Source: Streptomyces sp. NBC_01460
Lineage (GTDB): Bacteria > Actinomycetota > Actinomycetes > Streptomycetales > Streptomycetaceae
Length of the DNA stretch: 64,000 bases
Direction of reading: 5' to 3'
Assembly (NCBI RefSeq): GCF_036227405.1
Contig: NZ_CP109473.1
Span: 620,001 to 684,000 of the forward strand
The notes under the pieces were generated by a model. The model was not told the DNA's origin. It made no database searches and saw nothing but the letters and a program-made list of their open reading frames with translations. Both the position numbers and the translations under genes were made by a program. Of the stretch, positions 1 through 64,000 are shown piece by piece. Within the stretch, counting starts at the first letter, position 1. Every line of letters begins with the position of its first letter.

Positions 1-1665
1 GGCCTCCTCGTCCCGCCCGAGGAGCCGCGCCCAGCGGCCGAGCGCGTCGTCGGCGACCGCGTCCTCCAGGGTCTCCGCGGCGCCGCCCCAGCAGTGGCAG
101 ACGTCCTGGGCCGCGTAGTGGGACTCCAGGTACTGCGCCAGATTGGGCCGCTGGCCGGTGCACTGACCGGGGCAGCCCGCGTCGGAGAGGCCGTCCGGAT
201 GGGGCACCGTGGCCTGGCGGGCCAGGGACTCGAAGGCGCCCTCGTAGTCGAAGTTGCGTACACCCATGGCGTAGAAGGTCGCCAGGGTGGCGGCCGTGGG
301 GTCGCCCGTCATGACGTGCGTCGCTCCGTTGACGTGCACCCAGCGGTCCCAGACCCCGCCGTTCTGCCGGGCGAAGTTGTACAGCGACTGGGCGAAATCT
401 CCCGCGATCCTCGGCTTGAGGAGCGCGAGGAGCTGGATCTGCGCCCGGTACTGGTCCCAGCCGGAGAAGTTGCTGTACTGGGCCTTCTGACCGTGTGTCA
501 CGCGCTGCGGCTTCCCGTCCATGCCGGGATAACGGCCGTCGGTGTCGCTGATCAGGTTCGGCTGCATCAGGGAGTGGTACAGCGCGGTGTAGAACGCGGT
601 GCGCTGCGCGTCGCTGCCGCCACCGGTGCGTACGGAGGCGAGCTCACGGTCCCAGGCGGCGGACCCCGCACGGGCCACGTCGTCGACGTCCGCCCGCGGC
701 GCGATCTCCTCGCGCAGGTTGGCCTCGGCGCCGGCCTGACTGACGTAGGAGATACCGATCCGCATCCGGACGTCGTCGTCCTCGGCCGTGTCGAAACCGA
801 CCCAGCCACCGGATCCCCGCCCGGCACGGTCCGCGCCGGTGGCATACCCCTCGCCGCCGCTCACGCTGGTGGCGCCCGGCATGACAGCGCTGTCGCGCCA
901 GGTGCCGGTGGTGGCGAAGTCGCGGTCGAAGGAGGCGCTGAAGTAGAGGCGGTAGTAGCTCTTGCGGTTGTTGGTCCCGCCGTTGGCGCGCCGGCCGCAG
1001 AACGCGCCGGTGAGCACCGACCCGGTCACCTTGCGGTGCGCGGTGTCGATCTCGACCTGGGCGTCCTCGCTGCCGTTGAGCGAGTTGGACACCCGGAAGA
1101 GCAGGTTGGCCGGCTTGTCGGCGGGGAAGCTGAAGTCGGCCACTCCGGCGCGCTCGCTGACCGCCAGGTCGGCGGTGGCGCCGGAGTCGAGTCCTACGGT
1201 GTAGCGGCCGGGCACGGCACGCTCGTCCTCGTGCGAGAAACCGGAGGCGTAGACGGCGTCCTTCGAGTCCGCGGACGGCGAGGTGGTGACGTCGCCGACG
1301 AACGGCATGATCGGCACGTCTCCCGCGGCACCGGGGTTGCATCCGGCTCCGTTGACGTGGGTGAGGCTCAGCCCACGCATCCGGGTCACCCCGTACTCGT
1401 AGCCGTTGGCCGCCCCGGTGCTCGTCTGGTCGCCCGTGGTGCTGGTCGGCGACCAGGCGATCATGCCGTACGGACGGACCGCTCCGGGGTACGTGTTGCC
1501 CCCGTTCGACGTGCCGATCATCGGGTCCACATAGGCCGTGGGACGCGTGACCGGCGCACCGGCCTGGGCCGCGGGCGGCGTGACGGCACCGGCGAGCGCG
1601 CCGGTGAGGAGGATCGCGGCGGTCCGTGCGGCGAGACGCCGGGCCGCGGACGGTCTGGAGGGCAT
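1..1665 (-). CDS. GH92 alpha-mannosidase, N-terminal part (cut by window edge)
   Basis: Secreted glycoside hydrolase of family 92 (calcium-dependent exo-alpha-mannosidases). The 555 codons seen open with a twin-arginine-like signal (RRLAARTAAILLTGALAG, ending near AQA at about residue 35). The family-typical start of the mature protein, YVDPMIGTSNGGNTYPGA, lies at about 45-62, and the GWDQYRAQ block is at about 402-409. A CWGGAAETLED stretch lies near 522. The C-terminal catalytic half is outside the window. ATG 1665 is preceded by GGAGG 12 bases upstream. A LacI-type palindrome sits just upstream, so control by a sugar-responsive repressor is likely. The open frame on the opposite strand is only a GC-rich shadow. 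Family call is firm; exact linkage specificity is not. Confidence 0.93.
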   Translation of the reverse strand, partial: MPSRPSAARRLAARTAAILLTGALAGAVTPPAAQAGAPVTRPTAYVDPMIGTSNGGNTYPGAVRPYGMIAWSPTSTTGDQTSTGAANGYEYGVTRMRGLSLTHVNGAGCNPGAAGDVPIMPFVGDVTTSPSADSKDAVYASGFSHEDERAVPGRYTVGLDSGATADLAVSERAGVADFSFPADKPANLLFRVSNSLNGSEDAQVEIDTAHRKVTGSVLTGAFCGRRANGGTNNRKSYYRLYFSASFDRDFATTGTWRDSAVMPGATSVSGGEGYATGADRAGRGSGGWVGFDTAEDDDVRMRIGISYVSQAGAEANLREEIAPRADVDDVARAGSAAWDRELASVRTGGGSDAQRTAFYTALYHSLMQPNLISDTDGRYPGMDGKPQRVTHGQKAQYSNFSGWDQYRAQIQLLALLKPRIAGDFAQSLYNFARQNGGVWDRWVHVNGATHVMTGDPTAATLATFYAMGVRNFDYEGAFESLARQATVPHPDGLSDAGCPGQCTGQRPNLAQYLESHYAAQDVCHCWGGAAETLEDAVADDALGRWARLLGRDEEA

Positions 1666-1689
1666 GTTCTCGGATACCTCCGGCAGTTG

Positions 1690-1701
1690 GACAACGTTGT
1701 C
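1690..1701. promoter_or_regulatory. 12-bp palindrome, LacI-family-type operator
   Basis: GACAACGTTGTC is a perfect palindrome with central CG, 25 bases upstream of the GH92 start codon. Central CG and AAC/GTT half-sites are typical of LacI/GalR-family operators. No LacI gene is visible in the window, so the repressor would be encoded elsewhere. Confidence 0.7.
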
Positions 1702-1887
1702 AACATCGCTCGCACGGCGACGTGACAGCGTTGATCGATTCGCGGCCGAGCGTAGGTCCCCTCGGCGTGCGAGGGAATGCCGCGGACGGATCCGGGCGGT
1801 GAACGAGTGGTGAACGGGCCTCCGGAACAGCGTCCCTGACGCCGGGTCCGTCTGCGGGCGCACCAGCCGAACCCCGTCCCCGGATAT

Positions 1888-1905
1888 GTGAGAGTTGACT
1901 CTCAC
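1888..1905. promoter_or_regulatory. ArsR operator, copy 1
   Basis: GTGAGAGTTGACTCTCAC: 8-bp perfect arms around TG. It lies upstream of the ArsR gene at 1932 and contains a possible TTGACT -35 element. The second copy starts 23 bases downstream. Confidence 0.75.
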
Positions 1906-1910
1906 GAAAT

Positions 1911-1928
1911 GTGAGAGGAGACTCTCAC
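1911..1928. promoter_or_regulatory. ArsR operator, copy 2, over the ribosome binding site
   Basis: GTGAGAGGAGACTCTCAC: 7-bp arms around GAGA. The GAGGAG Shine-Dalgarno of the regulator gene lies inside this operator, and the start codon is only 4 bases beyond it. Bound repressor would therefore cover the start region directly, which indicates autoregulation. Confidence 0.75.
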
Positions 1929-1931
1929 GTC

Positions 1932-2660
1932 ATGGAATCCAGTAATCGCCTGGGCGATATCGAGATCAAGGACCCGCAGGCGATGCGGGCGTTGGCCCAT
2001 CCGGTGCGCCTGGCGATCCTCGACCGCCTGCTGCGGCACGGCCCCGCGACCGCGACGGAGCTCGCCCCCGACGTCGGGGCGACGCCGTCGGTGACCAGCT
2101 GGCACCTGCGGCACCTGGCCGGCTTCGGGCTGGTGCGCGACAGCGAGCCCGGCCCGGACCGCCGCAGGCGGCGGTGGGAGGCGGCGGCGCGCGGCTACCG
2201 GTTCGAGACGCCGCAGGACGAAGGCGACGAGGAGGGACGGTCGGCCGCGCGGCTGCTGTCGCGGCAGATGTTCCTCCGCCATGGCGACCTGCCCAGCCGG
2301 TGGGCCGCCGAGGTGGAGCCGGGGCTCGATCCCGAGTGGGCGGGCCGGGCAGGGCTGGCCAGCACCCGCGTCGTCGTGTCCGCCGACGAACTCGCCGCCA
2401 TCGAGGACGAGATCGAGCGCGTCCTCGCGCCCTACGTCACCCGCGACCCCGCCGAGCGGCCGGCCGGCGGCCGCGGCGTCCAGTTGATGCGCTACGCCCT
2501 GCCGGAGGCGGCCGATGAGCAGCCGGAGCAGTCACGGTGGAGGTCCCGGACCGGACCACCGGGTCATCGCTGTGGCGGGACCGCCCGTTCCGCCGGTTCT
2601 GGGCCGGCAACGCGGTCTCACAGTTCGGCGACCGGATCACCGAACTGGCCTTGCCCCTGA
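1932..2660 (+). CDS. ArsR-family winged-helix repressor
   Basis: A 242-aa DNA-binding regulator with an ArsR-type winged helix near residues 12-95 (DPQAMRALAHPVRLAILDRL, then TSWHLRHLAGFGLVR as recognition helix). No Cys-rich metal site is visible, so the ligand is probably organic. ATG 1932 is chosen because GAGGAG precedes it; an in-frame GTG at 1911 lies inside the operator. It pairs with the downstream MFS gene, a common actinobacterial arrangement. The last 40 or so residues are Arg/Ser/Gly-rich and overlap the MFS gene by 124 bases, which suggests that an ancestral stop codon near 2520 was lost. Confidence 0.88.
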   Translation: MESSNRLGDIEIKDPQAMRALAHPVRLAILDRLLRHGPATATELAPDVGATPSVTSWHLRHLAGFGLVRDSEPGPDRRRRRWEAAARGYRFETPQDEGDEEGRSAARLLSRQMFLRHGDLPSRWAAEVEPGLDPEWAGRAGLASTRVVVSADELAAIEDEIERVLAPYVTRDPAERPAGGRGVQLMRYALPEAADEQPEQSRWRSRTGPPGHRCGGTARSAGSGPATRSHSSATGSPNWPCP

Positions 2661-3817
2661 TCGCCGTCGGCGCCCTGAACGCGTCGGCCGGCCAGGTCGC
2701 CCTGCTGACCGCGCTCATCTGGACCCCGAACCTGTCGGCGATCCTCCTGGGGGCGTGGGTCGACCACCAGGCCCGTAAGCGACGCCTGATGATCCTCGCC
2801 GACCTGGTGCGCGCCGTCGTCCTGCTCAGCATCCCGGCGGCGTATCTGCTGGACGCGGTGACACTCGGTCAGCTGTACGTCGTAGCGGTGCTCCTGGGAA
2901 CGGCCGGAGTGCTGTTCAACACCGCCTGTCCACCGTTCTTCGCCGGCCTCGTGCCACGTGACTCCTACGTGGACGCGAACAGCAGGCTAAGCGCCGCACG
3001 ATCGGCGTCGCACGTCGCCGGCCCGGCCGTCGGCGGTGCCCTGATCCAGATCCTCGCCGCTCCCGTCACCCTCGTCGTCGACGCCCTGACGTTCCTGGCA
3101 TCGGCGGTCCTGATCAGCCGCGTCCCGGTCGACGAACGGCCCGACACGAGCGGCGACGCGGCACCCGCGCTCCTGCGGCGCGCCAAGGAGGGACTGGCGT
3201 TCATCCTCCGTCACCCCGTGCTGCGGGGCAGCCTCGGATGCTGCGCCACGGTCAACTTCTTCACCTTCATCGGGGGCAGCGGGCTGATCGTGCTGTTCGC
3301 CGGCCGGGACCTCGGACTGTCCGCGGGGTTCATCGGTACGGCGTTCGGGGTCGGCGCGACAGGGTCCCTCCTCGGCGCCGTGGTCGCTCCGCGCGTCTCA
3401 CGCAGGTTCGGCCTCGGGCACAGCATCGTCGTGGGTGCGGTGCTCTTCCCCGCGGCGATCGCGGTGACCGCCGCCGCGGACGGCCCACCCGGGCTCCGCG
3501 CCGGAACCTTGGCAGCGTCCGTCTTCCTGTCCGGTTTCGCAGTCATGCTGTTCGACGTCAACCTCAACGCCCTTCAGACGGCCGTGACCCCCGACGGTGT
3601 GCGCAGTCGCGTGTCCGGGGCGTTCAGCACGATCAATTACGGGATACGGCCGCTCGGCGCCCTCACCGGCGGTCTCCTGGCCACCGCGATCGGGTTGAGG
3701 GCCACCCTCCTCGTCGCCGCCGTCGGCGGCGTCGTGTCGCTGCTGTGGCTGCTGCCCTCGCCGATACCCCGCATCCGCTCCCTGGCACCGGACACCCCCG
3801 TGGATGCGGCTGCCTGA
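2537..3817 (+). CDS. MFS efflux transporter (MFS_3/EntS-like)
   Basis: A 426-aa integral membrane protein of the major facilitator superfamily with about 12 hydrophobic segments. The N-terminus RDRPFRRFWAGNAVSQFGDR and the ARKRRL loop after TM2 are typical of the MFS_3 (enterobactin/macrolide exporter-like) group. GTG 2537 starts at the usual position relative to TM1. It is probably co-transcribed with the ArsR gene, whose ligand is likely the exported compound. The substrate cannot be deduced. The C-terminus ends soon after the last membrane segment. Confidence 0.9.
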   Translation: MEVPDRTTGSSLWRDRPFRRFWAGNAVSQFGDRITELALPLIAVGALNASAGQVALLTALIWTPNLSAILLGAWVDHQARKRRLMILADLVRAVVLLSIPAAYLLDAVTLGQLYVVAVLLGTAGVLFNTACPPFFAGLVPRDSYVDANSRLSAARSASHVAGPAVGGALIQILAAPVTLVVDALTFLASAVLISRVPVDERPDTSGDAAPALLRRAKEGLAFILRHPVLRGSLGCCATVNFFTFIGGSGLIVLFAGRDLGLSAGFIGTAFGVGATGSLLGAVVAPRVSRRFGLGHSIVVGAVLFPAAIAVTAAADGPPGLRAGTLAASVFLSGFAVMLFDVNLNALQTAVTPDGVRSRVSGAFSTINYGIRPLGALTGGLLATAIGLRATLLVAAVGGVVSLLWLLPSPIPRIRSLAPDTPVDAAA

Positions 3818-3982
3818 GCCTGCGCCCACCAACGGCCACGCGGGCATCGATCGCGCCGACGGCCTTCCGCCCCCGTCGAACCGGTGCCACCGCCGGGCCC
3901 AGGAAACCCCGGCGGTGGCACGGGCCCGGCGGGGCACCCGAAGGACGTCAGCGTCACCGTCGGTTCCGAGGAGGCACTCGCT

Positions 3983-4510
3983 GTGCACAGCTTGAAGCTC
4001 TGGCTCGACCGCAGTCCGGCCGCCCAGGCAGTGATGATCCTCGCCCTCGGCACAGGACTCACCGCACTGTTCCGCCAGGGTTCCCACCCGCTGGTCTGGG
4101 TGGTCCAGGGCGCGTTCTACACCGCCGTCAGCGTCGGATTCCTGGCCGTTCAGCGCCGCAGAGCCGGGCGGGTGACCGGGAAGGACCCACGCGGGGTCGC
4201 CGACCTCACCCGCAGGATCCGCCACCGCGAGGTGCCGAGCGATCCGGGCGAACGGGAGGCCATGCGGCGACTCGTCGACGACCAGCTGGGGAAGCTGGAG
4301 CGTGCGGGCCGGTGGCTGCCGTACTGGCTCGGCATCGCGGGTCTGGTCGTGGTCGGCATGCTCGTCCTCGGCGCGATCAGTGGATCGCCGGTCTTCCCGG
4401 CGATCTTCACCGTCGCCGTGGCCGCCTTCTGCTACGCGATCTTCCGGATGCGCCGCCACACCCTCGCCCTGTACCGCCACATGCGCTCAGCCCTGGAGGA
4501 CCCGAGCTGA
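3983..4510 (+). CDS. Membrane protein of unknown function, four predicted TM segments
   Basis: A 175-aa protein. The start is placed at GTG 3983 because GAGGAGG lies 8 bases upstream; the in-frame ATG 99 bases earlier has only a Pro/Gly-rich, unconvincing extension. Two hydrophobic hairpins (AVMILALGTGLTALF plus PLVWVVQGAFYTAVS; LPYWLGIAGLVVVGMLVLG plus FPAIFTVAVAAFCYAIF) flank a charged central loop of about 70 residues. I do not recognise the family. It lies between the MFS gene and the quercetinase gene in the same direction, without overlap. Confidence 0.75.
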   Translation: MHSLKLWLDRSPAAQAVMILALGTGLTALFRQGSHPLVWVVQGAFYTAVSVGFLAVQRRRAGRVTGKDPRGVADLTRRIRHREVPSDPGEREAMRRLVDDQLGKLERAGRWLPYWLGIAGLVVVGMLVLGAISGSPVFPAIFTVAVAAFCYAIFRMRRHTLALYRHMRSALEDPS

Positions 4511-4543
4511 CGCCCCGGCCACGAGCCCTCCCGTCCCCTTCAC

Positions 4544-4584
4544 CTCCGACAGGAACGTCAGGTAGCCTGACGTTCCTGTCGGAG
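4544..4584. promoter_or_regulatory. 41-bp near-palindrome upstream of the quercetinase gene
   Basis: Left arm CTCCGACAGGAACGTCAGG (4544-4562), spacer TAG, right arm CCTGACGTTCCTGTCGGAG (4566-4584): 19-bp perfect arms. The right arm ends 19 bases before ATG 4604, in the leader. It could be a repressor operator (TetR/MarR type) or a hairpin that ends transcription from upstream. No T-tract follows, which favours an operator. Confidence 0.75.
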
Positions 4585-4603
4585 TCGATCCCGGAGGTTC
4601 GCC

Positions 4604-5164
4604 ATGACCATGGAGTACGCCACCAAGTACCGCACCCGCTCCCACATCCCCGCGGAACCGGGCAAGCCGTACTTCATCGAGAAGGGCATGGGCGACCGGG
4701 CCCACCTCTTCGGTGACCTCGTCACCGTCTACGCCGGCGGGGAGCAGACGGAGAACGCCTTCAACTTCTTCACCGTCGAAGGCGCGAAGGGCGACATCAT
4801 CCCGGCCCACCTGCACGCGGACACCTACGAGGTCTTCTACATCGGCAGTGGCGCCGCCCGGCTCTTCGTCGAGGACCAGGAGGGTGAGCAGTACGAGAAG
4901 CTCCTCACCACCGGCGACTTCGGGTTCGTACCCAAGAACTGCCCGCACGCCTACCGGATCGAGCGCCACCACAGCCAGATCATCGGAGTGGCCGCAGGGC
5001 CTGGCGGCACCTTCGAGCGCTTCTTCGAGAACCTCGGGACGCCTACCGAGGAACTGACCCTCCCGCGCGAGCCCTTCGTCCCTGAGCCGCACAAATTCGG
5101 CACGGTGCCGCTCCAGTACGACGTCCGGTTCATGCCCGAGCAGCAGTGGCGCACCCAGGACTGA
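4604..5164 (+). CDS. queD: Monocupin quercetin 2,4-dioxygenase (QueD-like)
   Basis: A 186-aa cytosolic metal-dependent dioxygenase predicted to open the flavonol ring of quercetin with release of carbon monoxide. Cupin motif 1 gives His69, His71 and Glu76 (HLHADTYE), and motif 2 gives His115 (CPHAYR). This is the same 3-His/1-Glu set, with the same numbering, as known for the nickel quercetinase QueD of Streptomyces sp. FS14. Single-domain size also matches. ATG 4604 has CGGAGG upstream. The perfect palindrome in the leader suggests induction by a flavonoid-responsive repressor. Other monocupin dioxygenases are the alternative. Confidence 0.88.
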   Translation: MTMEYATKYRTRSHIPAEPGKPYFIEKGMGDRAHLFGDLVTVYAGGEQTENAFNFFTVEGAKGDIIPAHLHADTYEVFYIGSGAARLFVEDQEGEQYEKLLTTGDFGFVPKNCPHAYRIERHHSQIIGVAAGPGGTFERFFENLGTPTEELTLPREPFVPEPHKFGTVPLQYDVRFMPEQQWRTQD

Positions 5165-5319
5165 CCGGTCGCCCAGGTCCGCCGTACCCCGCTCGGAGAC
5201 ACGTCCACGCACCGGAGCGGGGCCGACGGCCGACCCGTGGCATCGCCGGGGAGTGTTCCCCGCCCACCCCGTCCTCCGCCGAGAGTCCCCACCTCCGCCT
5301 GCCGCCAAAGGTCCGTGTC

Positions 5320-6231
5320 ATGACCCGCTCCGGGCTCCCGCCCTTCCCCTTCGAGCTGCTCGCTCCCCCCGACCCCGCCACGCTGCCCCTCCCGCCCGCG
5401 TCGCACCCCGAACCAGGGGTGGAGCTCCTGCGCGGTGCCGTCTACGCCGTGCCCGACGGCAGCCGTCCGCTGGAGCTGGACCTGTGGCGGCCGGCCGAGC
5501 CAGACGGGCCCGTGCCTCTCGTCGTGTTCGTCCACGGCGGCGGCTGGCGGACCGGGCGCCGGGACGACCTGGGGCCTCGTTTCCGGACCTGGCGCCCCGG
5601 ACCGTTCGCCCGGCTCGTCCAGGCCGGTCTCGCGGTCGCCTGCCTCGACTACCGGCTGAGCGGCGAGGCGCACTTCCCCGCCCAGCGGGACGATCTCGCC
5701 GCCGCGCTGAGCTGGCTCGGCGGCCGTGCGGACGAGCTGGCGGTGGACCGTTCCAGGATCGTCCTGTGGGGTGAGTCCGCGGGCGCGCATCTCGCCGCCC
5801 TGGCCGCGCTCACCTCCGCCGGGTCGGCGACCGGTGCGGTCCGGGGGTGCGTCTGCTGGTACGGGCCCAGCGATCTCGGCGCCCTCGCGGAGGATCACGG
5901 CGGCGGCTTCGACTCCACCGACCCGACCACCCGCGAGGCGCTCCTCCTGGGAGCCGCCCCGGCCGCCGACGAGGAGCTGACCAGGGCCGCCAGCCCTGTT
6001 CACCACGTCTCGGGCGACTCCCCCGCCTTCCTCCTGCTGCACGGGACCGACGACACCCTGGTGCCCAGCAGGCAGAGCGTGCGCCTGGCCGAGGCGCTGC
6101 GCGAGGCGGGGGCGCCGGTGGAGCTGCGCCTGATCGACGGGGCCCAGCACCTGTGGGTCGGGCTCCCGGACGAGGGCGTGACCGAGTGCTTCGACCGCTC
6201 GGTCGAGTTCGCCCGGGCGCTCACCCGCTGA
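5320..6231 (+). CDS. Alpha/beta hydrolase (hormone-sensitive-lipase/esterase type)
   Basis: A 303-aa serine hydrolase. Oxyanion motif HGGGWRTG, nucleophile elbow GESAGAH, acid in HGTDDTLVP and His in DGAQHLW are all present and in order, so the triad is complete. The layout matches the BD-FAE/hydrolase-fold-3 esterases. The frame is open from 5146, but the upstream part overlaps the quercetinase stop and is composition-biased; ATG 5320 is the first credible start. It may act with the quercetinase on depside or ester products, but that rests only on adjacency. Confidence 0.88.
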   Translation: MTRSGLPPFPFELLAPPDPATLPLPPASHPEPGVELLRGAVYAVPDGSRPLELDLWRPAEPDGPVPLVVFVHGGGWRTGRRDDLGPRFRTWRPGPFARLVQAGLAVACLDYRLSGEAHFPAQRDDLAAALSWLGGRADELAVDRSRIVLWGESAGAHLAALAALTSAGSATGAVRGCVCWYGPSDLGALAEDHGGGFDSTDPTTREALLLGAAPAADEELTRAASPVHHVSGDSPAFLLLHGTDDTLVPSRQSVRLAEALREAGAPVELRLIDGAQHLWVGLPDEGVTECFDRSVEFARALTR

Positions 6232-6385
6232 CCGCTGCCCCGTGCGGTGGGCGGGGCAGCTACGCATGGGGCCGCCGCTGCCGGAATGAACTCCCGCCCC
6301 GGGGCGCTCCCGAAAGCCGAACAGGAACGGGCGCCCGAATCACCTGCCTCCGGCGTCGACGCCGCAGGGGTGATGGAATCCCGCC

Positions 6386-7042
6386 ATGCCGACACCGATG
6401 TCCCGCGTGCTCCGCGCACTCGACCGTTTCCATGCCGCCCGGCCCTGGGACCACAACGCGCACTACCACCGCTGGCTGCTGCGCCGCCTGCCCGAGCGCT
6501 TCGACAGGGCGTTGGACGTGGGCTCCGGCAGCGGTGACCTGGCCCGGATCCTGGCCGCCCGGGCCATGTCGGTCGAGGGCATCGACTCCGACCCGGCCAT
6601 GGTCGCCCGCGCCCGGACCCTCACGGCGCCCGCCCTCCCCGTCCACTTCACCGTCCGGGACGCGGCTGCCGGGCTGCCGGAGGGCCCGTTCGACGTCATC
6701 ACGTGTGTGGCGGCCCTCCACCATCTGCCGTTCTCCGAGACGCTCGCCCGATTCCGCGACCGCCTCGCCCCCGGCGGGACGCTGGTCGTCGTCGGAGTCG
6801 CCCGTGCGCGGACGCTCGGCGACCATGCCCTCGGGGCTGCGGCGATCCCGATGAACGTCGTGATGGCGCTGCTCAGGAACGGAGGACGCAGGGCAACTCG
6901 CCCCACGTCGATGACCGCCCCGACGCTTCCGCCCGCCATGAGCTTCGCCGAGATCGTGCGGGGCGCCCAGGAGGTGCTGCCGGGTGCCCGCTCGCGTCGC
7001 CGTCTGTTCTGGCGCTACACGCTTGTCTGGCACCAGGAGTGA
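6386..7042 (+). CDS. Class I SAM-dependent methyltransferase
   Basis: A 218-aa cytosolic protein with a Methyltransf_11/25-type Rossmann fold: motif I DVGSGSGD at about residues 44-51, acidic motif II GIDSDP, and post-motif AALHHLPF. The N-terminus (RFHAARPWDHNAHYHRWLL) resembles small-molecule methyltransferases found near MarR regulators. A MarR gene starts 119 bases downstream in the same direction. Substrate unknown. Confidence 0.87.
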   Translation: MPTPMSRVLRALDRFHAARPWDHNAHYHRWLLRRLPERFDRALDVGSGSGDLARILAARAMSVEGIDSDPAMVARARTLTAPALPVHFTVRDAAAGLPEGPFDVITCVAALHHLPFSETLARFRDRLAPGGTLVVVGVARARTLGDHALGAAAIPMNVVMALLRNGGRRATRPTSMTAPTLPPAMSFAEIVRGAQEVLPGARSRRRLFWRYTLVWHQE

Positions 7043-7161
7043 CGGCTGCGCGAACTGCCCGTGGGAGGCGGGCGGGCACCGGCTCACGCCCCGTTCCTCC
7101 CCCGGAGTCCCGTCGAGGACCGGGCCGTATGCTCGGGAAACCGCCGGCCGACCGAGGAACC

Positions 7162-7605
7162 ATGACCGACACCCCACCGAACATGCCCCAGCTGCTCAGC
7201 GAGGCCAAGCGCTGGTTCGACGACGCCCTGCTGGCCGGCATGACGGCCGCCGGCGAACAGCCCGTGACGGCGGCGCAGGCGGCGGTCTTCGCGACGCTCG
7301 ACCCGGAGGGCACCTCGATCTCCGAGCTGGCGCGCCGGATGGGCGTCACCCGTCAGACGACGCACCAGGCGGTGCACAGCCTGATCGCCCTGGGCCTGCT
7401 GGAGCAGACACCCGATCCGTCGTCCGCCCGCTCCCGGATCGTCCGCACCACCCCGGAGGGCGCACGGGCCCATGAGCGGGCTCAGGTCATGCTCACCGCC
7501 ATAGAGGCCGTCCTGGCCGAGCGCATCGGCGCCCAGGCCGGACAGCTCCGCGACATCCTCACCCGGCCCTGGGGCGAGCCACCCCTGCTGACGGCCGGCT
7601 CCTGA
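7162..7605 (+). CDS. MarR-family transcriptional regulator
   Basis: A 147-aa winged-helix regulator: SISELARRMGVTRQTTHQAV is the recognition helix region and the wing follows (EQTPDPSSARSRIVRTT). ATG 7162 has GAGGAA 6 bases upstream. The length is typical of the family, which acts as dimers responding to small molecules. It lies at the end of a rightward run; its target is not evident. Confidence 0.88.
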   Translation: MTDTPPNMPQLLSEAKRWFDDALLAGMTAAGEQPVTAAQAAVFATLDPEGTSISELARRMGVTRQTTHQAVHSLIALGLLEQTPDPSSARSRIVRTTPEGARAHERAQVMLTAIEAVLAERIGAQAGQLRDILTRPWGEPPLLTAGS

Positions 7606-7770
7606 CCCGCGGGCGACCGGGCCGCACCCCGGCGCGAGGGATCACGACCAGCCGCCGCGTCACGGCCGAGGTGTATGGATCACGAGCGTTGTCGGCACGG
7701 GGGTCTTGGTCGGAGGCGAAGACCCCCGGTGTGGTGGAGCTGTCCAGAAACGCACCACACGGAGGTCTTC

Positions 7771-7905
7771 GTGTCCCGCCGTACTGCCCGGTTGACGGTC
7801 TTCCGGAGGTGTCTGCTGGTCGAACGTGTGGCGTCCGGCCGTCCGGGAGCCCACGTCGCCGCCGAGACGGGCATGTCGCCCCGCCCCTTCTTCAGGCACC
7901 TGACC
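7771..7905 (+). pseudogene. IS481-family transposase remnant (N-terminal fragment)
   Basis: From GTG 7771 (GGAGG just upstream) the frame reads SRRTARLTVFRRCLLVERV then GRPGAHVAAETGMS, the helix-turn-helix start typical of actinobacterial IS481-type transposases (usually ARLTxxGRxxLVERVxxGRPVAHVAAEMGIS). After about 45 codons the similarity stops. The frame stays open to 8079, but with unrelated sequence and no DDE domain. A decayed or truncated insertion sequence. Confidence 0.7.
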
Positions 7906-8262
7906 GACCAGGCACAGACGCCACAACCACCGGCGAAGGTGACGGAGCTGGAGCTGCGTACCACCGGAACGCGCCGTCGCACGCCCGGCACGCTCCGCCG
8001 AACGGTTGATACCGCGTCAATTCCCTTGGCATACGAATCACCCTGGTGGGTCAATTCGGGTGTCTGCAGCAATGGGTGATGGTCCATCGACTCCTTGCGG
8101 ACAAGTCTCCCTCCCGAGACCGAACTCGTCTCGTCCGGACGGGCTTCCGCACATCCCCATCCGCCAGCGGCCGAACGTGTCGGCGTGGGCCGGTTCGGGA
8201 CGTTCCTGGATCGCAACACCCAGTCACTGCTCGGAGAAGGCTTCCGAGCGAGAGGAACCCTC
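7906..8262. other. Non-coding stretch after the IS remnant
   Basis: Between the transposase fragment and the first IPT gene I see no convincing gene. The part around 8010-8070 is noticeably more AT-rich than its surroundings and carries two TCAATTC heptamers in the same orientation. It may be the right end of the decayed element or the promoter of the IPT gene. Confidence 0.45.
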
Positions 8263-9006
8263 ATGCCCATCAGTCCCAACCAAGGCTCCACCAGCGGCGG
8301 AACAACCGTCACCATCACAGGCGTGAACCTGTCCGGCGCCACCGCCGTCCACTTCGGGTCCCGGACGGCCACGATCACCTCGAACACCCCGACCTCGATC
8401 ACCGTCATCGCCCCTGCGGGCTGCGGCGTCGTCGACGTCGACGTGACGACCGCGGGAGGGACGAGCAACTCACTCTCCTTCTTCTACATCAGCCCGCCCA
8501 TCGCGGTGTCCATCGCCCCGGACTCCGGTCCGACCTCGGGCGGCAACACGGTCACCATCAACGGCTACGGCCTCTCCACAGCCACCACCGTGTCCTTCGG
8601 CTCCACCAGCGCAACCCCGACGGTCGTCTCGGACAGTCAACTGTCGGTGGTCGTTCCGGCCGGCAGCTTCAGCGGTTCCGTCGACGTCACCGTCACCACC
8701 ACCGGGGGCACGGCCGCTCCGCTCACCTACGCGTATGCCGACGCGCCGACACTCGTCTCGCTCACACCCGCCTCGGGATCGACGTCCGGCGGCACGTCGG
8801 TGACCGTCAACGGCACCGGCCTGGCATCCACCACGGCCGTCACCTTCGACGGCACCCCGGCGTCCTTCGCAGTGCTGAACAGCACCACGCTGGTGGCCGT
8901 CACACCGCCCGGCACCGCAGGTTCCGTCGATGTCGTCGTGACCACCGAGGGCGGGAGCGCCACCGCCGGCGGCGGCTTCACCTACGTGTCCGGCCCCGGC
9001 ATCTGA
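8263..9006 (+). CDS. IPT/TIG-repeat protein (three repeats)
   Basis: A 247-aa protein consisting almost wholly of three tandem IPT/TIG immunoglobulin-like repeats of about 80 residues. Each opens with a P..G.TSGGTTVTI-type strand and ends in GGTSN- or GGTAA-like turns. ATG 8263 has GAGAGGAA upstream; the longer open frame to 8095 is proline/arginine-rich and unlikely. No signal peptide, TM segment or anchor is present, so how it would reach the surface is unclear. It is paralogous to the next gene. Confidence 0.82.
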   Translation: MPISPNQGSTSGGTTVTITGVNLSGATAVHFGSRTATITSNTPTSITVIAPAGCGVVDVDVTTAGGTSNSLSFFYISPPIAVSIAPDSGPTSGGNTVTINGYGLSTATTVSFGSTSATPTVVSDSQLSVVVPAGSFSGSVDVTVTTTGGTAAPLTYAYADAPTLVSLTPASGSTSGGTSVTVNGTGLASTTAVTFDGTPASFAVLNSTTLVAVTPPGTAGSVDVVVTTEGGSATAGGGFTYVSGPGI

Positions 9007-9164
9007 CGGCGTCCCGGACACACAGCCGCGCACGGCCCCGGTGAGCTCCTGTCCACCCGTCCGTGCCCAGCGGAAGCGGTGCGGGCTCACGCACGCCCGC
9101 CCGCACCTCTTCCGTGCCCCCAGCTCGCGGCCGAGCCAGGCCGACCACACTCCCTGGAGTCACC

Positions 9165-10169
9165 GTGGCCCCTCCCGTCCTCACCTCGGTCGTACCCAAC
9201 ACGGGTCCGGCGGCGGGCACCAATCCCGTGACCCTGAACGGCAGCCAGTTCACCGGCGCCATCGCCGTCACGTTCGGATCCGCGGCCGCCCTGTCGTACA
9301 CGGTCAACACACCGTCGACGATCACGGCGACGGTCCCGCCCGGAACCGGAACGGTCAACGTCACCGTGCGCACACCCGGCGGCCTCAGCAACACGATCAC
9401 CTACACCTACGCACCCACTCCGGCTCTCAGCGCGATCACACCGAATCAGGGCCCGACGTCCGGCGGCACCAGCGTGGTCCTCACCGGCACCGGCCTGACC
9501 GGGACCACCGCCGTGACGTTCGGCAGCACCCCTGCGACCTCCTACACCGTCAACTCCGCCACCCAGATCACCGCCGTCGCACCGGCAGGCACCGGCGCGG
9601 TGGCGGTCACCGCGACCACCGTCGGAGGCACCTCGGGGCCGGTGTTCTTCTACTACGTCAACGCACCCTCACTGCTGTCCGTCTCGCCCGCCCAGGGCCC
9701 GGCGACCGGCGGGACCGGCGTGGTCCTCACCGGCACCGGCCTGACCGGGACCACCGCCGTCACGTTCGGCAGCACCCCTGCGACCTCCTACACCGTCAAC
9801 TCCGCCACCCAGATCACCGCCGTCGCACCGGCAGGCACCGGATCCGTCGCGGTCACCGTCACCGGCCCCGGCGGCACCAGCAACTCCGTCACCTACACCT
9901 ATCTGACGGCCCCGGCGCTCACCGCGCTCTCGCCCGCGCAGGGGCCGACAGGCGCAGGCACCGCAGTGACCCTGACAGGCATCGGGCTGACCACGACGTT
10001 CGCGGTCCGCTTCGGCACCGCACCGGCGGCCTTCACCGTGGTGTCGGACACGACTGCGATCGCGATCGCCCCGGCGGGTCCGGCGGGCTCGGTGCTGGTG
10101 AGCCTCACGACGTCGGGCGGCACCAGCAATTCGCTCGCCTACCAGCGCGTCGCGCCTCCCGCGATCTAG
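9165..10169 (+). CDS. IPT/TIG-repeat protein (four repeats)
   Basis: A 334-aa protein of four IPT/TIG repeats with an 82-residue period (starting at about residues 3, 86, 168 and 250). GTG 9165 has CTGGAG upstream and places the first repeat at the very N-terminus; no signal peptide. Repeats 2 and 3 are almost identical at DNA level, pointing to recent internal duplication or gene conversion. It forms a pair with the 8263 gene and is followed by a secreted Ig-like protein. A role in adhesion or as a structural spike is plausible from the fold, but not shown. Confidence 0.82.
   Translation: MAPPVLTSVVPNTGPAAGTNPVTLNGSQFTGAIAVTFGSAAALSYTVNTPSTITATVPPGTGTVNVTVRTPGGLSNTITYTYAPTPALSAITPNQGPTSGGTSVVLTGTGLTGTTAVTFGSTPATSYTVNSATQITAVAPAGTGAVAVTATTVGGTSGPVFFYYVNAPSLLSVSPAQGPATGGTGVVLTGTGLTGTTAVTFGSTPATSYTVNSATQITAVAPAGTGSVAVTVTGPGGTSNSVTYTYLTAPALTALSPAQGPTGAGTAVTLTGIGLTTTFAVRFGTAPAAFTVVSDTTAIAIAPAGPAGSVLVSLTTSGGTSNSLAYQRVAPPAI
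9472..9841 (+). repeat. Near-identical 124-bp internal repeat pair
   Basis: Positions 9472-9595 and 9718-9841 are identical apart from one base (GTGACG versus GTCACG), exactly 246 bases (82 codons) apart. They encode the core of IPT repeats 2 and 3. Flanking bases diverge quickly, as expected after gene conversion. Confidence 0.9.
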
Positions 10170-10309
10170 CCGGCCGGCATCGGTGCCGCCGGCCCACTCC
10201 GGCCCATTCGAGCGAGCCGAGGGCTCAGGGGGACCGCCGGGACCCGCGCCTACCGCAACTGCCATCAAAAGCGGCCTAAGGTCACGCTCCGAACGGTCAG
10301 GCGAACCCC

Positions 10310-10324
10310 GTCTGACGATCAGAC
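10310..10324. promoter_or_regulatory. Small inverted repeat before the Ig-like gene
   Basis: GTCTGA, spacer CGA, TCAGAC, ending just before the GAGGAGG ribosome binding site of the gene at 10340. Possible operator; short enough to be chance. Confidence 0.4.
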
Positions 10325-10339
10325 CGAGGAGGCCCCTCA

Positions 10340-10837
10340 GTGAAAGCGTGTCTTGCACGCAACGTCGGACTCGTGGTCGCCGTAGCGACGGCCACCGTGC
10401 TGTCCCTGGCTCCGTCGGCTGCAGCCGCCGATCCGTCGTCGACCACCGTCCAGGCCACGCCCTCCTCGGCCGCGACCGGGCAGCTGGTGACCCTCGACGC
10501 GACGGTTACCTGCAGCTCGGACCCGAGCGGCGGCCTCGGCGTTTCGTTCTTCGACGGCCCGGACCTCCTGGCGACCGCACCCGTCTCCGCGGACGGACGC
10601 TCCTCACTGACCACCGGGTTCACGACCACCGGAACACACACCATCACCGCCGCCTACAACGGCGACGACAGTTGCGACGCTTCGAACGGCACCACCACCG
10701 TCACCGTGTCCCAGGCCCCGTCGCCCCCGGCCGGCAATCCGGGCTGCCTGCTCTGCGGGCTGATCGACTTCCACGTCGGGGACGTCCACAACGAGGTCAA
10801 CGTCAACAGCCACCATGTGACGCGCATCAACAAGTAA
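10340..10837 (+). CDS. Secreted Ig-like (Big_3-type) protein with distinctive C-terminal tail
   Basis: A 165-aa exported protein. GTG 10340 has GAGGAGG 9 bases upstream. A classical Sec signal (positively charged start, hydrophobic VGLVVAVATATVLSLAP, AAA-A cleavage near residue 30) precedes one Ig-like domain at about 33-125. A short proline linker then leads to a tail with a CLLC motif and Asn/His/Val-rich GDVHNEVNVNSHHV at the very end. The tail does not belong to the Ig fold; it may be an assembly or anchoring motif. The gene follows the two IPT genes in the same direction. Confidence 0.82.
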   Translation: MKACLARNVGLVVAVATATVLSLAPSAAAADPSSTTVQATPSSAATGQLVTLDATVTCSSDPSGGLGVSFFDGPDLLATAPVSADGRSSLTTGFTTTGTHTITAAYNGDDSCDASNGTTTVTVSQAPSPPAGNPGCLLCGLIDFHVGDVHNEVNVNSHHVTRINK

Positions 10838-10915
10838 GCCCGGCCCGACGGGCGCTGGACACGGGCGAGGGGTGTCACGGGCCGCGGTACCCCTCGCCCG
10901 TCCGACACCAGAGCA

Positions 10916-11014
10916 CTCCTTGGGGCGGATGTCCGGGCCGGTCAGGGCGCCGTCCTTGCCCTGTCGGAGCACGGCGTTCTGGCTGTGCCAGTTCTCCACC
11001 ACCTCCGCGGCACG
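10916..11014 (-). pseudogene. Tn3-family transposase remnant
   Basis: Read on the minus strand, about 33 codons give VVENWHSQNAVLRQGKDGAL followed by TGPD. This matches the conserved VVENWNSANTVLHYGKDGxL-TGPD block of Tn3-family transposases. Upstream and downstream codons do not continue the protein. No inverted repeats of the element were found. This is a relic of a transposon at the edge of the repeat-protein genes. Confidence 0.65.
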
Positions 11015-11115
11015 ACATTCCGAAACGATCAATCAGGCAGGCATGAGACATGTCGCCCTTTCCCCGCGTTCGGGTGGGAGGGGAGGCGCGTGGCCGGACC
11101 CGGCACAATGGCGGG

Positions 11116-12255
11116 ATGATCAGCAACCCGATCACCTACCGCACGGCGGACGGCGTCCGCATACCCGGGACATGGCGTCACGCCTTCATCTGCAACGGTG
11201 GGACCTACTTCCTCACCGACCTGGGCATCTACGCCGACGGGCTCATCGACTGCTGGGGCCTGGTCACCCTCGACGAGTTCGAGCAGAAGCTGCGCTCCGG
11301 CTGGGTGGCCACCGGCCTTCCGGAGGGGGCCGAGGCATCGGCGCACGGCCTCGCCTCGTGGAGGTTCGCCGAGCCGCATACCCGGATCACCCCGGAACTG
11401 CTGCTCGCCGAGGTGCGGGACACGATCGAGGAACTGAACGGCCGCCCCGATTCGACCGCCCGTTGCCTGGCCGCCGTCGACGTGTTCCTCGCCGACCGGA
11501 CCGAGGAGAACCGAGCCGCCGCCCGCACCGCCTACCTGGCCGTTCCCGAGACCCAGCGCCACTACGCGCTCGGCGACATGGACCGCAAGGACCGGCCGCT
11601 CCAGGTGCTGGTGGCCGGGCCGGGCGGGACGCTGGAGGACTGGTCCGACGAGGCCGTCTCCCAGGAGGAGTACGAAGAGGCTGTCGCCTACTTCGAGGAG
11701 CATGCCCGTCCGACCGCCGGACCCCGCTCCCGGGTTCCTTCGGACGGGCCGGTGACACCCCACGCGGCGGCGGTCCACCTCTCCCACTCGTATCCGCGGC
11801 GGCGTCTCGACGAGCCGGGCAAGGTGGCTCTGCGCAGCGACTACCCGGCGCCCGTCGACATCCACGGAGTCACCTACGCGTCGGTCGCCCAGGCATACTG
11901 GGCCCTGTCGGTCGACGACTCCGCGGCGCACGCCGCCATCGCGGCGGCGGACACCTCGTACGCCGCCCGCGAACTGGCCGCCGCCGGCCCGCGACGCGAG
12001 GGCTGGGAACGGGCCCGCAGCGCCGTCATGACCATGCTGCTCCGCGCCAAGTACGCTCAGCATCCGGACCTGGCCGAGGTACTTCTCGCAACGGAGGACG
12101 CCACCCTCCTCTACGACGACGCCGACTCCTCGTTCTGGGGCGACAACGCCGGCCGTGGCCGCAACTGGACCGGCCGACTGCTCGAACTCGTCCGTTCCGA
12201 ACTGCACGCGCAGCGCACCGGAATCGTGTGGGGGACGGGGTCGAGCGCGAGATGA
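11116..12255 (+). CDS. NADAR-domain protein with an unrecognised N-terminal domain
   Basis: A 379-aa cytosolic protein. The C-terminal part (about 220-372) is a NADAR (YbiA/DUF1768) domain: AVMTMLLRAKYAQHPDLAEV, then SSFWG, GRGRNWTGRLLELVRSEL. Some NADAR proteins remove ADP-ribose from guanine bases, reversing DarT-like toxins; others act in riboflavin metabolism. Here the usual SEHYFQ-like segment reads SVAQAYW, so activity may differ. The first 110 residues (TYRTADGVRIPGTWRH...DLGIYADG) form a separate domain I cannot name, joined by an acidic helical linker. ATG 11116 is the chosen start. It lies just upstream of the DUF6221 genes. Confidence 0.8.
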   Translation: MISNPITYRTADGVRIPGTWRHAFICNGGTYFLTDLGIYADGLIDCWGLVTLDEFEQKLRSGWVATGLPEGAEASAHGLASWRFAEPHTRITPELLLAEVRDTIEELNGRPDSTARCLAAVDVFLADRTEENRAAARTAYLAVPETQRHYALGDMDRKDRPLQVLVAGPGGTLEDWSDEAVSQEEYEEAVAYFEEHARPTAGPRSRVPSDGPVTPHAAAVHLSHSYPRRRLDEPGKVALRSDYPAPVDIHGVTYASVAQAYWALSVDDSAAHAAIAAADTSYAARELAAAGPRREGWERARSAVMTMLLRAKYAQHPDLAEVLLATEDATLLYDDADSSFWGDNAGRGRNWTGRLLELVRSELHAQRTGIVWGTGSSAR

Positions 12256-12287
12256 CGCGGGTAGCTCCACCTGGATACGGTCAGGGC

Positions 12288-12428
12288 ATGTCGCCGAACG
12301 TGACCACGACCCCGCCCCGCCCGATCCGCATCGGAGACACCTGGTACGAGGCGAAGCCGCCCACCCGAGCCGACCGGCAGATCGCCGGGTCGGCGCGCGC
12401 CGCTCTCGCCGAGGAGGAGCCCGCATGA
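12288..12428 (+). CDS. Small protein of 46 aa, unknown function
   Basis: An ATG start at 12288 gives a 46-residue protein with a GDTWYEAKPPTRADRQIAGS core. It ends in the ATGA that starts the next gene, so it looks translationally coupled to the DUF6221 gene. Such short proteins with a WYEA core seem to accompany DUF6221 genes, which supports a real gene, but its size leaves doubt. No function can be given. Confidence 0.55.
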   Translation: MSPNVTTTPPRPIRIGDTWYEAKPPTRADRQIAGSARAALAEEEPA

Positions 12429-12751
12429 CCGACGCCCTGGTGGCCTTCGTCCGGGCCCGCTTCGCCGAGGAGCTGGAGAAGGCCCGCTTCGCCGGCGACG
12501 TGGTGGTCAAGCAGCCCGAACGCTTCGGCGTCGAACCCGAGGACGCCGCTCAGCACGACCGGTTCACCGTCGCCACGGCGGAGGTTCGACTGGCGCTGCT
12601 GGAGGACACCGTGGTCCCGTACCTGGGGGCCCCGGGACAGGGCGGCCGGAACGCCGAGTTCCAGCTTCGGCTGCTTGCCGCGCCCTACGTCGAGCACCGG
12701 GACTATCCGCACGGCCAGGAATCCGCAGACCGGCCCGGGAGCCCCGCGTGA
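12425..12751 (+). CDS. DUF6221-family protein (copy 1)
   Basis: A 108-aa protein opening with the family signature LVAFVRARFAEELEKARFAG and ending with the LRLLAAPYVEHRDYPHGQE block, the counterpart of the PYADHPDYREEW motif of the family. It lacks the final W-R-P of most members, so it is slightly degenerate at the C-terminus. ATG overlaps the upstream stop by 4 bases, and its own stop overlaps the next start by 4. Function unknown. Confidence 0.75.
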   Translation: MTDALVAFVRARFAEELEKARFAGDVVVKQPERFGVEPEDAAQHDRFTVATAEVRLALLEDTVVPYLGAPGQGGRNAEFQLRLLAAPYVEHRDYPHGQESADRPGSPA

Positions 12752-13155
12752 CCGCCGAGCTGACCGCCTTCCTCGAGGCCCGTCTCGATGAGCGGGAGTC
12801 CGCTGCTGTTGCCGCCGGCGGCAGGGGTGAGGGCTGGCAGGCCTTGGGAACGGGTGTCTACTCCGTCCCTGTGGACGAGGACGCCCCGCCCCTGGTCACC
12901 ACGGGCCCGGAGGTGGGCGGGACCGACGAGGACGCCGCGCGGGCCGAGCACGTGGCGCTCCACGACCCGACGCGTGTCCTGCGCGAGGTCGAAGCGGCCC
13001 GGCGGGTCCTGCGCGCCCACGAGCAGTGGTGCGAGGGGCGCTGCGAGGCGAAGCACCCGGAAGGCGGCTTCGACGCCGCGCACTACTGGTCGGTCAAGTC
13101 GCTGGCCGCCGTGTACGCCGACCACCCGGACCACCGCGAGGAGTGGCGTCCGTGA
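12748..13155 (+). CDS. DUF6221-family protein (copy 2)
   Basis: A 135-aa protein with the complete DUF6221 plan: N-terminal LTAFLEARLDERE, central HDPTRVLREVEAARRVLRAH, and C-terminal AAVYADHPDHREEWRP. It contains two Cys in CEGRCEAKH in the middle. GTGA overlap with the upstream gene indicates translational coupling. A third family member lies at 22081-22497 on the other strand. Function unknown; many paralogues per genome are typical for Streptomyces. Confidence 0.85.
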   Translation: MTAELTAFLEARLDERESAAVAAGGRGEGWQALGTGVYSVPVDEDAPPLVTTGPEVGGTDEDAARAEHVALHDPTRVLREVEAARRVLRAHEQWCEGRCEAKHPEGGFDAAHYWSVKSLAAVYADHPDHREEWRP

Positions 13156-13275
13156 GCAGGGCGGACGACGGGGACCCCGCACCGGACGGCACGGGGCCCT
13201 GGTCGTTCAGGAGCCGGGCTGCTGGAGAGAGCGGCTCGGGATCACTCGACGCACGGAGGACAAGGCGTTCCGCGG

Positions 13276-15186
13276 CTACGGCGTCGTGATCGTCGGCCGG
13301 GGCGCGGTCGCCATCCCGTTGCCGATGGCGAAGCTGGGGTGCGGCGGCTGGTTGTAGGCGGTGTTCTGCCAGGCCAGCGCGGTGCGGTACATCGTGTCGT
13401 GGAGGAGCGTGGTGATCCTCGTGCCGGTCTCGATCGGCGTGGAGTAGATCCGCAGGGCCGTGTTGTTGGTGGTCGGCCAGACGACCTCCTCGCGCCAGTC
13501 GCCGAAGATGTCGCCGGACAGCGCGGGCGTGGCCTTGGTGCCGTTGTTGGAGTGGACGGCGTCCCCGGTCAGCAGGCGGGTGTCCGCCGAGGTGCCGTAC
13601 TTGTCGATGTGGGTGCCGTCGAGGAGCTCACGGGTCGTGTCGCCGTCCCACCAGGACAGGAAGTTCGAGCTGGACGGCTTGCGGCTCGTGACGACGGTAC
13701 CCTTCGGCCCACGCACACCGGAGACGGCCGAGGACCAGGACTCGGCGCCGGCGCTTCCGGACCAGATGTCACCGGAGACCCCTCGGCCGTTGTCGCCGCT
13801 CGCCGGGGTCGACCACAGGATCTGGCCGGTCTTCGCGTCCGCCATCCACGAGGACGGCTTCGAGCTGTCCTCGTCGACCTTGAACTCCTCGAGGCCCGCC
13901 CGGGAAGGATCGAGGTCCCCCACGTGCATGGCGTCGCCGTGGCCGTTCTTCGTCGTCCAGAGCCCGCTGCCGTTGTCGTCGACGGCCATCGCGCCGTACA
14001 TGATCTCGTCCTTGCCGTCCCCGTCGGCGTCGGCGACGGACAGCTGGTGGTTGCCCTGACCGTCGTACCCCTTGCCGGAGTTGGTCGAGCTGTTCGTGTC
14101 GAAGGTCCAGCGCCGGGTGAAGGCGCCGTTGCGCCAGTCCCAGGCGGCGATGACGCTGCGCGTGTAGTAGCCGCGCGCCATGATCAGTGACGGCCTGGCT
14201 CCGTCCAGGTAGGCCGTGCCCGCGAGGAAGCGGTCCACCCGGTTGCCGTAGGAGTCGCCCCACGAGGAGACGGTGCCGCGTGCGGGTACGTAGTCCACGG
14301 TGCCCATCGCGGCGCCGGTCCTGCCGTTGAACATCGTCAGGAACTCGGGGCCGGAGAGGACGTAACCGGAGGAGTTGCGGTGGTCCGCGGAGGAGCTCCC
14401 GATCACCTTGCCTGCTCCGTCGACACTGCCGTCGGAGGTCTTCGTCGCCACCTCGGCCTGGCCGTCGCCGTCGTAGTCGTACACCTGGAACTGGGTGTAG
14501 TGCGCGCCGGAGCGGATGTTGCGCCCGAGGTCGATCCGCCAGAGCCGGGTGCCGTCGAGGCGGATCCCGTCGATGATCGTGTTCCCCGTGTAGCCGGACT
14601 GGGAGTTGTCCTTGGCGTTGGTGGGCTGCCACTTCAGTACGAAGTCGAGGGCCCCGTCGCCGTCCAGGTCGCCGACGGAGGCGTCGTTGGCCTCGTAGGT
14701 GTAGGCGACGCCGTCGGGTGTCGTCCCTCCCGCGGGCGGGCTGATGGGGACGTCCTTGTATCCGGCCCGGAACTGGATCGCGTGCACGGAGTCGCTCTGC
14801 TCCACCCCGCCGACGACCGCGCGCACCGTGTAGTCGGCGGTGGCGGGCGCGCCCGAGTGGAAGTAGTTCGTCGAGGCGGTGACCGGCGAGGCGTTGACCT
14901 TGGTGCCTGCCCGGTAGACGTTGAACGACACGTTGTCGGGGTCGGTACCCAGCCAGCGCCAGCTGACGAGGTTCCCGCTGTCGGTGTGCACGCTCACCAC
15001 ACCGCGGTCGAGCGCCTCGGCCTGCCGCGCGGTGGCGGCGTGCGAGGCCGGGCCCAGGGCGACGAGCCCGCCGGCCGCGAGCAGCCCGGCCGCCAGAGCG
15101 CCGGTCAGCGCACGGGCGCGGGTGACACGGCGTCTGCGGCGGGGGCGGGAATCGGAGGGGGGAAGCAGAGGCTCCACGGGAGGCAC
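13276..15186 (-). CDS. Secreted rhamnogalacturonan lyase (PL11)
   Basis: A 636-aa exported polysaccharide lyase predicted to cleave the rhamnogalacturonan I backbone of pectin by beta-elimination. A basic N-terminal region (RPRRRRRVTRARAL) and hydrophobic segment form a signal ending near SHAATA at about residue 52. An N-terminal beta domain (LDRGVVSVHTDSGNLVSWRW) is followed by an eight-bladed propeller with repeated calcium-binding DxDGDG loops (VGDLDGDGALDF, YDYDGDGQAEV, VADADGDGKDEI), the PL11/YesW pattern. Length is normal. It points to plant cell-wall use together with the sugar importers in this window. Confidence 0.93.
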   Translation of the reverse strand: MPPVEPLLPPSDSRPRRRRRVTRARALTGALAAGLLAAGGLVALGPASHAATARQAEALDRGVVSVHTDSGNLVSWRWLGTDPDNVSFNVYRAGTKVNASPVTASTNYFHSGAPATADYTVRAVVGGVEQSDSVHAIQFRAGYKDVPISPPAGGTTPDGVAYTYEANDASVGDLDGDGALDFVLKWQPTNAKDNSQSGYTGNTIIDGIRLDGTRLWRIDLGRNIRSGAHYTQFQVYDYDGDGQAEVATKTSDGSVDGAGKVIGSSSADHRNSSGYVLSGPEFLTMFNGRTGAAMGTVDYVPARGTVSSWGDSYGNRVDRFLAGTAYLDGARPSLIMARGYYTRSVIAAWDWRNGAFTRRWTFDTNSSTNSGKGYDGQGNHQLSVADADGDGKDEIMYGAMAVDDNGSGLWTTKNGHGDAMHVGDLDPSRAGLEEFKVDEDSSKPSSWMADAKTGQILWSTPASGDNGRGVSGDIWSGSAGAESWSSAVSGVRGPKGTVVTSRKPSSSNFLSWWDGDTTRELLDGTHIDKYGTSADTRLLTGDAVHSNNGTKATPALSGDIFGDWREEVVWPTTNNTALRIYSTPIETGTRITTLLHDTMYRTALAWQNTAYNQPPHPSFAIGNGMATAPRPTITTP

Positions 15187-15214
15187 CTTCTGGCAGGGGA
15201 TGGCTTACGCCCCC

Positions 15215-15550
15215 TCAGTTGCTCCCGGAAGCCGAAAGGTTGCCGCCGGACTCGGTGGGTGACGCCGACCGCCGCCGCCCTACGCCGGCCGCCTGTGCCG
15301 CGGAGTGCAGCGAGCGCAGGGCGAGCAGCAGGAAGCCGATGTCGTCGAGGTAGACGGGGTCCGGCAGGAGGTCGACGGGCGACACGGTGTAGATCACCGA
15401 CGCCCACACGAGCGCCTTGTTGTGCAGGGGGATGCCCGCGTCCACGAGCAGTCTTCTGGCCCGGATCACGCGGACCAGGAGCACGGCGGCGGCCCCCGCC
15501 ATGAGCAGGAGCGCCAGCGCGCCGAGGACGAGCCAGACCGAGATGTCCAT
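15215..15550 (-). CDS. YkvA/DUF1232-family membrane protein
   Basis: A 111-aa protein with one N-terminal TM helix (VWLVLGALALLLMAGAAAVL) and the DUF1232 core SPVDLLPDPVYLDDIGFLLL. ATG 15550 has GGAGA upstream. The family is widespread and functionally uncharacterised. Lies between the lyase and the Wbl gene in the same direction. Confidence 0.85.
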   Translation of the reverse strand: MDISVWLVLGALALLLMAGAAAVLLVRVIRARRLLVDAGIPLHNKALVWASVIYTVSPVDLLPDPVYLDDIGFLLLALRSLHSAAQAAGVGRRRSASPTESGGNLSASGSN

Positions 15551-15591
15551 GGCTCATCTTCTCCCCGTGGGGCGGCCCGGGCCAGGAGGCG

Positions 15592-15849
15592 TCACCCGTG
15601 GCTCCTGGCCTGCTGCCGGGCGCGGCGACGCTTGAGGGCACGGCGTTCGTTCTCGTCCATGCCTCCCCACACACCCGCGTCCTGTCCGTTCTCCAGCGCC
15701 CATTCCAGGCACTGTTCCCGCACGGGGCAGGTGCCGCAGACGGCCTTGGCCTCCTCGGCCTGCACGAGGGCGGGGCCGGTGCTGCCGATGGGGAAGAACA
15801 GGTCGGGGTCCTCTTCACGGCACGCCGCGTGCGTGCGCCAGTTGTCCAT
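15592..15849 (-). CDS. WhiB-like (WblE-type) iron-sulfur regulator
   Basis: An 85-aa Wbl protein. Four cysteines (10, 38, 41, 47) bind a 4Fe-4S cluster, the GVWGG turn follows, and a basic KRRRARQQAR tail is the DNA-contact region. The sequence REEDPDLFFPIGSTGPALVQ closely resembles WblE of Streptomyces. ATG 15849 has AAGGAG 8 bases upstream; a GTG 9 bases earlier overlaps the ribosome binding site and is rejected. Wbl proteins work with the principal sigma factor in redox or developmental control. Only one paralogue is visible here. Confidence 0.93.
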   Translation of the reverse strand: MDNWRTHAACREEDPDLFFPIGSTGPALVQAEEAKAVCGTCPVREQCLEWALENGQDAGVWGGMDENERRALKRRRARQQARSHG

Positions 15850-15971
15850 GACTCTCACTCCTTCTCGCCGGGGGCGGCGTCGGTCTCCGCTGGGTTCCGC
15901 TTCGTCTCTGTGACGTCCGTACTGTGCGCGTGACCGTCATCCGGCGTTCGAAACCACAACAGGCGAGGCGT

Positions 15972-16829
15972 TCAAGGGTTTCCGGCATCCGTCGCGCCGT
16001 CCGGAAGCGGCGAGCCCGGGTGCGGGGCGGCCGCGCAGGCGCCGTCCAGGCGGATGCGGTAGTCCATGACCACGGCCGGCTCGTCGATGATGTCCACCCG
16101 TGCCCCGGGTGTCTCCAGCACCGCCCTGTCGCCGACCTCCGGAGCCGGGACGCGGAGCAGGTGCAGCGGGGGGACACCGGTCATGGGGTGCGGCGGGAAG
16201 TCGAGGGGCATCACCTGGACGGTGAGGTGCTTCCGGTGCGCGGCCTCCTCGAGCACCGCCCGCTGTCCGGCCATCACCGCCGGGCCGCCGACCCTCGTGT
16301 GGAGGGCCGCGGCGGGGAACAGGGCCCAGAGGGCGGCCCCCCTCTCCTCGATGCGGCGCTGCCGCTCCTCCAGCAGTTCGAGGTGCCGATGATCGTGACT
16401 CGGCGGGGAACCGGGGGTGAGGGCCTGGCGCAGGGCCGCCTCGTAGGCCGGCGTACGCAGCAGTTCGGGGATCAGGGCGGGGTGCCAGGTCCGGATCAGC
16501 GTGGCGGAGGACTCGATGCCGATGACCTCCTGTTGCCACGGTTCCATCGCGTCCCGCCACCGGTGCCACCAGCCCGGCAGGTTCGCCGCCGTGAGGCCCG
16601 TCATGATCGGTTCGGCCTCCTCGGCAGGCACCGCGTAGCGCTCCAGGAGGACGCGGACCTGGTGGGCGTCGAGCCCCGTCTCGGCGCGCTCGATACGGCG
16701 GACGGTGGCGGGGTGGGCACCCAGTGCCACGGCCGCCGCCTGGAGACTGACGCCCGCACGTTCCCGGAACATCCGCAGCCGTGCCGCCAGGACGCGGTGC
16801 TCGACGGTGGGGCCGGAACGGGGCCTCAT
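15972..16829 (-). CDS. XRE-family regulator with DUF5753 domain
   Basis: A 285-aa protein: an N-terminal Xre helix-turn-helix (ARLRMFRERAGVSLQAAAVAL, then ATVRRIERAETG) at about 13-70 and a DUF5753 domain at about 100-265 (EVIGIESSATLIRTWHPALI, ending RVDIIDEPAV). This is the WhiJ-like class that in Streptomyces commonly pairs with a small DUF397 protein or an ATP-binding anti-sigma-like protein. Here the divergent neighbour is the ATP-binding type, and no DUF397 gene is next to it. ATG 16829 has GAAGGG upstream. Probably binds the palindrome at 16921. Confidence 0.9.
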   Translation of the reverse strand: MRPRSGPTVEHRVLAARLRMFRERAGVSLQAAAVALGAHPATVRRIERAETGLDAHQVRVLLERYAVPAEEAEPIMTGLTAANLPGWWHRWRDAMEPWQQEVIGIESSATLIRTWHPALIPELLRTPAYEAALRQALTPGSPPSHDHRHLELLEERQRRIEERGAALWALFPAAALHTRVGGPAVMAGQRAVLEEAAHRKHLTVQVMPLDFPPHPMTGVPPLHLLRVPAPEVGDRAVLETPGARVDIIDEPAVVMDYRIRLDGACAAAPHPGSPLPDGATDAGNP

Positions 16830-16920
16830 CCACGTACCCTTCCGCGCACGAGCCCCGATGTGGTGGTGCTGTCGGAGCTGCCTCAGCGCTGATTCGGAAC
16901 CATCCGGGCATTCTGCCTCT

Positions 16921-16940
16921 TGCAAAGTATGTACTTTGCA
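16921..16940. promoter_or_regulatory. Perfect 20-bp palindrome in a divergent promoter
   Basis: TGCAAAGTATGTACTTTGCA, 9-bp arms around TG, lies between the XRE-DUF5753 gene and the ATP-binding gene. It ends 14 bases before ATG 16955. Best candidate for the operator of the XRE protein, controlling both genes. Confidence 0.78.
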
Positions 16941-16954
16941 CGGAGAGTACGTAC

Positions 16955-17494
16955 ATGTCGGAAATAGTCGCGTGCGCGCGTTCGGCCCCGGAGGGCTCGG
17001 GCGGACGGAGCGCACAGAGCTGGTGGATCCCCCGCATCCCCCGGGGCGTACCCGTGGCGAGGCACCGCGTGCAGGAAGCCATGCGGAGCTGGGGAGAGCC
17101 GGACGAACGTGTCGAGACGGCGGCCCTCGTCGTGACCGAACTGGTCACGAACGCGGTGGAGCACACCGCGGGCCGCCGGATCCGGTGCCGCCTCCTGCGG
17201 ACCCCCGGCCGGGTACGCATCTGTGTGTGGAACCGCGGCCGGCGTCACATCCCGGAGCTGCCGGGTCCACGGGACCCGGACGCGCACCCCGTCCGGGGTG
17301 ACGGACCTCACGGTGCGGACGGGGCCGAGGGCCCCGGCCCGGTCGCCCTCACCCGGCCTGTCGGCACGGACGAGGGCTTCAGCCTGGCGTCGGTGGCCGA
17401 GGACGGCCGCGGCCTCATGCTCGTGGACGCCCTGGCGACCCGCTGGGGCACCCGCAGCAGCGTGTCCGGCCGGCTCGTCTGGGCCGACATCTGA
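16955..17494 (+). CDS. ATP-binding protein, HATPase_c (anti-sigma-factor kinase-like)
   Basis: A 179-aa cytosolic protein with a GHKL ATPase fold: N-box ALVVTELVTNAVEHT near 65-79 and the G2 box DGRGLMLVDALATRWGTR near 150-167. This is the RsbW/SpoIIAB-like class abundant in Streptomyces. The loop between the boxes is long (about 45 residues of Gly/Pro/Asp-rich sequence). ATG 16955 has GGAG 9 bases upstream; a longer open frame reaches back through the operator and is rejected. Divergent partner of the XRE-DUF5753 regulator. Confidence 0.88.
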   Translation: MSEIVACARSAPEGSGGRSAQSWWIPRIPRGVPVARHRVQEAMRSWGEPDERVETAALVVTELVTNAVEHTAGRRIRCRLLRTPGRVRICVWNRGRRHIPELPGPRDPDAHPVRGDGPHGADGAEGPGPVALTRPVGTDEGFSLASVAEDGRGLMLVDALATRWGTRSSVSGRLVWADI

Positions 17495-17522
17495 CGTCCG
17501 GACGAGGCGGCGCCCGGTCCGC

Positions 17523-18212
17523 TCAGGCGAGGGCGGTCCGGCACTCCGGGTGGCCCCAGCCGTTCGGATTCTTCGCGATCATGTCCTTGGCCGCGTAGGA
17601 CTTCCCGCAGTGGCACCGGCCCGCGAACTTCGCCCGGATCGTACCGCTCGAACGCGGCTTCCCCGCGGACCCGCCCTTGACCGCCGCACCGGCGGCGCGG
17701 CCCTTCGTCGACCGCGCGGGGGCCGGCACAGGCAGGTCGGCGGTGCCGTGAGCCGTTCCCGCCGCCCGCTGGGAGACCGCCACCTCGCTCGCGGCCTGGT
17801 CGGCCAGCGCGTTGAGCGGGTCGCCGTCCACCTGGTGCGCCGGCACGTGGCGGAAGCTGACACTGCGGGCGCTCAGCAGCTCGTCGATGCCGACCACCAG
17901 CTCGCGGTTGGCGACGGGCTTGCCCGCGGATGTCTTCCAGCCGTTGCGCTTCCACCCCGGAAGCCACTTGGTCACCGCGTTCATCGCGTACTGCGAGTCC
18001 ATGCGCACCTCGACCGGGACAGCGGGATCGGTCGACCTCAGCAGTTCCAGCAGAGCGGTGAGCTCGGCGACGTTGTTGGTGGCGGTGCCCAGCGGGCCCG
18101 CTTCCCACCGCTGGGGGCTGCCCTGGCCGTCGGCCACGACCCACGCCCAGGCGGCAGGTCCCGGATTGCCCTTCGATGCCCCGTCACACGCGGCGATGAT
18201 GCGCTCGTCCAT
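17523..18212 (-). CDS. rnhA: Ribonuclease HI with C-terminal zinc-finger-like tail
   Basis: A 229-aa enzyme that cuts RNA in RNA-DNA hybrids. The four acidic residues are present: Asp in ACDGASKGNPGP, Glu in NNVAELTALL, Asp in VRMDSQYAMN and Asp in GDPLNALAD, giving a complete RNase H fold over about 1-150. An Ala/Gly/Lys-rich linker leads to a C-terminal module CHCGKSYAAKDMI...HPEC with three Cys and a His that could hold zinc. ATG 18212 is used; ATG 18224 four codons upstream is possible. Such extended RNase HI proteins are common in Streptomyces. Confidence 0.9.
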   Translation of the reverse strand: MDERIIAACDGASKGNPGPAAWAWVVADGQGSPQRWEAGPLGTATNNVAELTALLELLRSTDPAVPVEVRMDSQYAMNAVTKWLPGWKRNGWKTSAGKPVANRELVVGIDELLSARSVSFRHVPAHQVDGDPLNALADQAASEVAVSQRAAGTAHGTADLPVPAPARSTKGRAAGAAVKGGSAGKPRSSGTIRAKFAGRCHCGKSYAAKDMIAKNPNGWGHPECRTALA

Positions 18213-18238
18213 GCCCTGAATCATGCCAGCCCGGAAGA

Positions 18239-19033
18239 TCAGGGCACGATCGAGTCGATGTAGCCGCCGTCCACCCGCACGGCCGCGCCCGTGGTGGCCG
18301 ACGCCTGCGGGGAGGCGAGGTAGACGACGAGGTTGGCGATCTCCTCGGGTTCGATCAGGCGCTGGAGCAGGGACTGCGGACGGTGCAGGCGCATGAACTC
18401 GCGCTGGGCCTCGTCCCACGGCAGGTCCGCGCCCACGAGCTCGTGGACGAAGTTCTCGATGCCACCGGTGTGCGTGGGGCCGGCGATGACCGAGTTCACG
18501 GTCACCCCGGTCCCCGCGGCCTCCTTGGCGAAGCCGCGGGAGACGGAGAGCAGCGCGGTCTTCGACATGCCGTAGTGGATCATCTCGAGGGGGACGACGA
18601 CCGCGGAGTCGCTCGCGATGTTCTGCACCCGGCCCCACCCCCGCCCGGTCATGCCGGGCAGGTAGAGGCGGATCAGGCGCACCGCGCTGAGGACGTTGGT
18701 GTCGAAGTAGGTCCGCCACTCCTCGTCGGTGATCTCCAGGGCCGGCCGGGAACCGAAGATGCCGAGGTTGTTGATGAGGATGTCCGCGGCGGGCACGGCC
18801 TCGTACAGTTCGGCGGCGCCCTGTTCCGTGGCGAGGTCGCAGGCGACCGTGATCACGTCGGCGTCCGGCGTGGTTCCGCGCAGCGTCTCCGCCGCCGCGT
18901 CGAGCCGGTCACGGCCTCGTCCGGTCAGCACGACACGCGCTCCGGCACTCGCCAGACCTGTCGCGACGGCGAGCCCGATGCCCTGCGAGGATCCGGTCAC
19001 GACCGCGGTCCTGCCGGCAAGATCGATACGCAC
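18239..19033 (-). CDS. Short-chain dehydrogenase/reductase
   Basis: A 264-aa NAD(P)-dependent oxidoreductase of the classical SDR type: cofactor motif TGSSQGIG near residue 12-19, NNLG (NNAG variant), catalytic Ser in NIASDSA and Tyr/Lys in HYGMSK. The C-terminal DGGYIDSIVP is also typical. GTG 19033 has GAGGAG 8 bases upstream. It resembles 3-oxoacyl-ACP reductase-like SDRs; substrate unknown. Confidence 0.9.
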   Translation of the reverse strand: MRIDLAGRTAVVTGSSQGIGLAVATGLASAGARVVLTGRGRDRLDAAAETLRGTTPDADVITVACDLATEQGAAELYEAVPAADILINNLGIFGSRPALEITDEEWRTYFDTNVLSAVRLIRLYLPGMTGRGWGRVQNIASDSAVVVPLEMIHYGMSKTALLSVSRGFAKEAAGTGVTVNSVIAGPTHTGGIENFVHELVGADLPWDEAQREFMRLHRPQSLLQRLIEPEEIANLVVYLASPQASATTGAAVRVDGGYIDSIVP

Positions 19034-19182
19034 GTGGCGCTCCTCTCGTCCCGTGTCCGGGTGCACGGGCTCCCCAGCCTGGCACTCCCGGGCCCGGAAC
19101 GCCTTCCGGCCGTCCGGGATCCACCCTCCCGGAGAGCAGGACCACGGTTCTCACCGGTACCCCGTGTGCGGCCCGGCACGGC

Positions 19183-19222
19183 ACGGGGCTCCCGGCCCGT
19201 GGGAACCGGCCGGGAGCCCCGT
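19183..19222 (-). terminator. Terminator hairpin after the cyclophilin gene
   Basis: Perfect 15-bp arms ACGGGGCTCCCGGCC and GGCCGGGAGCCCCGT around a 10-base loop, starting 8 bases after the cyclophilin stop. GC-rich without a T-tract, as is usual in Streptomyces. Confidence 0.82.
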
Positions 19223-19230
19223 CACGTGCG

Positions 19231-19728
19231 TCAGAGAACGCCGGACGCCGAGACGGCGATCTGCGCCTTGGTCCTGCCGGACGAGGTGCCGTACGACTCG
19301 ATCTTGCGGACGAGCTCCATGCTGGCGTCGTCGGCGACCTCGCCGAACACGACGTGCTTGCCGTCGAGCCACGGGGTGAGGACGGTGGTGATGAAGAACT
19401 GCGAACCGTTGCTGTTCGGGCCGGCGTTGGCCATGGAGAGCAGACCCGGCTTGTTGTGCTTCAGGGTGAAGTTCTCGTCGGCGAACTTCTCGCCGTAGAT
19501 GCTCTTGCCGCCGGTGCCGTCGCCCCGGGTGAAGTCACCGCCCTGGAGCATGAAGTCCGGGATGACCCGGTGGAACGGCGAGCCGGCGTAGCCGAAGCCC
19601 TGCTCACCGGTGGCCAGCGCACGGAAGTTCTCCGCGGTCTTGGGGGCAACGTCGTCGAAGAGGTTGAACACGATCCGCCCGGCGGGCTGGTCGTCGATGG
19701 TGATGTCGAAATACGCCTTGATGGTCAT
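19231..19728 (-). CDS. Cyclophilin-type peptidyl-prolyl cis-trans isomerase
   Basis: A 165-aa cytosolic foldase with the complete cyclophilin signature: [20 protein letters not shown] (catalytic Arg in FHRV), [17 protein letters not shown] and the Trp-containing [12 protein letters not shown]. No signal peptide, so it is the intracellular CypA-like type. ATG 19728. Followed by a strong hairpin terminator and preceded by another, so it is probably a single-gene unit. Confidence 0.96.
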
Positions 19729-19803
19729 GAGTCCATCCTGACATCACCCGCCGCCCCGCGATGCACAGACCCCACCTGACCGACGGCTCCCAGCAGCACG
19801 AAC

Positions 19804-19838
19804 ACGGCGTACCACGGGGGTGAGCCGTGGTACGCCGT
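19804..19838 (-). terminator. Terminator hairpin after the lamin-tail gene
   Basis: Perfect 14-bp arms ACGGCGTACCACGG and CCGTGGTACGCCGT around a 7-base loop, 42 bases downstream of the lamin-tail stop codon on the minus strand. Confidence 0.82.
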
Positions 19839-19879
19839 CGTCAGTCAGGGAGAACGCCGCTTCTCCCTACCGTCGCCGT

Positions 19880-20383
19880 TCAGCGGTTGCCGCGGTGGCC
19901 GCCGTCACGGTGACCGCCGTCGCGGTGCCGGCCCCAGGACTCGGAGTCGACCCTGTTCCCGCGGTTGTCGCGGAGCGTGGCGGTGTCCCTGCTGTCCCAC
20001 ACGTAGTTGCGGCGGTCCTGGTACACGTCGTGGCGGGTGTCGCGGCCGACACCGGTGTGGACGCGGACGGAGGAACGGCCGGGCAGCCGCAGGTCGAACC
20101 TGTACGTGCGCCGGCTCTCGTCGGAGAGCGTCCAGCCGCGGAGGTTGACGGAGTGACGGCTGGTGTTGGTGACGGTGACCCACTCGGCGTTCAGGCTGCG
20201 GTTCGAGCCGTTGTCGCGGCCCGGGCTCTCGTACTGGATCTCGCCCAGGACGACCGCCGAGCGCTGGGCCGGCCGGTTGTGGCCGTGGTCCCGGCCATCG
20301 GCCGTGGCCGGCAGGGCCGCTGCGGCGAGCAGGGCACCTGAGGCGAGAACGGTGGCGGTGATCCGTCGTGCGGAACGGGACAT
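19880..20383 (-). CDS. Secreted lamin-tail-domain protein
   Basis: A 167-aa exported protein. Signal sequence RRITATVLASGALLAAAALPATA ends near residue 29. A single lamin-tail (LTD) beta-sandwich follows at about 42-150 (LNAEWVTVTNTSRHSVNLRG, WTLSDESRRTYRF), ending in a His/Asp/Gly repeat (RDGGHRDGGHRGNR). LTD proteins are often attached to nucleases or found alone outside the cell; the role of single-domain forms is unknown. ATG 20383 follows GAGGGG-like sequence. It has its own terminator. Confidence 0.87.
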   Translation of the reverse strand: MSRSARRITATVLASGALLAAAALPATADGRDHGHNRPAQRSAVVLGEIQYESPGRDNGSNRSLNAEWVTVTNTSRHSVNLRGWTLSDESRRTYRFDLRLPGRSSVRVHTGVGRDTRHDVYQDRRNYVWDSRDTATLRDNRGNRVDSESWGRHRDGGHRDGGHRGNR

Positions 20384-20500
20384 GGAAACCCCTCATCATG
20401 CAGGCCCGGATGGAAGCACCGGGCGTTTTCCGACCCCGGCGTCGTGCCGGGAACGCAAACTTTGTCCCGCTTTCGAGGTGGCCGAAAGGTGCCCTGGTTC

Positions 20501-20531
20501 GTGTGACGAAGTACGGACATTTCTGTCACAC
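20501..20531. promoter_or_regulatory. Inverted repeat upstream of the lamin-tail gene
   Basis: GTGTGAC and GTCACAC separated by 17 bases, about 118-148 bases upstream of the ATG at 20383. The spacing resembles a promoter-overlapping operator, but nothing else supports it. Confidence 0.35.
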
Positions 20532-20724
20532 ACGGCTGCACTCGACACGAATTCCGGCAGTCGTAGACCTGTCAACCGTTGATCGTTGCACCGACCCTTT
20601 CGAGGGGCCGTTCGCCTGGTCGTGGCGCCCCGTTCACCCCGGACCCGCTCCCCCGGGCGCCCCGTCCGGGACCGCGCGGATCCGTGTAACAGAACAGACA
20701 GCGCTTTCCTGGACAGGCATTCCA

Positions 20725-20967
20725 TTACCGCCGGGATAGAAGCTCGTGCGTTCGAGCCTTCAGCGCCCACCGCGAAGGGGCGAGGCGGGCACGCTGACCG
20801 CCACTGGTGACCAGCGCGTTCACCGGCGCCATCGGATCCAGCGCCATCGTCCTGGCCAGCAGGATGCCCACGGCCAGCGGCAGCAGGGTCACGGCCAGCG
20901 CCGAACCGGCTCCGGCGAGGTTCTGGATACGGGGGCGCGTCGGCGCTGCGGTGGGCATGCCCCCCAT
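20725..20967 (-). CDS. Possible small single-pass membrane protein
   Basis: An 80-aa open frame with one clear hydrophobic helix (LAVTLLPLAVGILLARTMAL) flanked by Arg-rich ends. Start ATG 20967 lacks a good ribosome binding site; a second ATG nine bases on follows a G-run. No family recognised. It may be a real short membrane protein or a chance frame in a roughly 760-base gap. Confidence 0.35.
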   Translation of the reverse strand: MGGMPTAAPTRPRIQNLAGAGSALAVTLLPLAVGILLARTMALDPMAPVNALVTSGGQRARLAPSRWALKARTHELLSRR

Positions 20968-21146
20968 TCGACCAGCGGCGGCGCGGGCCGGAATCGGGTC
21001 AGGTACTCAGACCCACGGATCCCGGGTACTCAGGTCCGGCCCGGTTCGCTCCACAGGGCGGCCGTCCGCCTCGGGTGCTTAGGTGGAAGGACCGCTCGCG
21101 GTCGGAGGAGCGGAGCACTCGCGCTGTCGACCTCGAGGAGACGCGG

Positions 21147-22043
21147 ATGGCGGACGGAGCAAGTCCTCTGGAAGGCCGTGTCGCGGTGGTGACCGGCGCC
21201 GCGCGGGGCCTCGGTGCGGCGATGGCGCGGGAACTGGCCGAGCGCGGCGCCACGGTCGCCCTGATCGGCCGGGAGGAGTCGACCCTGGCCATGGTGCGGG
21301 ACACGCTCCCCGGACGGTCACGTTGCTGGGAGGTCGACATCACCGACGAGGCGGGGATGGCCGCGGTGGCCGAGGACGTACGGAGAACCCTCGGGCCCGC
21401 CTCGGTGGTGATCGCCAACGCCGGGCTGGCCGAGGGCGGGCCCTTCTCGGAATCCGACCCGGCGACCTGGCGGCGCGTGATCGAGGTGAACCTGATCGGC
21501 AGTGCCATCACCGCACGTGCCTTCCTGCCCCAGCTGCGCACGACGCGGGGGTACTTCCTGCAGATCGCGTCGCTGGCCTCCATCGGCGCGGCGCCCATGA
21601 TGAGTGCCTACTGTGCGTCGAAGGCGGGTGTGGAGTCGTTCGCCCACGCGCTGCGCGCCGAGCTGGCCCACGAGGGCGTCGGGGTGGGCGTCGGCTACCT
21701 GAACTGGACCGACACCGACATGATCCGGGACGCCGACCAGCACCCCGTGCTGCGGGAACTGCGGGCCCACATGCCGAGGCCCGCCCGCAAGGTCTACCCG
21801 GCCCGGACCGTGGCGCTCCGCATGGTGCGCGCGGCGGAGCGCCGCCGCGCCGCCGTGTACGCCCCGGGGTGGCTCCGTGCCACCCAGCTGGTCCGGGCGG
21901 CGATGCCCCCCGTGGTCACGGCGCTCTCGAAGCGGGAGGTTCCCCGGCTGGAGCGCAAGGCCCGGTTCGAGGCGACAGGACTCCTGGGGGCCGGCGGGCG
22001 CGCCGACTCCGACGCGGCGGGCAGCCACCTGGCGGACGGCTGA
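21147..22043 (+). CDS. Short-chain dehydrogenase/reductase
   Basis: A 298-aa SDR: TGAARGLGAAM cofactor loop near residue 18, ANAG, catalytic Ser in QIASLASIG and YCASK for Tyr/Lys. The C-terminal 60 residues (ARTVALRMVRAAERRRAAVYAPGWLRATQ) form a basic, partly amphipathic extension typical of a membrane-associated SDR group acting on lipids or steroids. ATG 21147 has GAGGAG upstream. Monocistronic as far as can be seen. Confidence 0.9.
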   Translation: MADGASPLEGRVAVVTGAARGLGAAMARELAERGATVALIGREESTLAMVRDTLPGRSRCWEVDITDEAGMAAVAEDVRRTLGPASVVIANAGLAEGGPFSESDPATWRRVIEVNLIGSAITARAFLPQLRTTRGYFLQIASLASIGAAPMMSAYCASKAGVESFAHALRAELAHEGVGVGVGYLNWTDTDMIRDADQHPVLRELRAHMPRPARKVYPARTVALRMVRAAERRRAAVYAPGWLRATQLVRAAMPPVVTALSKREVPRLERKARFEATGLLGAGGRADSDAAGSHLADG

Positions 22044-22080
22044 CGCGCCCCGGCCCGGCAACCCCGCGTGGAGGGGCGGG

Positions 22081-22497
22081 CTACTCCGCCGACGGGCCCC
22101 AGTGGGAGAACCGGGGCAGCCACTTCACCCGGTAGTCGGGGTGCCCGGCGTGCTCGGCCGCCATCTGCCGGACGACGAACCCCAGCCCCACGGCACGCCC
22201 CGAGGCGAAGTCCTGGGACGGGCGGTCCGTGTCCAGGGCCGCGATCTCCTCGTACTCGTCCAGGAGGACCCTGGTGGTCTCGACGCGGCGCAGGGTGCGC
22301 GCCGGGTCCTGGAAGGCGATGTGCCGGTCGTAGCCGCGCGACCGTACGACGAAGGCGATGCCGCTCGTGCGGTCGTGCACCTCGCCGGGTGCCTCGGCCG
22401 GCATCCGCCAGCCGTCGCCGCCCGCTTCCCGTGCGATCTGCTCCTCCTCCGCGAGGCGCGCCCGCACGAAGGCCAAGAGGTCCGAGTTGTCTGCCAT
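22081..22497 (-). CDS. DUF6221-family protein (copy 3)
   Basis: A 138-aa protein with the DUF6221 start LLAFVRARLAEEEQIAREAG, the middle FQDPARTLRRVETTRVLLDEY and the C-terminal HPDYRVKWLP. An extra WGPSAE tail follows. Third copy in the window, on the opposite strand from the pair at 12.4-13.2 kb and outside that operon. Function unknown. Confidence 0.83.
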   Translation of the reverse strand: MADNSDLLAFVRARLAEEEQIAREAGGDGWRMPAEAPGEVHDRTSGIAFVVRSRGYDRHIAFQDPARTLRRVETTRVLLDEYEEIAALDTDRPSQDFASGRAVGLGFVVRQMAAEHAGHPDYRVKWLPRFSHWGPSAE

Positions 22498-22666
22498 CTG
22501 GTTCCGAATCCTTCTCCGTCACAGACCGCAGCGGGAGGTCGACCCACCGCCACGGACCCGTTCTGCCCGACCAGCAGAGGATGCCTCACCGGCGCTCCGT
22601 CGGCGCACTCCGTCGCGCCGGCGTTCCGGATGACGGACACACCGCACCCGCGTGCGCCGGTGACGA

Positions 22667-25111
22667 TCAGCCGGTCGGAGGCCGGCGGGCTGCCATGAGC
22701 AGCGCGATGTCGTCGGGGCGGTCCTCGTCCTGCTGGGCCCGTCCGATGATCCGGTCCGCGGCCTCGGCGAGCGGCATGTGGCCGACCTCGGCCAGGGTGC
22801 CGCGCAGACGCTCGATGCCCTCGTCGATGTCCCTGCTCGACTTCTCCACCAGGCCGTCCGTGAACAGGGCCAGGACGGCTCCCGGGCCGAGGCGCAGCTC
22901 GGTGACCGGGTACGAGGCGTCCGGGTCGACGCCGAGCACCACCCCTCCGGGGAGGTCGAGGACCACGGTCCGGCCGTCGGCGTGCCGCAGGACGGGCTGG
23001 GGGTGTCCGGCGCGCACGGCCCTGACGACACCGGTGGCGGGGTCGAGCAGCACGTAGCAGCAGCTGGCGAACTGACCGGGGTCGAGCCCGATGAGCAGCC
23101 GGTTGGTGGCGCTCATGATCTCCTGCGGTTCCTGCCCGATGAGAGCGAAGGCCCGTACAGCGCTGCGCAGTTGGCCCATGGTGGCGGCCGCCGCGACACC
23201 GTGTCCCTGGACGTCGCCGATGACGAGCGCGAGTCCGCTGCCGGTCTCGATGACGTCGTACCAGTCGCCGCCGATCTCGATGTCCTGGGTACCCGAGAGG
23301 TAGCGCCCGACGGTGTCGACATGGTCGACGACGGGCAGCCGGTGGGGCAGCAGGGCGTCCTGGAGTCCCCGGGCGAGCGCGGACTCGGTGTCGTAGCGCT
23401 GGGCTCGCTGGAGCGCCTGGGCGATCAGCCCGGCCAGCGCGGTGAGCACGGTGCGCTCCTCCGGGCTGAACCCCCGGGGCTGGTCGAAGCCGAGGATGCA
23501 CGAACCGACCGGGCGGCCCGAGGCGATCAGGGGCAGGAAGGCGCGGGCGCCGACACTGGTGTCCATGGGGATGCCGGGGTACGCCTCGCCGAGCAGTTCC
23601 ATGGATTCGAAGAACAGGGGCCGTCCGGTCGTGAGCGTGTCCACGCCCGGGATGCGGGTGTCGAGGCCGACTCCGTCGAAGCGGTCCAGGAAACCACGGG
23701 GGAAGCCCGTCTCCCAGGCCAGGTAGAGGCGTCCCTCGTTCTGGAGGTAGATGGCCAGCTGTCTTCCCCCGAAGGCGGGCAGCAGTTCCTCCGTGACCAC
23801 GGCCGAGACCTGGCGCGCCGTGACGGCCTCCGTCAGCGCGATGGCGAGGGCGACGGGCCGGTACAGGACGGCTGAGCGGTCGGCCGGTGAGCCGAGCTCC
23901 CCGCCCGGCGTGGTGTCGGATTCAGGGGTGCGGCCGGGCCGTCCCGAGGGGCTGAACGTGATCGTGACCCCGTCGCGGCCGGGGAACATCGCCACGGACA
24001 GCCACTGCGTCGGGGTGCGCCGGGCGAGGAAGTACACGGGGTCGTCGGAGAACAGGGCCGCCCGGTGGTGGTCCTCGTAGGCGGTGTTCGCGAGCCAGGG
24101 CAGCGCCTCCGCGAGGGAGCGTCCGGTCAGTTCCGCCTTGCTGTGGCCGAGGATCTCCTCGGCCAGGCTGTTGACGTAGGTGATCCGTCCGAGCCGGTCC
24201 TGGGACAGCACGCCGCGCGGGATCAGGTCGGCGGCGTCCGGGACGACCGGCCCGGCCCCCTGGTCGAACACGACACCGGTCAGCCTGCCCGCCCGGCCGC
24301 CGTGCTCCCCGTGGCCGGAGAGCTCGACGAGGAGGGGGCGGCCGCCCGGCCCCCAGAGCCGCATCCGGCGCACATGCGGCTCCGGGGACCGCGCGGCCCT
24401 GATCCCCAGGGCCCACAGCCCGTACACGTCCTCGGGGAGCAGCTCCGCCGTCAGCGCCTCCATCGACAGCGCCGGCGCGTCGGTCGTCCGCCCGATGCCC
24501 AGGATCTCGTGCGTGTCGTCGTCCGCGGTGACGGATCCGGCAGCCGTGTCCCACTCGAAGTGCCCGACGCGCAGCGGTCGCGCGGTGCCCGAGGGCAGCC
24601 GTACGAGCGTGGGGTCGCCGTCCCACAGGACCGGGGCCTCCTGTGCGGCGAGGTCGGCGCCGAGCCGCGCGGCGAGGGCCTCCAGCCGGCGCCGGTCCGC
24701 CCCGCCGACCGGCACCCCGCGGGTCGCGTAGCGCAGCACGACGAGCACGCCCACGGGTGCGGTCGCGCCGGGGACGGGCGCGTAGAGCGACCCGAAGGGG
24801 AACGGAAGGCCAGCCATCAGCTGCGGGAACCGGCGCATGGCGTCCTCCGCGTCCCCCAGGTACACCGGCTGGTTCGCACGGTAGGCCTCGGCGACCGGGA
24901 ACGGCCGGTTCACGTGCATCCGCCACCAGGGGCGCAGGAGCGGGCCCGGCAGCCCGGCCAGCACCGCCATCCGCAGGAGGCCCGGGGTCCGGGAGCTCAG
25001 GTAGACGCCACCGGCGTACCCGCCGACGGCGTCCACCGCGCTCACCACGGCCTGGGCGAGCACCAGCGGCAGTCCGTCGGGCGTTCGGCTGCCATCGGGG
25101 CTCCAGGTCAC
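22667..25111 (-). CDS. GAF/PAS-linked SpoIIE-type PP2C phosphatase
   Basis: An 814-aa soluble regulatory phosphatase. An N-terminal GAF-like region (about 10-165) is followed by two PAS-like regions (about 185-290 and 305-410; RGVLSQDRLGRITYVNSLAE), a second GAF (about 440-580) and a SpoIIE/PP2C domain (about 600-805). Metal-binding acids are in GDWYDV, IGDVQGHGVAAAA, FTDGLVEKS and DDIALLM. Such proteins dephosphorylate anti-anti-sigma factors, linking a sensed signal to a sigma factor. GTG 25111 is used because upstream sequence is Arg-rich and lacks domain character. No anti-sigma partner is adjacent. Confidence 0.9.
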   Translation of the reverse strand: MTWSPDGSRTPDGLPLVLAQAVVSAVDAVGGYAGGVYLSSRTPGLLRMAVLAGLPGPLLRPWWRMHVNRPFPVAEAYRANQPVYLGDAEDAMRRFPQLMAGLPFPFGSLYAPVPGATAPVGVLVVLRYATRGVPVGGADRRRLEALAARLGADLAAQEAPVLWDGDPTLVRLPSGTARPLRVGHFEWDTAAGSVTADDDTHEILGIGRTTDAPALSMEALTAELLPEDVYGLWALGIRAARSPEPHVRRMRLWGPGGRPLLVELSGHGEHGGRAGRLTGVVFDQGAGPVVPDAADLIPRGVLSQDRLGRITYVNSLAEEILGHSKAELTGRSLAEALPWLANTAYEDHHRAALFSDDPVYFLARRTPTQWLSVAMFPGRDGVTITFSPSGRPGRTPESDTTPGGELGSPADRSAVLYRPVALAIALTEAVTARQVSAVVTEELLPAFGGRQLAIYLQNEGRLYLAWETGFPRGFLDRFDGVGLDTRIPGVDTLTTGRPLFFESMELLGEAYPGIPMDTSVGARAFLPLIASGRPVGSCILGFDQPRGFSPEERTVLTALAGLIAQALQRAQRYDTESALARGLQDALLPHRLPVVDHVDTVGRYLSGTQDIEIGGDWYDVIETGSGLALVIGDVQGHGVAAAATMGQLRSAVRAFALIGQEPQEIMSATNRLLIGLDPGQFASCCYVLLDPATGVVRAVRAGHPQPVLRHADGRTVVLDLPGGVVLGVDPDASYPVTELRLGPGAVLALFTDGLVEKSSRDIDEGIERLRGTLAEVGHMPLAEAADRIIGRAQQDEDRPDDIALLMAARRPPTG

Positions 25112-25167
25112 ACAGCCAGGATGCGCACGCCCGCGCCGCCGCGCACGTCCGCGTCCGGCTCGCGGCG

Positions 25168-26082
25168 TCAGCTTCCGGCGGGGGCGGAGAGCTCCGTGCC
25201 CGCACGCGCGCACACCGAGGCGGCCGCCTGGGTGGCGTGGGACAGCATGTCCCGTACCTCCTCAGGACCGGGATGCGCCGTGAAGGAGCCGTGGGCGCAC
25301 ATCCGGCTCAGCAGGCCCGCGGCGAAGGCGTCGCCCGCGCCGATCGTGTCGACGACCTCGACGGGCGCGGCCGGGACGGACACCGGTGGCGCCGTCGCGG
25401 TGTACGCCGTGCTGCCGCGGGCTCCCCGGGTGAGGACCACCAGGCGGCCTCCGGCCGCCAGCTTCCGGCAGGTCTCCTCCGGGGGCGTCCCCGGCCACAG
25501 TCTCTCCAGGTCCTCGTCGCTGGCCTTGACGACCTGGGCGAGGCCGCACAGGTCGCGCAGGGCGGCCGCGCCGTGGTCCGGGCCCAGGGTGCGGTCCCGG
25601 CGGACGTTGGGGTCCACGACGAGGAGGGACCGTCCGGCGGCCGCGAGGGCGGTGGCCCGGACGGCCGACGCGGCGGGCTCGACGACGGCCGCGAGGCCGC
25701 CCACGTACACGGCTCCGAACCCGGCGGCCTCGGCGGAGAGGTCCGGAAGCCGGAACGTCGCCGTGTCCTGGAGGTGGAAGTGGTACCCCGTGCCCCGGGC
25801 GTCCGGCTCGGCGACGGCGAGCGCCGTGGGCAGGGCGGAGCGTGCGCAGAGCGAGAGGTCGGTCCCCGCCGCCCGGAGCCGGGCCTCGATCATGGCGGCG
25901 AAGCCGTCGTCCCCCAGTCCCCCGGCGAACGAGACCGGGGTGCCCAGCCCGGCCAGTCCGACGGCCACGTTGGCCGGGGCCCCGCCGAACCGGGCCTCCC
26001 GTACACCACCGTCCCCGGCCACGGGTACGAGGTCGACGAGGGCCTCGCCGAGCACCAGGACGGCGCCGGGTCCGCCCGTCAC
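25168..26082 (-). CDS. PfkB-family sugar kinase (fructokinase-like)
   Basis: A 304-aa ribokinase-fold enzyme. Substrate motif GGAPANVAVGLAGLG near 33-47 and the C-terminal signature DTIGAGDAFAAGLL with the catalytic Asp are present. Best fit is fructokinase, consistent with a polyol pathway in which the upstream dehydrogenase makes a ketose. GTG 26082 overlaps the stop of the dehydrogenase gene by 4 bases, so translation is coupled. It is the last gene of the operon. Confidence 0.9.
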   Translation of the reverse strand: MTGGPGAVLVLGEALVDLVPVAGDGGVREARFGGAPANVAVGLAGLGTPVSFAGGLGDDGFAAMIEARLRAAGTDLSLCARSALPTALAVAEPDARGTGYHFHLQDTATFRLPDLSAEAAGFGAVYVGGLAAVVEPAASAVRATALAAAGRSLLVVDPNVRRDRTLGPDHGAAALRDLCGLAQVVKASDEDLERLWPGTPPEETCRKLAAGGRLVVLTRGARGSTAYTATAPPVSVPAAPVEVVDTIGAGDAFAAGLLSRMCAHGSFTAHPGPEEVRDMLSHATQAAASVCARAGTELSAPAGS

Positions 26083-27068
26083 GGCTCGACCACGATCTTG
26101 CGGCCGATGCCCGCCTTGAAGCGGTCGATCGCCTGCGGGTACCGGTCGAGCGGCAGCCGGTCACTGATGAAGACCGCCGGGTCGAGCACCCCGGTGGCGA
26201 AGAGCGCGGCGGCGCGCTCGTAGCTGTGCAGGACGGCCATCGAGCCGGTGATGGTGATCTCCTGGTTGTAGATGCGGTAGGGCTCGATGACCGCCGTCGT
26301 GGCGTAGTCGGCGACCCCGAACTGGAGGAAGGTGCCGCCCTTGGCGACGCGTCCCAGACCGTCCTGGATGGCCGCCGCGTTGCCCGTCGCGTCGATGACG
26401 ACGTCCCAGCCGCCGGGCCGGTCCAGTTCGTCGGCCCCGGCGGCCGAACGGGAACAGCCCAGGAGGCCGGCCGTGGCGAGGCGTTCGGGGTTGACGTCGA
26501 GGATGTCCACGCCCGCCGCGCCGGTGCGCTTGGCGAGCTCCAGCATCATCAGGCCCATGGTTCCCGATCCGTAGATCAGCACCTCGGCTCCGAGGGTGCT
26601 GCTCAGGACGTCGTAACCCCGGACCGCGCAGGACAGCGGCTCGATCAGGGCCGCGTCCTTCACGTCGATGTGTTCGGGCAGCCGGACGCAGTTGGCCACG
26701 GGGGCCACGGCGTACTCGGCGGCGCCGCCGGAGACGGTGACGCCGATGGCGGCCCAGCGCTCGCAGAGGTTGCCGCGTCCGCTACGGCAGTAGCGGCACT
26801 CGTGGCAGTGCAGGGAGGGGTCGACGGCGACGCGGTCGCCGACGGCCAGCTCCGTGACGTCGCGCCCCACACCCACGATCTCCCCGGCGAACTCGTGGCC
26901 CGGGACGAGCGGCAGGGTGGGCGCGAACTCGCCCTGGAGGATGTGCAGATCGGTTCCGCAGAGCCCGCACGAGGCGACGGACACGACGACCTCACGGGGT
27001 CCGGGCGTGGGGTCGGGAACGGTGGTGACGGAGACCTTGCCGGGGGCTTCGACGATCGCTGCCCGCAT
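26079..27068 (-). CDS. Zinc-dependent polyol dehydrogenase
   Basis: A 329-aa medium-chain dehydrogenase. Catalytic zinc ligands are in CGLCGTDLHIL (Cys) and PGHEFAGE (His-Glu); four structural-zinc cysteines lie in CHECRYCRSGRGNLC. The Rossmann motif is GSGTMG. Closest in style to sorbitol/xylitol/arabitol dehydrogenases. ATG 27068 overlaps the TAA of the upstream permease (TAATG). With transporter and PfkB kinase it should oxidise an imported polyol to a ketose. Confidence 0.9.
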   Translation of the reverse strand: MRAAIVEAPGKVSVTTVPDPTPGPREVVVSVASCGLCGTDLHILQGEFAPTLPLVPGHEFAGEIVGVGRDVTELAVGDRVAVDPSLHCHECRYCRSGRGNLCERWAAIGVTVSGGAAEYAVAPVANCVRLPEHIDVKDAALIEPLSCAVRGYDVLSSTLGAEVLIYGSGTMGLMMLELAKRTGAAGVDILDVNPERLATAGLLGCSRSAAGADELDRPGGWDVVIDATGNAAAIQDGLGRVAKGGTFLQFGVADYATTAVIEPYRIYNQEITITGSMAVLHSYERAAALFATGVLDPAVFISDRLPLDRYPQAIDRFKAGIGRKIVVEP

Positions 27069-27946
27069 TATTTCACTGCTCCGAGAGACAGGCCCTGGAC
27101 GAGTTTGTCCTGGGCGGCGTAGCCGGCGGCGAGCACCGGCAGGGACACGACGACGGACGCGGCGCACAGCTGGGCCAGGAAGAGGCCCTGGCTGGTGACG
27201 AATCCGGTGAGGAAGACGGGCGCGGTCTGGGCGACGACACCGGTGAGCACCCGCGCGAAGAGCAGTTCGTTCCAGCTGAAGATGAAGCAGATGAGCGCGG
27301 TGGCCGCGATGCCCGGTGCGGCCATCGGCGCGACCACCCTGGCCAGGACGGTCGGCAGCCTCGCGCCGTCGACCTGGGCCGCCTCGATGACGGAAACGGG
27401 TACGTCCGCGAGGAAGGACTGCATCATCCAGACGGCGATCGGCAGGTTCATCGAGGTGTAGAGCAGGACGAGGAGCCAGATGTTGTCGAGCAGCCCGGCG
27501 TTCTTGGCGAACAGGTAGACGGGCAGGAGCCCCGCGACGACGGGCAGCATCTTCGTGGAGAGGAAGAAGAACATCACGTCCGTCCACTTGCGCACCCGCC
27601 GGATGGAGAGGGCGTACGCCGCCGGGAGCGCCAGCAGCAGCACCAGGAGCGTGGAGAAGAAGGACGCGCCCAGGGAGTTGAGCAGGGGCGGCCACGGGGT
27701 GACGCCCGTGTCGGCGCCGAAGAAGGCCCGGTAGCCGTCGAGGGTGAGCGGCGCGAAGAGGGAGGGCGGGTTGGTCGCGGCGTCGGACTCGGCGTGCAGC
27801 GAGGTCAGCAGCATCCACAGGGCGGGCAGGCAGAAGGCCAGCCCTGCCGCCCAGGCCAGCAGGCCCAGTGCAGCGGATCGCCGTCGGGCCCGTCGCAGGA
27901 AGCGTCGCGCGTCCGGGGCGGGCGCGGGGACGGTGGTGGTGGTCAT
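27068..27946 (-). CDS. Polyol/sugar ABC transporter permease (MalG-like)
   Basis: A 292-aa inner-membrane permease with six TM helices and the EAA loop EAAQVDGARLPTVLARVVAP for the ATPase contact. The basic N-terminus RRARRRSAALGLLAWA precedes TM1, and LLPVYLFAKNAGLLDN is family-typical. Start codon overlaps the stop of the other permease by 4 bases. Second permease of the importer. Confidence 0.93.
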   Translation of the reverse strand: MTTTTVPAPAPDARRFLRRARRRSAALGLLAWAAGLAFCLPALWMLLTSLHAESDAATNPPSLFAPLTLDGYRAFFGADTGVTPWPPLLNSLGASFFSTLLVLLLALPAAYALSIRRVRKWTDVMFFFLSTKMLPVVAGLLPVYLFAKNAGLLDNIWLLVLLYTSMNLPIAVWMMQSFLADVPVSVIEAAQVDGARLPTVLARVVAPMAAPGIAATALICFIFSWNELLFARVLTGVVAQTAPVFLTGFVTSQGLFLAQLCAASVVVSLPVLAAGYAAQDKLVQGLSLGAVK

Positions 27947-28908
27947 GCGCGGTTCGCCTCCTCACTGAAGAGGGACGAGACGGTCCGGAGCGCGAAGGTG
28001 GCGATGACGATCGTGCCGATCACCACCACGACCCCCGCGGCGGACGCCAGTCCGTATTCGTGGGCCTGGTAGAAGGTCTGGTAGATCGTGTAGGGCAGGT
28101 TGGCGGTGCCGAGGCCGCCCGCGGTGATGGTGAAGACGGCGTCGAAGTTCTGCACGATGTAGACGGCGCCGAGCAGCACCCCGAGTTCGAGGTATCTGCG
28201 CAGGTGCGGCAGGGTCAGGTAGCGGAAGGTCTGCCAGGCGCTCGCCCCGTCGAGGCGTGCCGCCTCGACGACCTCGGCGGGCCGGCTCTGGAGCCCCGCG
28301 AGCAGGATGAGCATCATGAACGGCGTCCACTGCCAGACCAGTGCGGCGATGACGGCGAGCAGCGGCATGTCCGCGATCCAGTCCGGCTGGCTCGGGCTCG
28401 TGTCGCCGAAGAGCTCACCGAGCCAGCTCAGCGCGCCGTTGAGGAGGCCGTACTCCGGGTTGTAGAGCGCGTGCTTCCAGAGCAGGGCGGCCGAGACGGG
28501 CACGATCAGGAACGGCGTGATGAGCAGGGTGCGGACCAGGCCGCGGCCGAAGAACGTGCGGTCCAGGAGCAGGGCCAGGCCGAGTCCGAGGACCACGGTG
28601 GCGATGACCACGCCGGCCGTCAGGAGGATCGTGGTGAGGACGGATTCGCGCAGTGCGGTGTCCGTGAAGACGGAGGCGTAGTTGTCGAGGCCGTTGAAGG
28701 CGCGCTTGTCGGGGTTGAGGGAGTTCCAGTCGAAGAGGGAGATCACCAGGGTCGCCACGAACGGCAGCTGGGTGACGGCGATCAGGAAGACCAGGGCGGG
28801 CAGGAGCGGGGCCCTGGTGGCCCAGGCCCGGGGGCCGGTCCTCCTCCGTCCGGGTGCGGCGGGCGGCCGGGGCGGCGACTGCGGGGTGGTGCCGACTGCT
28901 GTGGTCAT
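27943..28908 (-). CDS. Polyol/sugar ABC transporter permease (MalF-like)
   Basis: A 321-aa permease: Pro-rich N-terminus, six TM helices, EAA loop EAARLDGASAWQTFRYLTLP. DWNSLNPDKRAFNGLDNYAS is the typical periplasmic-side segment after TM1. ATG 28908 overlaps the stop of the binding-protein gene by 4 bases. No ATPase gene lies in the operon; in Streptomyces such importers use the shared MsiK ATPase. Confidence 0.93.
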   Translation of the reverse strand: MTTAVGTTPQSPPRPPAAPGRRRTGPRAWATRAPLLPALVFLIAVTQLPFVATLVISLFDWNSLNPDKRAFNGLDNYASVFTDTALRESVLTTILLTAGVVIATVVLGLGLALLLDRTFFGRGLVRTLLITPFLIVPVSAALLWKHALYNPEYGLLNGALSWLGELFGDTSPSQPDWIADMPLLAVIAALVWQWTPFMMLILLAGLQSRPAEVVEAARLDGASAWQTFRYLTLPHLRRYLELGVLLGAVYIVQNFDAVFTITAGGLGTANLPYTIYQTFYQAHEYGLASAAGVVVVIGTIVIATFALRTVSSLFSEEANRA

Positions 28909-30263
28909 CGGTACTCCTCGGCGACCTGTTCGGCCAGCTTCTGGGAGGTGGCCAGGGCCTTGTCGACGGACTGGCGGCCGGCGACGGCCTCGCTGATCTC
29001 CTGCGCGACCCGGGTGCCGAGATCGGTGAACTCGGGGATGCCGACGAACTGGATCCCGGGGACGGGGCGCGGCTGGGTGCCCGGGTTCTTCGGGTCCGCG
29101 CCGGAGATGGCCTGCTCGGTGACGTCCGCGAACGCGCCGGCCGCCTCCAGGTAGGCGGGGTTGTCGTAGGTGGACGCCCTTTTGCCCGCCGGGACGTTGG
29201 CCCAGCCGCTGCTCTCGCCGACGAGTTCCTCGTACTCCTTGCCGGAGGCCCAGGAGACGAACTTCCAGGCGTCGTCGGACTTCTTGGACGCCTTCTGGAT
29301 GCCCCAGGCCCAGGTGTAGAGCCATCCGGAGCTCTTCGTCCTGTCCACCGGCGCCGGCACGTAGCCGATCTTCCCCTTCACAGGGGAGCCGGCCGCCTCC
29401 AGCGAGCCGGCGCCCGCCGTCGCGTCGTACCACATGGCGGTCTTGCCCTGGGTCATGTTGTTGAGGCATTCCGCGTACCCCGACTGGGAGGCACCGCGCT
29501 CCCCGTGTTTGCGCACCAGGTCGACGTAGAAGCGGGTGGCCTTCTTGAACTCCGGTGAGGTGAGCCGCGGTTGCCAGTCCTCGGTGAACCAGGTGCCGCC
29601 CATGGTGTTGACGACGGTGGTGAGCGGTGCGACGAGTTCGCCCCAGCCGGGCAGTCCCCGCAGGCAGATTCCCTTCATGCCGGGCTCGGCACCGTCCGCG
29701 TCCGCAGCGAGAGCGGCCACCTCCTTCCAGGTGGGGTGCGGGGGCATCGTCAGGCCCTTGGCCTCGAAGACGTCCTTGCGGTACATCAGGAAGGACGACT
29801 CCCCGTAGAAGGGTTCGGCGTAGAGCTCGCCCTCCGCGGTGAGCGACTCCCTCAGGGGTTCGAGGATGTCGTCCTGGTCGAAGGCGGGGTCCTGCTCGGC
29901 GTACGTGTCGAGCGGGTGCAGCCAGTCGTTCTTCGCGAAGAAGGGCACCTCGAAGTTGCTGATGGTGCCGACGTCGTACTGTCCGGCCTGGTTGGAGAAG
30001 TCCTGGCTGATCTTGTCGCGGACGTCGTTCTCCGGGAGCACGGTGAAGTGCACCTTGATGCCGGTCTCCGCGGTGAAGTGCTCGGCGGTGAGCTTCTGCA
30101 GCTCGATCATCTGGGGGTTGTTCACCATGAGTACGTTCAACGCGTCACCCCCTCCGAACGCGGTTCCGCCGGCTCCGGCGCACCCGGTGCCGAGAAGGGC
30201 CATGGCTGCCGTGCCCGCGACCGCGCGCACGCGGGTCCCGCGGCGTCGTTGCTGGTGGGGCAT
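28905..30263 (-). CDS. Polyol-type solute-binding lipoprotein
   Basis: A 452-aa family 1 extracellular solute-binding protein. Lipobox LLGTGC with the lipidated Cys near residue 28. The mature start (NVLMVNNPQMIELQKLTAEH) and VGTISNFEVPFFAKNDWLHP resemble the mannitol/sorbitol-binding SmoE-like group. ATG 30263 has AGGAG 9 bases upstream. First gene of a five-gene operon (binding protein, two permeases, dehydrogenase, kinase); the DeoR gene lies 125 bases upstream in the same direction. Confidence 0.92.
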   Translation of the reverse strand: MPHQQRRRGTRVRAVAGTAAMALLGTGCAGAGGTAFGGGDALNVLMVNNPQMIELQKLTAEHFTAETGIKVHFTVLPENDVRDKISQDFSNQAGQYDVGTISNFEVPFFAKNDWLHPLDTYAEQDPAFDQDDILEPLRESLTAEGELYAEPFYGESSFLMYRKDVFEAKGLTMPPHPTWKEVAALAADADGAEPGMKGICLRGLPGWGELVAPLTTVVNTMGGTWFTEDWQPRLTSPEFKKATRFYVDLVRKHGERGASQSGYAECLNNMTQGKTAMWYDATAGAGSLEAAGSPVKGKIGYVPAPVDRTKSSGWLYTWAWGIQKASKKSDDAWKFVSWASGKEYEELVGESSGWANVPAGKRASTYDNPAYLEAAGAFADVTEQAISGADPKNPGTQPRPVPGIQFVGIPEFTDLGTRVAQEISEAVAGRQSVDKALATSQKLAEQVAEEYR

Positions 30264-30388
30264 AAAGTCTCCTGATCGGTCGTAGCGGCTCGTGGTCGGT
30301 GCCCCTGGGGGCCCTGCCCTTTCCGGGCACGGCGGGGCCGGCCTCCGGCCTCCTGACGGGGACGAGGTGGTGAAGGAGCGGGTCCGGG

Positions 30389-31150
30389 TCAGACCCGGAT
30401 CACGTGGGGGCCGAGCAGGGAGTAGCGCTGGGCCTCGGCCGAGGGCAGCCCGGTGTCGGTGACGACGGCCTCGAAGTCGCCGACGCCCGCGAAGCGGCAG
30501 AAGCTCACCGCTCCGAACTTCGAGTGGACCCCGGCGAAGACACGGCGGCGGGCGCTCCGCATGGCCTGCGCCTTGACCTCGCCGACCGCCGGGTCCGGGG
30601 TGGTCAGCCCGTACTGGCGGGAGATGCCGTTCGCCCCGACGTACGCCAGGTCGATGACGAAGTCGGCGAGCATGCGGGTGGCCCAGTGGTCGACGGTCGC
30701 CATGGTGCTGCCGCGAAGGCGCCCGCCGAGCAGGAGCACGGCGGTCTTCTCCGCGTCCGCGAGGACGGTGGCGACGGCCAGGGACGCCGTGACCACGGTC
30801 AGCGGCCGGTCCTTGGGAAGGGCCTCGGCGATGAGCTGCGGGGTGAAGCCCTCGTCGACGAACACCGTCTCGGCGTCACCGAGGAGGTCGGCGGCGGCCT
30901 TGGCGATCCGTGACTTCTGCGGCACGTGGTGGGTGGTGCGCATGGCCAGGGTCGTCTCGAATCCCGCGCTCTCGACCGGGTACGCACCGCCGTGCGTGCG
31001 CCGCACGAGACCGTGCTCCTCCAGGGTGTGCAGGTCGCGCCTGATGGTCTCCTTGGCGACGTCGAACCGTTCGGCCAGCCGGTTCACGTCGACCGCCCCG
31101 TCCTGCCGGGCCGTCTCGAGAATTCCCCGTCGGCGTTCCTCGGTGCCCAC
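30389..31150 (-). CDS. DeoR-family regulator of the polyol operon
   Basis: A 253-aa repressor: N-terminal helix-turn-helix (VNRLAERFDVAKETIRRDLH, LEEHGLVRRTHGGA) and a C-terminal phosphosugar-sensing DeoRC domain (VFVDEGFTPQLIAEAL, VVTASLAVATVL, GANGIS). DeoR proteins typically sense a phosphorylated intermediate, here perhaps the product of the PfkB kinase. GTG 31150 is the best start, although its ribosome binding site (CAGGG) is weak. Same strand and directly upstream of the binding-protein gene. Confidence 0.9.
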   Translation of the reverse strand: MGTEERRRGILETARQDGAVDVNRLAERFDVAKETIRRDLHTLEEHGLVRRTHGGAYPVESAGFETTLAMRTTHHVPQKSRIAKAAADLLGDAETVFVDEGFTPQLIAEALPKDRPLTVVTASLAVATVLADAEKTAVLLLGGRLRGSTMATVDHWATRMLADFVIDLAYVGANGISRQYGLTTPDPAVGEVKAQAMRSARRRVFAGVHSKFGAVSFCRFAGVGDFEAVVTDTGLPSAEAQRYSLLGPHVIRV

Positions 31151-31589
31151 GACACATCCCTGCACTAGTACGGATCCGGTGGGGTCCCGGCGTCCGTTCG
31201 GGCCCATGCACTGTTTGTACAAGCTCGAACGGTCCTACGACCAGCACCTTCGCGTCACGGGCTGCGCCCGTTCATGCCCGTTTCACCACGGGTTTCTGCA
31301 CTGGTGGCCCGGGTCACGGGGGTGGCCGACCGCCCGGACGGTGCCCACTTGGCCCATGAGTGTGCCCGTTCGGTGCCCGTATGCGGTCACGGACACCAGG
31401 GCTTTTAGCACGGGCGGCCCGGTGAGGCAGGAAGAACGGCCGGTAAATGACTGATTGCGTACCTCAAAATACGATTTCGGCCAACAATCCGTGTCCCGGG
31501 CTCCTTCGGACAACCTCAGGCCCGGCAGTCGCCTCTCATGGGCCGAAGCGACTCCACCGCCCCACCGGGCACCCGGACATCGGAGAACG
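31151..31589. other. Divergent promoter region, DeoR / lysyl oxidase
   Basis: No gene seen. An 8-bp palindrome TTGTACAA lies at 31215-31222, about 65 bases upstream of the DeoR start. The octamer GTGCCCGT recurs near 31361-31380. The AT-richer part around 31445-31480 probably holds the promoter of the lysyl oxidase gene. Confidence 0.5.
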
Positions 31590-33305
31590 ATGAGCACCAG
31601 AACCCCCCGCAACCGGCTGTGGCGTCCGGCGGTCGCCGCCGCCGCGGCGATCGCCGTGACCGCGGGCGTCGCCGCCGCCACGCCCGATTCGAAGAAGGCG
31701 GCAGCGGTCCCCCGGCTGTCCCTGGTCGCCGCGTCGAATTCGGTGACGCTCGACTCGTGGAAGGAGGAGCCCGGCGTCTACCTCGACCTCGGGACGTACC
31801 TCACCGCCTCCGGCGCACCGCTCGAACTACGTGTGACCAGGAAGAGCTACAAGGATCCGGTCGTCGCCACCCAGATCATCCGCGAGGGGACGAAGACCCG
31901 GACCCGGACCCTTCCCGAACGGCTGGTGAAGGACTTCTCGGGGCTGCCCGGCTTCATCGACGTCACGGTCAGGGACACCGCGGGCAAGACGGTGGCGACG
32001 CGTACGGAGTCGTTCTGCCCGAACAACGCCTCGGGCCGCATCAAGCCCGACGCCCCGGCCACGTCGAAGTATCCCGAGAGCTGTCCCGTGAATCCCTTCA
32101 CCCTCGGCTCGGTATGGGGTGTCGAGAAGGGCTGGGCGTCCAACACCTACGCCGGCTACTACTCGGCGCCGGTCGTCCTTCCGGCCGGCGCGTACACCGC
32201 CGAGGTATCCGTCACCAAGCGCTACCGGGACATCTTCAAGATCGCCGACACGCCGAAGAAGATCAAGCTGACGGTGCGCGAACGCAGTTGGGAGGAGGAG
32301 AACCCCGCTTCCACCCCTGCCGCCCGCTCGGCGTCCGGGCACGCGGGACACGGGGCCGGGCACTCGGCCCATGCCGGCCACACAGCGGCGCGTCCGCCGG
32401 CGCCGGTGTCCGCGACCACCGGCGCGGGCACCTCGTACAACGTGGGCCACGGACCCTACACGCCGGCGCCCCCCGCTCTGCCCTGGGCCGCCGCGCGACA
32501 GGGCCTCCGGGCCGCGCAGGGCGACGGGCCGGGCCGTACGGACGGCTCCCGGCAGGCACCCGCGGTGCGGCCGAACGCCCAGCGCCCGACGGGCAGGGCG
32601 GCCGTGCCGGACGTGCCCAAGCCCGACCTGCGCTCCCTGCCCGCCTACGGCATCACCATCGGCGCCGGTGATCCCGGGGCCCCCGGCAAGGACCATCTGG
32701 CCTTCAGCGCCAACGTGTGGAACGCGGGCCCCGCCCAGTTGGTGGTGGACGGCTTCCGCAAGCCGGGCAACGCGCTCATGGACGCCTACCAGTACTTCTA
32801 CGACGCCTCGGGCAAGCAGGTCGGCTACACCCCGACCGGCACGATGGAGTGGGACCCCCGCCCTGGTCACGAGCACTGGCACTTCACCGACTTCGCGAGC
32901 TACCGACTGCTGAAGGCCGACAAGAAGGAGACCGTGCGCAGCGGCAAGGAGGCTTTCTGCCTGGCCAACACCGACGCGGTCGACTACACGGTGAAGAACG
33001 CCAACTGGCACCCCGACAACACGGATCTGTCCACGGCGTGCGGCCAGGAGAACTCCATCTCCGTGCGGGAGGTGCTCGACGTGGGTTCCGGTGACACGTA
33101 CACCCAGGACCTTCCCGGGCAGTCCTTCGACATCACCGGGCTGCCGAACGGCACGTACTTCATCCAGGTGCTGGCCAACCCGGAGAAGCGGCTCGAGGAG
33201 ACCGACCTCGGCAACAACAGCGCCCTGCGGAAGGTGGTCCTGGGCGGCAAGCCCGGTGCCCGCACGGTGACCGTGCCCCGGCACGAGCTGGTCGACGCCC
33301 CCTGA
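31590..33305 (+). CDS. Secreted lysyl-oxidase-like copper protein with His-rich linker
   Basis: A 571-aa exported protein. Signal peptide ends near AAATP (about 31). An N-terminal beta-domain region (about 40-235) contains paired Cys; a low-complexity linker (about 240-340) holds a His cluster GHAGHGAGHSAHAGH; the C-terminal lysyl oxidase domain (about 350-560) carries the copper site HEHWHF (His427, His429, His431) in DPRPGHEHWHFTDFASYRL. Lysyl oxidases oxidise amines of lysine side chains and can cross-link proteins; bacterial members are poorly known. ATG 31590 has GGAG upstream. A terminator hairpin follows. Confidence 0.88.
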   Translation: MSTRTPRNRLWRPAVAAAAAIAVTAGVAAATPDSKKAAAVPRLSLVAASNSVTLDSWKEEPGVYLDLGTYLTASGAPLELRVTRKSYKDPVVATQIIREGTKTRTRTLPERLVKDFSGLPGFIDVTVRDTAGKTVATRTESFCPNNASGRIKPDAPATSKYPESCPVNPFTLGSVWGVEKGWASNTYAGYYSAPVVLPAGAYTAEVSVTKRYRDIFKIADTPKKIKLTVRERSWEEENPASTPAARSASGHAGHGAGHSAHAGHTAARPPAPVSATTGAGTSYNVGHGPYTPAPPALPWAAARQGLRAAQGDGPGRTDGSRQAPAVRPNAQRPTGRAAVPDVPKPDLRSLPAYGITIGAGDPGAPGKDHLAFSANVWNAGPAQLVVDGFRKPGNALMDAYQYFYDASGKQVGYTPTGTMEWDPRPGHEHWHFTDFASYRLLKADKKETVRSGKEAFCLANTDAVDYTVKNANWHPDNTDLSTACGQENSISVREVLDVGSGDTYTQDLPGQSFDITGLPNGTYFIQVLANPEKRLEETDLGNNSALRKVVLGGKPGARTVTVPRHELVDAP

Positions 33306-33315
33306 CCGTCGCGTG

Positions 33316-33345
33316 GGAGGGGCCCCGGACGCACAGGGCCCCTCC
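33316..33345 (+). terminator. Terminator hairpin after the lysyl oxidase gene
   Basis: 10-bp arms GGAGGGGCCC and GGGCCCCTCC around a 10-base loop, 11 bases after the stop codon. Confidence 0.78.
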
Positions 33346-33442
33346 TACGGCGGTACCACGGAGCCAAATGGTCACCACCGGAGGGAAGTTGATGGCAGAC
33401 TGCGCAGGTGGAGCAGCCACCTCACCTGCAGCGGAGCATGTC

Positions 33443-34228
33443 ATGACGACCGGAACACCCCAGCCACCCATCGACACCAGCAGGCCCCACTCGGCGCGGG
33501 TGTACGACTCGTTGCTCGGCGGCAAGGACAACTACCCGGTGGACCAGGCGGTCGCCGAGCACCTGCCGGCCGAGGCGAAGGCCGGGGCCTTCCAGAACCG
33601 CGCCTTCATGAACCGCGCGACGGCCTGGCTGGCCGGGGAGGGCGTGGACCAGTTCCTCGACATAGGCACGGGCATACCCACCGCGCCGAACCTGCACCAG
33701 ATCGCCCAGGAGATCGCTCCCGCGTCGCGCGTCGTGTACTGCGACAACGACCCGATCGTCCTCCGGCACGCCGAGGCCCTCCTCGTCAGCCGCCCGGAGG
33801 GGGCAACGGACTACGTGCACGCGGACGTGCTCCAGCCGGCCACGATCATCTCGGCGGCGCACAAGGTCCTGGACTTCGACCGCCCCGTCGCCCTCTCGCT
33901 GCTGGGTCTCCTCCACTTCCTGCCCGACGACGTCGACCCCGTGGGCATCGTGCGCACGCTGACGTCCGAGCTGTGCCGGGGCAGCTACGTGGTGCTCTCC
34001 CAGGGCGCCTCCGACGTGAACCCCGAGCGCGGGGAGCAGGGAGCGGCCGAGTACGGCAAGGGCGGCATCCGGCTCGCGCTGCGCACCCGCGCGGAGTTCG
34101 CCCGCTTCTTCGACGGCCTCGACATCGTCGAGCCGGGCCTGGTGACGGCCCCCGAGTGGTTCCGCGGCACTCCGGCTCCCCGGCCGGAGCTGAGCGGCGT
34201 GTACGTCGCCGTCGCCCGTATCACGTAG
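33443..34228 (+). CDS. SAV2177-family (DUF574) SAM-dependent methyltransferase
   Basis: A 261-aa protein of an actinobacterial methyltransferase family. Diagnostic N-terminus RPHSARVYDSLLGGKDNYPV, then FLDIGTGIPTAPNLHQIA for the SAM site, VYCDNDPIV and LLGLLHFLPD. The family is numerous in Streptomyces and biochemically uncharacterised. ATG 33443 has GGAG 6 bases upstream. The next methyltransferase gene follows by 25 bases, so they may be co-transcribed. Confidence 0.92.
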   Translation: MTTGTPQPPIDTSRPHSARVYDSLLGGKDNYPVDQAVAEHLPAEAKAGAFQNRAFMNRATAWLAGEGVDQFLDIGTGIPTAPNLHQIAQEIAPASRVVYCDNDPIVLRHAEALLVSRPEGATDYVHADVLQPATIISAAHKVLDFDRPVALSLLGLLHFLPDDVDPVGIVRTLTSELCRGSYVVLSQGASDVNPERGEQGAAEYGKGGIRLALRTRAEFARFFDGLDIVEPGLVTAPEWFRGTPAPRPELSGVYVAVARIT

Positions 34229-34253
34229 CACCGGCCCTGGAAGGGACGCCCTC

Positions 34254-34904
34254 ATGGCAGACGGAGACCGGCCCGCGGCAGCCGTGGCCTTCGACGCGAT
34301 CGGCGACGCCTACGAACGGGCCTTCGCCGGCTCGGCCGCGCACCGGGCCTCGCTGGCCCGGCTGCTCGGCGGGCTCGCTCCGCACAGCAGGATCCTGGAC
34401 GTCGGCAGCGGAACGGGCCGGCCGACCGCCGAGACCCTGGCGTCCGCCGGACACGAGGTGCTGGGTATGGACGTCTCGCCCGTCATGGTCGAGCTGGCGT
34501 CCCACCGGGTTCCGGGGGCGTCCTTCCGGCAGGCCGACATCCGCGAGACCCCCCTCGGGGAGGGAGATTTCGACGCGGTCTGTGTCTACTTCTCGCTCCT
34601 GCAGATGTCCCGCGAGGAGCAGCGCTCCGTCGTGGCCCGGCTGGCGGGTGCGCTCAGGCCGGGCGGGCATCTCGTCCTGGCGACGGTTCCGCTGGACGTG
34701 GAGGATGTGGGCGCCGTCTTCATGGGCCAGGAGGTGCGGGTGACCAGCTTCGGCCCGGAGTCGTTCAGGGCGCTCGTGGCCGGGGCCGGGCTCGTCGTCG
34801 AGGACGAGGACGACACGGTGTTCACCCCGGCCCACCCCGGCGCAGTACCCGAGCCGCACCTCTTCCTCCACTGCCGCCGGGAGCCGGTGCCGCCGGTTCA
34901 CTGA
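34254..34904 (+). CDS. SAM-dependent methyltransferase
   Basis: A 216-aa class I methyltransferase: DVGSGTGRPTAE near residue 45, GMDVSPVMVELA, and SLLQMSREEQ before the last helix. Starts 25 bases after the SAV2177-type gene with GGAAGGG upstream. Substrate unknown. The C-terminus ends in EPHLFLHCRR, common in the UbiE-like group of small methyltransferases. Confidence 0.88.
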   Translation: MADGDRPAAAVAFDAIGDAYERAFAGSAAHRASLARLLGGLAPHSRILDVGSGTGRPTAETLASAGHEVLGMDVSPVMVELASHRVPGASFRQADIRETPLGEGDFDAVCVYFSLLQMSREEQRSVVARLAGALRPGGHLVLATVPLDVEDVGAVFMGQEVRVTSFGPESFRALVAGAGLVVEDEDDTVFTPAHPGAVPEPHLFLHCRREPVPPVH

Positions 34905-34919
34905 CACGGCCGCCGCGCC

Positions 34920-37622
34920 TCAGACCGGGCCGTTCACCCCGGGCTGCAGCAGCTGCTCCGTCCAGATGACCTTGCCGCCGTCGTCGGTGTAGCGGGTGCC
35001 CCAGCGTTCGGCCAGCTGGGCGACGAGGAAGAGGCCGCGGCCGCCTTCGTCCATGCTGGCCGCCTGGCGCAGGTGCGGCGAGGTGCTGCTGCGGTCGGAC
35101 ACCTCGCAGATCAGCGTCCGGTCACGGAGCAGCCGTACGCGGATGGGGCCGGTGGCGTAGCGGATGGAGTTGGTGACCAGCTCGCTGAGGATCAGCTCGG
35201 TCGTGAACGCCTCCTCGACCAGATCCCACTCGGCCAGCTTGCGGGAGACCTGGGCGCGGACCTCGGAGACGGCCGAGGGATCCGAGGGCACGTCCCACTC
35301 GGCCACGTTCTCCGCGGCGAGGCGAAGGGTGCGGCCGACGAGCAGGGCGACGTCGTCGCGGGCGCGGGCCGGCACGAGGACGCGGAGCACGACCTCGCAG
35401 GTCTCCTCGGGCGTCCGCTCGGGGTGTCCGGCCAGGGTGCCGCGCAGCAGTTCCAGCCCCTCGTCGATGTCGCGGAGCCGCTCCTCGACGAGCCCGTCCG
35501 TGTAGAGCACCAGACGGCTGTTCTCCGGGAGCTGGATGTCCAGGGTCTCGAAGGGCATGCCCCCCAGGCCCAGGGGCGGGCCGCCGGGCACGTCGGCGAA
35601 GGCGGCGCTGCCGTCGGGGCCGACGATCACCGGCTGGAGGTGACCGGCCCGGGCCATGCTGCAGCGCCCGGACACCGGGTCGTAGATCGCGTAGAGGCAG
35701 GTGGCCCCGGTGACTCCGCCGCCCTCCGAGCCGTCGGCCGACTCGTCCTGGTCGATGCGGGCGACGAGCTCGTCCAGGTGCCACAGGAGCTCGTCGGGCG
35801 GCAGGTCCAGGGTCGAGAAGTTGTGGACGGCGGTACGCAGGCGCCCCATGGTGGCCGCGGCGTGGAGTCCGTGTCCCACCACGTCCCCGACCACGAGGGC
35901 GACCCGGGCACCGGGCAGCGGGATGATGTCGAACCAGTCGCCGCCGACCCCGCCCAGCCCGCCGAGTCCGGCCTGCGCGGGAAGGTAGCGGTAGGCGGCG
36001 TCGATGGCGCTCTGGTCGGGGAGGCCCTGCGGCAGCAGGCTGCGCTGCAGGGTGACCGCCACGTTGTGCTCGCGTGAGTAGCGGCGCGCGTTGTCTATGC
36101 TCACGGCGGCCCGGGCGACGAGTTCCTCCGCGACGGACAGGTCCTCGTCCTCGAACGGCTCCGGCTTCTGCGCCCGCCAGAACATGGCAACGCCGAGGAT
36201 CACGCCCCTGGCCCGCATCGGGACGGCCATCAGCGAGTGGAATCCGGACTCCATGATGCGCTCGGCCCGTTCCGGGTGCTGCTGCTCCCAGCCGGAGCGC
36301 TGTGCCAGGTCGGTGTCGAGGACGGCGTCGCCCCTGAGCAGGCCGGCACCGATCGCGGTGGTCGGCAGGAAGCGGATCACCGCCCCCAGGGGATAGAGCC
36401 CCGTGTCCTCGCGGGGGCCGCTGAAGGCCGACCGGCGCAGGCCCTCGGTGCTGGCGCGGACGGCGGTGGGCTCCTCGCCGCGCAGCACGCCCTCGGCCAG
36501 GTCCACGGTGGCGTAGTCGGCGAATCTGGCCGTCGCGAAGTCGACCAGCTCTTCGCAGGTCCGCACGACGTCCAGGGCGGTGCCGATCTCCGTGCCCGCG
36601 TCGTAGAGGAGCTTCAGCCGGCCGCGCGCCATGGCGGCCTTGCCCGTGAGGGCCTGCAGCTCCGTGGTGTCCCGCAGGGTCGTCACGGAGCCGGGCGGTC
36701 CGCCGTGCCTGTCGGTGGCGCGCTGGCTGACGGCCAGGAGGCGGTCTCCCACGGAGTGCACCTCGTCGGTCGCGCTGCGTCCCGAGGTGAGCAGCCCGGT
36801 GGTGGCGGGGTCGAGGCCGAGCTCCGCGACGGGCCTGCCCTCGATGTCCGGGGGGAGACCGAGGAGCCGCCGCGCCTCGTCGTTGGCCAGCAGCAGCACG
36901 CCGTCTCCGCCGATGATGAGCACGCCTTCCCGGACGGAGTGGAGAACGGCGTCGTGATGCTCGTACATCCGGGTCATCTCGGTCGGGCCGAGGCCGTGGG
37001 TCTGGCGTTTCAGCCGTCGGGTGACGAGGGCCGTGCCTGCCATGGAGAGCAGCAGTATCCCGGCGGCGGAGCCGAACAGGAGGGGGAACTGGTTCTCGAC
37101 GACGCCGCTGACGTTCTTGATGGTGATGCCGGCGGAGACGAGGCCCACCACCGTGCCGTCCGCCCCGGACACGGGCACCACGGCCTGGATGAGCGGGCCG
37201 ATGGTGCCGTCGATCTTCTCGGTGACGACCTGGCCCTTGAGGGCGGGTTCCACGTCTCCGACGAACTTCTTGCCGATGCGGTCGGGGAGCGGGTGCGTGT
37301 AGCGGACGAGGTCGAGGTTGGCGACGACGATGAAGTCGACGCCGGATCCCTTCCGCGCCGCCTCGGCCTTCGGCTGCAGCACGGCGGTGGGGTCGGGGCT
37401 CTCCAGGGCGGCTTCCATGCCCGGGGCGTTCGCGAAGGTCTCGGCCACGGCGACGGAGCGGTTGCGGGCTTCGCGCTCGCTGTCGGCACGGGACTGCAGC
37501 ACGAGCGCGGCCACGGCGGCAGCGACGATCAGCACCACGATCGCCACCTGCAGGAGAAAGACCTGACCAGCGAGGCTTCTCATCCGGAGAAACGAACGCG
37601 GGCGGCCGTAGCGTCCGGCCAT
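34920..37622 (-). CDS. Membrane sensor PP2C phosphatase with C-terminal HATPase domain
   Basis: A 900-aa protein. TM1 (about 16-45), an extracytoplasmic single-Cache sensor (about 50-165; VRYTHPLPDRIGKKF), TM2 (about 170-195), PAS (about 215-300), GAF (about 330-510), SpoIIE/PP2C (about 530-740; GDWFDI, VGDVVGHGLHAAA, YTDGLVEER, DDVALLV) and RsbW-like HATPase (about 760-890; LILSELVTNSIRYA, GGRGLFLVAQLAERWG). It holds both phosphatase and anti-sigma-kinase-type modules in one chain. The sensor is of the DcuS/CitA type, suggesting an organic acid signal. ATG 37622 has GGGGG upstream. Confidence 0.92.
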   Translation of the reverse strand: MAGRYGRPRSFLRMRSLAGQVFLLQVAIVVLIVAAAVAALVLQSRADSEREARNRSVAVAETFANAPGMEAALESPDPTAVLQPKAEAARKGSGVDFIVVANLDLVRYTHPLPDRIGKKFVGDVEPALKGQVVTEKIDGTIGPLIQAVVPVSGADGTVVGLVSAGITIKNVSGVVENQFPLLFGSAAGILLLSMAGTALVTRRLKRQTHGLGPTEMTRMYEHHDAVLHSVREGVLIIGGDGVLLLANDEARRLLGLPPDIEGRPVAELGLDPATTGLLTSGRSATDEVHSVGDRLLAVSQRATDRHGGPPGSVTTLRDTTELQALTGKAAMARGRLKLLYDAGTEIGTALDVVRTCEELVDFATARFADYATVDLAEGVLRGEEPTAVRASTEGLRRSAFSGPREDTGLYPLGAVIRFLPTTAIGAGLLRGDAVLDTDLAQRSGWEQQHPERAERIMESGFHSLMAVPMRARGVILGVAMFWRAQKPEPFEDEDLSVAEELVARAAVSIDNARRYSREHNVAVTLQRSLLPQGLPDQSAIDAAYRYLPAQAGLGGLGGVGGDWFDIIPLPGARVALVVGDVVGHGLHAAATMGRLRTAVHNFSTLDLPPDELLWHLDELVARIDQDESADGSEGGGVTGATCLYAIYDPVSGRCSMARAGHLQPVIVGPDGSAAFADVPGGPPLGLGGMPFETLDIQLPENSRLVLYTDGLVEERLRDIDEGLELLRGTLAGHPERTPEETCEVVLRVLVPARARDDVALLVGRTLRLAAENVAEWDVPSDPSAVSEVRAQVSRKLAEWDLVEEAFTTELILSELVTNSIRYATGPIRVRLLRDRTLICEVSDRSSTSPHLRQAASMDEGGRGLFLVAQLAERWGTRYTDDGGKVIWTEQLLQPGVNGPV

Positions 37623-37702
37623 GTCCCCCTTTTTACACCCTGCCCATACGCCGGGCGAGCCGTGCGCGGCGGCTTTCGGACGGCTCCCTGGGCGGGGGCC
37701 GC

Positions 37703-39817
37703 TCACACGGTCCCGGACGTCCGGACCGCCCCGCCGTCCTCGCGGGCCGTCCGGTGCGGCCACCAGACGCGCGGCCCGATGTCCAGGAAGAGGGAGGTGA
37801 CCAGCACGGACCGGACGACCAGGGTGTCGAGGAGGACACCCAGGGCCACCGTGAAGCCGATCTCGGCGAAGGCCACCACCGGCAGGGTCCCGAGCGCGGC
37901 GAAGGTGCCCGCCAGGACGAGGCCTGCGGAGGTGATGACCGCGCCGGTGGCGGCGAGTCCCGTCACCACGCCCGCGCGGGTGCCCCGGTGCAGGGCCTCC
38001 TCGCGGATCCGGGTGGTCAGGAAGATGTTGTAGTCGATCCCGAGTGCCACCAGGAACACGAAGACGAACAGCGGGAAGTCCGTCGACTCGCCCGCGTAGT
38101 CGAAGACGTGACGGAAGGCGAGCGCGCTGACGCCGAGCGCGGCGGCGAAGGACAGCACCACCGTCGCGACCAGGAGCACGGGAGCCAGCAGGGCGCGCAG
38201 CACCAGCGCGAGGATGACCAGGACGACCAGCAGCACCAGGGGGATGATCACCAGGTTGTCGTGCCGGGTGGCCTCGTCCATGTCGAGTGCGGCAGCGGTG
38301 TCGCCCCCCACCTGGGCGTCGGCGCCCGGGATCCGGTGCACGGCGTCGCGGACCCGCTCCACGGTCCGCTCGGCCCGGTCGCTGTCCCCGGCGTCGGTGA
38401 GGGTCGCTTCGAAGATGGCCCGGCCGTCGTGCACCGGGCGGGCTCCGGGCGGTACGACGAGGGTCCCGGGCACCACTCCGCGGGTCCCCTCCACGGCGCC
38501 GCGCACCTGGGCGCTCCGGTCCGCCGCCGCGATGACGACGACGGGGCTGCCGCTGCCGGCGGGGAAGTACCGGTTCTGGATCTCCTGGCCGGCGACGGAG
38601 TCGGGCTTGTCGGGGAAGGAGTCGGCGTTGCTGAGCCCCGCCGCGCGCAGTTGGAGGAGCCCCAGCGACAGGGCGGCGAGCACCAGCGCGGTGGCGACCC
38701 AGACCCTCCGGGGGTGTACGGCGAGCCGCTGTCCGGTCCTGGCCCAGAATCCGTGCTCGGTGGGTTCGGAGGAGCCGAAGTGCGGGACGACCGGCCAGAA
38801 GACCCAGCGGCCGAAGATCACCAGCAGGGCCGGGAGGAGCGTGAGCATGGCGATCAGGGCGACGGCCACGCCGATGGCCGCGACGGGCCCGAGGCCGCGG
38901 GTCGAGTTCATCTCGGCGGCCAGCAGGACGAGCATGCTCAGCACCACGGTGCCGCTGCTGGCCAGCACGGCGGGCCCGGCCCGGTGCAGCGCGCGGGCCA
39001 TGGCCTCGTGGCGGTCCTCGTGGCGCCGCAGCTCCTCGCGGTAGCGGGCGACGAGGAGCAGGGCGTAGTCGGTGCCGGCGCCGAAGACCAGCACGGTCAG
39101 GATGCCCGCGCTCTGACCGTTCACGGTGAGTCCCGCGTGCGCCGCGAGCAGGTAGATGAGGGCCTGCGCGGTGAGGAGGGCGGCGACGACCGAGACCACG
39201 GGCAGCACGAGCAGGCTCGGACTGCGGTAGGTGATCAGCAGCATGACGATCACCACCGCGAGTGCGGCGAGGAGCAGGGTCGAGTCGATGCCCGAGAAGG
39301 CGTCCGAGGAGTCGGCCGCGACCCCGCCGGGGCCGGTGATGTGGACGGTGAGCCCTCCCCCGCCGTCCCCCACGACGTCCCGTACGGAGTCGACGGCGGG
39401 GCCGATCCGCTCCCAGCCCTTCTCGTCCATGGTGATGGGCACGAAGATCTGGGCGGCGGCGGGCGTGGTCCTCCTGTCGTAGAGCGGGCCGCGGGTCTCC
39501 TCACCCCGTACGCCGTGGGCCCGCAGCGTGAGCAGTTGCTTCCTGTCCGCGGCGATCCGGGTGCGGTCCGCCGCGGTCAGGCCGTCCGCGCGTGCGTAGA
39601 CGACGATGGCGGTGATGACCTCGGGGCGGAACTCCTTGGACTCCTCCCAGACCTGGGTGGACTCGGCGCTGCTCGGGAGCCAGGAGGTGGCGTCGTTGTC
39701 CTGGGCGCCGGTGAGCTTCCCCGCGAGGGGTGCCGCGACGACGAGGACGATGAGCCAGAACGCCACGACGAGCCATTTGGTACGGCGTCCGCACACCAGC
39801 CGGGCCACTTCGCGCAT
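37703..39817 (-). CDS. MMPL-family (RND) transporter
   Basis: A 704-aa membrane exporter with the MMPL plan: TM1 near 15-35, a large extracytoplasmic loop, TM2-6 (IDSTLLLAALAVVIVMLL, then FGAGTDYALLLVARYREELR), a second loop and TM7-12 (ALGIDYNIFLTTRIREE). The two GxxTDY/GIDYN motifs carry the proton-relay Asp-Tyr pairs. ATG 39817. MMPL proteins export lipids or hydrophobic compounds; here the phenolic-lipid operon lies about 1 kb away, but no direct link is proven. Gap of 80 bases to the phosphatase gene. Confidence 0.92.
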   Translation of the reverse strand: MREVARLVCGRRTKWLVVAFWLIVLVVAAPLAGKLTGAQDNDATSWLPSSAESTQVWEESKEFRPEVITAIVVYARADGLTAADRTRIAADRKQLLTLRAHGVRGEETRGPLYDRRTTPAAAQIFVPITMDEKGWERIGPAVDSVRDVVGDGGGGLTVHITGPGGVAADSSDAFSGIDSTLLLAALAVVIVMLLITYRSPSLLVLPVVSVVAALLTAQALIYLLAAHAGLTVNGQSAGILTVLVFGAGTDYALLLVARYREELRRHEDRHEAMARALHRAGPAVLASSGTVVLSMLVLLAAEMNSTRGLGPVAAIGVAVALIAMLTLLPALLVIFGRWVFWPVVPHFGSSEPTEHGFWARTGQRLAVHPRRVWVATALVLAALSLGLLQLRAAGLSNADSFPDKPDSVAGQEIQNRYFPAGSGSPVVVIAAADRSAQVRGAVEGTRGVVPGTLVVPPGARPVHDGRAIFEATLTDAGDSDRAERTVERVRDAVHRIPGADAQVGGDTAAALDMDEATRHDNLVIIPLVLLVVLVILALVLRALLAPVLLVATVVLSFAAALGVSALAFRHVFDYAGESTDFPLFVFVFLVALGIDYNIFLTTRIREEALHRGTRAGVVTGLAATGAVITSAGLVLAGTFAALGTLPVVAFAEIGFTVALGVLLDTLVVRSVLVTSLFLDIGPRVWWPHRTAREDGGAVRTSGTV

Positions 39818-39936
39818 GACGCTCCCACCCCTTCGTACGGTCCCGTGGCGGAGACAGTAGGACGGGGCGTGCGGGCCGGGTCCGCGACATGCCGTGGGCC
39901 CCGGCCGCGGGCCACGGTCGGACCATCGGCGGGTCC

Positions 39937-40683
39937 CTACGGACGGGCGGGGCGGCCGAAGCGCACCGGGACCCCGGGTGAGTACAGCACGCTCTGCGGT
40001 CCGCCGACGGGCTCGGGCAGGCCGGCCGCCGTCACCAGGCTCTCGTCGCACTCGATGAGCTCCGCGCGGTGCAGGGGCCAGCGCGGGTGTGCGTTGGGGA
40101 GGTACACGGAGCGCCCCCGGAAGGTGCTGTGCATGCCCCAGCGCGCGGTCAGGAAGTGTTCGAGTCCGCTGGGCTCGCCGATCCGTTCGCCGGGGCGCAC
40201 CACGATCCGGCTGTGGGCGCCCCGGGGTCCGGGGTGCCGTCGCCTGCTGGTGTAGGTGAGCGTGTCCGCCTCGCGCCGGATCTCCATCCGGGACCAGACG
40301 TACGGCAGCCGGAAGACGGTCCGCGCGACGGCCACGGGGATCAGCCTGGAGGCGTCGAGCGAGCGGAAGACCACCCCGCGCCTGCCGTGCGCGTCCCGCG
40401 AGTACAGCCGGACGTTGGTCTCGGGGAAGGTGCCCAGGTAGGGGATACCGGGGAGGCGGAGCCACCCGATGCGGTACATCCGGAAGGCGACGAGGCCGAC
40501 GTAGGTGACTCCGTCCAGGGTGTCCGGCACGGTTCCGGCGGGCAGGAGCGGCGCCACGTCCGCCGGGTCGGCCGCCCAGTGCAGGAACGCCAGGTCCAGC
40601 CACGACTGCGTCATCAGCGGGTTCATCGCCGGGTGCGGCGGGTCGGGGGTGACGGGCTGCGGGGTACGGGGCGGGGTCGGCAC
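39937..40683 (-). CDS. DUF2071 (YqjF-like) protein
   Basis: A 248-aa cytosolic protein of the YqjF/DUF2071 family: WLDLAFLHWAADPADVAPLL at the start, DGVTYVGLVAFRM and RGVVFRSLDASRLI in the middle. Its fold resembles acetoacetate decarboxylase, function unknown. GTG 40683 gives a proline-rich 20-residue extension; ATG 40626 is a possible later start. Upstream of the MMPL gene in the same direction. Confidence 0.85.
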   Translation of the reverse strand: MPTPPRTPQPVTPDPPHPAMNPLMTQSWLDLAFLHWAADPADVAPLLPAGTVPDTLDGVTYVGLVAFRMYRIGWLRLPGIPYLGTFPETNVRLYSRDAHGRRGVVFRSLDASRLIPVAVARTVFRLPYVWSRMEIRREADTLTYTSRRRHPGPRGAHSRIVVRPGERIGEPSGLEHFLTARWGMHSTFRGRSVYLPNAHPRWPLHRAELIECDESLVTAAGLPEPVGGPQSVLYSPGVPVRFGRPARP

Positions 40684-40729
40684 CCGGCCAGGATGACAGA
40701 ACGGCGGGGAACCGCCGCGCCGGAGGCGG

Positions 40730-41743
40730 CTATTGCAGGGCGCGTACCGCGGCGTTGAACAGCGGGGGCAGGCGGTGGGCGGCGGGCACGATCAGGCCGG
40801 CGGTCAGGGGGTGCCCGGCGGCGCCCAGCAGTGCCCCGGTGAGCAGACGGTGACGCCGCGTCAGCCGCGCCCACCGCGCGGGGTAGTCCTCGGGCCGGCC
40901 TTCGAGGAGGCAGTCCACCGCCGCCGACGCGGTCGCCGCCGCCAGGGCGACGCCCTCGCCGGTGAGCGCGTCGACGTAACCCGCCGCGTCGCCGGCCAGC
41001 AGGACCCGCCCGGCCCGCGGGGAGCTCGCGCTCCGGCGGAGGGGGCCCGCACCGCGCACCGGTCCGGTCTCCCGGCCCCGCAGCGCACGCGCCAGCGCGG
41101 GGAAGGCGGCGAGGTGCTGCTCGTGGGAGCGCCGGTGGCGGCTGAGCACGGCGACACCCACCAGCCCCTCCCCCACCGGCGTCACGTACGCCTCGCCGTC
41201 GCGCGACCAGTGGACTTCCACGAAGTCCGTCCAGGGGGCGATCCGGTAGTGGCGGCGCAGCCCGTAACGGCGCGGCTCGGGAGGGCGGCCCTCGAGGCCG
41301 AGCGCGCGGCGCACCGGCGAGTGCAGGCCGTCGGCCGCGATCAGCCAGCGGGCCGTCAGCCCGCCCGCCGTGACGCTGTCGTCCCCCTGCCTCACCTCAC
41401 CCACCCGGCCCGTGACGACGCGCACCCCGAGCTCCGCGGCCCGCCGGTACAGGGCCGTGTGCAGTGCGGTGCGCCGGACGCCGAGCCCCGGGGGCCCCCG
41501 GAAGGTGGCCTCGGCCCGCCGGGAGCCCTCGATGTAGCGGATCCCCCGGAGTTCGCGGCCCGCCGGTGCGACTCCGAGCGCGTGCAGGGCCGCCACCCCG
41601 CTGGGCATGATGCCCTCGCCGCACGCCTTGTCCACGGGCGCGCGGCGGGGTTCGACCACGACGGCCTCCAGCCCGGCGGCGGCGGCCCGGATCGCCGCCG
41701 TCAGGCCGGCCGGTCCGCCGCCCGCCACCAGGATGTCGATCAC
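40730..41743 (-). CDS. srsC: FAD-dependent monooxygenase/hydroxylase, SrsC-like
   Basis: A 337-aa flavoprotein: N-terminal GGGPAGLTAAIRAAAAG dinucleotide motif, central ADGLHSPVRRALG and GDAAGYVDALTGEGVALA FAD motif. It is third in a three-gene order of type III PKS, isoprenylcysteine-methyltransferase-like protein and flavoprotein, the same as srsABC of Streptomyces griseus. There SrsC hydroxylates alkylresorcinols towards quinones. GTG 41743 overlaps the methyltransferase stop by 4 bases. A geranylgeranyl-reductase-like role is the alternative. Confidence 0.82.
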   Translation of the reverse strand: MIDILVAGGGPAGLTAAIRAAAAGLEAVVVEPRRAPVDKACGEGIMPSGVAALHALGVAPAGRELRGIRYIEGSRRAEATFRGPPGLGVRRTALHTALYRRAAELGVRVVTGRVGEVRQGDDSVTAGGLTARWLIAADGLHSPVRRALGLEGRPPEPRRYGLRRHYRIAPWTDFVEVHWSRDGEAYVTPVGEGLVGVAVLSRHRRSHEQHLAAFPALARALRGRETGPVRGAGPLRRSASSPRAGRVLLAGDAAGYVDALTGEGVALAAATASAAVDCLLEGRPEDYPARWARLTRRHRLLTGALLGAAGHPLTAGLIVPAAHRLPPLFNAAVRALQ

Positions 41744-42267
41744 GCGCGTGCGTCCGCGCCTGCGAGGCGGGCCAGTGCGCCGTCCTCGCACCGGACGCGT
41801 ACGGCCAGGAGTGCCGCGTTGAGCAGGGTGAACAGGACGGCGGTCACCCAGGCGCCGTGGACCAGCGGGAGAGCCGCCCCTTCGACGGCGACGGCCACGT
41901 AGTTGGGATGGCGCATCCACCGGTAGGGCCCGCCGGTCACCAGGGGCAGGCCCGGGACGACGATGACCCGGGTGTTCCAGCGGCGCCCGAGGGTGCGGAC
42001 GCACCACCAGCGCAGCCCTTGCGCGGCGACCACCACCGCCACCATGCTCCAGCCGGACCAGGGGACGAACGGTCGGCCGGAGAGCCCTGCCTCGGCTAGG
42101 CACCCGCCGAGGAGCGCGGTGTGCAGCGCCACCATCACCGGGTAGTGCCCGCGCCCGGCCTCGGTGCCGCCGCGGGCCAGGCTCCACCGGGCGTTGCGCA
42201 GCGCCAGGGCGAGCTCGGCGAGGCGCTCGGCGGCGACGGCCAGGACCAGGGCCGTGTACCAGATCAT
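41740..42267 (-). CDS. srsB: Membrane methyltransferase (ICMT family), SrsB-like
   Basis: A 175-aa protein with about four TM helices and the ICMT/PEMT signature GPYRWMRHPNYVAVAVEGAA in the C-terminal half, where SAM binds. In S. griseus SrsB O-methylates the phenolic lipid made by SrsA. ATG 42267 has CCGGAGGAA 3-4 bases upstream. Lies 14 bases after the PKS gene and overlaps the flavoprotein gene. Confidence 0.85.
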   Translation of the reverse strand: MIWYTALVLAVAAERLAELALALRNARWSLARGGTEAGRGHYPVMVALHTALLGGCLAEAGLSGRPFVPWSGWSMVAVVVAAQGLRWWCVRTLGRRWNTRVIVVPGLPLVTGGPYRWMRHPNYVAVAVEGAALPLVHGAWVTAVLFTLLNAALLAVRVRCEDGALARLAGADARA

Positions 42268-42281
42268 CTGATTCCTCCGGA

Positions 42282-43340
42282 CTACCAGCGCAGCAGCACC
42301 AGTTCGCAGCAGAAGCCCGGTCCCATGGCCATCAGCAGACCCGGGGTCCCGGGCTCGGGCCTCCGCTGCTCCATCGTGTCCCGCAGGACGTGCAGCACCG
42401 AGGACGACGACAGGTTGCCGGCCTCGGCCAGCGACCGCCGGGTGACGTCCAGGGCTCCCTCGGGCAGGGACAGGACGTCGGTGACGGCCTCCAGGACCTT
42501 GGGGCCTCCGGGGTGGCACACCCAGCGGGCGACGTCCTTCGGTTTGAGCCCGTGCTGCTCCAGGAAGCCGCCGACGTCCTCGGCGAGGTACCGGCGTACG
42601 ACGTCGGGGACAGCCGGGTCGAGCACCACGGTGAAGCCGGAGCCCCGGATGTCCCAGCCCATGACGTGCCCGGTGTCCGGGTAGAGGCGGCTGCGGGTGT
42701 CCACGACCTCGGGGCCGTCCACCGGCGCCGGGTGGCTCCCGCCGACCAGGACCGCGGCCGCCGCGCCGTCGCCGAAGAGCGCGGTCGCGACCAGGTTGGC
42801 GGGGCTCGCGTCGTCACGCTGGAAGGTCAGGGAGCAGAGCTCGACGGAGAGCAGCACGGCCACCTGTCCGGGGTGGCCGAGCAGGTAGTCGTGGAGCCGC
42901 GCCACCCCGGCGGCACCCGCGACACAGCCGAGGCCGAACACGGGGAGCCGCTTCACGTCGGGGCGCAGCCCGAGGCGTCCGACGAGCCGCGCGTCGACGG
43001 AGGGCGCCGCGATCCCCGTGACCGAGGTGAACATCAGCAGGTCCACGTCGGCGGGGCGCAGCCCTGCCTTGCGCAGGGCGCCGCGTACGGCTTCGGCTCC
43101 GAGGTCGACGGCGGCGGCGATGAACACGTCGTTCGCCGCGCCGAAGCCGTCGAGTTCGCCGTAGCGCTCCAGGGGCAGCACCATGTTCCGGGTGCGTACG
43201 CCCGCGTTCGCGTGGATCCGGTCCAGGAGGCGGCGGTCGGCGGCTGCGGGCAGGCAGGTGCGCGCGACCATGTCGGTGATGTCCCGCTGGGCGTGGCGGT
43301 GGGGCGGCAGGACCCCGTGCACGGCCGCGATCCGGGTCAC
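42282..43340 (-). CDS. srsA: Type III polyketide synthase (SrsA/alkylresorcinol-synthase-like)
   Basis: A 352-aa chalcone-synthase-fold homodimeric enzyme. Catalytic triad Cys139 ([11 protein letters not shown]), His276 ([12 protein letters not shown]) and Asn309 ([12 protein letters not shown]) is complete. Family-typical GMGPGF-like loop appears as [12 protein letters not shown] at the end. Gene order points to an alkylresorcinol/alkylpyrone synthase using fatty acyl starters. Two GTG codons, 43340 and 43349, compete as start; neither has a strong ribosome binding site. First gene of the srs-like operon. Confidence 0.9.
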
Positions 43341-43460
43341 CCTGGCCACCGCTTCGGAGAGGTCATGGCCCCTATCCTGCCCATCGAACCGGGCAAATCG
43401 GTGTACATGCGGCGCGCGGCTGCCGTGTTCGTCCGTGCCTTCTGTCCTTACGATCGCCCT

Positions 43461-44351
43461 ATGGATGTCACCGACCGGCCGCCCGCGCACGACGGTGCCG
43501 TACGCCTGCCGGACCCGGTGACGGGGCTGGTGCTGTCCTGTCATCCGGGCCCGGTCGCGGCGGTGACCGTGCTCGTCACCGCACTGGCCGTCAGTTCGGG
43601 GGCGGCGGGCGGCCGGTGGGTCCTGGTCGCCGCCGCCGTGCTGACCGGGCAGCTCTCGGTGGGCTGGTGCAACGACGCGTACGACGCCCTCCGCGACGCC
43701 GAGGCCGGGCGCCCGGGGAAACCGGTCGCCCGGGGCACGGTGGGACGGCGCGTGGTGTGGGGCGCGGCGTTCACGGCCCTGTTCCTGTGCGCGGCGCTCT
43801 CGCTCGCGTGCGGCTGGGTGGCGGGCGTGGCACATCTGACCGGGGTGGTGGCGGCGTGGGCGTACAACCTGAGGCTCAAGGAGACGGTGCTGTCCTGGCT
43901 GCCGTACGCGGTCGGCTTCGGCAGCCTCCCGTGTCTGGTCGCCCTGAGTCTGCCCGGCCGCCCGTGGCCGGCGTGGTGGGCGGTGGCGGCGGCTGCACTG
44001 CTCGGTGCGGCGGCCCATCTGGCCGACGTGCTGCCGGACATCGAGGCCGACCTGCGGGCGGGCATCCGCGGCCTGCCCCAGCGGCTGGGCCCGGCGCGGA
44101 CGCGGCTGTTGCTGCCCGTCCCTCTGGTGGCGGCCACGGCGGTGCTGGTCCTGGGACCGGTGGGTGCCGCGGACGGAGGGGATGTCGCCGCGCTCTGCGG
44201 GATCGCCCTCCTCGCCGTGGTGGTGACGGCGGCGTGCGCGGGTCCGCGGCAGCCGGCCGGAGCCTGGCGCAAGACGGCGCTCGCGGGGACGGTGGTGGTG
44301 GCGTCGGTGGATGTGGCGCTGCTGCTGGCACGCGGCGCGGAGATCGCCTGA
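43461..44351 (+). CDS. UbiA-family prenyltransferase
   Basis: A 296-aa membrane enzyme with about nine TM segments. The two Asp-rich motifs for prenyl diphosphate are present: [21 protein letters not shown] and [20 protein letters not shown]. It is divergent from the type III PKS gene with a 120-base shared upstream region, so it may prenylate or otherwise modify the phenolic lipid or its quinone. ATG 43461 is used; ATG 43407 is a possible longer start. A strong terminator follows. Confidence 0.87.
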
Positions 44352-44389
44352 CGGCCCGTACGGACGCGGTGGCGTCCGGACGGGCCGTC
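44350..44389. terminator. Bidirectional terminator, UbiA / sugar ABC operon
   Basis: 18-bp arms GACGGCCCGTACGGACGC and GCGTCCGGACGGGCCGTC with one mismatch around GGTG. The left arm begins inside the UbiA stop codon. Lies between two converging genes. Confidence 0.85.
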
Positions 44390-44424
44390 GGGTGGGCGTC
44401 GACTCCCACCGGTGTAGGCGCCGG

Positions 44425-44454
44425 CGGTGTCGGCGTTACCGGTGTCGGCGTTAC
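44425..44454. repeat. Two tandem 15-bp units
   Basis: CGGTGTCGGCGTTAC occurs twice in direct tandem. The second copy includes the TAA stop of the permease gene at 44451, so the repeat reaches its last codon. Confidence 0.8.
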
Positions 44455-45350
44455 TGGCCGGCGAGTCCCGTGTGCGCGATCCCGCGCACGATCTGCCTCT
44501 GGAAGAAGGCGAAGACGATCAGGAGCGGCGTCCCGGCGATCACGAGCGAGGCCATGATCTGGGCGTAGCGCACCCCGAAGGTGGACTGCACGTTGACGAG
44601 GCCGACGGGCAGGGTCATGCCGCCCGGGTCGGTGGTGACGAGGAACGGCCAGAGGAAGTTGTTCCAGGTGGAGATGAAGGTGAAGATCGCGACGGCCGCC
44701 AGCACGGGCCGGGACAGCGGGATGACGATGGTCCAGAACACCCGCCAGCGGCCGGCGCCGTCGACGAAGGCCGCCTCCTCCAGCTCGCGCGGGACGCCCT
44801 CGAAGAACTTCACCAGGATGAACACCATGGCAGGCACGGCGACCTGGGGCAGGATCACCCCCCAGTAGGTGTCGACGAGGCCGAGCTGCACCATCTCGCG
44901 GAACAGCGGCGCGATCAGCACCTGCGGAGGCACCATGATGCCGGCGAGGACGAGCCCGTAGAGCAGCCGTCGGCCGCGGAAGTCGGTGCGCGTGAATCCG
45001 TACGCGGCCATCGCGCACGTCACGACGGTCAGCAGGGTGGTCATGACGGAGATGTACGCCGAGTTCATGAGCCAGACCATCAGGTCGCCCGACTCCCAGA
45101 CCTTGCTGTACGCGTCGAACGTGACGCGCGAGCCGATCCAGGAGAGCGGCGTCCTCGTCGTGTCGCCCTCCGGCTTCAGGGAGGTCGCGACGGCCCAGGC
45201 CAGGGGCAGGAGCCAGGCGGCGGTGAGGAACAGGGCGACGACGAGCAGGACGATCCTGCCGGGGGTCCAGCGCGGCCGGCGGCCCCCGGCGTCGGCGAAC
45301 CGCTCCGACCGTGGGGCGGGACGGGTGGTGACGGTGGTGGAACCGCTCAC
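44451..45350 (-). CDS. Sugar ABC transporter permease (MalG-like)
   Basis: A 299-aa permease with six TM helices, EAA loop LEEAAFVDGAGRWRVFWTIV, and TWNNFLWPFLVTT before TM5. GTG 45350 overlaps the stop of the MalF-like gene by 4 bases. Last gene of a three-gene sugar importer; no ATPase gene is present, so the shared MsiK ATPase is expected to serve it. Confidence 0.92.
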   Translation of the reverse strand: MSGSTTVTTRPAPRSERFADAGGRRPRWTPGRIVLLVVALFLTAAWLLPLAWAVATSLKPEGDTTRTPLSWIGSRVTFDAYSKVWESGDLMVWLMNSAYISVMTTLLTVVTCAMAAYGFTRTDFRGRRLLYGLVLAGIMVPPQVLIAPLFREMVQLGLVDTYWGVILPQVAVPAMVFILVKFFEGVPRELEEAAFVDGAGRWRVFWTIVIPLSRPVLAAVAIFTFISTWNNFLWPFLVTTDPGGMTLPVGLVNVQSTFGVRYAQIMASLVIAGTPLLIVFAFFQRQIVRGIAHTGLAGQ

Positions 45351-46309
45351 TTCGCGGCCTCCTCAGCTCGGCGCCGGGACAGCAGCGGCTGCACCAGGGA
45401 GACGGTCAGGATCAGGGCGAAGAAGATGTACGAGACCGCCGAGGCGTAGCCGATGCGGTAGCCCGTGAAGCCCTGCTGGTAGACGTACTGGAGGATCGGC
45501 CGGGTCGACTCGTCGGGGCCGCCGCCGGTCATGATGTAGACCTGGTCGAAGATCTTCAGCGAGGCCAGGACCTGGAGGACCACGACCAGCACGGTGGTGC
45601 GGGCGAGCAGGGGCAGGGTGATGTGGAGGAGCCTCTTCCCGGCGCCCGCCCCGTCCAGTTCGGCGGCCTCGTAGAGGTGGACCGGGATGGCCTGCAGGGC
45701 CGCGAGGTAGAGCAGGAAGTTGAAGCCGACGGTCCACCAGAGGGTGGTCGCCACGATGCTGAGCATGGCGTAGCGCTCGTCGGTCAGCCATCCGATCTCC
45801 GGCGTCAGTCCGACGGCGGAGAGCATCTGGTCGGCGAGGCCGAAGTCCGACGGCAGGATCATGTTGAGGAAGAGCAGGCAGACGACCCCGGACGGCAGCA
45901 GGAACGGGGCGAACCAGCTGAGCCGCCACAGCCACTGCACCACGCTCAGCTGGTGGGCGAGCAGCGCCAGCCCGAGGCCGACGACCACGAGGGGGACGGT
46001 GGACAGGACCGTGAACCAGACGGTGTTCCAGAGCGAGGACCACACGTCGGGGTCGCGCACGGCCTCGGCGTAGTTGTCGAGGCCGATGAACTCCCCTCCG
46101 CTGCCGGTGATGTTCTCGCTGGTCAGACTCATGCCGAGGCCTGATATCAGCGGCCAGACCAGGAACATGGCGTACACGAGGAAGAAGGGCGCCACGAACA
46201 CCAGGCCGTGTTCGGTCCACTTCCTGCGCACGCCGCGGGCCGGGCGCCCGGCCGCGTCCTGGGCGCGCTTCGCCACGGGTGCGGGCGCCGTCGCGGTGGT
46301 GGAGGTCAT
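45347..46309 (-). CDS. Sugar ABC transporter permease (MalF-like)
   Basis: A 320-aa permease, six TM helices, EAA loop YEAAELDGAGAGKRLLHITL and the family-typical IFDQVYIMTGGGPDESTRPI. ATG 46309 overlaps the binding-protein stop by 4 bases. The N-terminal 30 residues are a Thr/Ala-rich cytoplasmic stretch. Confidence 0.92.
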   Translation of the reverse strand: MTSTTATAPAPVAKRAQDAAGRPARGVRRKWTEHGLVFVAPFFLVYAMFLVWPLISGLGMSLTSENITGSGGEFIGLDNYAEAVRDPDVWSSLWNTVWFTVLSTVPLVVVGLGLALLAHQLSVVQWLWRLSWFAPFLLPSGVVCLLFLNMILPSDFGLADQMLSAVGLTPEIGWLTDERYAMLSIVATTLWWTVGFNFLLYLAALQAIPVHLYEAAELDGAGAGKRLLHITLPLLARTTVLVVVLQVLASLKIFDQVYIMTGGGPDESTRPILQYVYQQGFTGYRIGYASAVSYIFFALILTVSLVQPLLSRRRAEEAAK

Positions 46310-47646
46310 GACGCGGCTCCCGGGAGGGGGTTGCGGGTGTCGAGGAGTGTCCGCAGCCGCGCCCTGGCCTCGTTCAGCGCCTCGCGCGGGCTGCGCGAGC
46401 CGGTGAGGACCCCGGAGAACACGGCGCCGAGCTCGATCCACATCCGGGAGGCGGAGCCGGCGAACCACGCGGGTTCGTCCAGCGCCACGTCGTCGATGAC
46501 GGCGCGGTATGCGGACTGCGGCTTCAGGTCGAGGTACGCGGGATCGTCCAGGACCGGCAGGTAGGCGGGCACATGGCCGCCCTGGGCCCAGGCCACGGAG
46601 TTCTGCAGCATCCAGGCGGTGAGCGTGTGGGCGGCCTCGTTCGGCGCGCCGCCGCGGTCGTCCTGGTGCGGCAGGACGAAGGCGTGGCAGTCGGCCTGGG
46701 TGGCCGCCGTGCCGAAGAGCGCGGGGATGCGGGTCATGGAGAACGGGAGGCCGGTGGTCTTGAAGGTGGTGATCTCCCATTCGCCGTTGAGGTGGAAGGC
46801 GGTCTTCCCGCCGTTGAAGACGCCGATGGATCCCGCGTAGTCGACGCGGCGGACCATCAGACCCTCCTCGACGAGCCGGGCCAGGTACTCCAGCACCCGG
46901 AGCGCCTTGGCGTCGTCGAGCGCGAGGCGCTTGCCGTCCTCGGAGAGGACCGTGCCGCCGGTCTGGGCGTAGAAGCTGGAGAAGAGGCGCCAGGGGGTGA
47001 TGCAGTCCGGCCCGAGTGTCTCCGTGACCAGTCCTGGCTGCCCGGTCGCCTTCTTCGCGGCGCGCAGCGCGTCGGCGAACTCGTCCGCGCCGCTGATCGG
47101 CTTGAGCCGGCCGCCCGCCATGAGTCCGGCCTTCTCGCAGACCTCGGTCTGGTAGTAGAGGACGAAGGGGTGGGTGTCGAGCGGGACGGCGTACTGCTTT
47201 CCGCCCACCTGGCCGCGGCGCCAGATGTCCGGCGGGAAGTCCTGCTCCCTCACGCCGTGTTCGGCCAGCAGATCGAGGTCGAACGGGTCGAGGAGCCTGC
47301 CGGGGGCGAACCCCGCGAGCCGTGCGAGGTGCAGGGCGGCGAGCTCCGGCGCCCGGCCTCCGGCACCGGCCATGCCGAGCTTGGTGTAGTAGGGGGCGCC
47401 CCACTGCAGGGTCGAGGCCTCCAGGGCGATGTCCGGGTGTCCGGTCCGGAAGTCGTCCAGCATGCCCTGCATGGTGACGCCGTCGCCGCCGCCGAAGAGG
47501 TGCCAGAACCGCAGCAGGGTCTGTCCCGGACCCGCGGCGGTGGCAGGGGCGGCGCAGCCGGTCAGGGAGCCCAGGGCTCCGGCGGCGGCCAGGACACCGG
47601 CACCGCCCGCGAGGGCTCGGCGCCGGCTGAGGAGGGGTGGTTGCAT
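46306..47646 (-). CDS. Sugar-binding lipoprotein of an ABC importer
   Basis: A 446-aa family 1 solute-binding protein. Twin-arginine signal SRRRALAGGAGVLAAAGALG leads to lipobox SLTGC, so it is probably a Tat-exported lipoprotein. FWHLFGGGDGVTMQGMLDDF and the NGEWEITTFK segment are typical of oligosaccharide-binding members. ATG 47646. Two palindromes upstream may bind a sugar-responsive repressor. Sugar not identifiable from sequence. Confidence 0.92.
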   Translation of the reverse strand: MQPPLLSRRRALAGGAGVLAAAGALGSLTGCAAPATAAGPGQTLLRFWHLFGGGDGVTMQGMLDDFRTGHPDIALEASTLQWGAPYYTKLGMAGAGGRAPELAALHLARLAGFAPGRLLDPFDLDLLAEHGVREQDFPPDIWRRGQVGGKQYAVPLDTHPFVLYYQTEVCEKAGLMAGGRLKPISGADEFADALRAAKKATGQPGLVTETLGPDCITPWRLFSSFYAQTGGTVLSEDGKRLALDDAKALRVLEYLARLVEEGLMVRRVDYAGSIGVFNGGKTAFHLNGEWEITTFKTTGLPFSMTRIPALFGTAATQADCHAFVLPHQDDRGGAPNEAAHTLTAWMLQNSVAWAQGGHVPAYLPVLDDPAYLDLKPQSAYRAVIDDVALDEPAWFAGSASRMWIELGAVFSGVLTGSRSPREALNEARARLRTLLDTRNPLPGAAS

Positions 47647-47706
47647 GGCGGCTCGTCTCGGCTCGTCTCTGAGGTGCGGGGACGCGTGAAGGAAGGGCGG
47701 GACGTT

Positions 47707-47716
47707 CGAAATTTCG
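47707..47716. promoter_or_regulatory. Palindrome upstream of the sugar ABC operon
   Basis: CGAAATTTCG, perfect 10-bp palindrome 60-70 bases upstream of the binding-protein start. CGAA/TTCG half-sites recall LacI-type repressors of Streptomyces sugar operons. Confidence 0.5.
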
Positions 47717-47788
47717 TCGCGCGCCCGTGACTTCGGACGGGACCGTAGGCCCGGGACATCGCGGCGTCAATGACTCGCGCTGAAATTG

Positions 47789-47801
47789 CGAACAATGTTC
47801 G
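47789..47801. promoter_or_regulatory. Second palindrome upstream of the sugar ABC operon
   Basis: CGAACAATGTTCG, 6-bp arms around a central A, about 150 bases upstream of the binding-protein start. CGAA/TTCG ends are shared with the site at 47707. Confidence 0.5.
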
Positions 47802-47928
47802 ATATCACGAACGCGCACCTTCCTCTCGAGCCCCGGACCGGCGAGGTACGGGCACACGCGAGGAGATATCGCGGGGATGAGCTCACATTTCTTACTGGGG
47901 GGTAGGCCCGCCCGGCATCCTTGCTATA

Positions 47929-47956
47929 CCTTCCGTCTAACAAGAGGGACGGAAGG
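47929..47956. promoter_or_regulatory. Hairpin in the region between the ABC operon and the diiron oxygenase gene
   Basis: 9-bp arms CCTTCCGTC and GACGGAAGG around a 10-base AT-richer loop, 140 bases upstream of the oxygenase start. May be an operator or a leader hairpin. Confidence 0.5.
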
Positions 47957-48027
47957 CCGCCCGGCCAGGGCCGGCGCCGGGTCCTTTGCTCGGCGCTGCC
48001 GCCACGTCCGGTGATCAGCACGGCATT

Positions 48028-48040
48028 TGACGATCCGTCA
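48028..48040. promoter_or_regulatory. Small inverted repeat before the diiron oxygenase gene
   Basis: TGACG, ATC, CGTCA; 58 bases before ATG 48099. Weak evidence on its own. The roughly 450-base gap 47647-48098 holds no gene that I can support. Confidence 0.35.
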
Positions 48041-48098
48041 CCCACATTGCGCATGCGACAGCACCAAGGACATCGCTGACGAACCGAGGAGCCGCACC

Positions 48099-49013
48099 AT
48101 GGCAAGCAGCACTGTTCGACCGGATGCCGAGGACCGGCCGCCCGAGGACCACCTCACCCGCCGCCTGCTCGACTCGGCCGCCACACTGGCGTACGACCCC
48201 GCGACGGAGGTCGACTGGGACACCCCGCTGGACAAGGCGTTCCACGGCGCGAGCCCTGAGTGGAGCACCCTGTACGGCACCGCCTACTGGGGAGAGCTCA
48301 CCGAGGACCAGCGCAGGGAACTGACGCGCCAGGAGGCCGCTTCGGTGGCCAGCACGGGCATCTGGTTCGAGATGATCCTCCAGCAGATGGTCCTGCGCGA
48401 CGTGTACGCGAAGGACCCCACGAGCGCGGACGTCCAGTGGGCGCTGACCGAGATAGCCGAGGAGTGCCGGCACTCGATCATGTTCGCCCGCGGCGCGCAG
48501 AAGCTGGGCGCCCCGCCCTACCGGCCGCGCCGGTTCGCGGTGGAGCTGGGACGGGCCTTCAAGACACTGGCGTTCGGCGAGGCGGCGTACGCGGCGATCC
48601 TCGTCGCCGAGGAGGTCCTCGACGTCATGCAGCGCGACTGGATGCGGGACGAGCGGGTCGTGCCCTTCGTCCGCACGATCAACAACATCCATGTCGTCGA
48701 GGAGTCCCGGCACATGAAGTTCGCCCGCGCCGAGACCCGCAAGCACCTCAGCGGGGCGGGTCCCGTGCGGCGGCGGATCAACGCGCTGGTCATCGCGATC
48801 GCGTCGTACGTGATCGTCACCAGCATGGTGAACAAGGACGTCTACGCCAACGCCGGACTCGACGGGAAGCGCGCCCTCGGCGAGGCCAGGGCCAACGAGC
48901 ACCACAAGTCGATGATGCGCTCCAGCTGTTCGGGCCTCATGGACTTCCTGGCCTCGGCCCGCCTGCTCACCAAGCCCGCCCTGATGTTCTACAAGCGTGC
49001 CCATCTGATCTGA
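48099..49013 (+). CDS. AurF-like diiron oxygenase
   Basis: A 304-aa soluble non-haem diiron protein. Two EExxH motifs, Glu121-Glu122-His125 (IAEECRHSIMFAR) and Glu201-Glu202-His205 (VVEESRHMKFAR), with an earlier Glu in WFEMILQQ, give the ferritin-like metal site of the p-aminobenzoate N-oxygenase AurF family. ATG 48099 has GAGGAG upstream. The gene is followed by its likely electron donor, a ferredoxin-reductase fusion, after 9 bases. A similar gene pair is found in mycobacteria next to fprB. Substrate unknown; N-oxygenation of amines is one possibility. Confidence 0.85.
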   Translation: MASSTVRPDAEDRPPEDHLTRRLLDSAATLAYDPATEVDWDTPLDKAFHGASPEWSTLYGTAYWGELTEDQRRELTRQEAASVASTGIWFEMILQQMVLRDVYAKDPTSADVQWALTEIAEECRHSIMFARGAQKLGAPPYRPRRFAVELGRAFKTLAFGEAAYAAILVAEEVLDVMQRDWMRDERVVPFVRTINNIHVVEESRHMKFARAETRKHLSGAGPVRRRINALVIAIASYVIVTSMVNKDVYANAGLDGKRALGEARANEHHKSMMRSSCSGLMDFLASARLLTKPALMFYKRAHLI

Positions 49014-49022
49014 GCGGACGAC

Positions 49023-50690
49023 ATGACCTACGCCATCACCCAGACGTGCTGCAGCGACGCCACCTGTGTCTCGGTGTGCCCCGTCAACTGCATCCATCCG
49101 ACGCCGGAGGAACCGGACTTCGGCCGGACGGAGATGCTGTACATCGACCCGAAGTCGTGCATCGACTGCGGTGCATGCGCCGACGCATGCCCGGTGGAGG
49201 CGGTCTTCCCGGTGGACAGCCTCCCTGCCGCACAGCAGGAGTACGGTCCGCTCAACGCGGCGTACTTCGCGGACCGGGGAGATGCCGAGAAGGCCCCCGG
49301 GGGGCCGAACTTCCACGTGTGGGGTGAGCCGGTCTTCACGCGCAGCCTGCCGTCGGACTTCGCACCGCTCCGCGTCGCGGTGGTGGGGACCGGCCCTGCC
49401 GGAATGTACGCCGCCGAGGACCTGCTGCTCCACACGAGCGCCGAGGTGACGCTGATCGACCGGCTGCCCGTCGCGGGCGGCCTCATCCGCTACGGCGTGG
49501 CGCCCGACCACCTGTCGACGAAGAAGGCCGGCGACACCTCCGCCCGGTTCCACACCCATCCGAGGGTGCGCATGCACCTCGGCCTGGAGGTGGGCCGGGA
49601 CATCACTCCGGAGGAACTCGGCGCGCACCACGACGCGGTGATCTACGCGGTGGGCGCCTCGGCGGGGCGTCGGCTCGGGATTCCCGGCGAGGACCTGACC
49701 GGCAGCATCTGTGCGACGACGTTCGTCTCCTGGTACAACGCCCACCCCGAGATCGCCCCGGACGCCGTGGACCTGTCCGCCGAGCGGGTCGTCGTGGTCG
49801 GCACCGGGAACGTCGCCCTGGACGCGGCGCGGATCCTGGTCTCGGATCCCGACGCGCTGGCCGCGGGCGACATCGCCGGCCACGCGCTGGACGCCCTGCG
49901 CGCCGGGTCGGTGCGCGAGGTGGTGCTCCTGGGACGACGGGGGCCGGAGGACGCCGCGTACACCCGGTCCGAGCTGCTCGCGCTGAAGCACCTGGACGGT
50001 GTGGACCTGGTCGTCGACGACCACGACCCCCGGACCGGTGCGGCCATCGACGCCGCAGGTCCGGGCGACAGGGCCGCGCTGCTGCGGGACGTCCCCCGTG
50101 AGGCGGTGGACTGGTCGGGCCCGCCGCGCCAGGGCCGCCGCATCGTGTTCCGCTTCCACTCCGCCCCCGTGGAGGCGCTCGGCGACACCGGCCTGAGTGG
50201 CGTCCGGGTCACGGACGGTGGGACGGACGGCGGCACGGACGGCCGGGAGATCCCCGCCGGACTGCTGCTCCGGGCCGTCGGCCAGCGCGGACTGCCCGTC
50301 ACCGGGCTGCCGTTCGACGAGGCGACAGGCACCGTTCCGCACGAGGGCGGCCGGGTCACCGGCCGGCCGGGGACATACGTCGTGGGTTGGATCAAGCGCG
50401 GGCCCACGGGCGGCATCGGGGCGAACCGGACCTGCGCCGCTGAGACCGTGGGCACCCTGCTGGACGATGCCGTCGGCGGCCAACTGCCCGCTCCGGACCA
50501 CGGAGCGAAGGCCTTCCAGCGGCTCGTGCGGCGCCGCAACCGGCGCGTCGTGGACGCCCGCGGTCTGGCGGAGATCGACCGCGCCGAGAAGGCGTTGGGG
50601 GTCCGCGCCGGCCGCCCGCGGGTCAAACTGGCGACGGTGCCCGAGCTGGTGGCGGCGGCCAGGGGCAGCCGTCGGCGGATACCCGGCTGA
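49023..50690 (+). CDS. Ferredoxin fused to ferredoxin-NADP reductase (FprB-like)
   Basis: A 555-aa flavoprotein. N-terminal 7Fe/8Fe-type ferredoxin (about 1-75) with CVSVCPVNC and CIDCGACADACPVEA, then an FAD/NADPH reductase of the adrenodoxin-reductase type: VVGTGPAGMYAAEDLL near 120, GVAPDHL, and VVGTGNVALDAARIL for NADPH. The plan equals mycobacterial FprB. It starts 9 bases after the diiron oxygenase gene and should pass electrons from NADPH to it. The C-terminus ends just before a G-rich tandem repeat. Confidence 0.92.
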   Translation: MTYAITQTCCSDATCVSVCPVNCIHPTPEEPDFGRTEMLYIDPKSCIDCGACADACPVEAVFPVDSLPAAQQEYGPLNAAYFADRGDAEKAPGGPNFHVWGEPVFTRSLPSDFAPLRVAVVGTGPAGMYAAEDLLLHTSAEVTLIDRLPVAGGLIRYGVAPDHLSTKKAGDTSARFHTHPRVRMHLGLEVGRDITPEELGAHHDAVIYAVGASAGRRLGIPGEDLTGSICATTFVSWYNAHPEIAPDAVDLSAERVVVVGTGNVALDAARILVSDPDALAAGDIAGHALDALRAGSVREVVLLGRRGPEDAAYTRSELLALKHLDGVDLVVDDHDPRTGAAIDAAGPGDRAALLRDVPREAVDWSGPPRQGRRIVFRFHSAPVEALGDTGLSGVRVTDGGTDGGTDGREIPAGLLLRAVGQRGLPVTGLPFDEATGTVPHEGGRVTGRPGTYVVGWIKRGPTGGIGANRTCAAETVGTLLDDAVGGQLPAPDHGAKAFQRLVRRRNRRVVDARGLAEIDRAEKALGVRAGRPRVKLATVPELVAAARGSRRRIPG

Positions 50691-50719
50691 CCGCCCGGGC
50701 CGACTCGCCGACCGCGCGC

Positions 50720-50775
50720 GGCGGGTCGGCGGGTCGGCGGGTCGGCGGGTCGGCGGGTCGGCGGGTCGGCGGGTC
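50720..50775 (+). repeat. 8-bp tandem repeat (GGCGGGTC, seven copies), G-quadruplex-prone
   Basis: Seven perfect head-to-tail copies of GGCGGGTC, 30 bases after the reductase stop codon. The plus strand has a GGG run every 8 bases with 5-base loops, enough for a G-quadruplex. Probably variable in copy number. Confidence 0.95.
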
Positions 50776-50848
50776 GGGCCATCGTCCGGCGTCCGGCAGT
50801 CCCTCTGGCGTGCCGTCAACTGCACCGGCAGCGGGCGGTATTGCGCAC

Positions 50849-50867
50849 TTAGGTTAGGCTTGCTTTA
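50849..50867 (+). promoter_or_regulatory. Iron-box-like site (DmdR/DtxR type)
   Basis: TTAGGTTAGGCTTGCTTTA matches 15 of 19 positions of the actinobacterial iron-box consensus TTAGGTTAGGCTAACCTAA; the left half is perfect, the right half degraded. It lies 110 bases upstream of the MarR gene. Confidence 0.65.
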
Positions 50868-50976
50868 CTAAGCATCGTCCCTCGCTGTTCCGAGGAGGAT
50901 TCCAGGGGCGCCCCGGCCGGCGGTCCGGCCCAGATCTCCGGGCCCCCTGCCGGCCGTCGTCACATGAGGAAGAACC

Positions 50977-51570
50977 TTGCAACAGCCGAGCTCCCCGGGA
51001 ACGGTTCACGCCCCTCGGCCGGAGGGCGTGCCGCCGTCGAGCGTGCTCGGCCTCAACGCCTACCTCATGTACGCGACGGGCAAGGCCGCGCGCCGCAGAC
51101 TCACCGACACGCTGACGGCGTACGGGCTGCGGCTGTGGCATCTGACCATCCTGGCCATGCTGGACGACGCCGGCCGGCTGTCCAAGGGGGATCTCGCCAC
51201 GCGGCTGGACATGAACCAGAGCGACCTGACCAGGACCGTCACCGGCCTGGAGGCGGCGGGGTACGTGGAGTGCGCCCGCGACCCCTCGGACCGCCGCCGC
51301 ATCGAGGTCGCCCTGACACCCGCGGGCAGGTGCGCGCTGGCCCGGCTCAACTCCGACGTGTCGGCCACCGAGGCGTACCTCCTCGCCCCGTTGACCGGAG
51401 AGGAGCGCGACGTGTTCGCCTCCCTGCTGCGCCGCGTCCACACGCACCTGGAGCGGGACCGGGCCGGGGACGCGCCCACCTTCGCCGCGCCGGGCGGGGC
51501 CGGACCGGACGGCGGGCACGACACACGTCCGGGCACCCTTCGGCCCGTGGGATCCCGCCCCTCCCCCTGA
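50977..51570 (+). CDS. MarR-family transcriptional regulator
   Basis: A 197-aa winged-helix regulator: LSKGDLATRLDMNQSDLTRT is the recognition region and ARDPSDRRRIEVALTPAGR the wing. TTG 50977 is chosen for its GAGGAAG ribosome binding site; the ATG 13 bases earlier is out of frame. An iron-box-like sequence upstream suggests iron-dependent expression, unusual for this class. The last 40 residues are Gly/Pro-rich and disordered. Confidence 0.82.
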   Translation: MQQPSSPGTVHAPRPEGVPPSSVLGLNAYLMYATGKAARRRLTDTLTAYGLRLWHLTILAMLDDAGRLSKGDLATRLDMNQSDLTRTVTGLEAAGYVECARDPSDRRRIEVALTPAGRCALARLNSDVSATEAYLLAPLTGEERDVFASLLRRVHTHLERDRAGDAPTFAAPGGAGPDGGHDTRPGTLRPVGSRPSP

Positions 51571-51578
51571 GCCCGCGA

Positions 51579-52460
51579 TCACACGGAGCTACGGGCGTCC
51601 CCCGTGGGCACCACGCCGTGCGGGCCGGTGCCGGACCGCTCCGCCTGCTCGGTGAGCGCGGCCAGGCGTTCGGCGTCCCGTGTGCCGGGCTCGGCGGTGT
51701 AGATCATGACGCGCAGGTCGCTGCCCGCCACCGTGAGCACGTCGCAGTCCAGGGTCACCGGGCCGACGTTGGGGTGGTCGACGGTCTTGCGTGCCGCCTC
51801 GTGCCGGCCCGTCGCGCCGGAGTCCCACAGCTCGGCGAACCTGTCACTGTGCGTGCGCAATTCCGCGACCAGGCGTTTCAGCGGTTCGTCGGCCGGATAG
51901 CGGGCGGCGGCCGTACGCAGGTCGGAGACCAGGGCGGCCTCGAACCTGGCCCGCGACCCGGAGGTGTGCCGGGCCCTGCCGGGCGGGCCGACCATGGTGC
52001 GCCACACCCCGTTGCGTCGGTTGCCCCGCCACGCCGACGGGTCACCCATCAGCGCCGCATAGGGCGCGTTGGCCTGCAGCAGGGTCCAGGTGGCGTCGGA
52101 GACCGCGACGGGTGTTCCGGCCAGCCGGTCCAGCATGCGGTGGACGCTCGGCGGGATGCGGCCCGGCACCGTGCCCGGGCCCGGCGTCGCCAGACCGGCC
52201 AGCTCGAACAGGTGCGCGCGTTCCTCCCCGCCCATGCGCAGAGCGCGTGCCAGGGCCTCGACGACCTGTGCCGAGGGGTGGGAGGCACGGCCCTGTTCGA
52301 GCCGGGTCACGTAGTCGACGGAGATTCCCGCCAGCAGGGCCAGTTCCTCCCGGCGCAGTCCGGCCGCCCTCCGCCGGCCGCCGGCGGGCAGCCCCGTGTC
52401 CCCCGGTGCGACCCGGTCGCGCCGACGGCGCACCGCCTTGCCGAACTCCGCCGTCGTCAT
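51579..52460 (-). CDS. Helix-turn-helix regulator with MmyB-like ligand domain
   Basis: A 293-aa regulator: N-terminal XRE domain (LRREELALLAGISVDYVTRL) and a C-terminal MmyB/MLTR-type ligand-binding domain (about 105-275; VSDATWTLLQANAPYAALMG, FAELWDSG, LTVAGSDLRVMIYTAEPG). Such regulators are often divergent from a single oxidoreductase gene, as here, where an SDR starts 101 bases away. ATG 52460. Confidence 0.9.
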   Translation of the reverse strand: MTTAEFGKAVRRRRDRVAPGDTGLPAGGRRRAAGLRREELALLAGISVDYVTRLEQGRASHPSAQVVEALARALRMGGEERAHLFELAGLATPGPGTVPGRIPPSVHRMLDRLAGTPVAVSDATWTLLQANAPYAALMGDPSAWRGNRRNGVWRTMVGPPGRARHTSGSRARFEAALVSDLRTAAARYPADEPLKRLVAELRTHSDRFAELWDSGATGRHEAARKTVDHPNVGPVTLDCDVLTVAGSDLRVMIYTAEPGTRDAERLAALTEQAERSGTGPHGVVPTGDARSSV

Positions 52461-52561
52461 GCCACCAGTGTGCACCGGCGGCCGTCCGCCGTCCTGGTAC
52501 CGGCAGTCCCAGGAAAACCGGGTCACTGGTCCGCTCCGCCGCACCGGCGCACCGTGGACGC

Positions 52562-53254
52562 ATGACCACCACACTGATCACCGGAGCGAACAAGGGTCTC
52601 GGCTTCGAGACCGCCCGAAGGCTCGTCGAGGCGGGGCACACCGTGTACGTCGGGAGCCGGGACGCCGAACGCGGGCGGCGGGCCGCCGAGCGGCTGGGCG
52701 CGCGCATGCTGCACATCGACGTCACCGACGACGCGTCCGTCGCGGCGGCCGCGAAGGCCGTGGAGGCCGACGGCGGGCTGGACGTGCTGATCAACAACGC
52801 CGGGATCGAGGGGACGGTCGTCGGCGCGGAGGACACCACAGCGGGCACCCTGCGGCCGCTCTTCGAGACCAACGTGTTCGGACCGGTCCGCGTCCTGCAC
52901 GCGTTCCTGCCGCTGCTCCGGCGCTCCGCCGCACCGGCCGTGGTGAACGTGAGCAGCGGTCTGGCGTCGCTGACCCTGGTCAGCACACCCGGCACCCCTC
53001 ACCGCGCCTATCCCGGCGTCGCCTATCCGGCCTCCAAGACCGCCCTCAACATGATCACCGTCCAGTACGCGAAGGCCTTTCCGGACATCCGGATCACCGC
53101 GGTGGAGCCCGGCTTCACCGCCACGGACCTGAACGGGCACCGGGGCACGCAGACCGTCGAGGAGGGGGCCGAGATCATCGTCCGTACGGCCCTGGTGGGG
53201 GCGGACGGTCCGACCGGCGGGTACGTCGACGCCTCCGGCCCTCTCCCCTGGTGA
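52562..53254 (+). CDS. Short-chain dehydrogenase/reductase
   Basis: A 230-aa classical SDR: TGANKGLGFETARRL at the N-terminus, NNAG, Ser in NVSSGLAS and YPASK for Tyr/Lys. Carbonyl-reductase-like (TGANKG variant). Divergent from the MmyB-type regulator, which probably controls it. Converges with the Rieske oxygenase gene, 22 bases apart. Confidence 0.9.
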   Translation: MTTTLITGANKGLGFETARRLVEAGHTVYVGSRDAERGRRAAERLGARMLHIDVTDDASVAAAAKAVEADGGLDVLINNAGIEGTVVGAEDTTAGTLRPLFETNVFGPVRVLHAFLPLLRRSAAPAVVNVSSGLASLTLVSTPGTPHRAYPGVAYPASKTALNMITVQYAKAFPDIRITAVEPGFTATDLNGHRGTQTVEEGAEIIVRTALVGADGPTGGYVDASGPLPW

Positions 53255-53276
53255 CCACCCCGCGCGGGTGGGCCGG

Positions 53277-54293
53277 TCAGGCCCCCGCCGTCGACTGGGC
53301 CTCTGCGGCCGCGCGGTAGAGGCGGCGCAGCCGCACCACGCCCAGGTCGTGCTGGTAGAGGTTCTCGCGCTGGTCGGCGTCGGCCGGCATGGCCTCCAGC
53401 ATGACCCGGTCCTGTTCCAGGACGTCCCAGTGGCGCTGCTCGATCAGCGTCCGGTACAGGAAGCGCCAGGACGCGCGCTGCCAGTCCTGGACGCGGCGGT
53501 AGCGCCAGAAGAAGACGCCGGTGCGCCGCACGTCCACGGGGCAGACCATGCCGACGATGCCGAACGCGCCACCGGGACCGGCCGAGGGCGGGTACGGGAT
53601 GGAGAGGTCGACCCAGTCCACTCCGGTGCGGCAGAGCTCCACCCAGTCGAAGTTGACGCCGCGCTGGTCGGTCTTCTCGAAGAAGTAGCCGCGGGCGGTC
53701 TCGCGGATGCGGAACTTGGCCGTGGTGTCGCCGTCGAACATCGTGTGCGAGTCGTGGTGGAGGAACGCGCCGTGCATGGGGTCGAGCAGGTTCTCCACGG
53801 CGTACCGCCAGGGCGCGTCCCACTCCGCGTAGCAGAGGAAGGCGTCCACGTCGGGGTCGGTCAGCGGCTCCGGCAGGGTCAGCTCGGCGGGCTCGGGGTG
53901 CTCCTCGTCCCCGAAGTAGGCGAGGATCGCACCGGCGACCTCACGCACGGGCAGCGACGTCACCAGCTTCTTGCCCTCCAGGCTGCACCCGGGCAGCCCG
54001 GGCACCGAGGAGACCGTGCCGTCGGGTTCGACCTCGACGCCGTGGTACCAGCAGGCGACCCGGTCGCCGAGGTGTTTGCCGAGGGAGAGCGGGGCTCCTC
54101 GGTGCGGACAGCGGTCGGCGAGCATGGACAGCGCTCCGTCGGAGCGGCGGAACAGCAGCCACTGCTCGCCGAGCGCGGTCACCTTGCGCATCGCGCCCGG
54201 GGCCACGAAGTGCGAGGGGACGACCGCGTGCCACTGGTTGCGCAGCCCGGTCGCGTAGATGTGGTCCGCGGTGGCGGAGGACGACAGCGTCAT
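53277..54293 (-). CDS. Rieske non-haem iron oxygenase, terminal component
   Basis: A 338-aa aromatic-ring or O-/N-dealkylating oxygenase. Rieske cluster ligands are in CPHRGAPLSLG and CWYHG (Cys-His, Cys-His); the mononuclear iron site is ENLLDPMHGAFLHHDSH with His-x4-His. VanA/phthalate-oxygenase-like single-subunit type. ATG 54293 follows 2 bases after the stop of the 74-aa gene. With the reductase at 54549 it makes a two-component oxygenase. Last gene of the catabolic operon. Confidence 0.92.
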   Translation of the reverse strand: MTLSSSATADHIYATGLRNQWHAVVPSHFVAPGAMRKVTALGEQWLLFRRSDGALSMLADRCPHRGAPLSLGKHLGDRVACWYHGVEVEPDGTVSSVPGLPGCSLEGKKLVTSLPVREVAGAILAYFGDEEHPEPAELTLPEPLTDPDVDAFLCYAEWDAPWRYAVENLLDPMHGAFLHHDSHTMFDGDTTAKFRIRETARGYFFEKTDQRGVNFDWVELCRTGVDWVDLSIPYPPSAGPGGAFGIVGMVCPVDVRRTGVFFWRYRRVQDWQRASWRFLYRTLIEQRHWDVLEQDRVMLEAMPADADQRENLYQHDLGVVRLRRLYRAAAEAQSTAGA

Positions 54294-54295
54294 GG

Positions 54296-54520
54296 TCAGG
54301 CTCCCAGTCGGTTCATCTCGGCGCGGAAGGACTCCTCGGTCCACGGGCTGCCGTCGGCGGCGTGGACCTGACGGGCGTTGAGCCCGCGCACCACGTCGGT
54401 GAGTTCGTGGCCCTCGCGGGTGAAGACCTCTTCGAGGGTGGCGGCGAGCTTGTACTCGTACGGGGTGGGCTCGTGCGTACGGGACTGGTGGACGTCCAGG
54501 TACGGCCAGGTGTCGGTCAC
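54296..54520 (-). CDS. Small helix-turn-helix-like protein (74 aa) of a Rieske operon
   Basis: A 74-aa protein with a YEYKLAATLEEVFTREGHELTDVV helical region and a C-terminal DGSPWTEESFRAEMNRLG motif resembling the DNA-recognition part of recombinase HTH domains. Proteins of this kind are annotated as recombinase-like HTH proteins and occur next to Rieske oxygenases, so it may serve as a small oxygenase subunit or chaperone rather than a DNA binder. It is sandwiched tightly between reductase and oxygenase genes. Confidence 0.72.
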   Translation of the reverse strand: MTDTWPYLDVHQSRTHEPTPYEYKLAATLEEVFTREGHELTDVVRGLNARQVHAADGSPWTEESFRAEMNRLGA

Positions 54521-54548
54521 GGTGTCTCCTGAGGGTGCGGGGGAAGGT

Positions 54549-55484
54549 TCACAGGTCGAGGACGAGCCGGCCGGAGGCGCACCGCGAGACGCAGATCATC
54601 ATCGAGGCGCCCGCGGCCCGTTCGGCCTCGCTGAGCAGGAAGTCGCGGTGGTCGGGGGTGCCTTCGAGCACGCGGGTCTCGCAGGATCCGCAGATCCCGT
54701 CGCGGCACGAGCTCTCCACGGCGAGCCCGGCGCTCTCGGCGGCCTCCAGGACGGACGTCCCGGCACCGACGGTGAGCGTCAGACCGGAGGTGCGGCACTC
54801 GACCTGGAACGCCTCGTCGCCGCCGTCGTGCTCCACCGTCGGCGCGGCGAACCGTTCCAGGCGCAGCCGGTCCCCGGGGCAGCGCTGCTCGACGGCCGTG
54901 AGCAGCGGTTCGGGGCCGCAGGAGTACACGAGGGTGCCGTCGGGAAGCCCGGTGAGCGCGGCGTCCAGGTCGATATGGCCCTGCTCGTCCTGCGGCACGA
55001 GGGTGACGTCGCCGCCGAGCGCGTCGAGTTCGCCGCTGAACGCCATGGAAGCCCGGCTCCTGCCGCCGTAGACCATCCGCCACGCGGTGCCCCGCCGTGC
55101 CGCCTCACGGGCCATCGCCAGCAGGGGGGTGATCCCGATCCCACCGGCGACGAACACATAGGCGTCGGCGTCCTCCAGCTCGAAGCGGTTGCGTGGCTCG
55201 GATACCGTGATCTGCTGGCCGGGCCGCAGCTGGGTGTGCACGAAGCGCGATCCGCCTCGCGAGGCGGGCTCGTTGAGCACGCCGACGCGGTAGACGTCCG
55301 GGGTGTGCGGGTCTCCGCACAGACTGTACTGGCGGACCTGGCCGCCGGCGTGGACGTCGAGGTGCGCGCCGGGGGTCCAGGCGGGCAGGGGTTTGCCGTC
55401 GGGGTGGGCCAGCTCGACGGACAGGACGCCCTCGGCCTCCCAGGTCATGCGACGGACGGTCAGCCGCAGCGAGTCCTCGCTCAT
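54549..55484 (-). CDS. Oxygenase reductase (FMN/NADH/2Fe-2S, VanB-like)
   Basis: A 311-aa phthalate-dioxygenase-reductase-type protein. Flavin motif RQYSLCGDP near 50-58, NAD motif VAGGIGITPLLAMA near 115-128, and a C-terminal plant-type 2Fe-2S ferredoxin with CRDGICGSCETRV plus the fourth Cys in ICVSRC. It hands NADH electrons to the Rieske oxygenase encoded 255 bases downstream. ATG 55484. Confidence 0.92.
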   Translation of the reverse strand: MSEDSLRLTVRRMTWEAEGVLSVELAHPDGKPLPAWTPGAHLDVHAGGQVRQYSLCGDPHTPDVYRVGVLNEPASRGGSRFVHTQLRPGQQITVSEPRNRFELEDADAYVFVAGGIGITPLLAMAREAARRGTAWRMVYGGRSRASMAFSGELDALGGDVTLVPQDEQGHIDLDAALTGLPDGTLVYSCGPEPLLTAVEQRCPGDRLRLERFAAPTVEHDGGDEAFQVECRTSGLTLTVGAGTSVLEAAESAGLAVESSCRDGICGSCETRVLEGTPDHRDFLLSEAERAAGASMMICVSRCASGRLVLDL

Positions 55485-55522
55485 GGTCTGTTGCCTCCTT
55501 ACCGGCAGTTCGGGGTGACGGG

Positions 55523-57148
55523 CTACTGGCCCGGGATCCGCACGGGCGGGGTGAACGGGTTCTTCATCGGACCGAGGGCGTCCAGGTCGACCTCGACGAG
55601 CGTGGGGCCGTCCGAGGCGACGGCCTCGGTGAGCACCGGCGCCGCGTGCTCCGCCGCGGAGATGCGGGCGTACGGCAGTCCGCAGGCGCGGGCGAGCAGC
55701 TCGAAGTCCGGTGTGGTCAGGTCGACCCCGGAGCGGCGGTCGCCGTGGTGGTCCTGCATGTTGCGCAGGACTCCGTAGCCGCCGTCGTTGAAGACGATCA
55801 GGGTCAGCCGGGGCCGCTCCTGGGCGAGGGTGAGGAGTTCGCCGAGGTGGACGGCGAGGCCGCCGTCCCCGGCGATCACCACGGTGGGTGTACCGGGCCG
55901 AGCGAGCGCCGCGCCGATGCCCATGCCCAGCCCCTGGCCGATGCCTCCACCGCGCGGGAAGACGTTGTCCCTGGGGTCGTACATCTCCAGCAGGCGGTTG
56001 CCCCAGCTGCTGGAGGGGATGGTGACGTCGCGGGCGACGACGGCCTCGCGGGGCAGGGCCGCGCGGATCGCGTCGCAGATCGCGGCCTGCGGGCCGATCG
56101 TGTCGTGCAGGATCGCGCGCACCTCGGTGCGTACGGCGCCGACGCGGTCGGTCCAGCCGGCCTCGGCGGGGACGCCGTGCGGCAGCAGGCCGTCCAGCGC
56201 CAGGGCGGCGTCTGCGTGCAGCGGGTGGGTGGCCGGGTACACCCTGCCGAGGGCGGCCGCCTCGACGTCGATCTGGATGTGGGCCCCGGGGAGTTCCAGG
56301 GTGTAGTCGGAGGTCTCGTTCGACCGGAAGTGCGTGCCGATGGTCAGCAGGACGTCCGCGTCGGCGAGCAGGGCCCGCACAGCGGGGGTGGTGGCGAAGT
56401 TGCCGATGACCTGCTCGTGGTCCTCGGGCACGCTGCCGCGCCCGGAGTTGGAGGTGATCAGTCCGGCGCCGGTGGCCTCCAGCAGGGCGGCCAGTTCGCC
56501 GCGCGCGGTGTTCGCGCCGCCGCCCGCCCAGATCAGGGGGCGTCGGGCGGAGGCCAGGAGGGCCCCCGCGGCAGCGAGTCCGGCCGTGTCGGGTGCGGTG
56601 GGGGCGGGCGCGGCGAAGGGGGCGGGCTCGTCGCTCTGCGCCGCGTACTGGAGGTCGATCGGCCACTCGACGCTCGCGGGGCCGCCGGGCGCGGTCAGTG
56701 CCGAGCGGGCAGCCTCGCGCAGGATCCGGCCGGCCTGCCCGGCGTCCGGGATGCTCGCGGCGTAGGCGGAGACGGCCTCCAGCATGCCGAGCTGGTCCTT
56801 GGTCTCGTGGATGAACCCCCTTCCGCTGCCCAGGAATTCGCTCTCGACCTGGCCGGTGACGTGCAGCACGGAGCTGCCCGCGCTCAGTGCCTCGATCAGG
56901 GATCCGGCCGCGTTCCCCGCGCCGGTGCCCGTCGAGGTGAGGGCGCAGCCGAGGGTGCCCCGGGCGCGGCCGTAGGCGTCGGCGGCGTTGACGGCGGACG
57001 CCTCGTGCCGCACGGGTACGAACCGAAGTTCGCGGTCGACGGCTTCGACGAGCGGCAGGTTGTGGACGCTGACGATACCGAAGACGGTGTCGATGCCGAG
57101 TTCGCGCAGGACGGTGACGAGGAGATCGCCTCCGTTGTCGTGACGCAT
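55523..57148 (-). CDS. Thiamine-diphosphate-dependent decarboxylase-like enzyme
   Basis: A 541-aa acetolactate-synthase-fold enzyme. Catalytic Glu in PVRHEASAVNAADAYGRARG, ThDP/Mg motif beginning GDGGLAVHLGEL and ending FNDGGYG. Compared with acetolactate synthases it lacks the usual FAD-binding pattern, and benzoylformate decarboxylase or similar 2-oxo-acid decarboxylases fit as well. In this operon it could decarboxylate an arylglyoxylate to an aldehyde or split a 2-oxo acid after ring cleavage. ATG 57148. Confidence 0.87.
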   Translation of the reverse strand: MRHDNGGDLLVTVLRELGIDTVFGIVSVHNLPLVEAVDRELRFVPVRHEASAVNAADAYGRARGTLGCALTSTGTGAGNAAGSLIEALSAGSSVLHVTGQVESEFLGSGRGFIHETKDQLGMLEAVSAYAASIPDAGQAGRILREAARSALTAPGGPASVEWPIDLQYAAQSDEPAPFAAPAPTAPDTAGLAAAGALLASARRPLIWAGGGANTARGELAALLEATGAGLITSNSGRGSVPEDHEQVIGNFATTPAVRALLADADVLLTIGTHFRSNETSDYTLELPGAHIQIDVEAAALGRVYPATHPLHADAALALDGLLPHGVPAEAGWTDRVGAVRTEVRAILHDTIGPQAAICDAIRAALPREAVVARDVTIPSSSWGNRLLEMYDPRDNVFPRGGGIGQGLGMGIGAALARPGTPTVVIAGDGGLAVHLGELLTLAQERPRLTLIVFNDGGYGVLRNMQDHHGDRRSGVDLTTPDFELLARACGLPYARISAAEHAAPVLTEAVASDGPTLVEVDLDALGPMKNPFTPPVRIPGQ

Positions 57149-57157
57149 GGTGTCTCC

Positions 57158-57946
57158 TCAGAGGATGGAGCGGCCGACGCCGCCGCAGACGTCGATGCTG
57201 GTGCCGGTGATGTAGGAGGCGCGGGGCGAGAGCAGGGCGACGACCGCGTACGCGACCTCCTCGGCCCGGCCGAGGCGGCCGAGCGCGATGCCCCGGTCCC
57301 CGGCCAGTCCCGCCTGCCAGTCCTCGTACGAGAGGCCGGAGTCCGCGGCCGCGTGACGGCGGGTCCACTGGCCGGTGTCGACGAGGCCGAGGCAGACGGA
57401 GTTGACCCGGATCCCGTCGCCGGCGAGTTCGACGGAGAGGGACTTGGAGAGGTTGAGGATGCCGGCGCGGGCGGCGCTCGTGGTGATCAGGCGGGTCTCC
57501 GGCTGTTTGGCGAGGACCGCGTTGATGTTGACGACGCTCGCCGCTCCGGAGGCGGCGAGGTGGGGGCGCGCGGCCTGGAGGGGGTTGAGCACCCCGGCGA
57601 ACTTCAGCTCCAGTTCGTCGCGCCAGTCCTCGGCGGTGGAGTCGTCGAGTCCCTTCATCCGGGACTGTCCGGCGTTGTTGACCAGTCCGTCGACGCCGCC
57701 GAACTCCTCGGCGGTGCGGCGGACGAAACCGCGGACGGCGCCGGCGTCCCGTACGTCGCACACGCCGGTCAGCAGGCGGTCGCCCGGTGCGCCGAGACCG
57801 GCGACCGCCTCGGCGAGCCGGCCGGCGTCACGGCCGCAGGTGGCGACGCGGGCGCCCTCGTCGAGCAGGGCGCGGACCGTGGCCAGGCCGACGCCCGAGC
57901 TGCCGCCGGTGACCACGATCGTGCGGTCGGCGAGGCCCAGATCCAT
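57158..57946 (-). CDS. SDR-fold protein lacking the YxxxK motif
   Basis: A 262-aa SDR: cofactor loop TGGSSGVGLATVRAL and NNAG are intact and the tail ends in GTSIDVCGGVGRSIL. The catalytic region is altered: Ser position reads NINAVLA and the YxxxK position reads TSAAR, so Tyr and Lys are replaced by Thr and Arg. SDRs with a TSAARAG segment recur in aromatic catabolic clusters, so this is probably a conserved subfamily rather than decay. ATG 57946. It is next to a normal SDR gene. Confidence 0.85.
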   Translation of the reverse strand: MDLGLADRTIVVTGGSSGVGLATVRALLDEGARVATCGRDAGRLAEAVAGLGAPGDRLLTGVCDVRDAGAVRGFVRRTAEEFGGVDGLVNNAGQSRMKGLDDSTAEDWRDELELKFAGVLNPLQAARPHLAASGAASVVNINAVLAKQPETRLITTSAARAGILNLSKSLSVELAGDGIRVNSVCLGLVDTGQWTRRHAAADSGLSYEDWQAGLAGDRGIALGRLGRAEEVAYAVVALLSPRASYITGTSIDVCGGVGRSIL

Positions 57947-57965
57947 AACTCGTGTCTCCTGCGTG

Positions 57966-58721
57966 TCAGTTCATGGTGAAGCCGCCGTTGACGGCGATCA
58001 CCTGTCCGGTCAGATAGCGGGACTCCTCGCCGAGCAGGAAGGAGACGATCCCCGTGAGGTCGTCGGGCTGCTGCGGCCGGGTGATGGCCCGGTTCATGCG
58101 GTAGAGGTCGTGCCGCTCGGCGGGCACGGTCTCGGTGGCCTCGCACTCGGTGAGGCCGGGGGCCACCGCGTTGACGGTGATCCCCTTCCCGCCGAGTTCG
58201 CGTGCCATCGCGCGGGTCAGCGCGATGACGGCGCCCTTGGAGGCGATGTAGTGCGCGAGACGCGGCGAGCCGTACAGCGCGGCGTCCGAGGCAAGGTTGA
58301 CGATCCGGCCGGGCCCGGTGAGGAGCGGGTACAGGGCCTTCGACACGAGCCAGGGGCTGCGGGCGTTGACCGCCATCAGCCGGTCCCACACCTCGATGTC
58401 GATGTCCTGGAACTCGCGTCCGCCGACACCGTTGGCGAGCGCCGCGTTGTTGACGAGGCCGTACAGCGGGCCCAGATCGCGCACGGCGTCGGCGAGCGCC
58501 TCCACGGAGGCGGGGTCGGCGACGTCGCAGCGTACGAAGTGGGCGTCGAGGCCCTCCGCACGCAGCTCGGAGGCGGCGTGCTCGCCACGCTCGCGTTCCA
58601 GTTCCGCGAGGACGACCCGGAAGCCGTCGGTGCCCGCCCGACGGGCCATGGCCAGTCCGAGGCCACGGCCCGCTCCGGTGACGACGACGGTGCGCCGGCC
58701 TGCCGGGGGCAGGTCAGCCAC
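57966..58721 (-). CDS. Short-chain dehydrogenase/reductase
   Basis: A 251-aa classical SDR with TGAGRGLGLAMARR, NNAA, catalytic Ser in NLASDAALYG and YIASK for Tyr/Lys, ending NGGFTMN. GTG 58721 overlaps the cupin stop by 8 bases. Likely oxidises an alcohol or cis-diol intermediate; forms a pair with the motif-lacking SDR 19 bases downstream. Confidence 0.88.
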   Translation of the reverse strand: MADLPPAGRRTVVVTGAGRGLGLAMARRAGTDGFRVVLAELERERGEHAASELRAEGLDAHFVRCDVADPASVEALADAVRDLGPLYGLVNNAALANGVGGREFQDIDIEVWDRLMAVNARSPWLVSKALYPLLTGPGRIVNLASDAALYGSPRLAHYIASKGAVIALTRAMARELGGKGITVNAVAPGLTECEATETVPAERHDLYRMNRAITRPQQPDDLTGIVSFLLGEESRYLTGQVIAVNGGFTMN

Positions 58722-59235
58722 GGGTCACGCCGTGCATCGGCGAGTACTCGGGGTAGGTCGGCACCTGCGGCTTCTGCGTGCCGATGACGACGCAGAACAG
58801 GGCGTCGGTGTCGCCCTCGTTCTTGAGGGACCGGGTGACACCCGCCGGGACGACGATCATGTCGCGGTAGCCCAGGGTGCGGTACTCGGCCTCCTCGGCA
58901 CCCCGGTGGATGCCGACCTTGACCTCGCCCTCCAGGACGAAGAAGGCCTCCTCGACGTCGTGGTGGGTGTGGGCCGGGCCCTCGGCGCCGGGCGGCAGCA
59001 GCATGTTGGAGAAGGTGAAGCCGCCCGACGGGAGGATGCGGCTGTCGCTCTCGTGGTTGCCGGTCGCGCCGGAGCCGACGTAGCGGATCTGGCCGCGGCG
59101 GAACTGCGCGCCGGCCTTCTCCTGGAAGGAGAGGGTGTCGAAGTCGGCGACCCGGGAGGCCTTGGTGGCGATGAGGGAGTCGGTGTACGCGGAGAGGTCG
59201 TCGCCGTTGTCGTACGCGTCGGTGGTGAGAGGCAT
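58714..59235 (-). CDS. Cupin protein with incomplete metal site
   Basis: A 173-aa single-domain cupin. Motif 1 is good (GAEGPAHTHHDVEEAFFVLEG: two His and the Glu), but in motif 2 the usual metal His is replaced by Arg (VPAGVTRSLKN). It could bind metal with three ligands or act without catalysis, for example as a binding or isomerising protein. Tightly coupled to the downstream SDR gene. ATG 59235. Confidence 0.85.
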   Translation of the reverse strand: MPLTTDAYDNGDDLSAYTDSLIATKASRVADFDTLSFQEKAGAQFRRGQIRYVGSGATGNHESDSRILPSGGFTFSNMLLPPGAEGPAHTHHDVEEAFFVLEGEVKVGIHRGAEEAEYRTLGYRDMIVVPAGVTRSLKNEGDTDALFCVVIGTQKPQVPTYPEYSPMHGVTRG

Positions 59236-59246
59236 GGTGGAGGCTC

Positions 59247-60044
59247 CTATTCAGGGATGGATGCGGTGATGCGGAGGTGGGAGAGCACCCAGGCGTCGAA
59301 GTGGCCCGGCTGCTCCTGGTTGGCCAGGTGACCGGCGTCCTTGACGATCACGTAGGCGGTCCTGTGGATGGCCCCGGCGATGGCCTGGCTCGCCTCGGTG
59401 CCGGTGACCCGGTCCTGTTCGCCGCAGAGCACGAGGGTGGGGGCGGCGATCGAGGGGAGCTCGGCCCGCAGGTCGGCGGAGGCCATGGACTCGGCGGCGT
59501 AGGCGTAGCCCGGCAGCCGTACGGAGTCGGCCATGGTGTCCACGACGCGGCGCACCAGGTCGTCGGGCGCGCCGGGCGAGACGAGCCGGGGGCCGCGGGC
59601 CTCGGCGAACGCCCGGGGGCCCAGTTCGGCGAGGTCGGCCGTCCTGGCGCGCATGCCGGCCGCCTTGGCCTCGTCGGTGCCCGAGCCTGGGCTGGAGTCG
59701 GCGACGATCAGCGAGGCGACGAGCTCCGGGTGACGGGTGGCGAGCCGCAGCGCGATCACACCGCCCCAGGACACGCCGAGGACGTGGGCGCTGTCGGCGC
59801 GCTCACGGATGAGCGCGGCGGCCGTGTCGGCGTAGTCGTCGAGGCTGACCGGACCGGCTGGGTCGGGGGACCTGGCGTAGCCGGGGGCGTCCCAGGCCAC
59901 GACCCGTGCGTAGGCGGAGAGTTCGGCGAGCTGCGGGGCGAAGGCCGCCGAGGAGGAGCCGATGCCGTGCAGGCAGAGCAGCAGCGGGCCGTGGTCGCCC
60001 GCCTCCTCGACGTGGACACCGGCGGCGGCGAGGGCGGCGCTCAC
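59247..60044 (-). CDS. Alpha/beta hydrolase (meta-cleavage-product hydrolase-like)
   Basis: A 265-aa serine hydrolase. LHGIGSSSAAF oxyanion region, nucleophile GVSWGG, acid in GEQDRVT and His in DAGHLAN. Resembles MhpC/BphD-type C-C bond hydrolases that split ring-fission products, consistent with the extradiol dioxygenase two genes upstream. GTG 60044 overlaps the stop of the dehydrogenase-like gene by 4 bases. Confidence 0.87.
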   Translation of the reverse strand: MSAALAAAGVHVEEAGDHGPLLLCLHGIGSSSAAFAPQLAELSAYARVVAWDAPGYARSPDPAGPVSLDDYADTAAALIRERADSAHVLGVSWGGVIALRLATRHPELVASLIVADSSPGSGTDEAKAAGMRARTADLAELGPRAFAEARGPRLVSPGAPDDLVRRVVDTMADSVRLPGYAYAAESMASADLRAELPSIAAPTLVLCGEQDRVTGTEASQAIAGAIHRTAYVIVKDAGHLANQEQPGHFDAWVLSHLRITASIPE

Positions 60045-60838
60045 AGGATCTGCCCGGTCCGGCCGGCGAGCGCGGCGAGGCTGCGCAGCACGGCGTACGG
60101 CACCACCTGGCTGGTGGCCGGGTTGCCCGGGTCGGGCAGGTGCGCGACCTCGAAGCGGTACGTGCCGTGTCCGCCGGACGCCTCGATCACGTGGCGGGTG
60201 TGGTGCGCCGCCGGGTCGGCGACGACCTGGACCCGCACAGCGTCCAGGTCGCCGACGGCCAGCGCGACCGAGGCGGCCACGTTCGTCGACTTGGGGAACT
60301 TGACCGGCACCTCGCGGGCGGTCCCGGACATGACCTCGACGGGACCGGTCGCCGTCCGCATCCGGTCCAGCAACTCCTGCCCCATCCACGGCTGTTCGAG
60401 GGTGGACGGCAGCTTGGTGGTGGTCAGCCGCACCTCGTCGAGCGGGCCGAGGGAGCGCACGGCCTGGAGCAGGTCGAGGCCGCCGACGGCGCCGCCGGTG
60501 AAGTACACGCGGCCGGGTCCCGCGGCCAGCAGCCGCTTCGTGAGCTCGTCGTCGGTCAGGGCGCCGGTGGAAGCGATCAGCAGATCGGTGCCGGAGGCCA
60601 GGACCCGCTCGCCCCACTCGCGCACGACGCCCTGTCCCGCGGCCTCGACGATCAGGTCGCAGGACTCCATGGCCTCCTCGAAGGTCGCCTGCCGCACGGG
60701 GGCGGCCTCGCCGAGCGGGCGGTTGTCGACGACGCAGACCAGCTCGGCGCCGGTCACCCGGCCTTCGGCGAGCGCGGCGCCGACCACCCGGCCGATGGCA
60801 CCCCAGCCGACGACGGCGACCTTGCGTACGGTGCTCAT
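60041..60838 (-). CDS. Aspartate-dehydrogenase-like (DUF108) protein
   Basis: A 265-aa protein with a Rossmann motif VVGWGAIGRVVGAAL and the aspartate dehydrogenase C-terminal domain (about 155-250; STNVAASVALAVG, HVIEASGGHGTYRFE). Aspartate dehydrogenase homologues normally make iminoaspartate for NAD synthesis; inside a catabolic operon it more probably acts on another amino or keto acid intermediate. ATG 60838 overlaps the dioxygenase stop by 4 bases. Confidence 0.87.
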   Translation of the reverse strand: MSTVRKVAVVGWGAIGRVVGAALAEGRVTGAELVCVVDNRPLGEAAPVRQATFEEAMESCDLIVEAAGQGVVREWGERVLASGTDLLIASTGALTDDELTKRLLAAGPGRVYFTGGAVGGLDLLQAVRSLGPLDEVRLTTTKLPSTLEQPWMGQELLDRMRTATGPVEVMSGTAREVPVKFPKSTNVAASVALAVGDLDAVRVQVVADPAAHHTRHVIEASGGHGTYRFEVAHLPDPGNPATSQVVPYAVLRSLAALAGRTGQIL

Positions 60839-61845
60839 GCGGTGGCCTCCTGGGCGTCTACGGGTGCGAGCGGGTCCGGGCCCTCGGCCTCTACGGGTGA
60901 GAGCGGGCCGGGGCCCTGGGTGTCGGCGGAAGCGAGCGGGCCGGGGTCCGGGGAGCCGGCCATGCTGCAGCGGATGTCCTTCGAGGGCGGGCCGGCCGTC
61001 CCCCACAGGTCGGAGAGCTCGGGGACCCGCCGCCACACCCGGGCGATCCAGGCGTCCTCGACGATCTGGGCGACCTCGGAGGTGTACTCGCAGACCAGCC
61101 CGGACGGGTCGGTGAAGTAGGAGAAGGTGTTGTTCCCGGGACCGTGGCGGCCGGGTCCCCACTGGGGGGTGATCCCGTGGTGGCGCAGCCGCCCCAGGCC
61201 CCGCATGAAGTGGTCGACCGAGGTCATCTCGTACGCCACGTGGTTCAGCGAGGTCCACTCCGCCTGGTTGAAGGCGATGCAGTGGTGGTCGCTGTTGCAG
61301 CGCAGGAACGCCATCTGGTGCTCGGACCAGTCGGAGACGCGCAGCCCGAGGACGTCGCGGTAGAAGGCGACCGCGGCGTCGATGTCGGTGGTGTTGAGCA
61401 CGGCGTGGGTCACCCCGACGGGCACGGCACCGTCCCGGCCGCGTGGCGTGACCGCCTCGACCTGGGCGCTGATCTCGATGAGACGGCCCTCGGGATCGGT
61501 GAACCGCAGTCCGTAGCCGCCGCCGGCCTGGTCCAGGGGGCCGGGTCCGGTGACGGGCACGATCGAGCGCGCCTCGAGGCGCCGGGCCGCGAGGTCGACC
61601 TCGGCGGGTGTGGCGACGGCGAAGGCGATCCGGCCGAGGCCGACGCGGTCGCGCTCGGTGAGGTGGAGGACGTGGTGCTCGTCGCTCGTACCGCGGAGCC
61701 AGCGGGCGCCGGTGTCGGACTCGACGGTCTCGAGGCCCCAGACGTCCTCGTAGAAGTCGGCGGCCTCGGTGAAGGCCGGGGTCTGCAGCTCGACGTAGCG
61801 GAGCGAGCGGAGCCGGGCGATCGGACCGGGCGGTGGTTGGTGCAT
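60835..61845 (-). CDS. Two-domain extradiol (VOC) dioxygenase
   Basis: A 336-aa type I extradiol dioxygenase. Two VOC modules: an N-terminal non-metal one (about 12-130) and a C-terminal catalytic one (about 142-270) with iron ligands His147 (GVTHAVL), His202 (LNHVAYE) and Glu253 (CEYTSE). Catechol 2,3-dioxygenase-like ring cleavage is expected. The last 42 residues are a Pro/Ala/Glu tail built from three imperfect 11-13-residue repeats, unusual for this family. ATG 61845. Second gene of the operon. Confidence 0.9.
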   Translation of the reverse strand: MHQPPPGPIARLRSLRYVELQTPAFTEAADFYEDVWGLETVESDTGARWLRGTSDEHHVLHLTERDRVGLGRIAFAVATPAEVDLAARRLEARSIVPVTGPGPLDQAGGGYGLRFTDPEGRLIEISAQVEAVTPRGRDGAVPVGVTHAVLNTTDIDAAVAFYRDVLGLRVSDWSEHQMAFLRCNSDHHCIAFNQAEWTSLNHVAYEMTSVDHFMRGLGRLRHHGITPQWGPGRHGPGNNTFSYFTDPSGLVCEYTSEVAQIVEDAWIARVWRRVPELSDLWGTAGPPSKDIRCSMAGSPDPGPLASADTQGPGPLSPVEAEGPDPLAPVDAQEATA

Positions 61846-61877
61846 GGGGTCCCTCCAGGACGGGCGGGGATGCCGGG

Positions 61878-63362
61878 TCAGTTGGCCCAGGGAAGCGGGT
61901 GGTCCGAGATGCCCCAGTACAGGGACTTCTGGCGCTGGTAGGCGCGGATCGCGTCGCGGCCCTTCTCCGTGCCGAGGCCGCTGTCCTTCCACCCGCTGAA
62001 GGGGGTGGAGGCACTGAACTGCTTGTAGGTGTTGATCCAGACGGTTCCGGCCTCGATCCGGCGGGCCAGCGCACCGGCGGCGCGGAGGTCGCGGGTCCAG
62101 ATGCCGCAGGCCAGGCCGTAGACGGAGTCGTTGGCCTGGCGGACCAGGTCGTCCTCGTCGTCGTAGGGCAGGGCGACCAGGACGGGGCCGAAGATCTCCT
62201 CCTGGCAGGTGCGCGAGGTGTTCGCCAGGCCGTCGAGGACGGTGGGCAGGTAGTAGGCCCCGTCCTCGTACAGCTCCCCCTCGGGGGCCGAGCCGCCGCA
62301 CAGCACGCGGGCGCCCTCGGAGCGGGCGAGGTCGACGTAGGCGGCGACGGAGTCGCGGTGGCGGTGGTGGACCAGGGGGCCGACCTGGGTGGTGGGGTCG
62401 GTGCCGGGGCCGACCCGCAGCCCGGCCGCCCGCTCGACGAGTGCGCCGACGAAGGAGTCGTAGATCTCCCGCGCCACGAAGAGTCTCGAACCGGCGATGC
62501 AGGACTGGCCGCTGGACGAGAAGATCCCGAACAGCACGCCGGCCAGGGCCTGTTCGATGTCGGCGTCGGCCCGCACGATCGTCGCCGACTTGCCGCCCAG
62601 TTCCAGCGAGGCGGGGATCAGCTTCCGCGCGGCGGTCTCCGCGATGGACCGCCCGGTCTCCGTGCCTCCGGTGAATCCGATACGCCCGACGAGCGGGTGG
62701 CGTACGAGGGCGTCACCGACCACCCGGCCGCTGCCTGGCAGCACGGAGAACAGTGCGGCCGGCAGCCCGAACTCGCCGAGCGCCCGGAAGATCAGCTTCC
62801 CGAGCGCGAGGGAGACCAGCGGGGTCCAGGCGGCGGGCTTGAGGATCACCGCGTTACCCGCGGCGAGGGCTGGGGCGATCTTCTGCGCGTCGCTGGCGAC
62901 CGGGGAGTTCCAGGGGTTGATCGCGCCGACGACCCCGATCGGCTCGTGCGTGCTCACGGTGGCGTACGGGCCCCGGGACGGGGTCACGGACTCCTCGGTG
63001 GTCTCCAGGACGGCCGCCATGTAGCGGAAGGTGCCCGCCGCGCTGAGCGCGAGGGCCCTGGTCTCGGTGAGCGTCTTGCCGGTGTCCGCGGTCTGCAGGG
63101 CGGAGAGCTCGTCGGCGGCCTGCTCGGTGAGCTCGCCGATCCGATGCAGCAGCCGGGCCCGTGCGTGGGCGGGAAGGTCGCGCCAGGCAGGGTCTGCCAC
63201 GGCTTCGGCGGCGGCCAGGGCCGCTTCCGCGACCTCGTCCGCGGATGCGGAGTGGACGGTGGCGAGCACGCGGCCGGTGGCCGGGTCGACGGTGTCGACG
63301 GGCTCGCCCGCACCGCGCCGCCACTGGCCCGCGATCAGGATGTCGGTGGGGAACTGCGGCAC
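61878..63362 (-). CDS. Aldehyde dehydrogenase
   Basis: A 494-aa NAD(P)-dependent aldehyde dehydrogenase: NPWNSP substrate channel, Glu in LELGGKSA, catalytic Cys in SSGQSCIAGSR, and FGPV near the end. Best role is oxidation of a semialdehyde from ring cleavage or of an aromatic aldehyde. GTG 63362 with GGAGG 9 bases upstream. First gene of the leftward operon, facing the divergent MFS gene. Confidence 0.93.
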   Translation of the reverse strand: MPQFPTDILIAGQWRRGAGEPVDTVDPATGRVLATVHSASADEVAEAALAAAEAVADPAWRDLPAHARARLLHRIGELTEQAADELSALQTADTGKTLTETRALALSAAGTFRYMAAVLETTEESVTPSRGPYATVSTHEPIGVVGAINPWNSPVASDAQKIAPALAAGNAVILKPAAWTPLVSLALGKLIFRALGEFGLPAALFSVLPGSGRVVGDALVRHPLVGRIGFTGGTETGRSIAETAARKLIPASLELGGKSATIVRADADIEQALAGVLFGIFSSSGQSCIAGSRLFVAREIYDSFVGALVERAAGLRVGPGTDPTTQVGPLVHHRHRDSVAAYVDLARSEGARVLCGGSAPEGELYEDGAYYLPTVLDGLANTSRTCQEEIFGPVLVALPYDDEDDLVRQANDSVYGLACGIWTRDLRAAGALARRIEAGTVWINTYKQFSASTPFSGWKDSGLGTEKGRDAIRAYQRQKSLYWGISDHPLPWAN

Positions 63363-63450
63363 GGGTGGACCTCCGGACGAGGCGGAAAAGGGGTGAACTC
63401 CGGGCGGGGGCAGGCTTGTCGGATTGCCGCCACCTGACTGCCGAAGCACT

Positions 63451-63474
63451 AGAAATCTAAGTGCTTAAGTTTCT
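63451..63474. promoter_or_regulatory. Imperfect 24-bp palindrome at the divergent promoter
   Basis: Arms AGAAATCTAAG and CTTAAGTTTCT around TG, two mismatches, with core TAAG-TG-CTTA. Lies 89 bases upstream of the aldehyde dehydrogenase start. A second TAAG-N2-CTTA core occurs at 63573. Confidence 0.65.
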
Positions 63475-63543
63475 CGACACAAGCCCCCGAGGCGAAATCG
63501 TTGCCCGCACGGCCTTGAGCACCGCATCCACGGCCTCGATGAT

Positions 63544-63558
63544 GGGGACCGGGTCCCC
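63544..63558. promoter_or_regulatory. 15-bp palindrome at the divergent promoter
   Basis: GGGGACC, G, GGTCCCC: perfect 7-bp arms. Could be an operator or a stable leader hairpin for the MFS transcript. Confidence 0.5.
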
Positions 63559-63572
63559 GGGAACACAGTTCC

Positions 63573-63582
63573 TAAGCTCTTA
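63573..63582. promoter_or_regulatory. Second TAAG-N2-CTTA site
   Basis: TAAGCTCTTA, the same core as in the palindrome at 63451, about 70 bases before the MFS start. Two sites, one for each direction, fit a shared regulator. Confidence 0.55.
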
Positions 63583-63652
63583 ACCATTGACCGCTTAGAT
63601 ATAGCCCCCCTACTGTCGCCGGAACTCATCTGCCCGCGGAAGGACACCCTCC

Positions 63653-64000
63653 ATGACGACTGTGGCCGGCAAACCCGCTCTCGGCTCCATTGCCGCGAGA
63701 CTCGAACGACTGCCGCACTCGCGCTGGCACGTCAAGGTCCGGTTCCTGATCGGCGCCGTCACCTTCTTCGAGGCCTTCGATCAGCTGCTGGCCGCGTCCG
63801 CGCTGCCCGTCCTGATGAAGGAATGGCACCTGAGCACCGGGCAGGCCACCTTCGCCGTCACCTCCGCCTCGATCGGCATGCTGCTCGGCGCACTGGCCGC
63901 CGGATGGCTCGGGGACCGCATCGGCCGGGTCCGCACCGTCGCCCTGGGCGTCGCCGTCACCGGCTTCGCCAGCCTCGCCGTGGCGTTCTCCGGCAGCATC
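63653..64000 (+). CDS. MFS transporter, N-terminal part (cut by window edge)
   Basis: The first 116 codons of a major facilitator: three hydrophobic segments and the MFS loop GDRIGRVRTVAL after TM2. The N-terminal VRFLIGAVTFFEAFDQLLAA (Asp in TM1) is typical of the aromatic-acid:H+ symporter and related families. ATG 63653. Divergent from the ring-cleavage operon, it is the likely importer of the aromatic substrate. Confidence 0.87.
   Translation, partial: MTTVAGKPALGSIAARLERLPHSRWHVKVRFLIGAVTFFEAFDQLLAASALPVLMKEWHLSTGQATFAVTSASIGMLLGALAAGWLGDRIGRVRTVALGVAVTGFASLAVAFSGSI

Follow-up and report, generated by a model that had tools for sequence, protein, structure and literature searches.

A widespread two-module gene cluster of Streptomyces predicted to degrade an aromatic carboxylic acid, possibly kynurenate

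Introduction

Kynurenic acid is a breakdown product of tryptophan. In Pseudomonas, kynurenate is degraded by 7,8-dihydroxylation followed by 8,8a extradiol cleavage; to our knowledge, this degradation is familiar from enzymology only, and literature searches returned no gene assignment for it. Such a route would call for three activities, namely ring dihydroxylation, dihydrodiol dehydrogenation and extradiol cleavage, and the gene cluster described here has candidate genes for all three. Formation of 7,8-dihydroxykynurenate from kynurenate was described for Pseudomonas fluorescens (Taniuchi and Hayaishi 1963, as cited in a passage of PMC5610271). A Rieske oxygenase with a reductase, acting on a tryptophan-derived bicyclic acid, is also a feature of the iad auxin-degradation locus of Variovorax, as presented in parts of PMC10374108 and PMC12633357; unlike the cluster described here, iad in these accounts has large and small oxygenase subunits and anthranilate as the end product. 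The words 'thiamine', 'extradiol' and 'cupin' are absent from the main text of PMC10374108.

Canonical meta-cleavage of catechol or homoprotocatechuate also employs an extradiol dioxygenase, an aldehyde dehydrogenase (ALDH) and an alpha/beta hydrolase, as well as HpaB, a type of enzyme found in a variant of our cluster. However, the cluster lacks the hydratase, aldolase, tautomerase and acylating dehydrogenase of these pathways and has instead a ThDP-dependent enzyme, an aspartate-dehydrogenase-like (AspDH-like) protein, a cupin and a short-chain dehydrogenase/reductase (SDR) without the catalytic Tyr and Lys. We know of no familiar meta-cleavage pathway that includes these four proteins, in agreement with the original prediction, which had placed the AspDH-like and cupin genes outside textbook pathways. 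Carbazole 1,9a-dioxygenase, 2-oxoquinoline 8-monooxygenase and dicamba monooxygenase are alpha-only Rieske oxygenases, like the one encoded here (∼20% identity in structural alignment), which is set apart from them by a linked HTH_62 protein. Clusters of the haloarchaea Halocatena salina and Salinigranum rubrum share with ours a ring-hydroxylating oxygenase, an HcaB-like SDR, a VOC protein, a ThDP enzyme, an AspDH and an IclR regulator; their oxygenase, however, is of the alpha/beta type, and in Halocatena the ThDP enzyme is just 24% identical and the hydrolase is not similar. These clusters are analogous to ours rather than the same.

Gene content and organization of the locus

The window, i.e. 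the whole 64,000-nt stretch of DNA analysed, was inspected for ORFs. All eleven ORFs of the cluster (53277–63362, minus strand) are present, neighbouring genes being separated by at most 38 bp or overlapping (three instances), and Pfam upholds the family assignments. The ALDH gene (61878–63362) comes first, 32 bp from the gene for a two-domain type I extradiol dioxygenase of the VOC fold (EDO, 60835–61845); the latter overlaps by 4 nt the AspDH-like gene (60041–60838), which in turn overlaps by 4 nt the alpha/beta hydrolase gene (ABH, 59247–60044). After 11 bp follows the cupin gene (58714–59235), overlapping by 8 nt that of the first SDR (SDR1, 57966–58721); the second SDR gene (SDR2, 57158–57946) and the ThDP enzyme gene (55523–57148) stand 19 and 9 bp further on, respectively. 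The reductase gene (54549–55484) is 38 bp from the ThDP gene and 28 bp from the gene of the 74-aa HTH_62 protein (54296–54520), and the Rieske oxygenase gene (53277–54293) ends the run after 2 bp. ORFs, Pfam families and coordinates thus bear out the predicted eleven-gene leftward run with overlapping starts, as well as the divergent MFS gene, which starts at 63653 on the plus strand and extends beyond the window end.

ALDH (494 aa; Pfam Aldedh, 526 bits) starts with a GTG at 63362 preceded by GGAGG, and scores below the cut-offs of the best 25 NCBIfam models listed. EDO (336 aa; Pfam Glyoxalase) misses all four NCBIfam subfamily cut-offs compared (catechol 2,3-dioxygenase, HpaD, BphC and HsaC), and its closest solved chain, 3b59, is uncharacterized. 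Still, EDO has the His, His, Glu metal ligands and second-shell His/His/Tyr of type I extradiol dioxygenases: H147, H202 and E253 together with H188, H234 and Y243 are kept in 84/85 loci, and ligands and second-shell residues alike in 11/11 aligned sequences. In the AspDH-like protein (265 aa), Asp_DH_C and NAD_binding_3 are above the Pfam cut-off and His216, the conserved His expected along with the NadX domain, occurs in 88/88 loci; the NadX equivalog score is 149.9 bits versus a cut-off of 206.55, which makes it less likely that the protein is an AspDH and leaves unaffected the idea that it works on a related imine. ABH (265 aa; Abhydrolase_1) has Ser92-Asp211-His239 in 88/88 loci; its best PDB match is 3-oxoadipate enol-lactonase, with AAMS hydrolase and RutD among weaker ones. 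H89, H91, E95 and E96 of the cupin (173 aa; Cupin_2) are kept in 90/90 loci.

The ThDP enzyme (541 aa), a proposed 2-oxo-acid decarboxylase, belongs to the PRK07064 family (NCBIfam NF005470, 689.7 bits, cut-off 495) and has Glu49 in 90/90 loci. SDR2 (262 aa) is a PRK07062-type protein (NF005468, 346.8 bits, above the 266 cut-off) in which Thr156/Arg160 replace Tyr/Lys in 91/93 loci and Ser/Arg do so in one more. Since the catalytic Tyr-xxx-Lys is lacking in 92/93 loci, we doubt that the two SDRs of the original prediction are two dehydrogenases. In SDR1 (251 aa; adh_short_C2), the classical triad Ser145-Tyr158-Lys162 is present in 89/90 loci. The best NCBIfam model for SDR1, below its cut-off, is pyridoxal 4-dehydrogenase rather than a dihydrodiol dehydrogenase.

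For the Rieske oxygenase, an alpha-only protein of the phthalate family, the start at 54293 (338 aa) is preferred over a GTG at 54344. The CxH...CxxH ligands, the bridging Asp and the 2-His-1-carboxylate iron site are all in place. Its structural matches (carbazole dioxygenase, dicamba and guaiacol demethylases, NdmA) all lie within ∼1.5 Z and so do not single out N-heterocycles. The reductase (311 aa; NAD_binding_1 and a C-terminal [2Fe-2S] ferredoxin domain, Fer2) has no NCBIfam model above cut-off. The HTH_62 protein (PF20552, 109 bits) travels with the Rieske oxygenase; it was found in 2/198 Actinomycetota genomes, both with the cluster.

No gene for a 2-hydroxypentadienoate hydratase, aldolase or acylating dehydrogenase was found by Pfam among the eleven genes of the window, nor does the annotation of the ten proteobacterial replicons viewed show one inside the operon.

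A natural exchange separates two modules

The cluster of two Streptomyces genomes is without the genes for Rieske oxygenase, reductase, SDR1 and HTH_62; in their place it encodes an HpaB-type phenol hydroxylase (573 bits, below its cut-off) along with a protein having an HsaB/HpaC-like reductase domain. Seven genes are retained: EDO, ThDP, ALDH, ABH, cupin, SDR2 and AspDH-like. One of the two genomes has no Rieske match anywhere at E ≤ 1e-5; the other has just two distant partial matches (28–29%), elsewhere in the genome. The other 28 of 30 Streptomyces loci returned have SDR1, reductase and HTH_62 around ThDP.

A two-module architecture is thus very probable. Because the exchange replaces the hydroxylating genes while the other seven stay, the assignment of catechol formation to the upper group (Rieske oxygenase, reductase, SDR1 and the HTH_62 protein) and of ring cleavage and fission-product handling to the lower seven is well supported. 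The exchange is a built-in control for separating upper from lower steps.

Distribution of the cluster

Of 80 actinobacterial loci fetched, 65 had 9.5 kb or more upstream of the Rieske gene, and in 62/65 of these all eleven genes recur with order and strand unchanged, which is more than chance. The three exceptions are a locus with no ThDP match (L009), one where ALDH, EDO and AspDH were not found and which contains 9 N (L068), and one with ALDH and AspDH not found, where the fetched stretch starts at the EDO gene (L079). Reshuffled, the set occurs in Klebsiella, Acinetobacter, Caballeronia, Cupriavidus, Novosphingobium and Rhodobacterales; ThDP, AspDH and ALDH are contiguous in all nine annotated proteobacterial replicons showing the three. 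Plasmid-collection records with a Rieske match at E ≤ 1e-50 have a ThDP gene <10 kb away in 26/26 cases. ThDP was above its cut-off in 9/150 Streptomycetaceae genomes, in all nine beside SDR1, SDR2, reductase and HTH_62. Related oxygenases are listed also from Serratia, Providencia, Erwinia and Pantoea. In Caballeronia SBC2, one fumarylacetoacetate-hydrolase-family gene lies ∼8 kb from the cluster on the other strand.

The gene set is therefore widespread in Actinobacteria and alpha-, beta- and gammaproteobacteria, and the operon is not 'unfamiliar' in the sense of rare. Literature searches found no described operon with this gene set and no exact match to a characterized one. The lower module lies outside familiar meta-cleavage pathways yet is common to these groups, and the set occurs in bacteria of the soil as well as in human-associated genera such as Klebsiella.

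Proposed pathway and substrate

The genes present and their conservation, the intactness of the catalytic residues and the module exchange are observed; every reaction, the order of steps and the substrate we infer. Gene families, conservation and the exchange support the predicted aromatic catabolic operon combining ring hydroxylation, meta-cleavage and fission-product processing. The best overall explanation, which has a little under an even chance of being right, is an aerobic two-module pathway for an aromatic carboxylic acid, most likely kynurenate; the choice of kynurenate itself is tentative. The Rieske oxygenase and reductase, with the HTH_62 protein, would cis-dihydroxylate the ring, SDR1 would rearomatize the diol to a catechol and EDO would open the ring. 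Decarboxylation of the fission product at its 2-oxo acid by the ThDP enzyme would give an aldehyde for oxidation by ALDH; ABH, SDR2 and the cupin may open and trim the remainder, and the AspDH-like enzyme would take a nitrogen-bearing C4 fragment.

With kynurenate (4-hydroxyquinoline-2-carboxylate), 7,8-dihydroxylation and 8/8a cleavage would give a pyridone with a 2-oxobutenoate chain. C2(COOH)-N, C3 and C4 of this pyridone form an iminosuccinate/aspartate skeleton, and its release by ring cleavage would explain the AspDH-like gene. In the HpaB variant, xanthurenate, the 8-hydroxylated analogue, could yield the same catechol. An N-heterocyclic acid is favoured by retention of the AspDH-like gene in the lower module, by a RidA-family gene (enamine/imine deaminase, models below cut-off) after the Rieske gene in Caballeronia M1242 and by a RidA domain above the Pfam cut-off near a Rhodococcus locus. 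Moreover, Caballeronia NK8 has, next to a second Rieske copy, a Mo-hydroxylase from the same family as quinoline 2-oxidoreductase; it was seen at just this one of the ten proteobacterial replicons viewed and scores higher with 4-hydroxybenzoyl-CoA reductase (437.6 bits) than with quinoline 2-oxidoreductase (267.6 bits). Linkage to tryptophan or kynurenine genes, a supporting rather than defining feature, was not seen: the gene table of the ten replicons, which is incomplete, shows none flanking the cluster, and the only tryptophan 2,3-dioxygenase of the genome itself is ∼3.3 Mb away. The kynurenate scheme offers no convincing role for SDR2 or the cupin, and Pseudomonas extracts reportedly convert kynurenate to glutamate, alanine and acetate, which the scheme does not directly predict.

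It is quite possible, if short of probable, that the same two modules serve another aromatic acid, e.g. of the phenylalanine/tyrosine type or a hydroxyphenyl acid with side-chain nitrogen, the Rieske oxygenase taking the unhydroxylated and HpaB the phenolic version. Such an arene/phenol pairing is equally natural, and the swapped oxygenase, EDO and ALDH have HpaB-2, HpaD and HpaE, respectively, among their highest-scoring models, though all with scores below cut-off. In the haloarchaeal analogue, too, AspDH and ThDP occur together with an oxygenase resembling HcaE/HcaF, whose beta subunit exceeds the PRK10069 cut-off, and with a dihydrodiol dehydrogenase resembling HcaB. However, it is not evident how such acids would yield a product with an aspartate skeleton, and as annotated, the operons of the ten replicons contain no isomerase, hydratase or aldolase of the HpaF/G/H/I type. 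Demethylation, which the original prediction had allowed for, would make the Rieske protein an O- or N-demethylase exposing a phenol or catechol. A partial VanA_C match and the structural ties to dicamba and guaiacol demethylases agree with this; so does the neighbourhood of the cluster in Pseudosulfitobacter, with formate dehydrogenase genes at a distance of ∼5 kb, and in Paracoccus, with an FdhF-type gene at ∼4 kb. Nevertheless, demethylation is unlikely, because both HpaB variants have lost SDR1 along with the Rieske gene, as befits a cis-dihydrodiol dehydrogenase, and no formaldehyde or tetrahydrofolate gene is annotated inside the operons of the ten replicons.

An arylglyoxylate side chain had also been suggested; it, or one of the mandelate type, would undergo decarboxylation by the ThDP enzyme and oxidation by ALDH before ring attack. 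The enzyme families suit this scheme on paper, but the ThDP enzyme reaches 153.2 bits with the benzoylformate decarboxylase equivalog (cut-off 493) and stays, with ALDH, when the entire hydroxylating module is exchanged; the idea, which would also leave the AspDH-like gene unexplained, is quite improbable. The Streptomyces host and patchy presence (ThDP at E ≤ 1e-100 in 48/392 Streptomyces genomes) might recall a natural-product tailoring or biosynthetic set. This is highly improbable, as Klebsiella, Acinetobacter and Caballeronia carry the set too, accompanied by IclR regulators, transporters and, in some, porins, and the stretches read contain no annotated biosynthetic core gene.

Returning to kynurenate, the full description of the cluster as an aerobic kynurenate-degradation gene set with an HpaB-fed xanthurenate branch, a Tyr/Lys-less SDR-fold enzyme and an HTH_62-dependent Rieske system is possible but somewhat doubtful. 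If true, it would supply sequences for 7,8-dihydroxykynurenate 8,8a-dioxygenase and the enzymes that work with it, and would give genes and markers to an enzymology dating from the 1960s; these could reveal microbes removing a neuroactive, AhR-active tryptophan metabolite.

Upstream region and transporters

Upstream of ALDH lies the palindrome AAGCACTTAGATTTCTAGTGCTT (63444–63466, minus strand), conserved across an alignment of 58 upstream regions, the window included. It is the sole match at ≤3 mismatches in the window, against none in 100 shuffles, and likewise in the whole genome; a relaxed form occurs in 28/80 Rieske loci and in an overlapping stretch of the same genome (L085). The palindrome is a probable operator. 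On the MFS side, the partly conserved inverted repeat CTAAGC...GCTTAG (63572–63598) is a possible second one. The MFS transporter (455 aa; 63653–64000 within the window) resembles aromatic-acid/H+ symporters, with TIGR00895 as the best model (239 bits, below the 418.55 cut-off). Like it, the transporter of Caballeronia pNK83 is closest to aromatic-acid symporters, a point in favour of the proposed kind of substrate; against it, best matches of the MFS proteins of Klebsiella, Acinetobacter and Novosphingobium are other transporter families.

The eleven-gene operon and known systems

Gene coordinates bear out the predicted run of eleven genes on one strand, tightly packed at 53277-63362 (minus strand) of the window (G000:C1:620001-684000; genome size, 8.8 Mb). 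The gene order is aldehyde dehydrogenase (ALDH), extradiol dioxygenase (EDO), aspartate-dehydrogenase-like (AspDH-like) protein, alpha/beta hydrolase (ABH), cupin, proposed cis-dihydrodiol dehydrogenase (SDR1), a further SDR (SDR2), ThDP enzyme, reductase, 74-aa HTH_62 protein and Rieske oxygenase. The enzyme families named for these genes in the original prediction were each upheld by Pfam. Among the NCBIfam models listed (at most 25 per protein), the cut-off was passed by SDR2 (PRK07062) and the ThDP enzyme (PRK07064) only; neither model name states a function. Among named genomes, the Rieske gene has its closest relatives in Streptomyces atroolivaceus and S. silvae (97-98% identity), and S. 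atroolivaceus has the operon with proteins 89-98% identical (L001); a PF00848 search of the own genome did not detect the Rieske oxygenase of the operon. Two apparent fusions among database proteins, HTH_62-Rieske (P0179) and Rieske-SDR (P0156), were set aside, as both joins look like products of gene calling or assembly.

The neighboring stretch, window:49023-53254, carries a ferredoxin/FAD reductase-like gene, a MarR gene (50977-51570), an XRE-type regulator gene (51579-52574) and a convergent SDR gene that stops 22 bp short of the Rieske stop codon.

In the open-access literature searched, judged by titles, abstract openings and selected passages, we found neither an exact match to a characterised operon nor a description of this gene set, nor kynurenate-degradation genes mentioned by name; a published characterisation may exist elsewhere. 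The terms PRK07062, PRK07064, PF20552 and the HTH_62 domain name did not occur in the open-access literature searched. Auxin degradation (Iad/iac) was rejected as the parent system, given that the Variovorax iad gene set, as presented in the available portions of PMC10374108 and PMC12633357, differs. Quorum-quinolone, DIMBOA, caffeine and pyridine-acid pathways were dropped because matching genes were missing.

Haloarchaeal clusters in Halocatena salina (L133) and Salinigranum rubrum (L129) encode a ring-hydroxylating oxygenase, an HcaB-like dehydrogenase, a VOC protein, a ThDP enzyme and an aspartate dehydrogenase (the latter over the NadX cut-off in H. salina). Such clusters were first read as orthologous; this reading was dropped after pairwise comparisons with Halocatena, which showed a clear relationship to the operon for the AspDH, a weak one for the VOC and ThDP proteins and none for the hydrolase. 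For other AspDH matches, the cluster was absent at three of five fetched loci (Phaeobacter, Rhizobium and Haloarcula).

A putative replaceable catechol-making unit

The Streptomyces genome G524 encodes an AspDH-like protein at only 52% identity. Its locus (L142) has the ThDP, SDR2, ABH, AspDH-like, EDO, cupin and ALDH genes in one run; the Rieske, SDR1, reductase and HTH_62 genes are all absent from this locus. Adjoining the ThDP gene are genes for an HpaB-type monooxygenase (TIGR02310, 572.8 bits, under the cut-off of 885.2) and for a protein that combines an HsaB/HpaC-like flavin-reductase domain with a regulator-like C-terminus. A second Streptomyces genome, G710, has the same arrangement (L180; ThDP identity 83%). 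Control searches for the Rieske protein gave no match in G710 at E<=1e-5 and no counterpart in G524, where two partial matches (28-29% identity) lie far from the cluster. The SDR1, SDR2, ThDP, reductase and HTH_62 genes occur together in the other 28 of the 30 Streptomyces ThDP loci looked at, out of 48 matches.

Therefore, the Rieske oxygenase, SDR1, reductase and HTH_62 protein probably form one replaceable catechol-making unit, and the other seven genes would act later in the pathway. The swap favors a cis-dihydrodiol dehydrogenase role for SDR1, links HTH_62 with the oxygenase and not with the pathway at large, and puts the step of the AspDH-like enzyme later than ring opening.

Compared by HpaB protein, the close relatives among those listed are from S. 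albipurpureus (94%) and Spirillospora (86%). The HpaB clusters (L142:14527-18277 and L180) are flanked in both genomes by a divergent MarR gene, an M24-like (Xaa-Pro peptidase/creatinase-like) gene and a substrate-binding protein gene; the products of the latter two had no NCBIfam match at 1e-10.

Distribution among Actinobacteria

A scan of named genomes with the Rieske protein returned 286 stretches, 268 of them encoding relatives; the best 80 were kept (79 Streptomyces, 1 Rhodococcus). Other genomes have the same gene order: of these 80 loci, 65 extend at least 9.5 kb upstream, and 62 of the 65 have all eleven genes, with order and strand kept. The AspDH-like protein was found in 17 of 101 Streptomyces genomes (E<=1e-60), and 48 of 392 had the ThDP protein (E<=1e-100), own genome included in both counts. 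Among 150 Streptomycetaceae genomes, nine have the ThDP protein over its cut-off, and in all nine SDR1, SDR2, reductase and HTH_62 genes adjoin it. At the level of Actinomycetota, we found the Rieske protein in 2/296 genomes (E<=1e-60), the ThDP protein in 3/396 (E<=1e-120) and HTH_62 in 2/198, both with the cluster.

Locus L009 has no ThDP match and is otherwise complete; at L181 the ThDP match is split into two pieces, the gene being possibly broken. The Rhodococcus wratislaviensis locus has two metallo-beta-lactamase-fold genes between the ThDP and reductase genes (L079:5586-8686) and a RidA-domain gene downstream (L079:12403-13557), possibly ring-opening or imine-handling additions.

Clusters in proteobacteria and on plasmids

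The Rieske protein was detected (E<=1e-50) in 26 of 72,556 plasmid-collection records, each with a ThDP gene less than 10 kb from the Rieske gene. Ten proteobacterial replicons were viewed by annotation (Klebsiella pneumoniae, Acinetobacter baumannii, four Caballeronia, Novosphingobium, Nitratireductor, Pseudosulfitobacter and Paracoccus) and an unannotated one (Cupriavidus) by tblastn. The whole set is present in Cupriavidus and in nine of the ten; in the tenth, Caballeronia M1242, the cluster is cut by the record end. Gene order varies from lineage to lineage, with ThDP, AspDH and ALDH genes contiguous in all nine annotated replicons having the whole set. The fused reductase is replaced by an FAD-dependent oxidoreductase gene in 9/10 annotated replicons (five also have an annotated ferredoxin, three a flavodoxin) and by a VanB-type reductase in M1242. 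IclR regulators are present in all ten.

On Caballeronia sp. NK8 plasmid pNK84, a second ferredoxin, HTH_62 and Rieske set lies beside ThDP, VOC and three-subunit molybdenum hydroxylase genes (L087:15284-24515), adjoining a full canonical cluster.

Conservation of active sites

Residues were counted in those fetched loci where the match was readable and reached 28% identity or more. The Rieske cluster and iron ligands are kept in 95/95 loci, EDO ligands and second shell in 84/85, the ABH triad and the AspDH-like His in 88/88 each, and the cupin HHEE and the ThDP enzyme Glu in 90/90 each. SDR1 has Ser-Tyr-Lys in 89/90 loci. In SDR2, Thr/Arg replace Tyr/Lys in 91 of 93 loci, with Ser/Arg in one and Tyr/Lys in one; because of this replacement, SDR2 is unlikely, judged by sequence, to be an ordinary dehydrogenase. 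The lone SDR1 and SDR2 deviants may be cross-matches between both SDRs. Alignments of 11 sequences across lineages agree with the locus counts for EDO, SDR1 and SDR2.

Proposed pathway and substrate

Established chemistry of the enzyme families suggests an order of reactions. The Rieske oxygenase would convert an arene to a cis-diol, SDR1 the cis-diol to a catechol, and EDO the catechol to a ring-fission 2-oxo acid, from which the ThDP enzyme would produce an aldehyde and ALDH an acid. Since none of the eleven genes encodes a hydratase or aldolase, a ThDP decarboxylase acting on the 2-oxo acid would be a natural alternative route. The AspDH-like enzyme would need an iminosuccinate-shaped fragment.

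We infer that kynurenate may be the substrate, with xanthurenate, whose 8-hydroxyl is already there, suiting the HpaB variant. The 7,8-dihydroxylation of kynurenate was reportedly described by Taniuchi and Hayaishi in 1963. Subsequent 8/8a cleavage would leave the nitrogen ring as 4,6-dihydroxypicolinate, whose carboxylate, C2-N, C3 and C4 would make up the iminosuccinate skeleton after ring hydrolysis. Two loci with RidA genes and one with a molybdenum hydroxylase give side evidence for kynurenate, as does an aromatic-acid-symporter-like transporter, encoded at the window and on Caballeronia pNK83 but not at the Klebsiella, Acinetobacter and Novosphingobium clusters. Against kynurenate are the structural ties of the Rieske oxygenase with demethylases, formate dehydrogenase genes within ~5 kb at two of ten proteobacterial replicons, the AspDH-like score under its cut-off and the lack of annotated kynurenine genes near the clusters. 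That SDR2 and the cupin have no clear job in the scheme also counts against it.

Putative regulation

At 63444-63466 lies a palindrome that is the sole match in the window (none in 100 shuffles) and genome-wide at <=3 mismatches. It is conserved across 58 aligned upstream regions, the window among them; of the 80 Rieske loci, 28 carry a relaxed form. Operon-linked MarR genes are present at 52 of the 80 loci, usually directly beyond the Rieske gene. The MarR gene of the own genome immediately follows the MFS gene, outside the window (L085:3152-3739), and shares 80% identity with the MarR of locus L011. We infer that MarR binds the palindrome. A sigma70-type promoter search found none; two terminator-like sites were observed, both of them within the Rieske gene, against an expectation of 1.2. 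After the MFS/MarR pair, also beyond the window (L085:6540-12294), are sulfatase-like, formylglycine-generating-enzyme-homologue-like and peptide-type ABC transporter-like genes.
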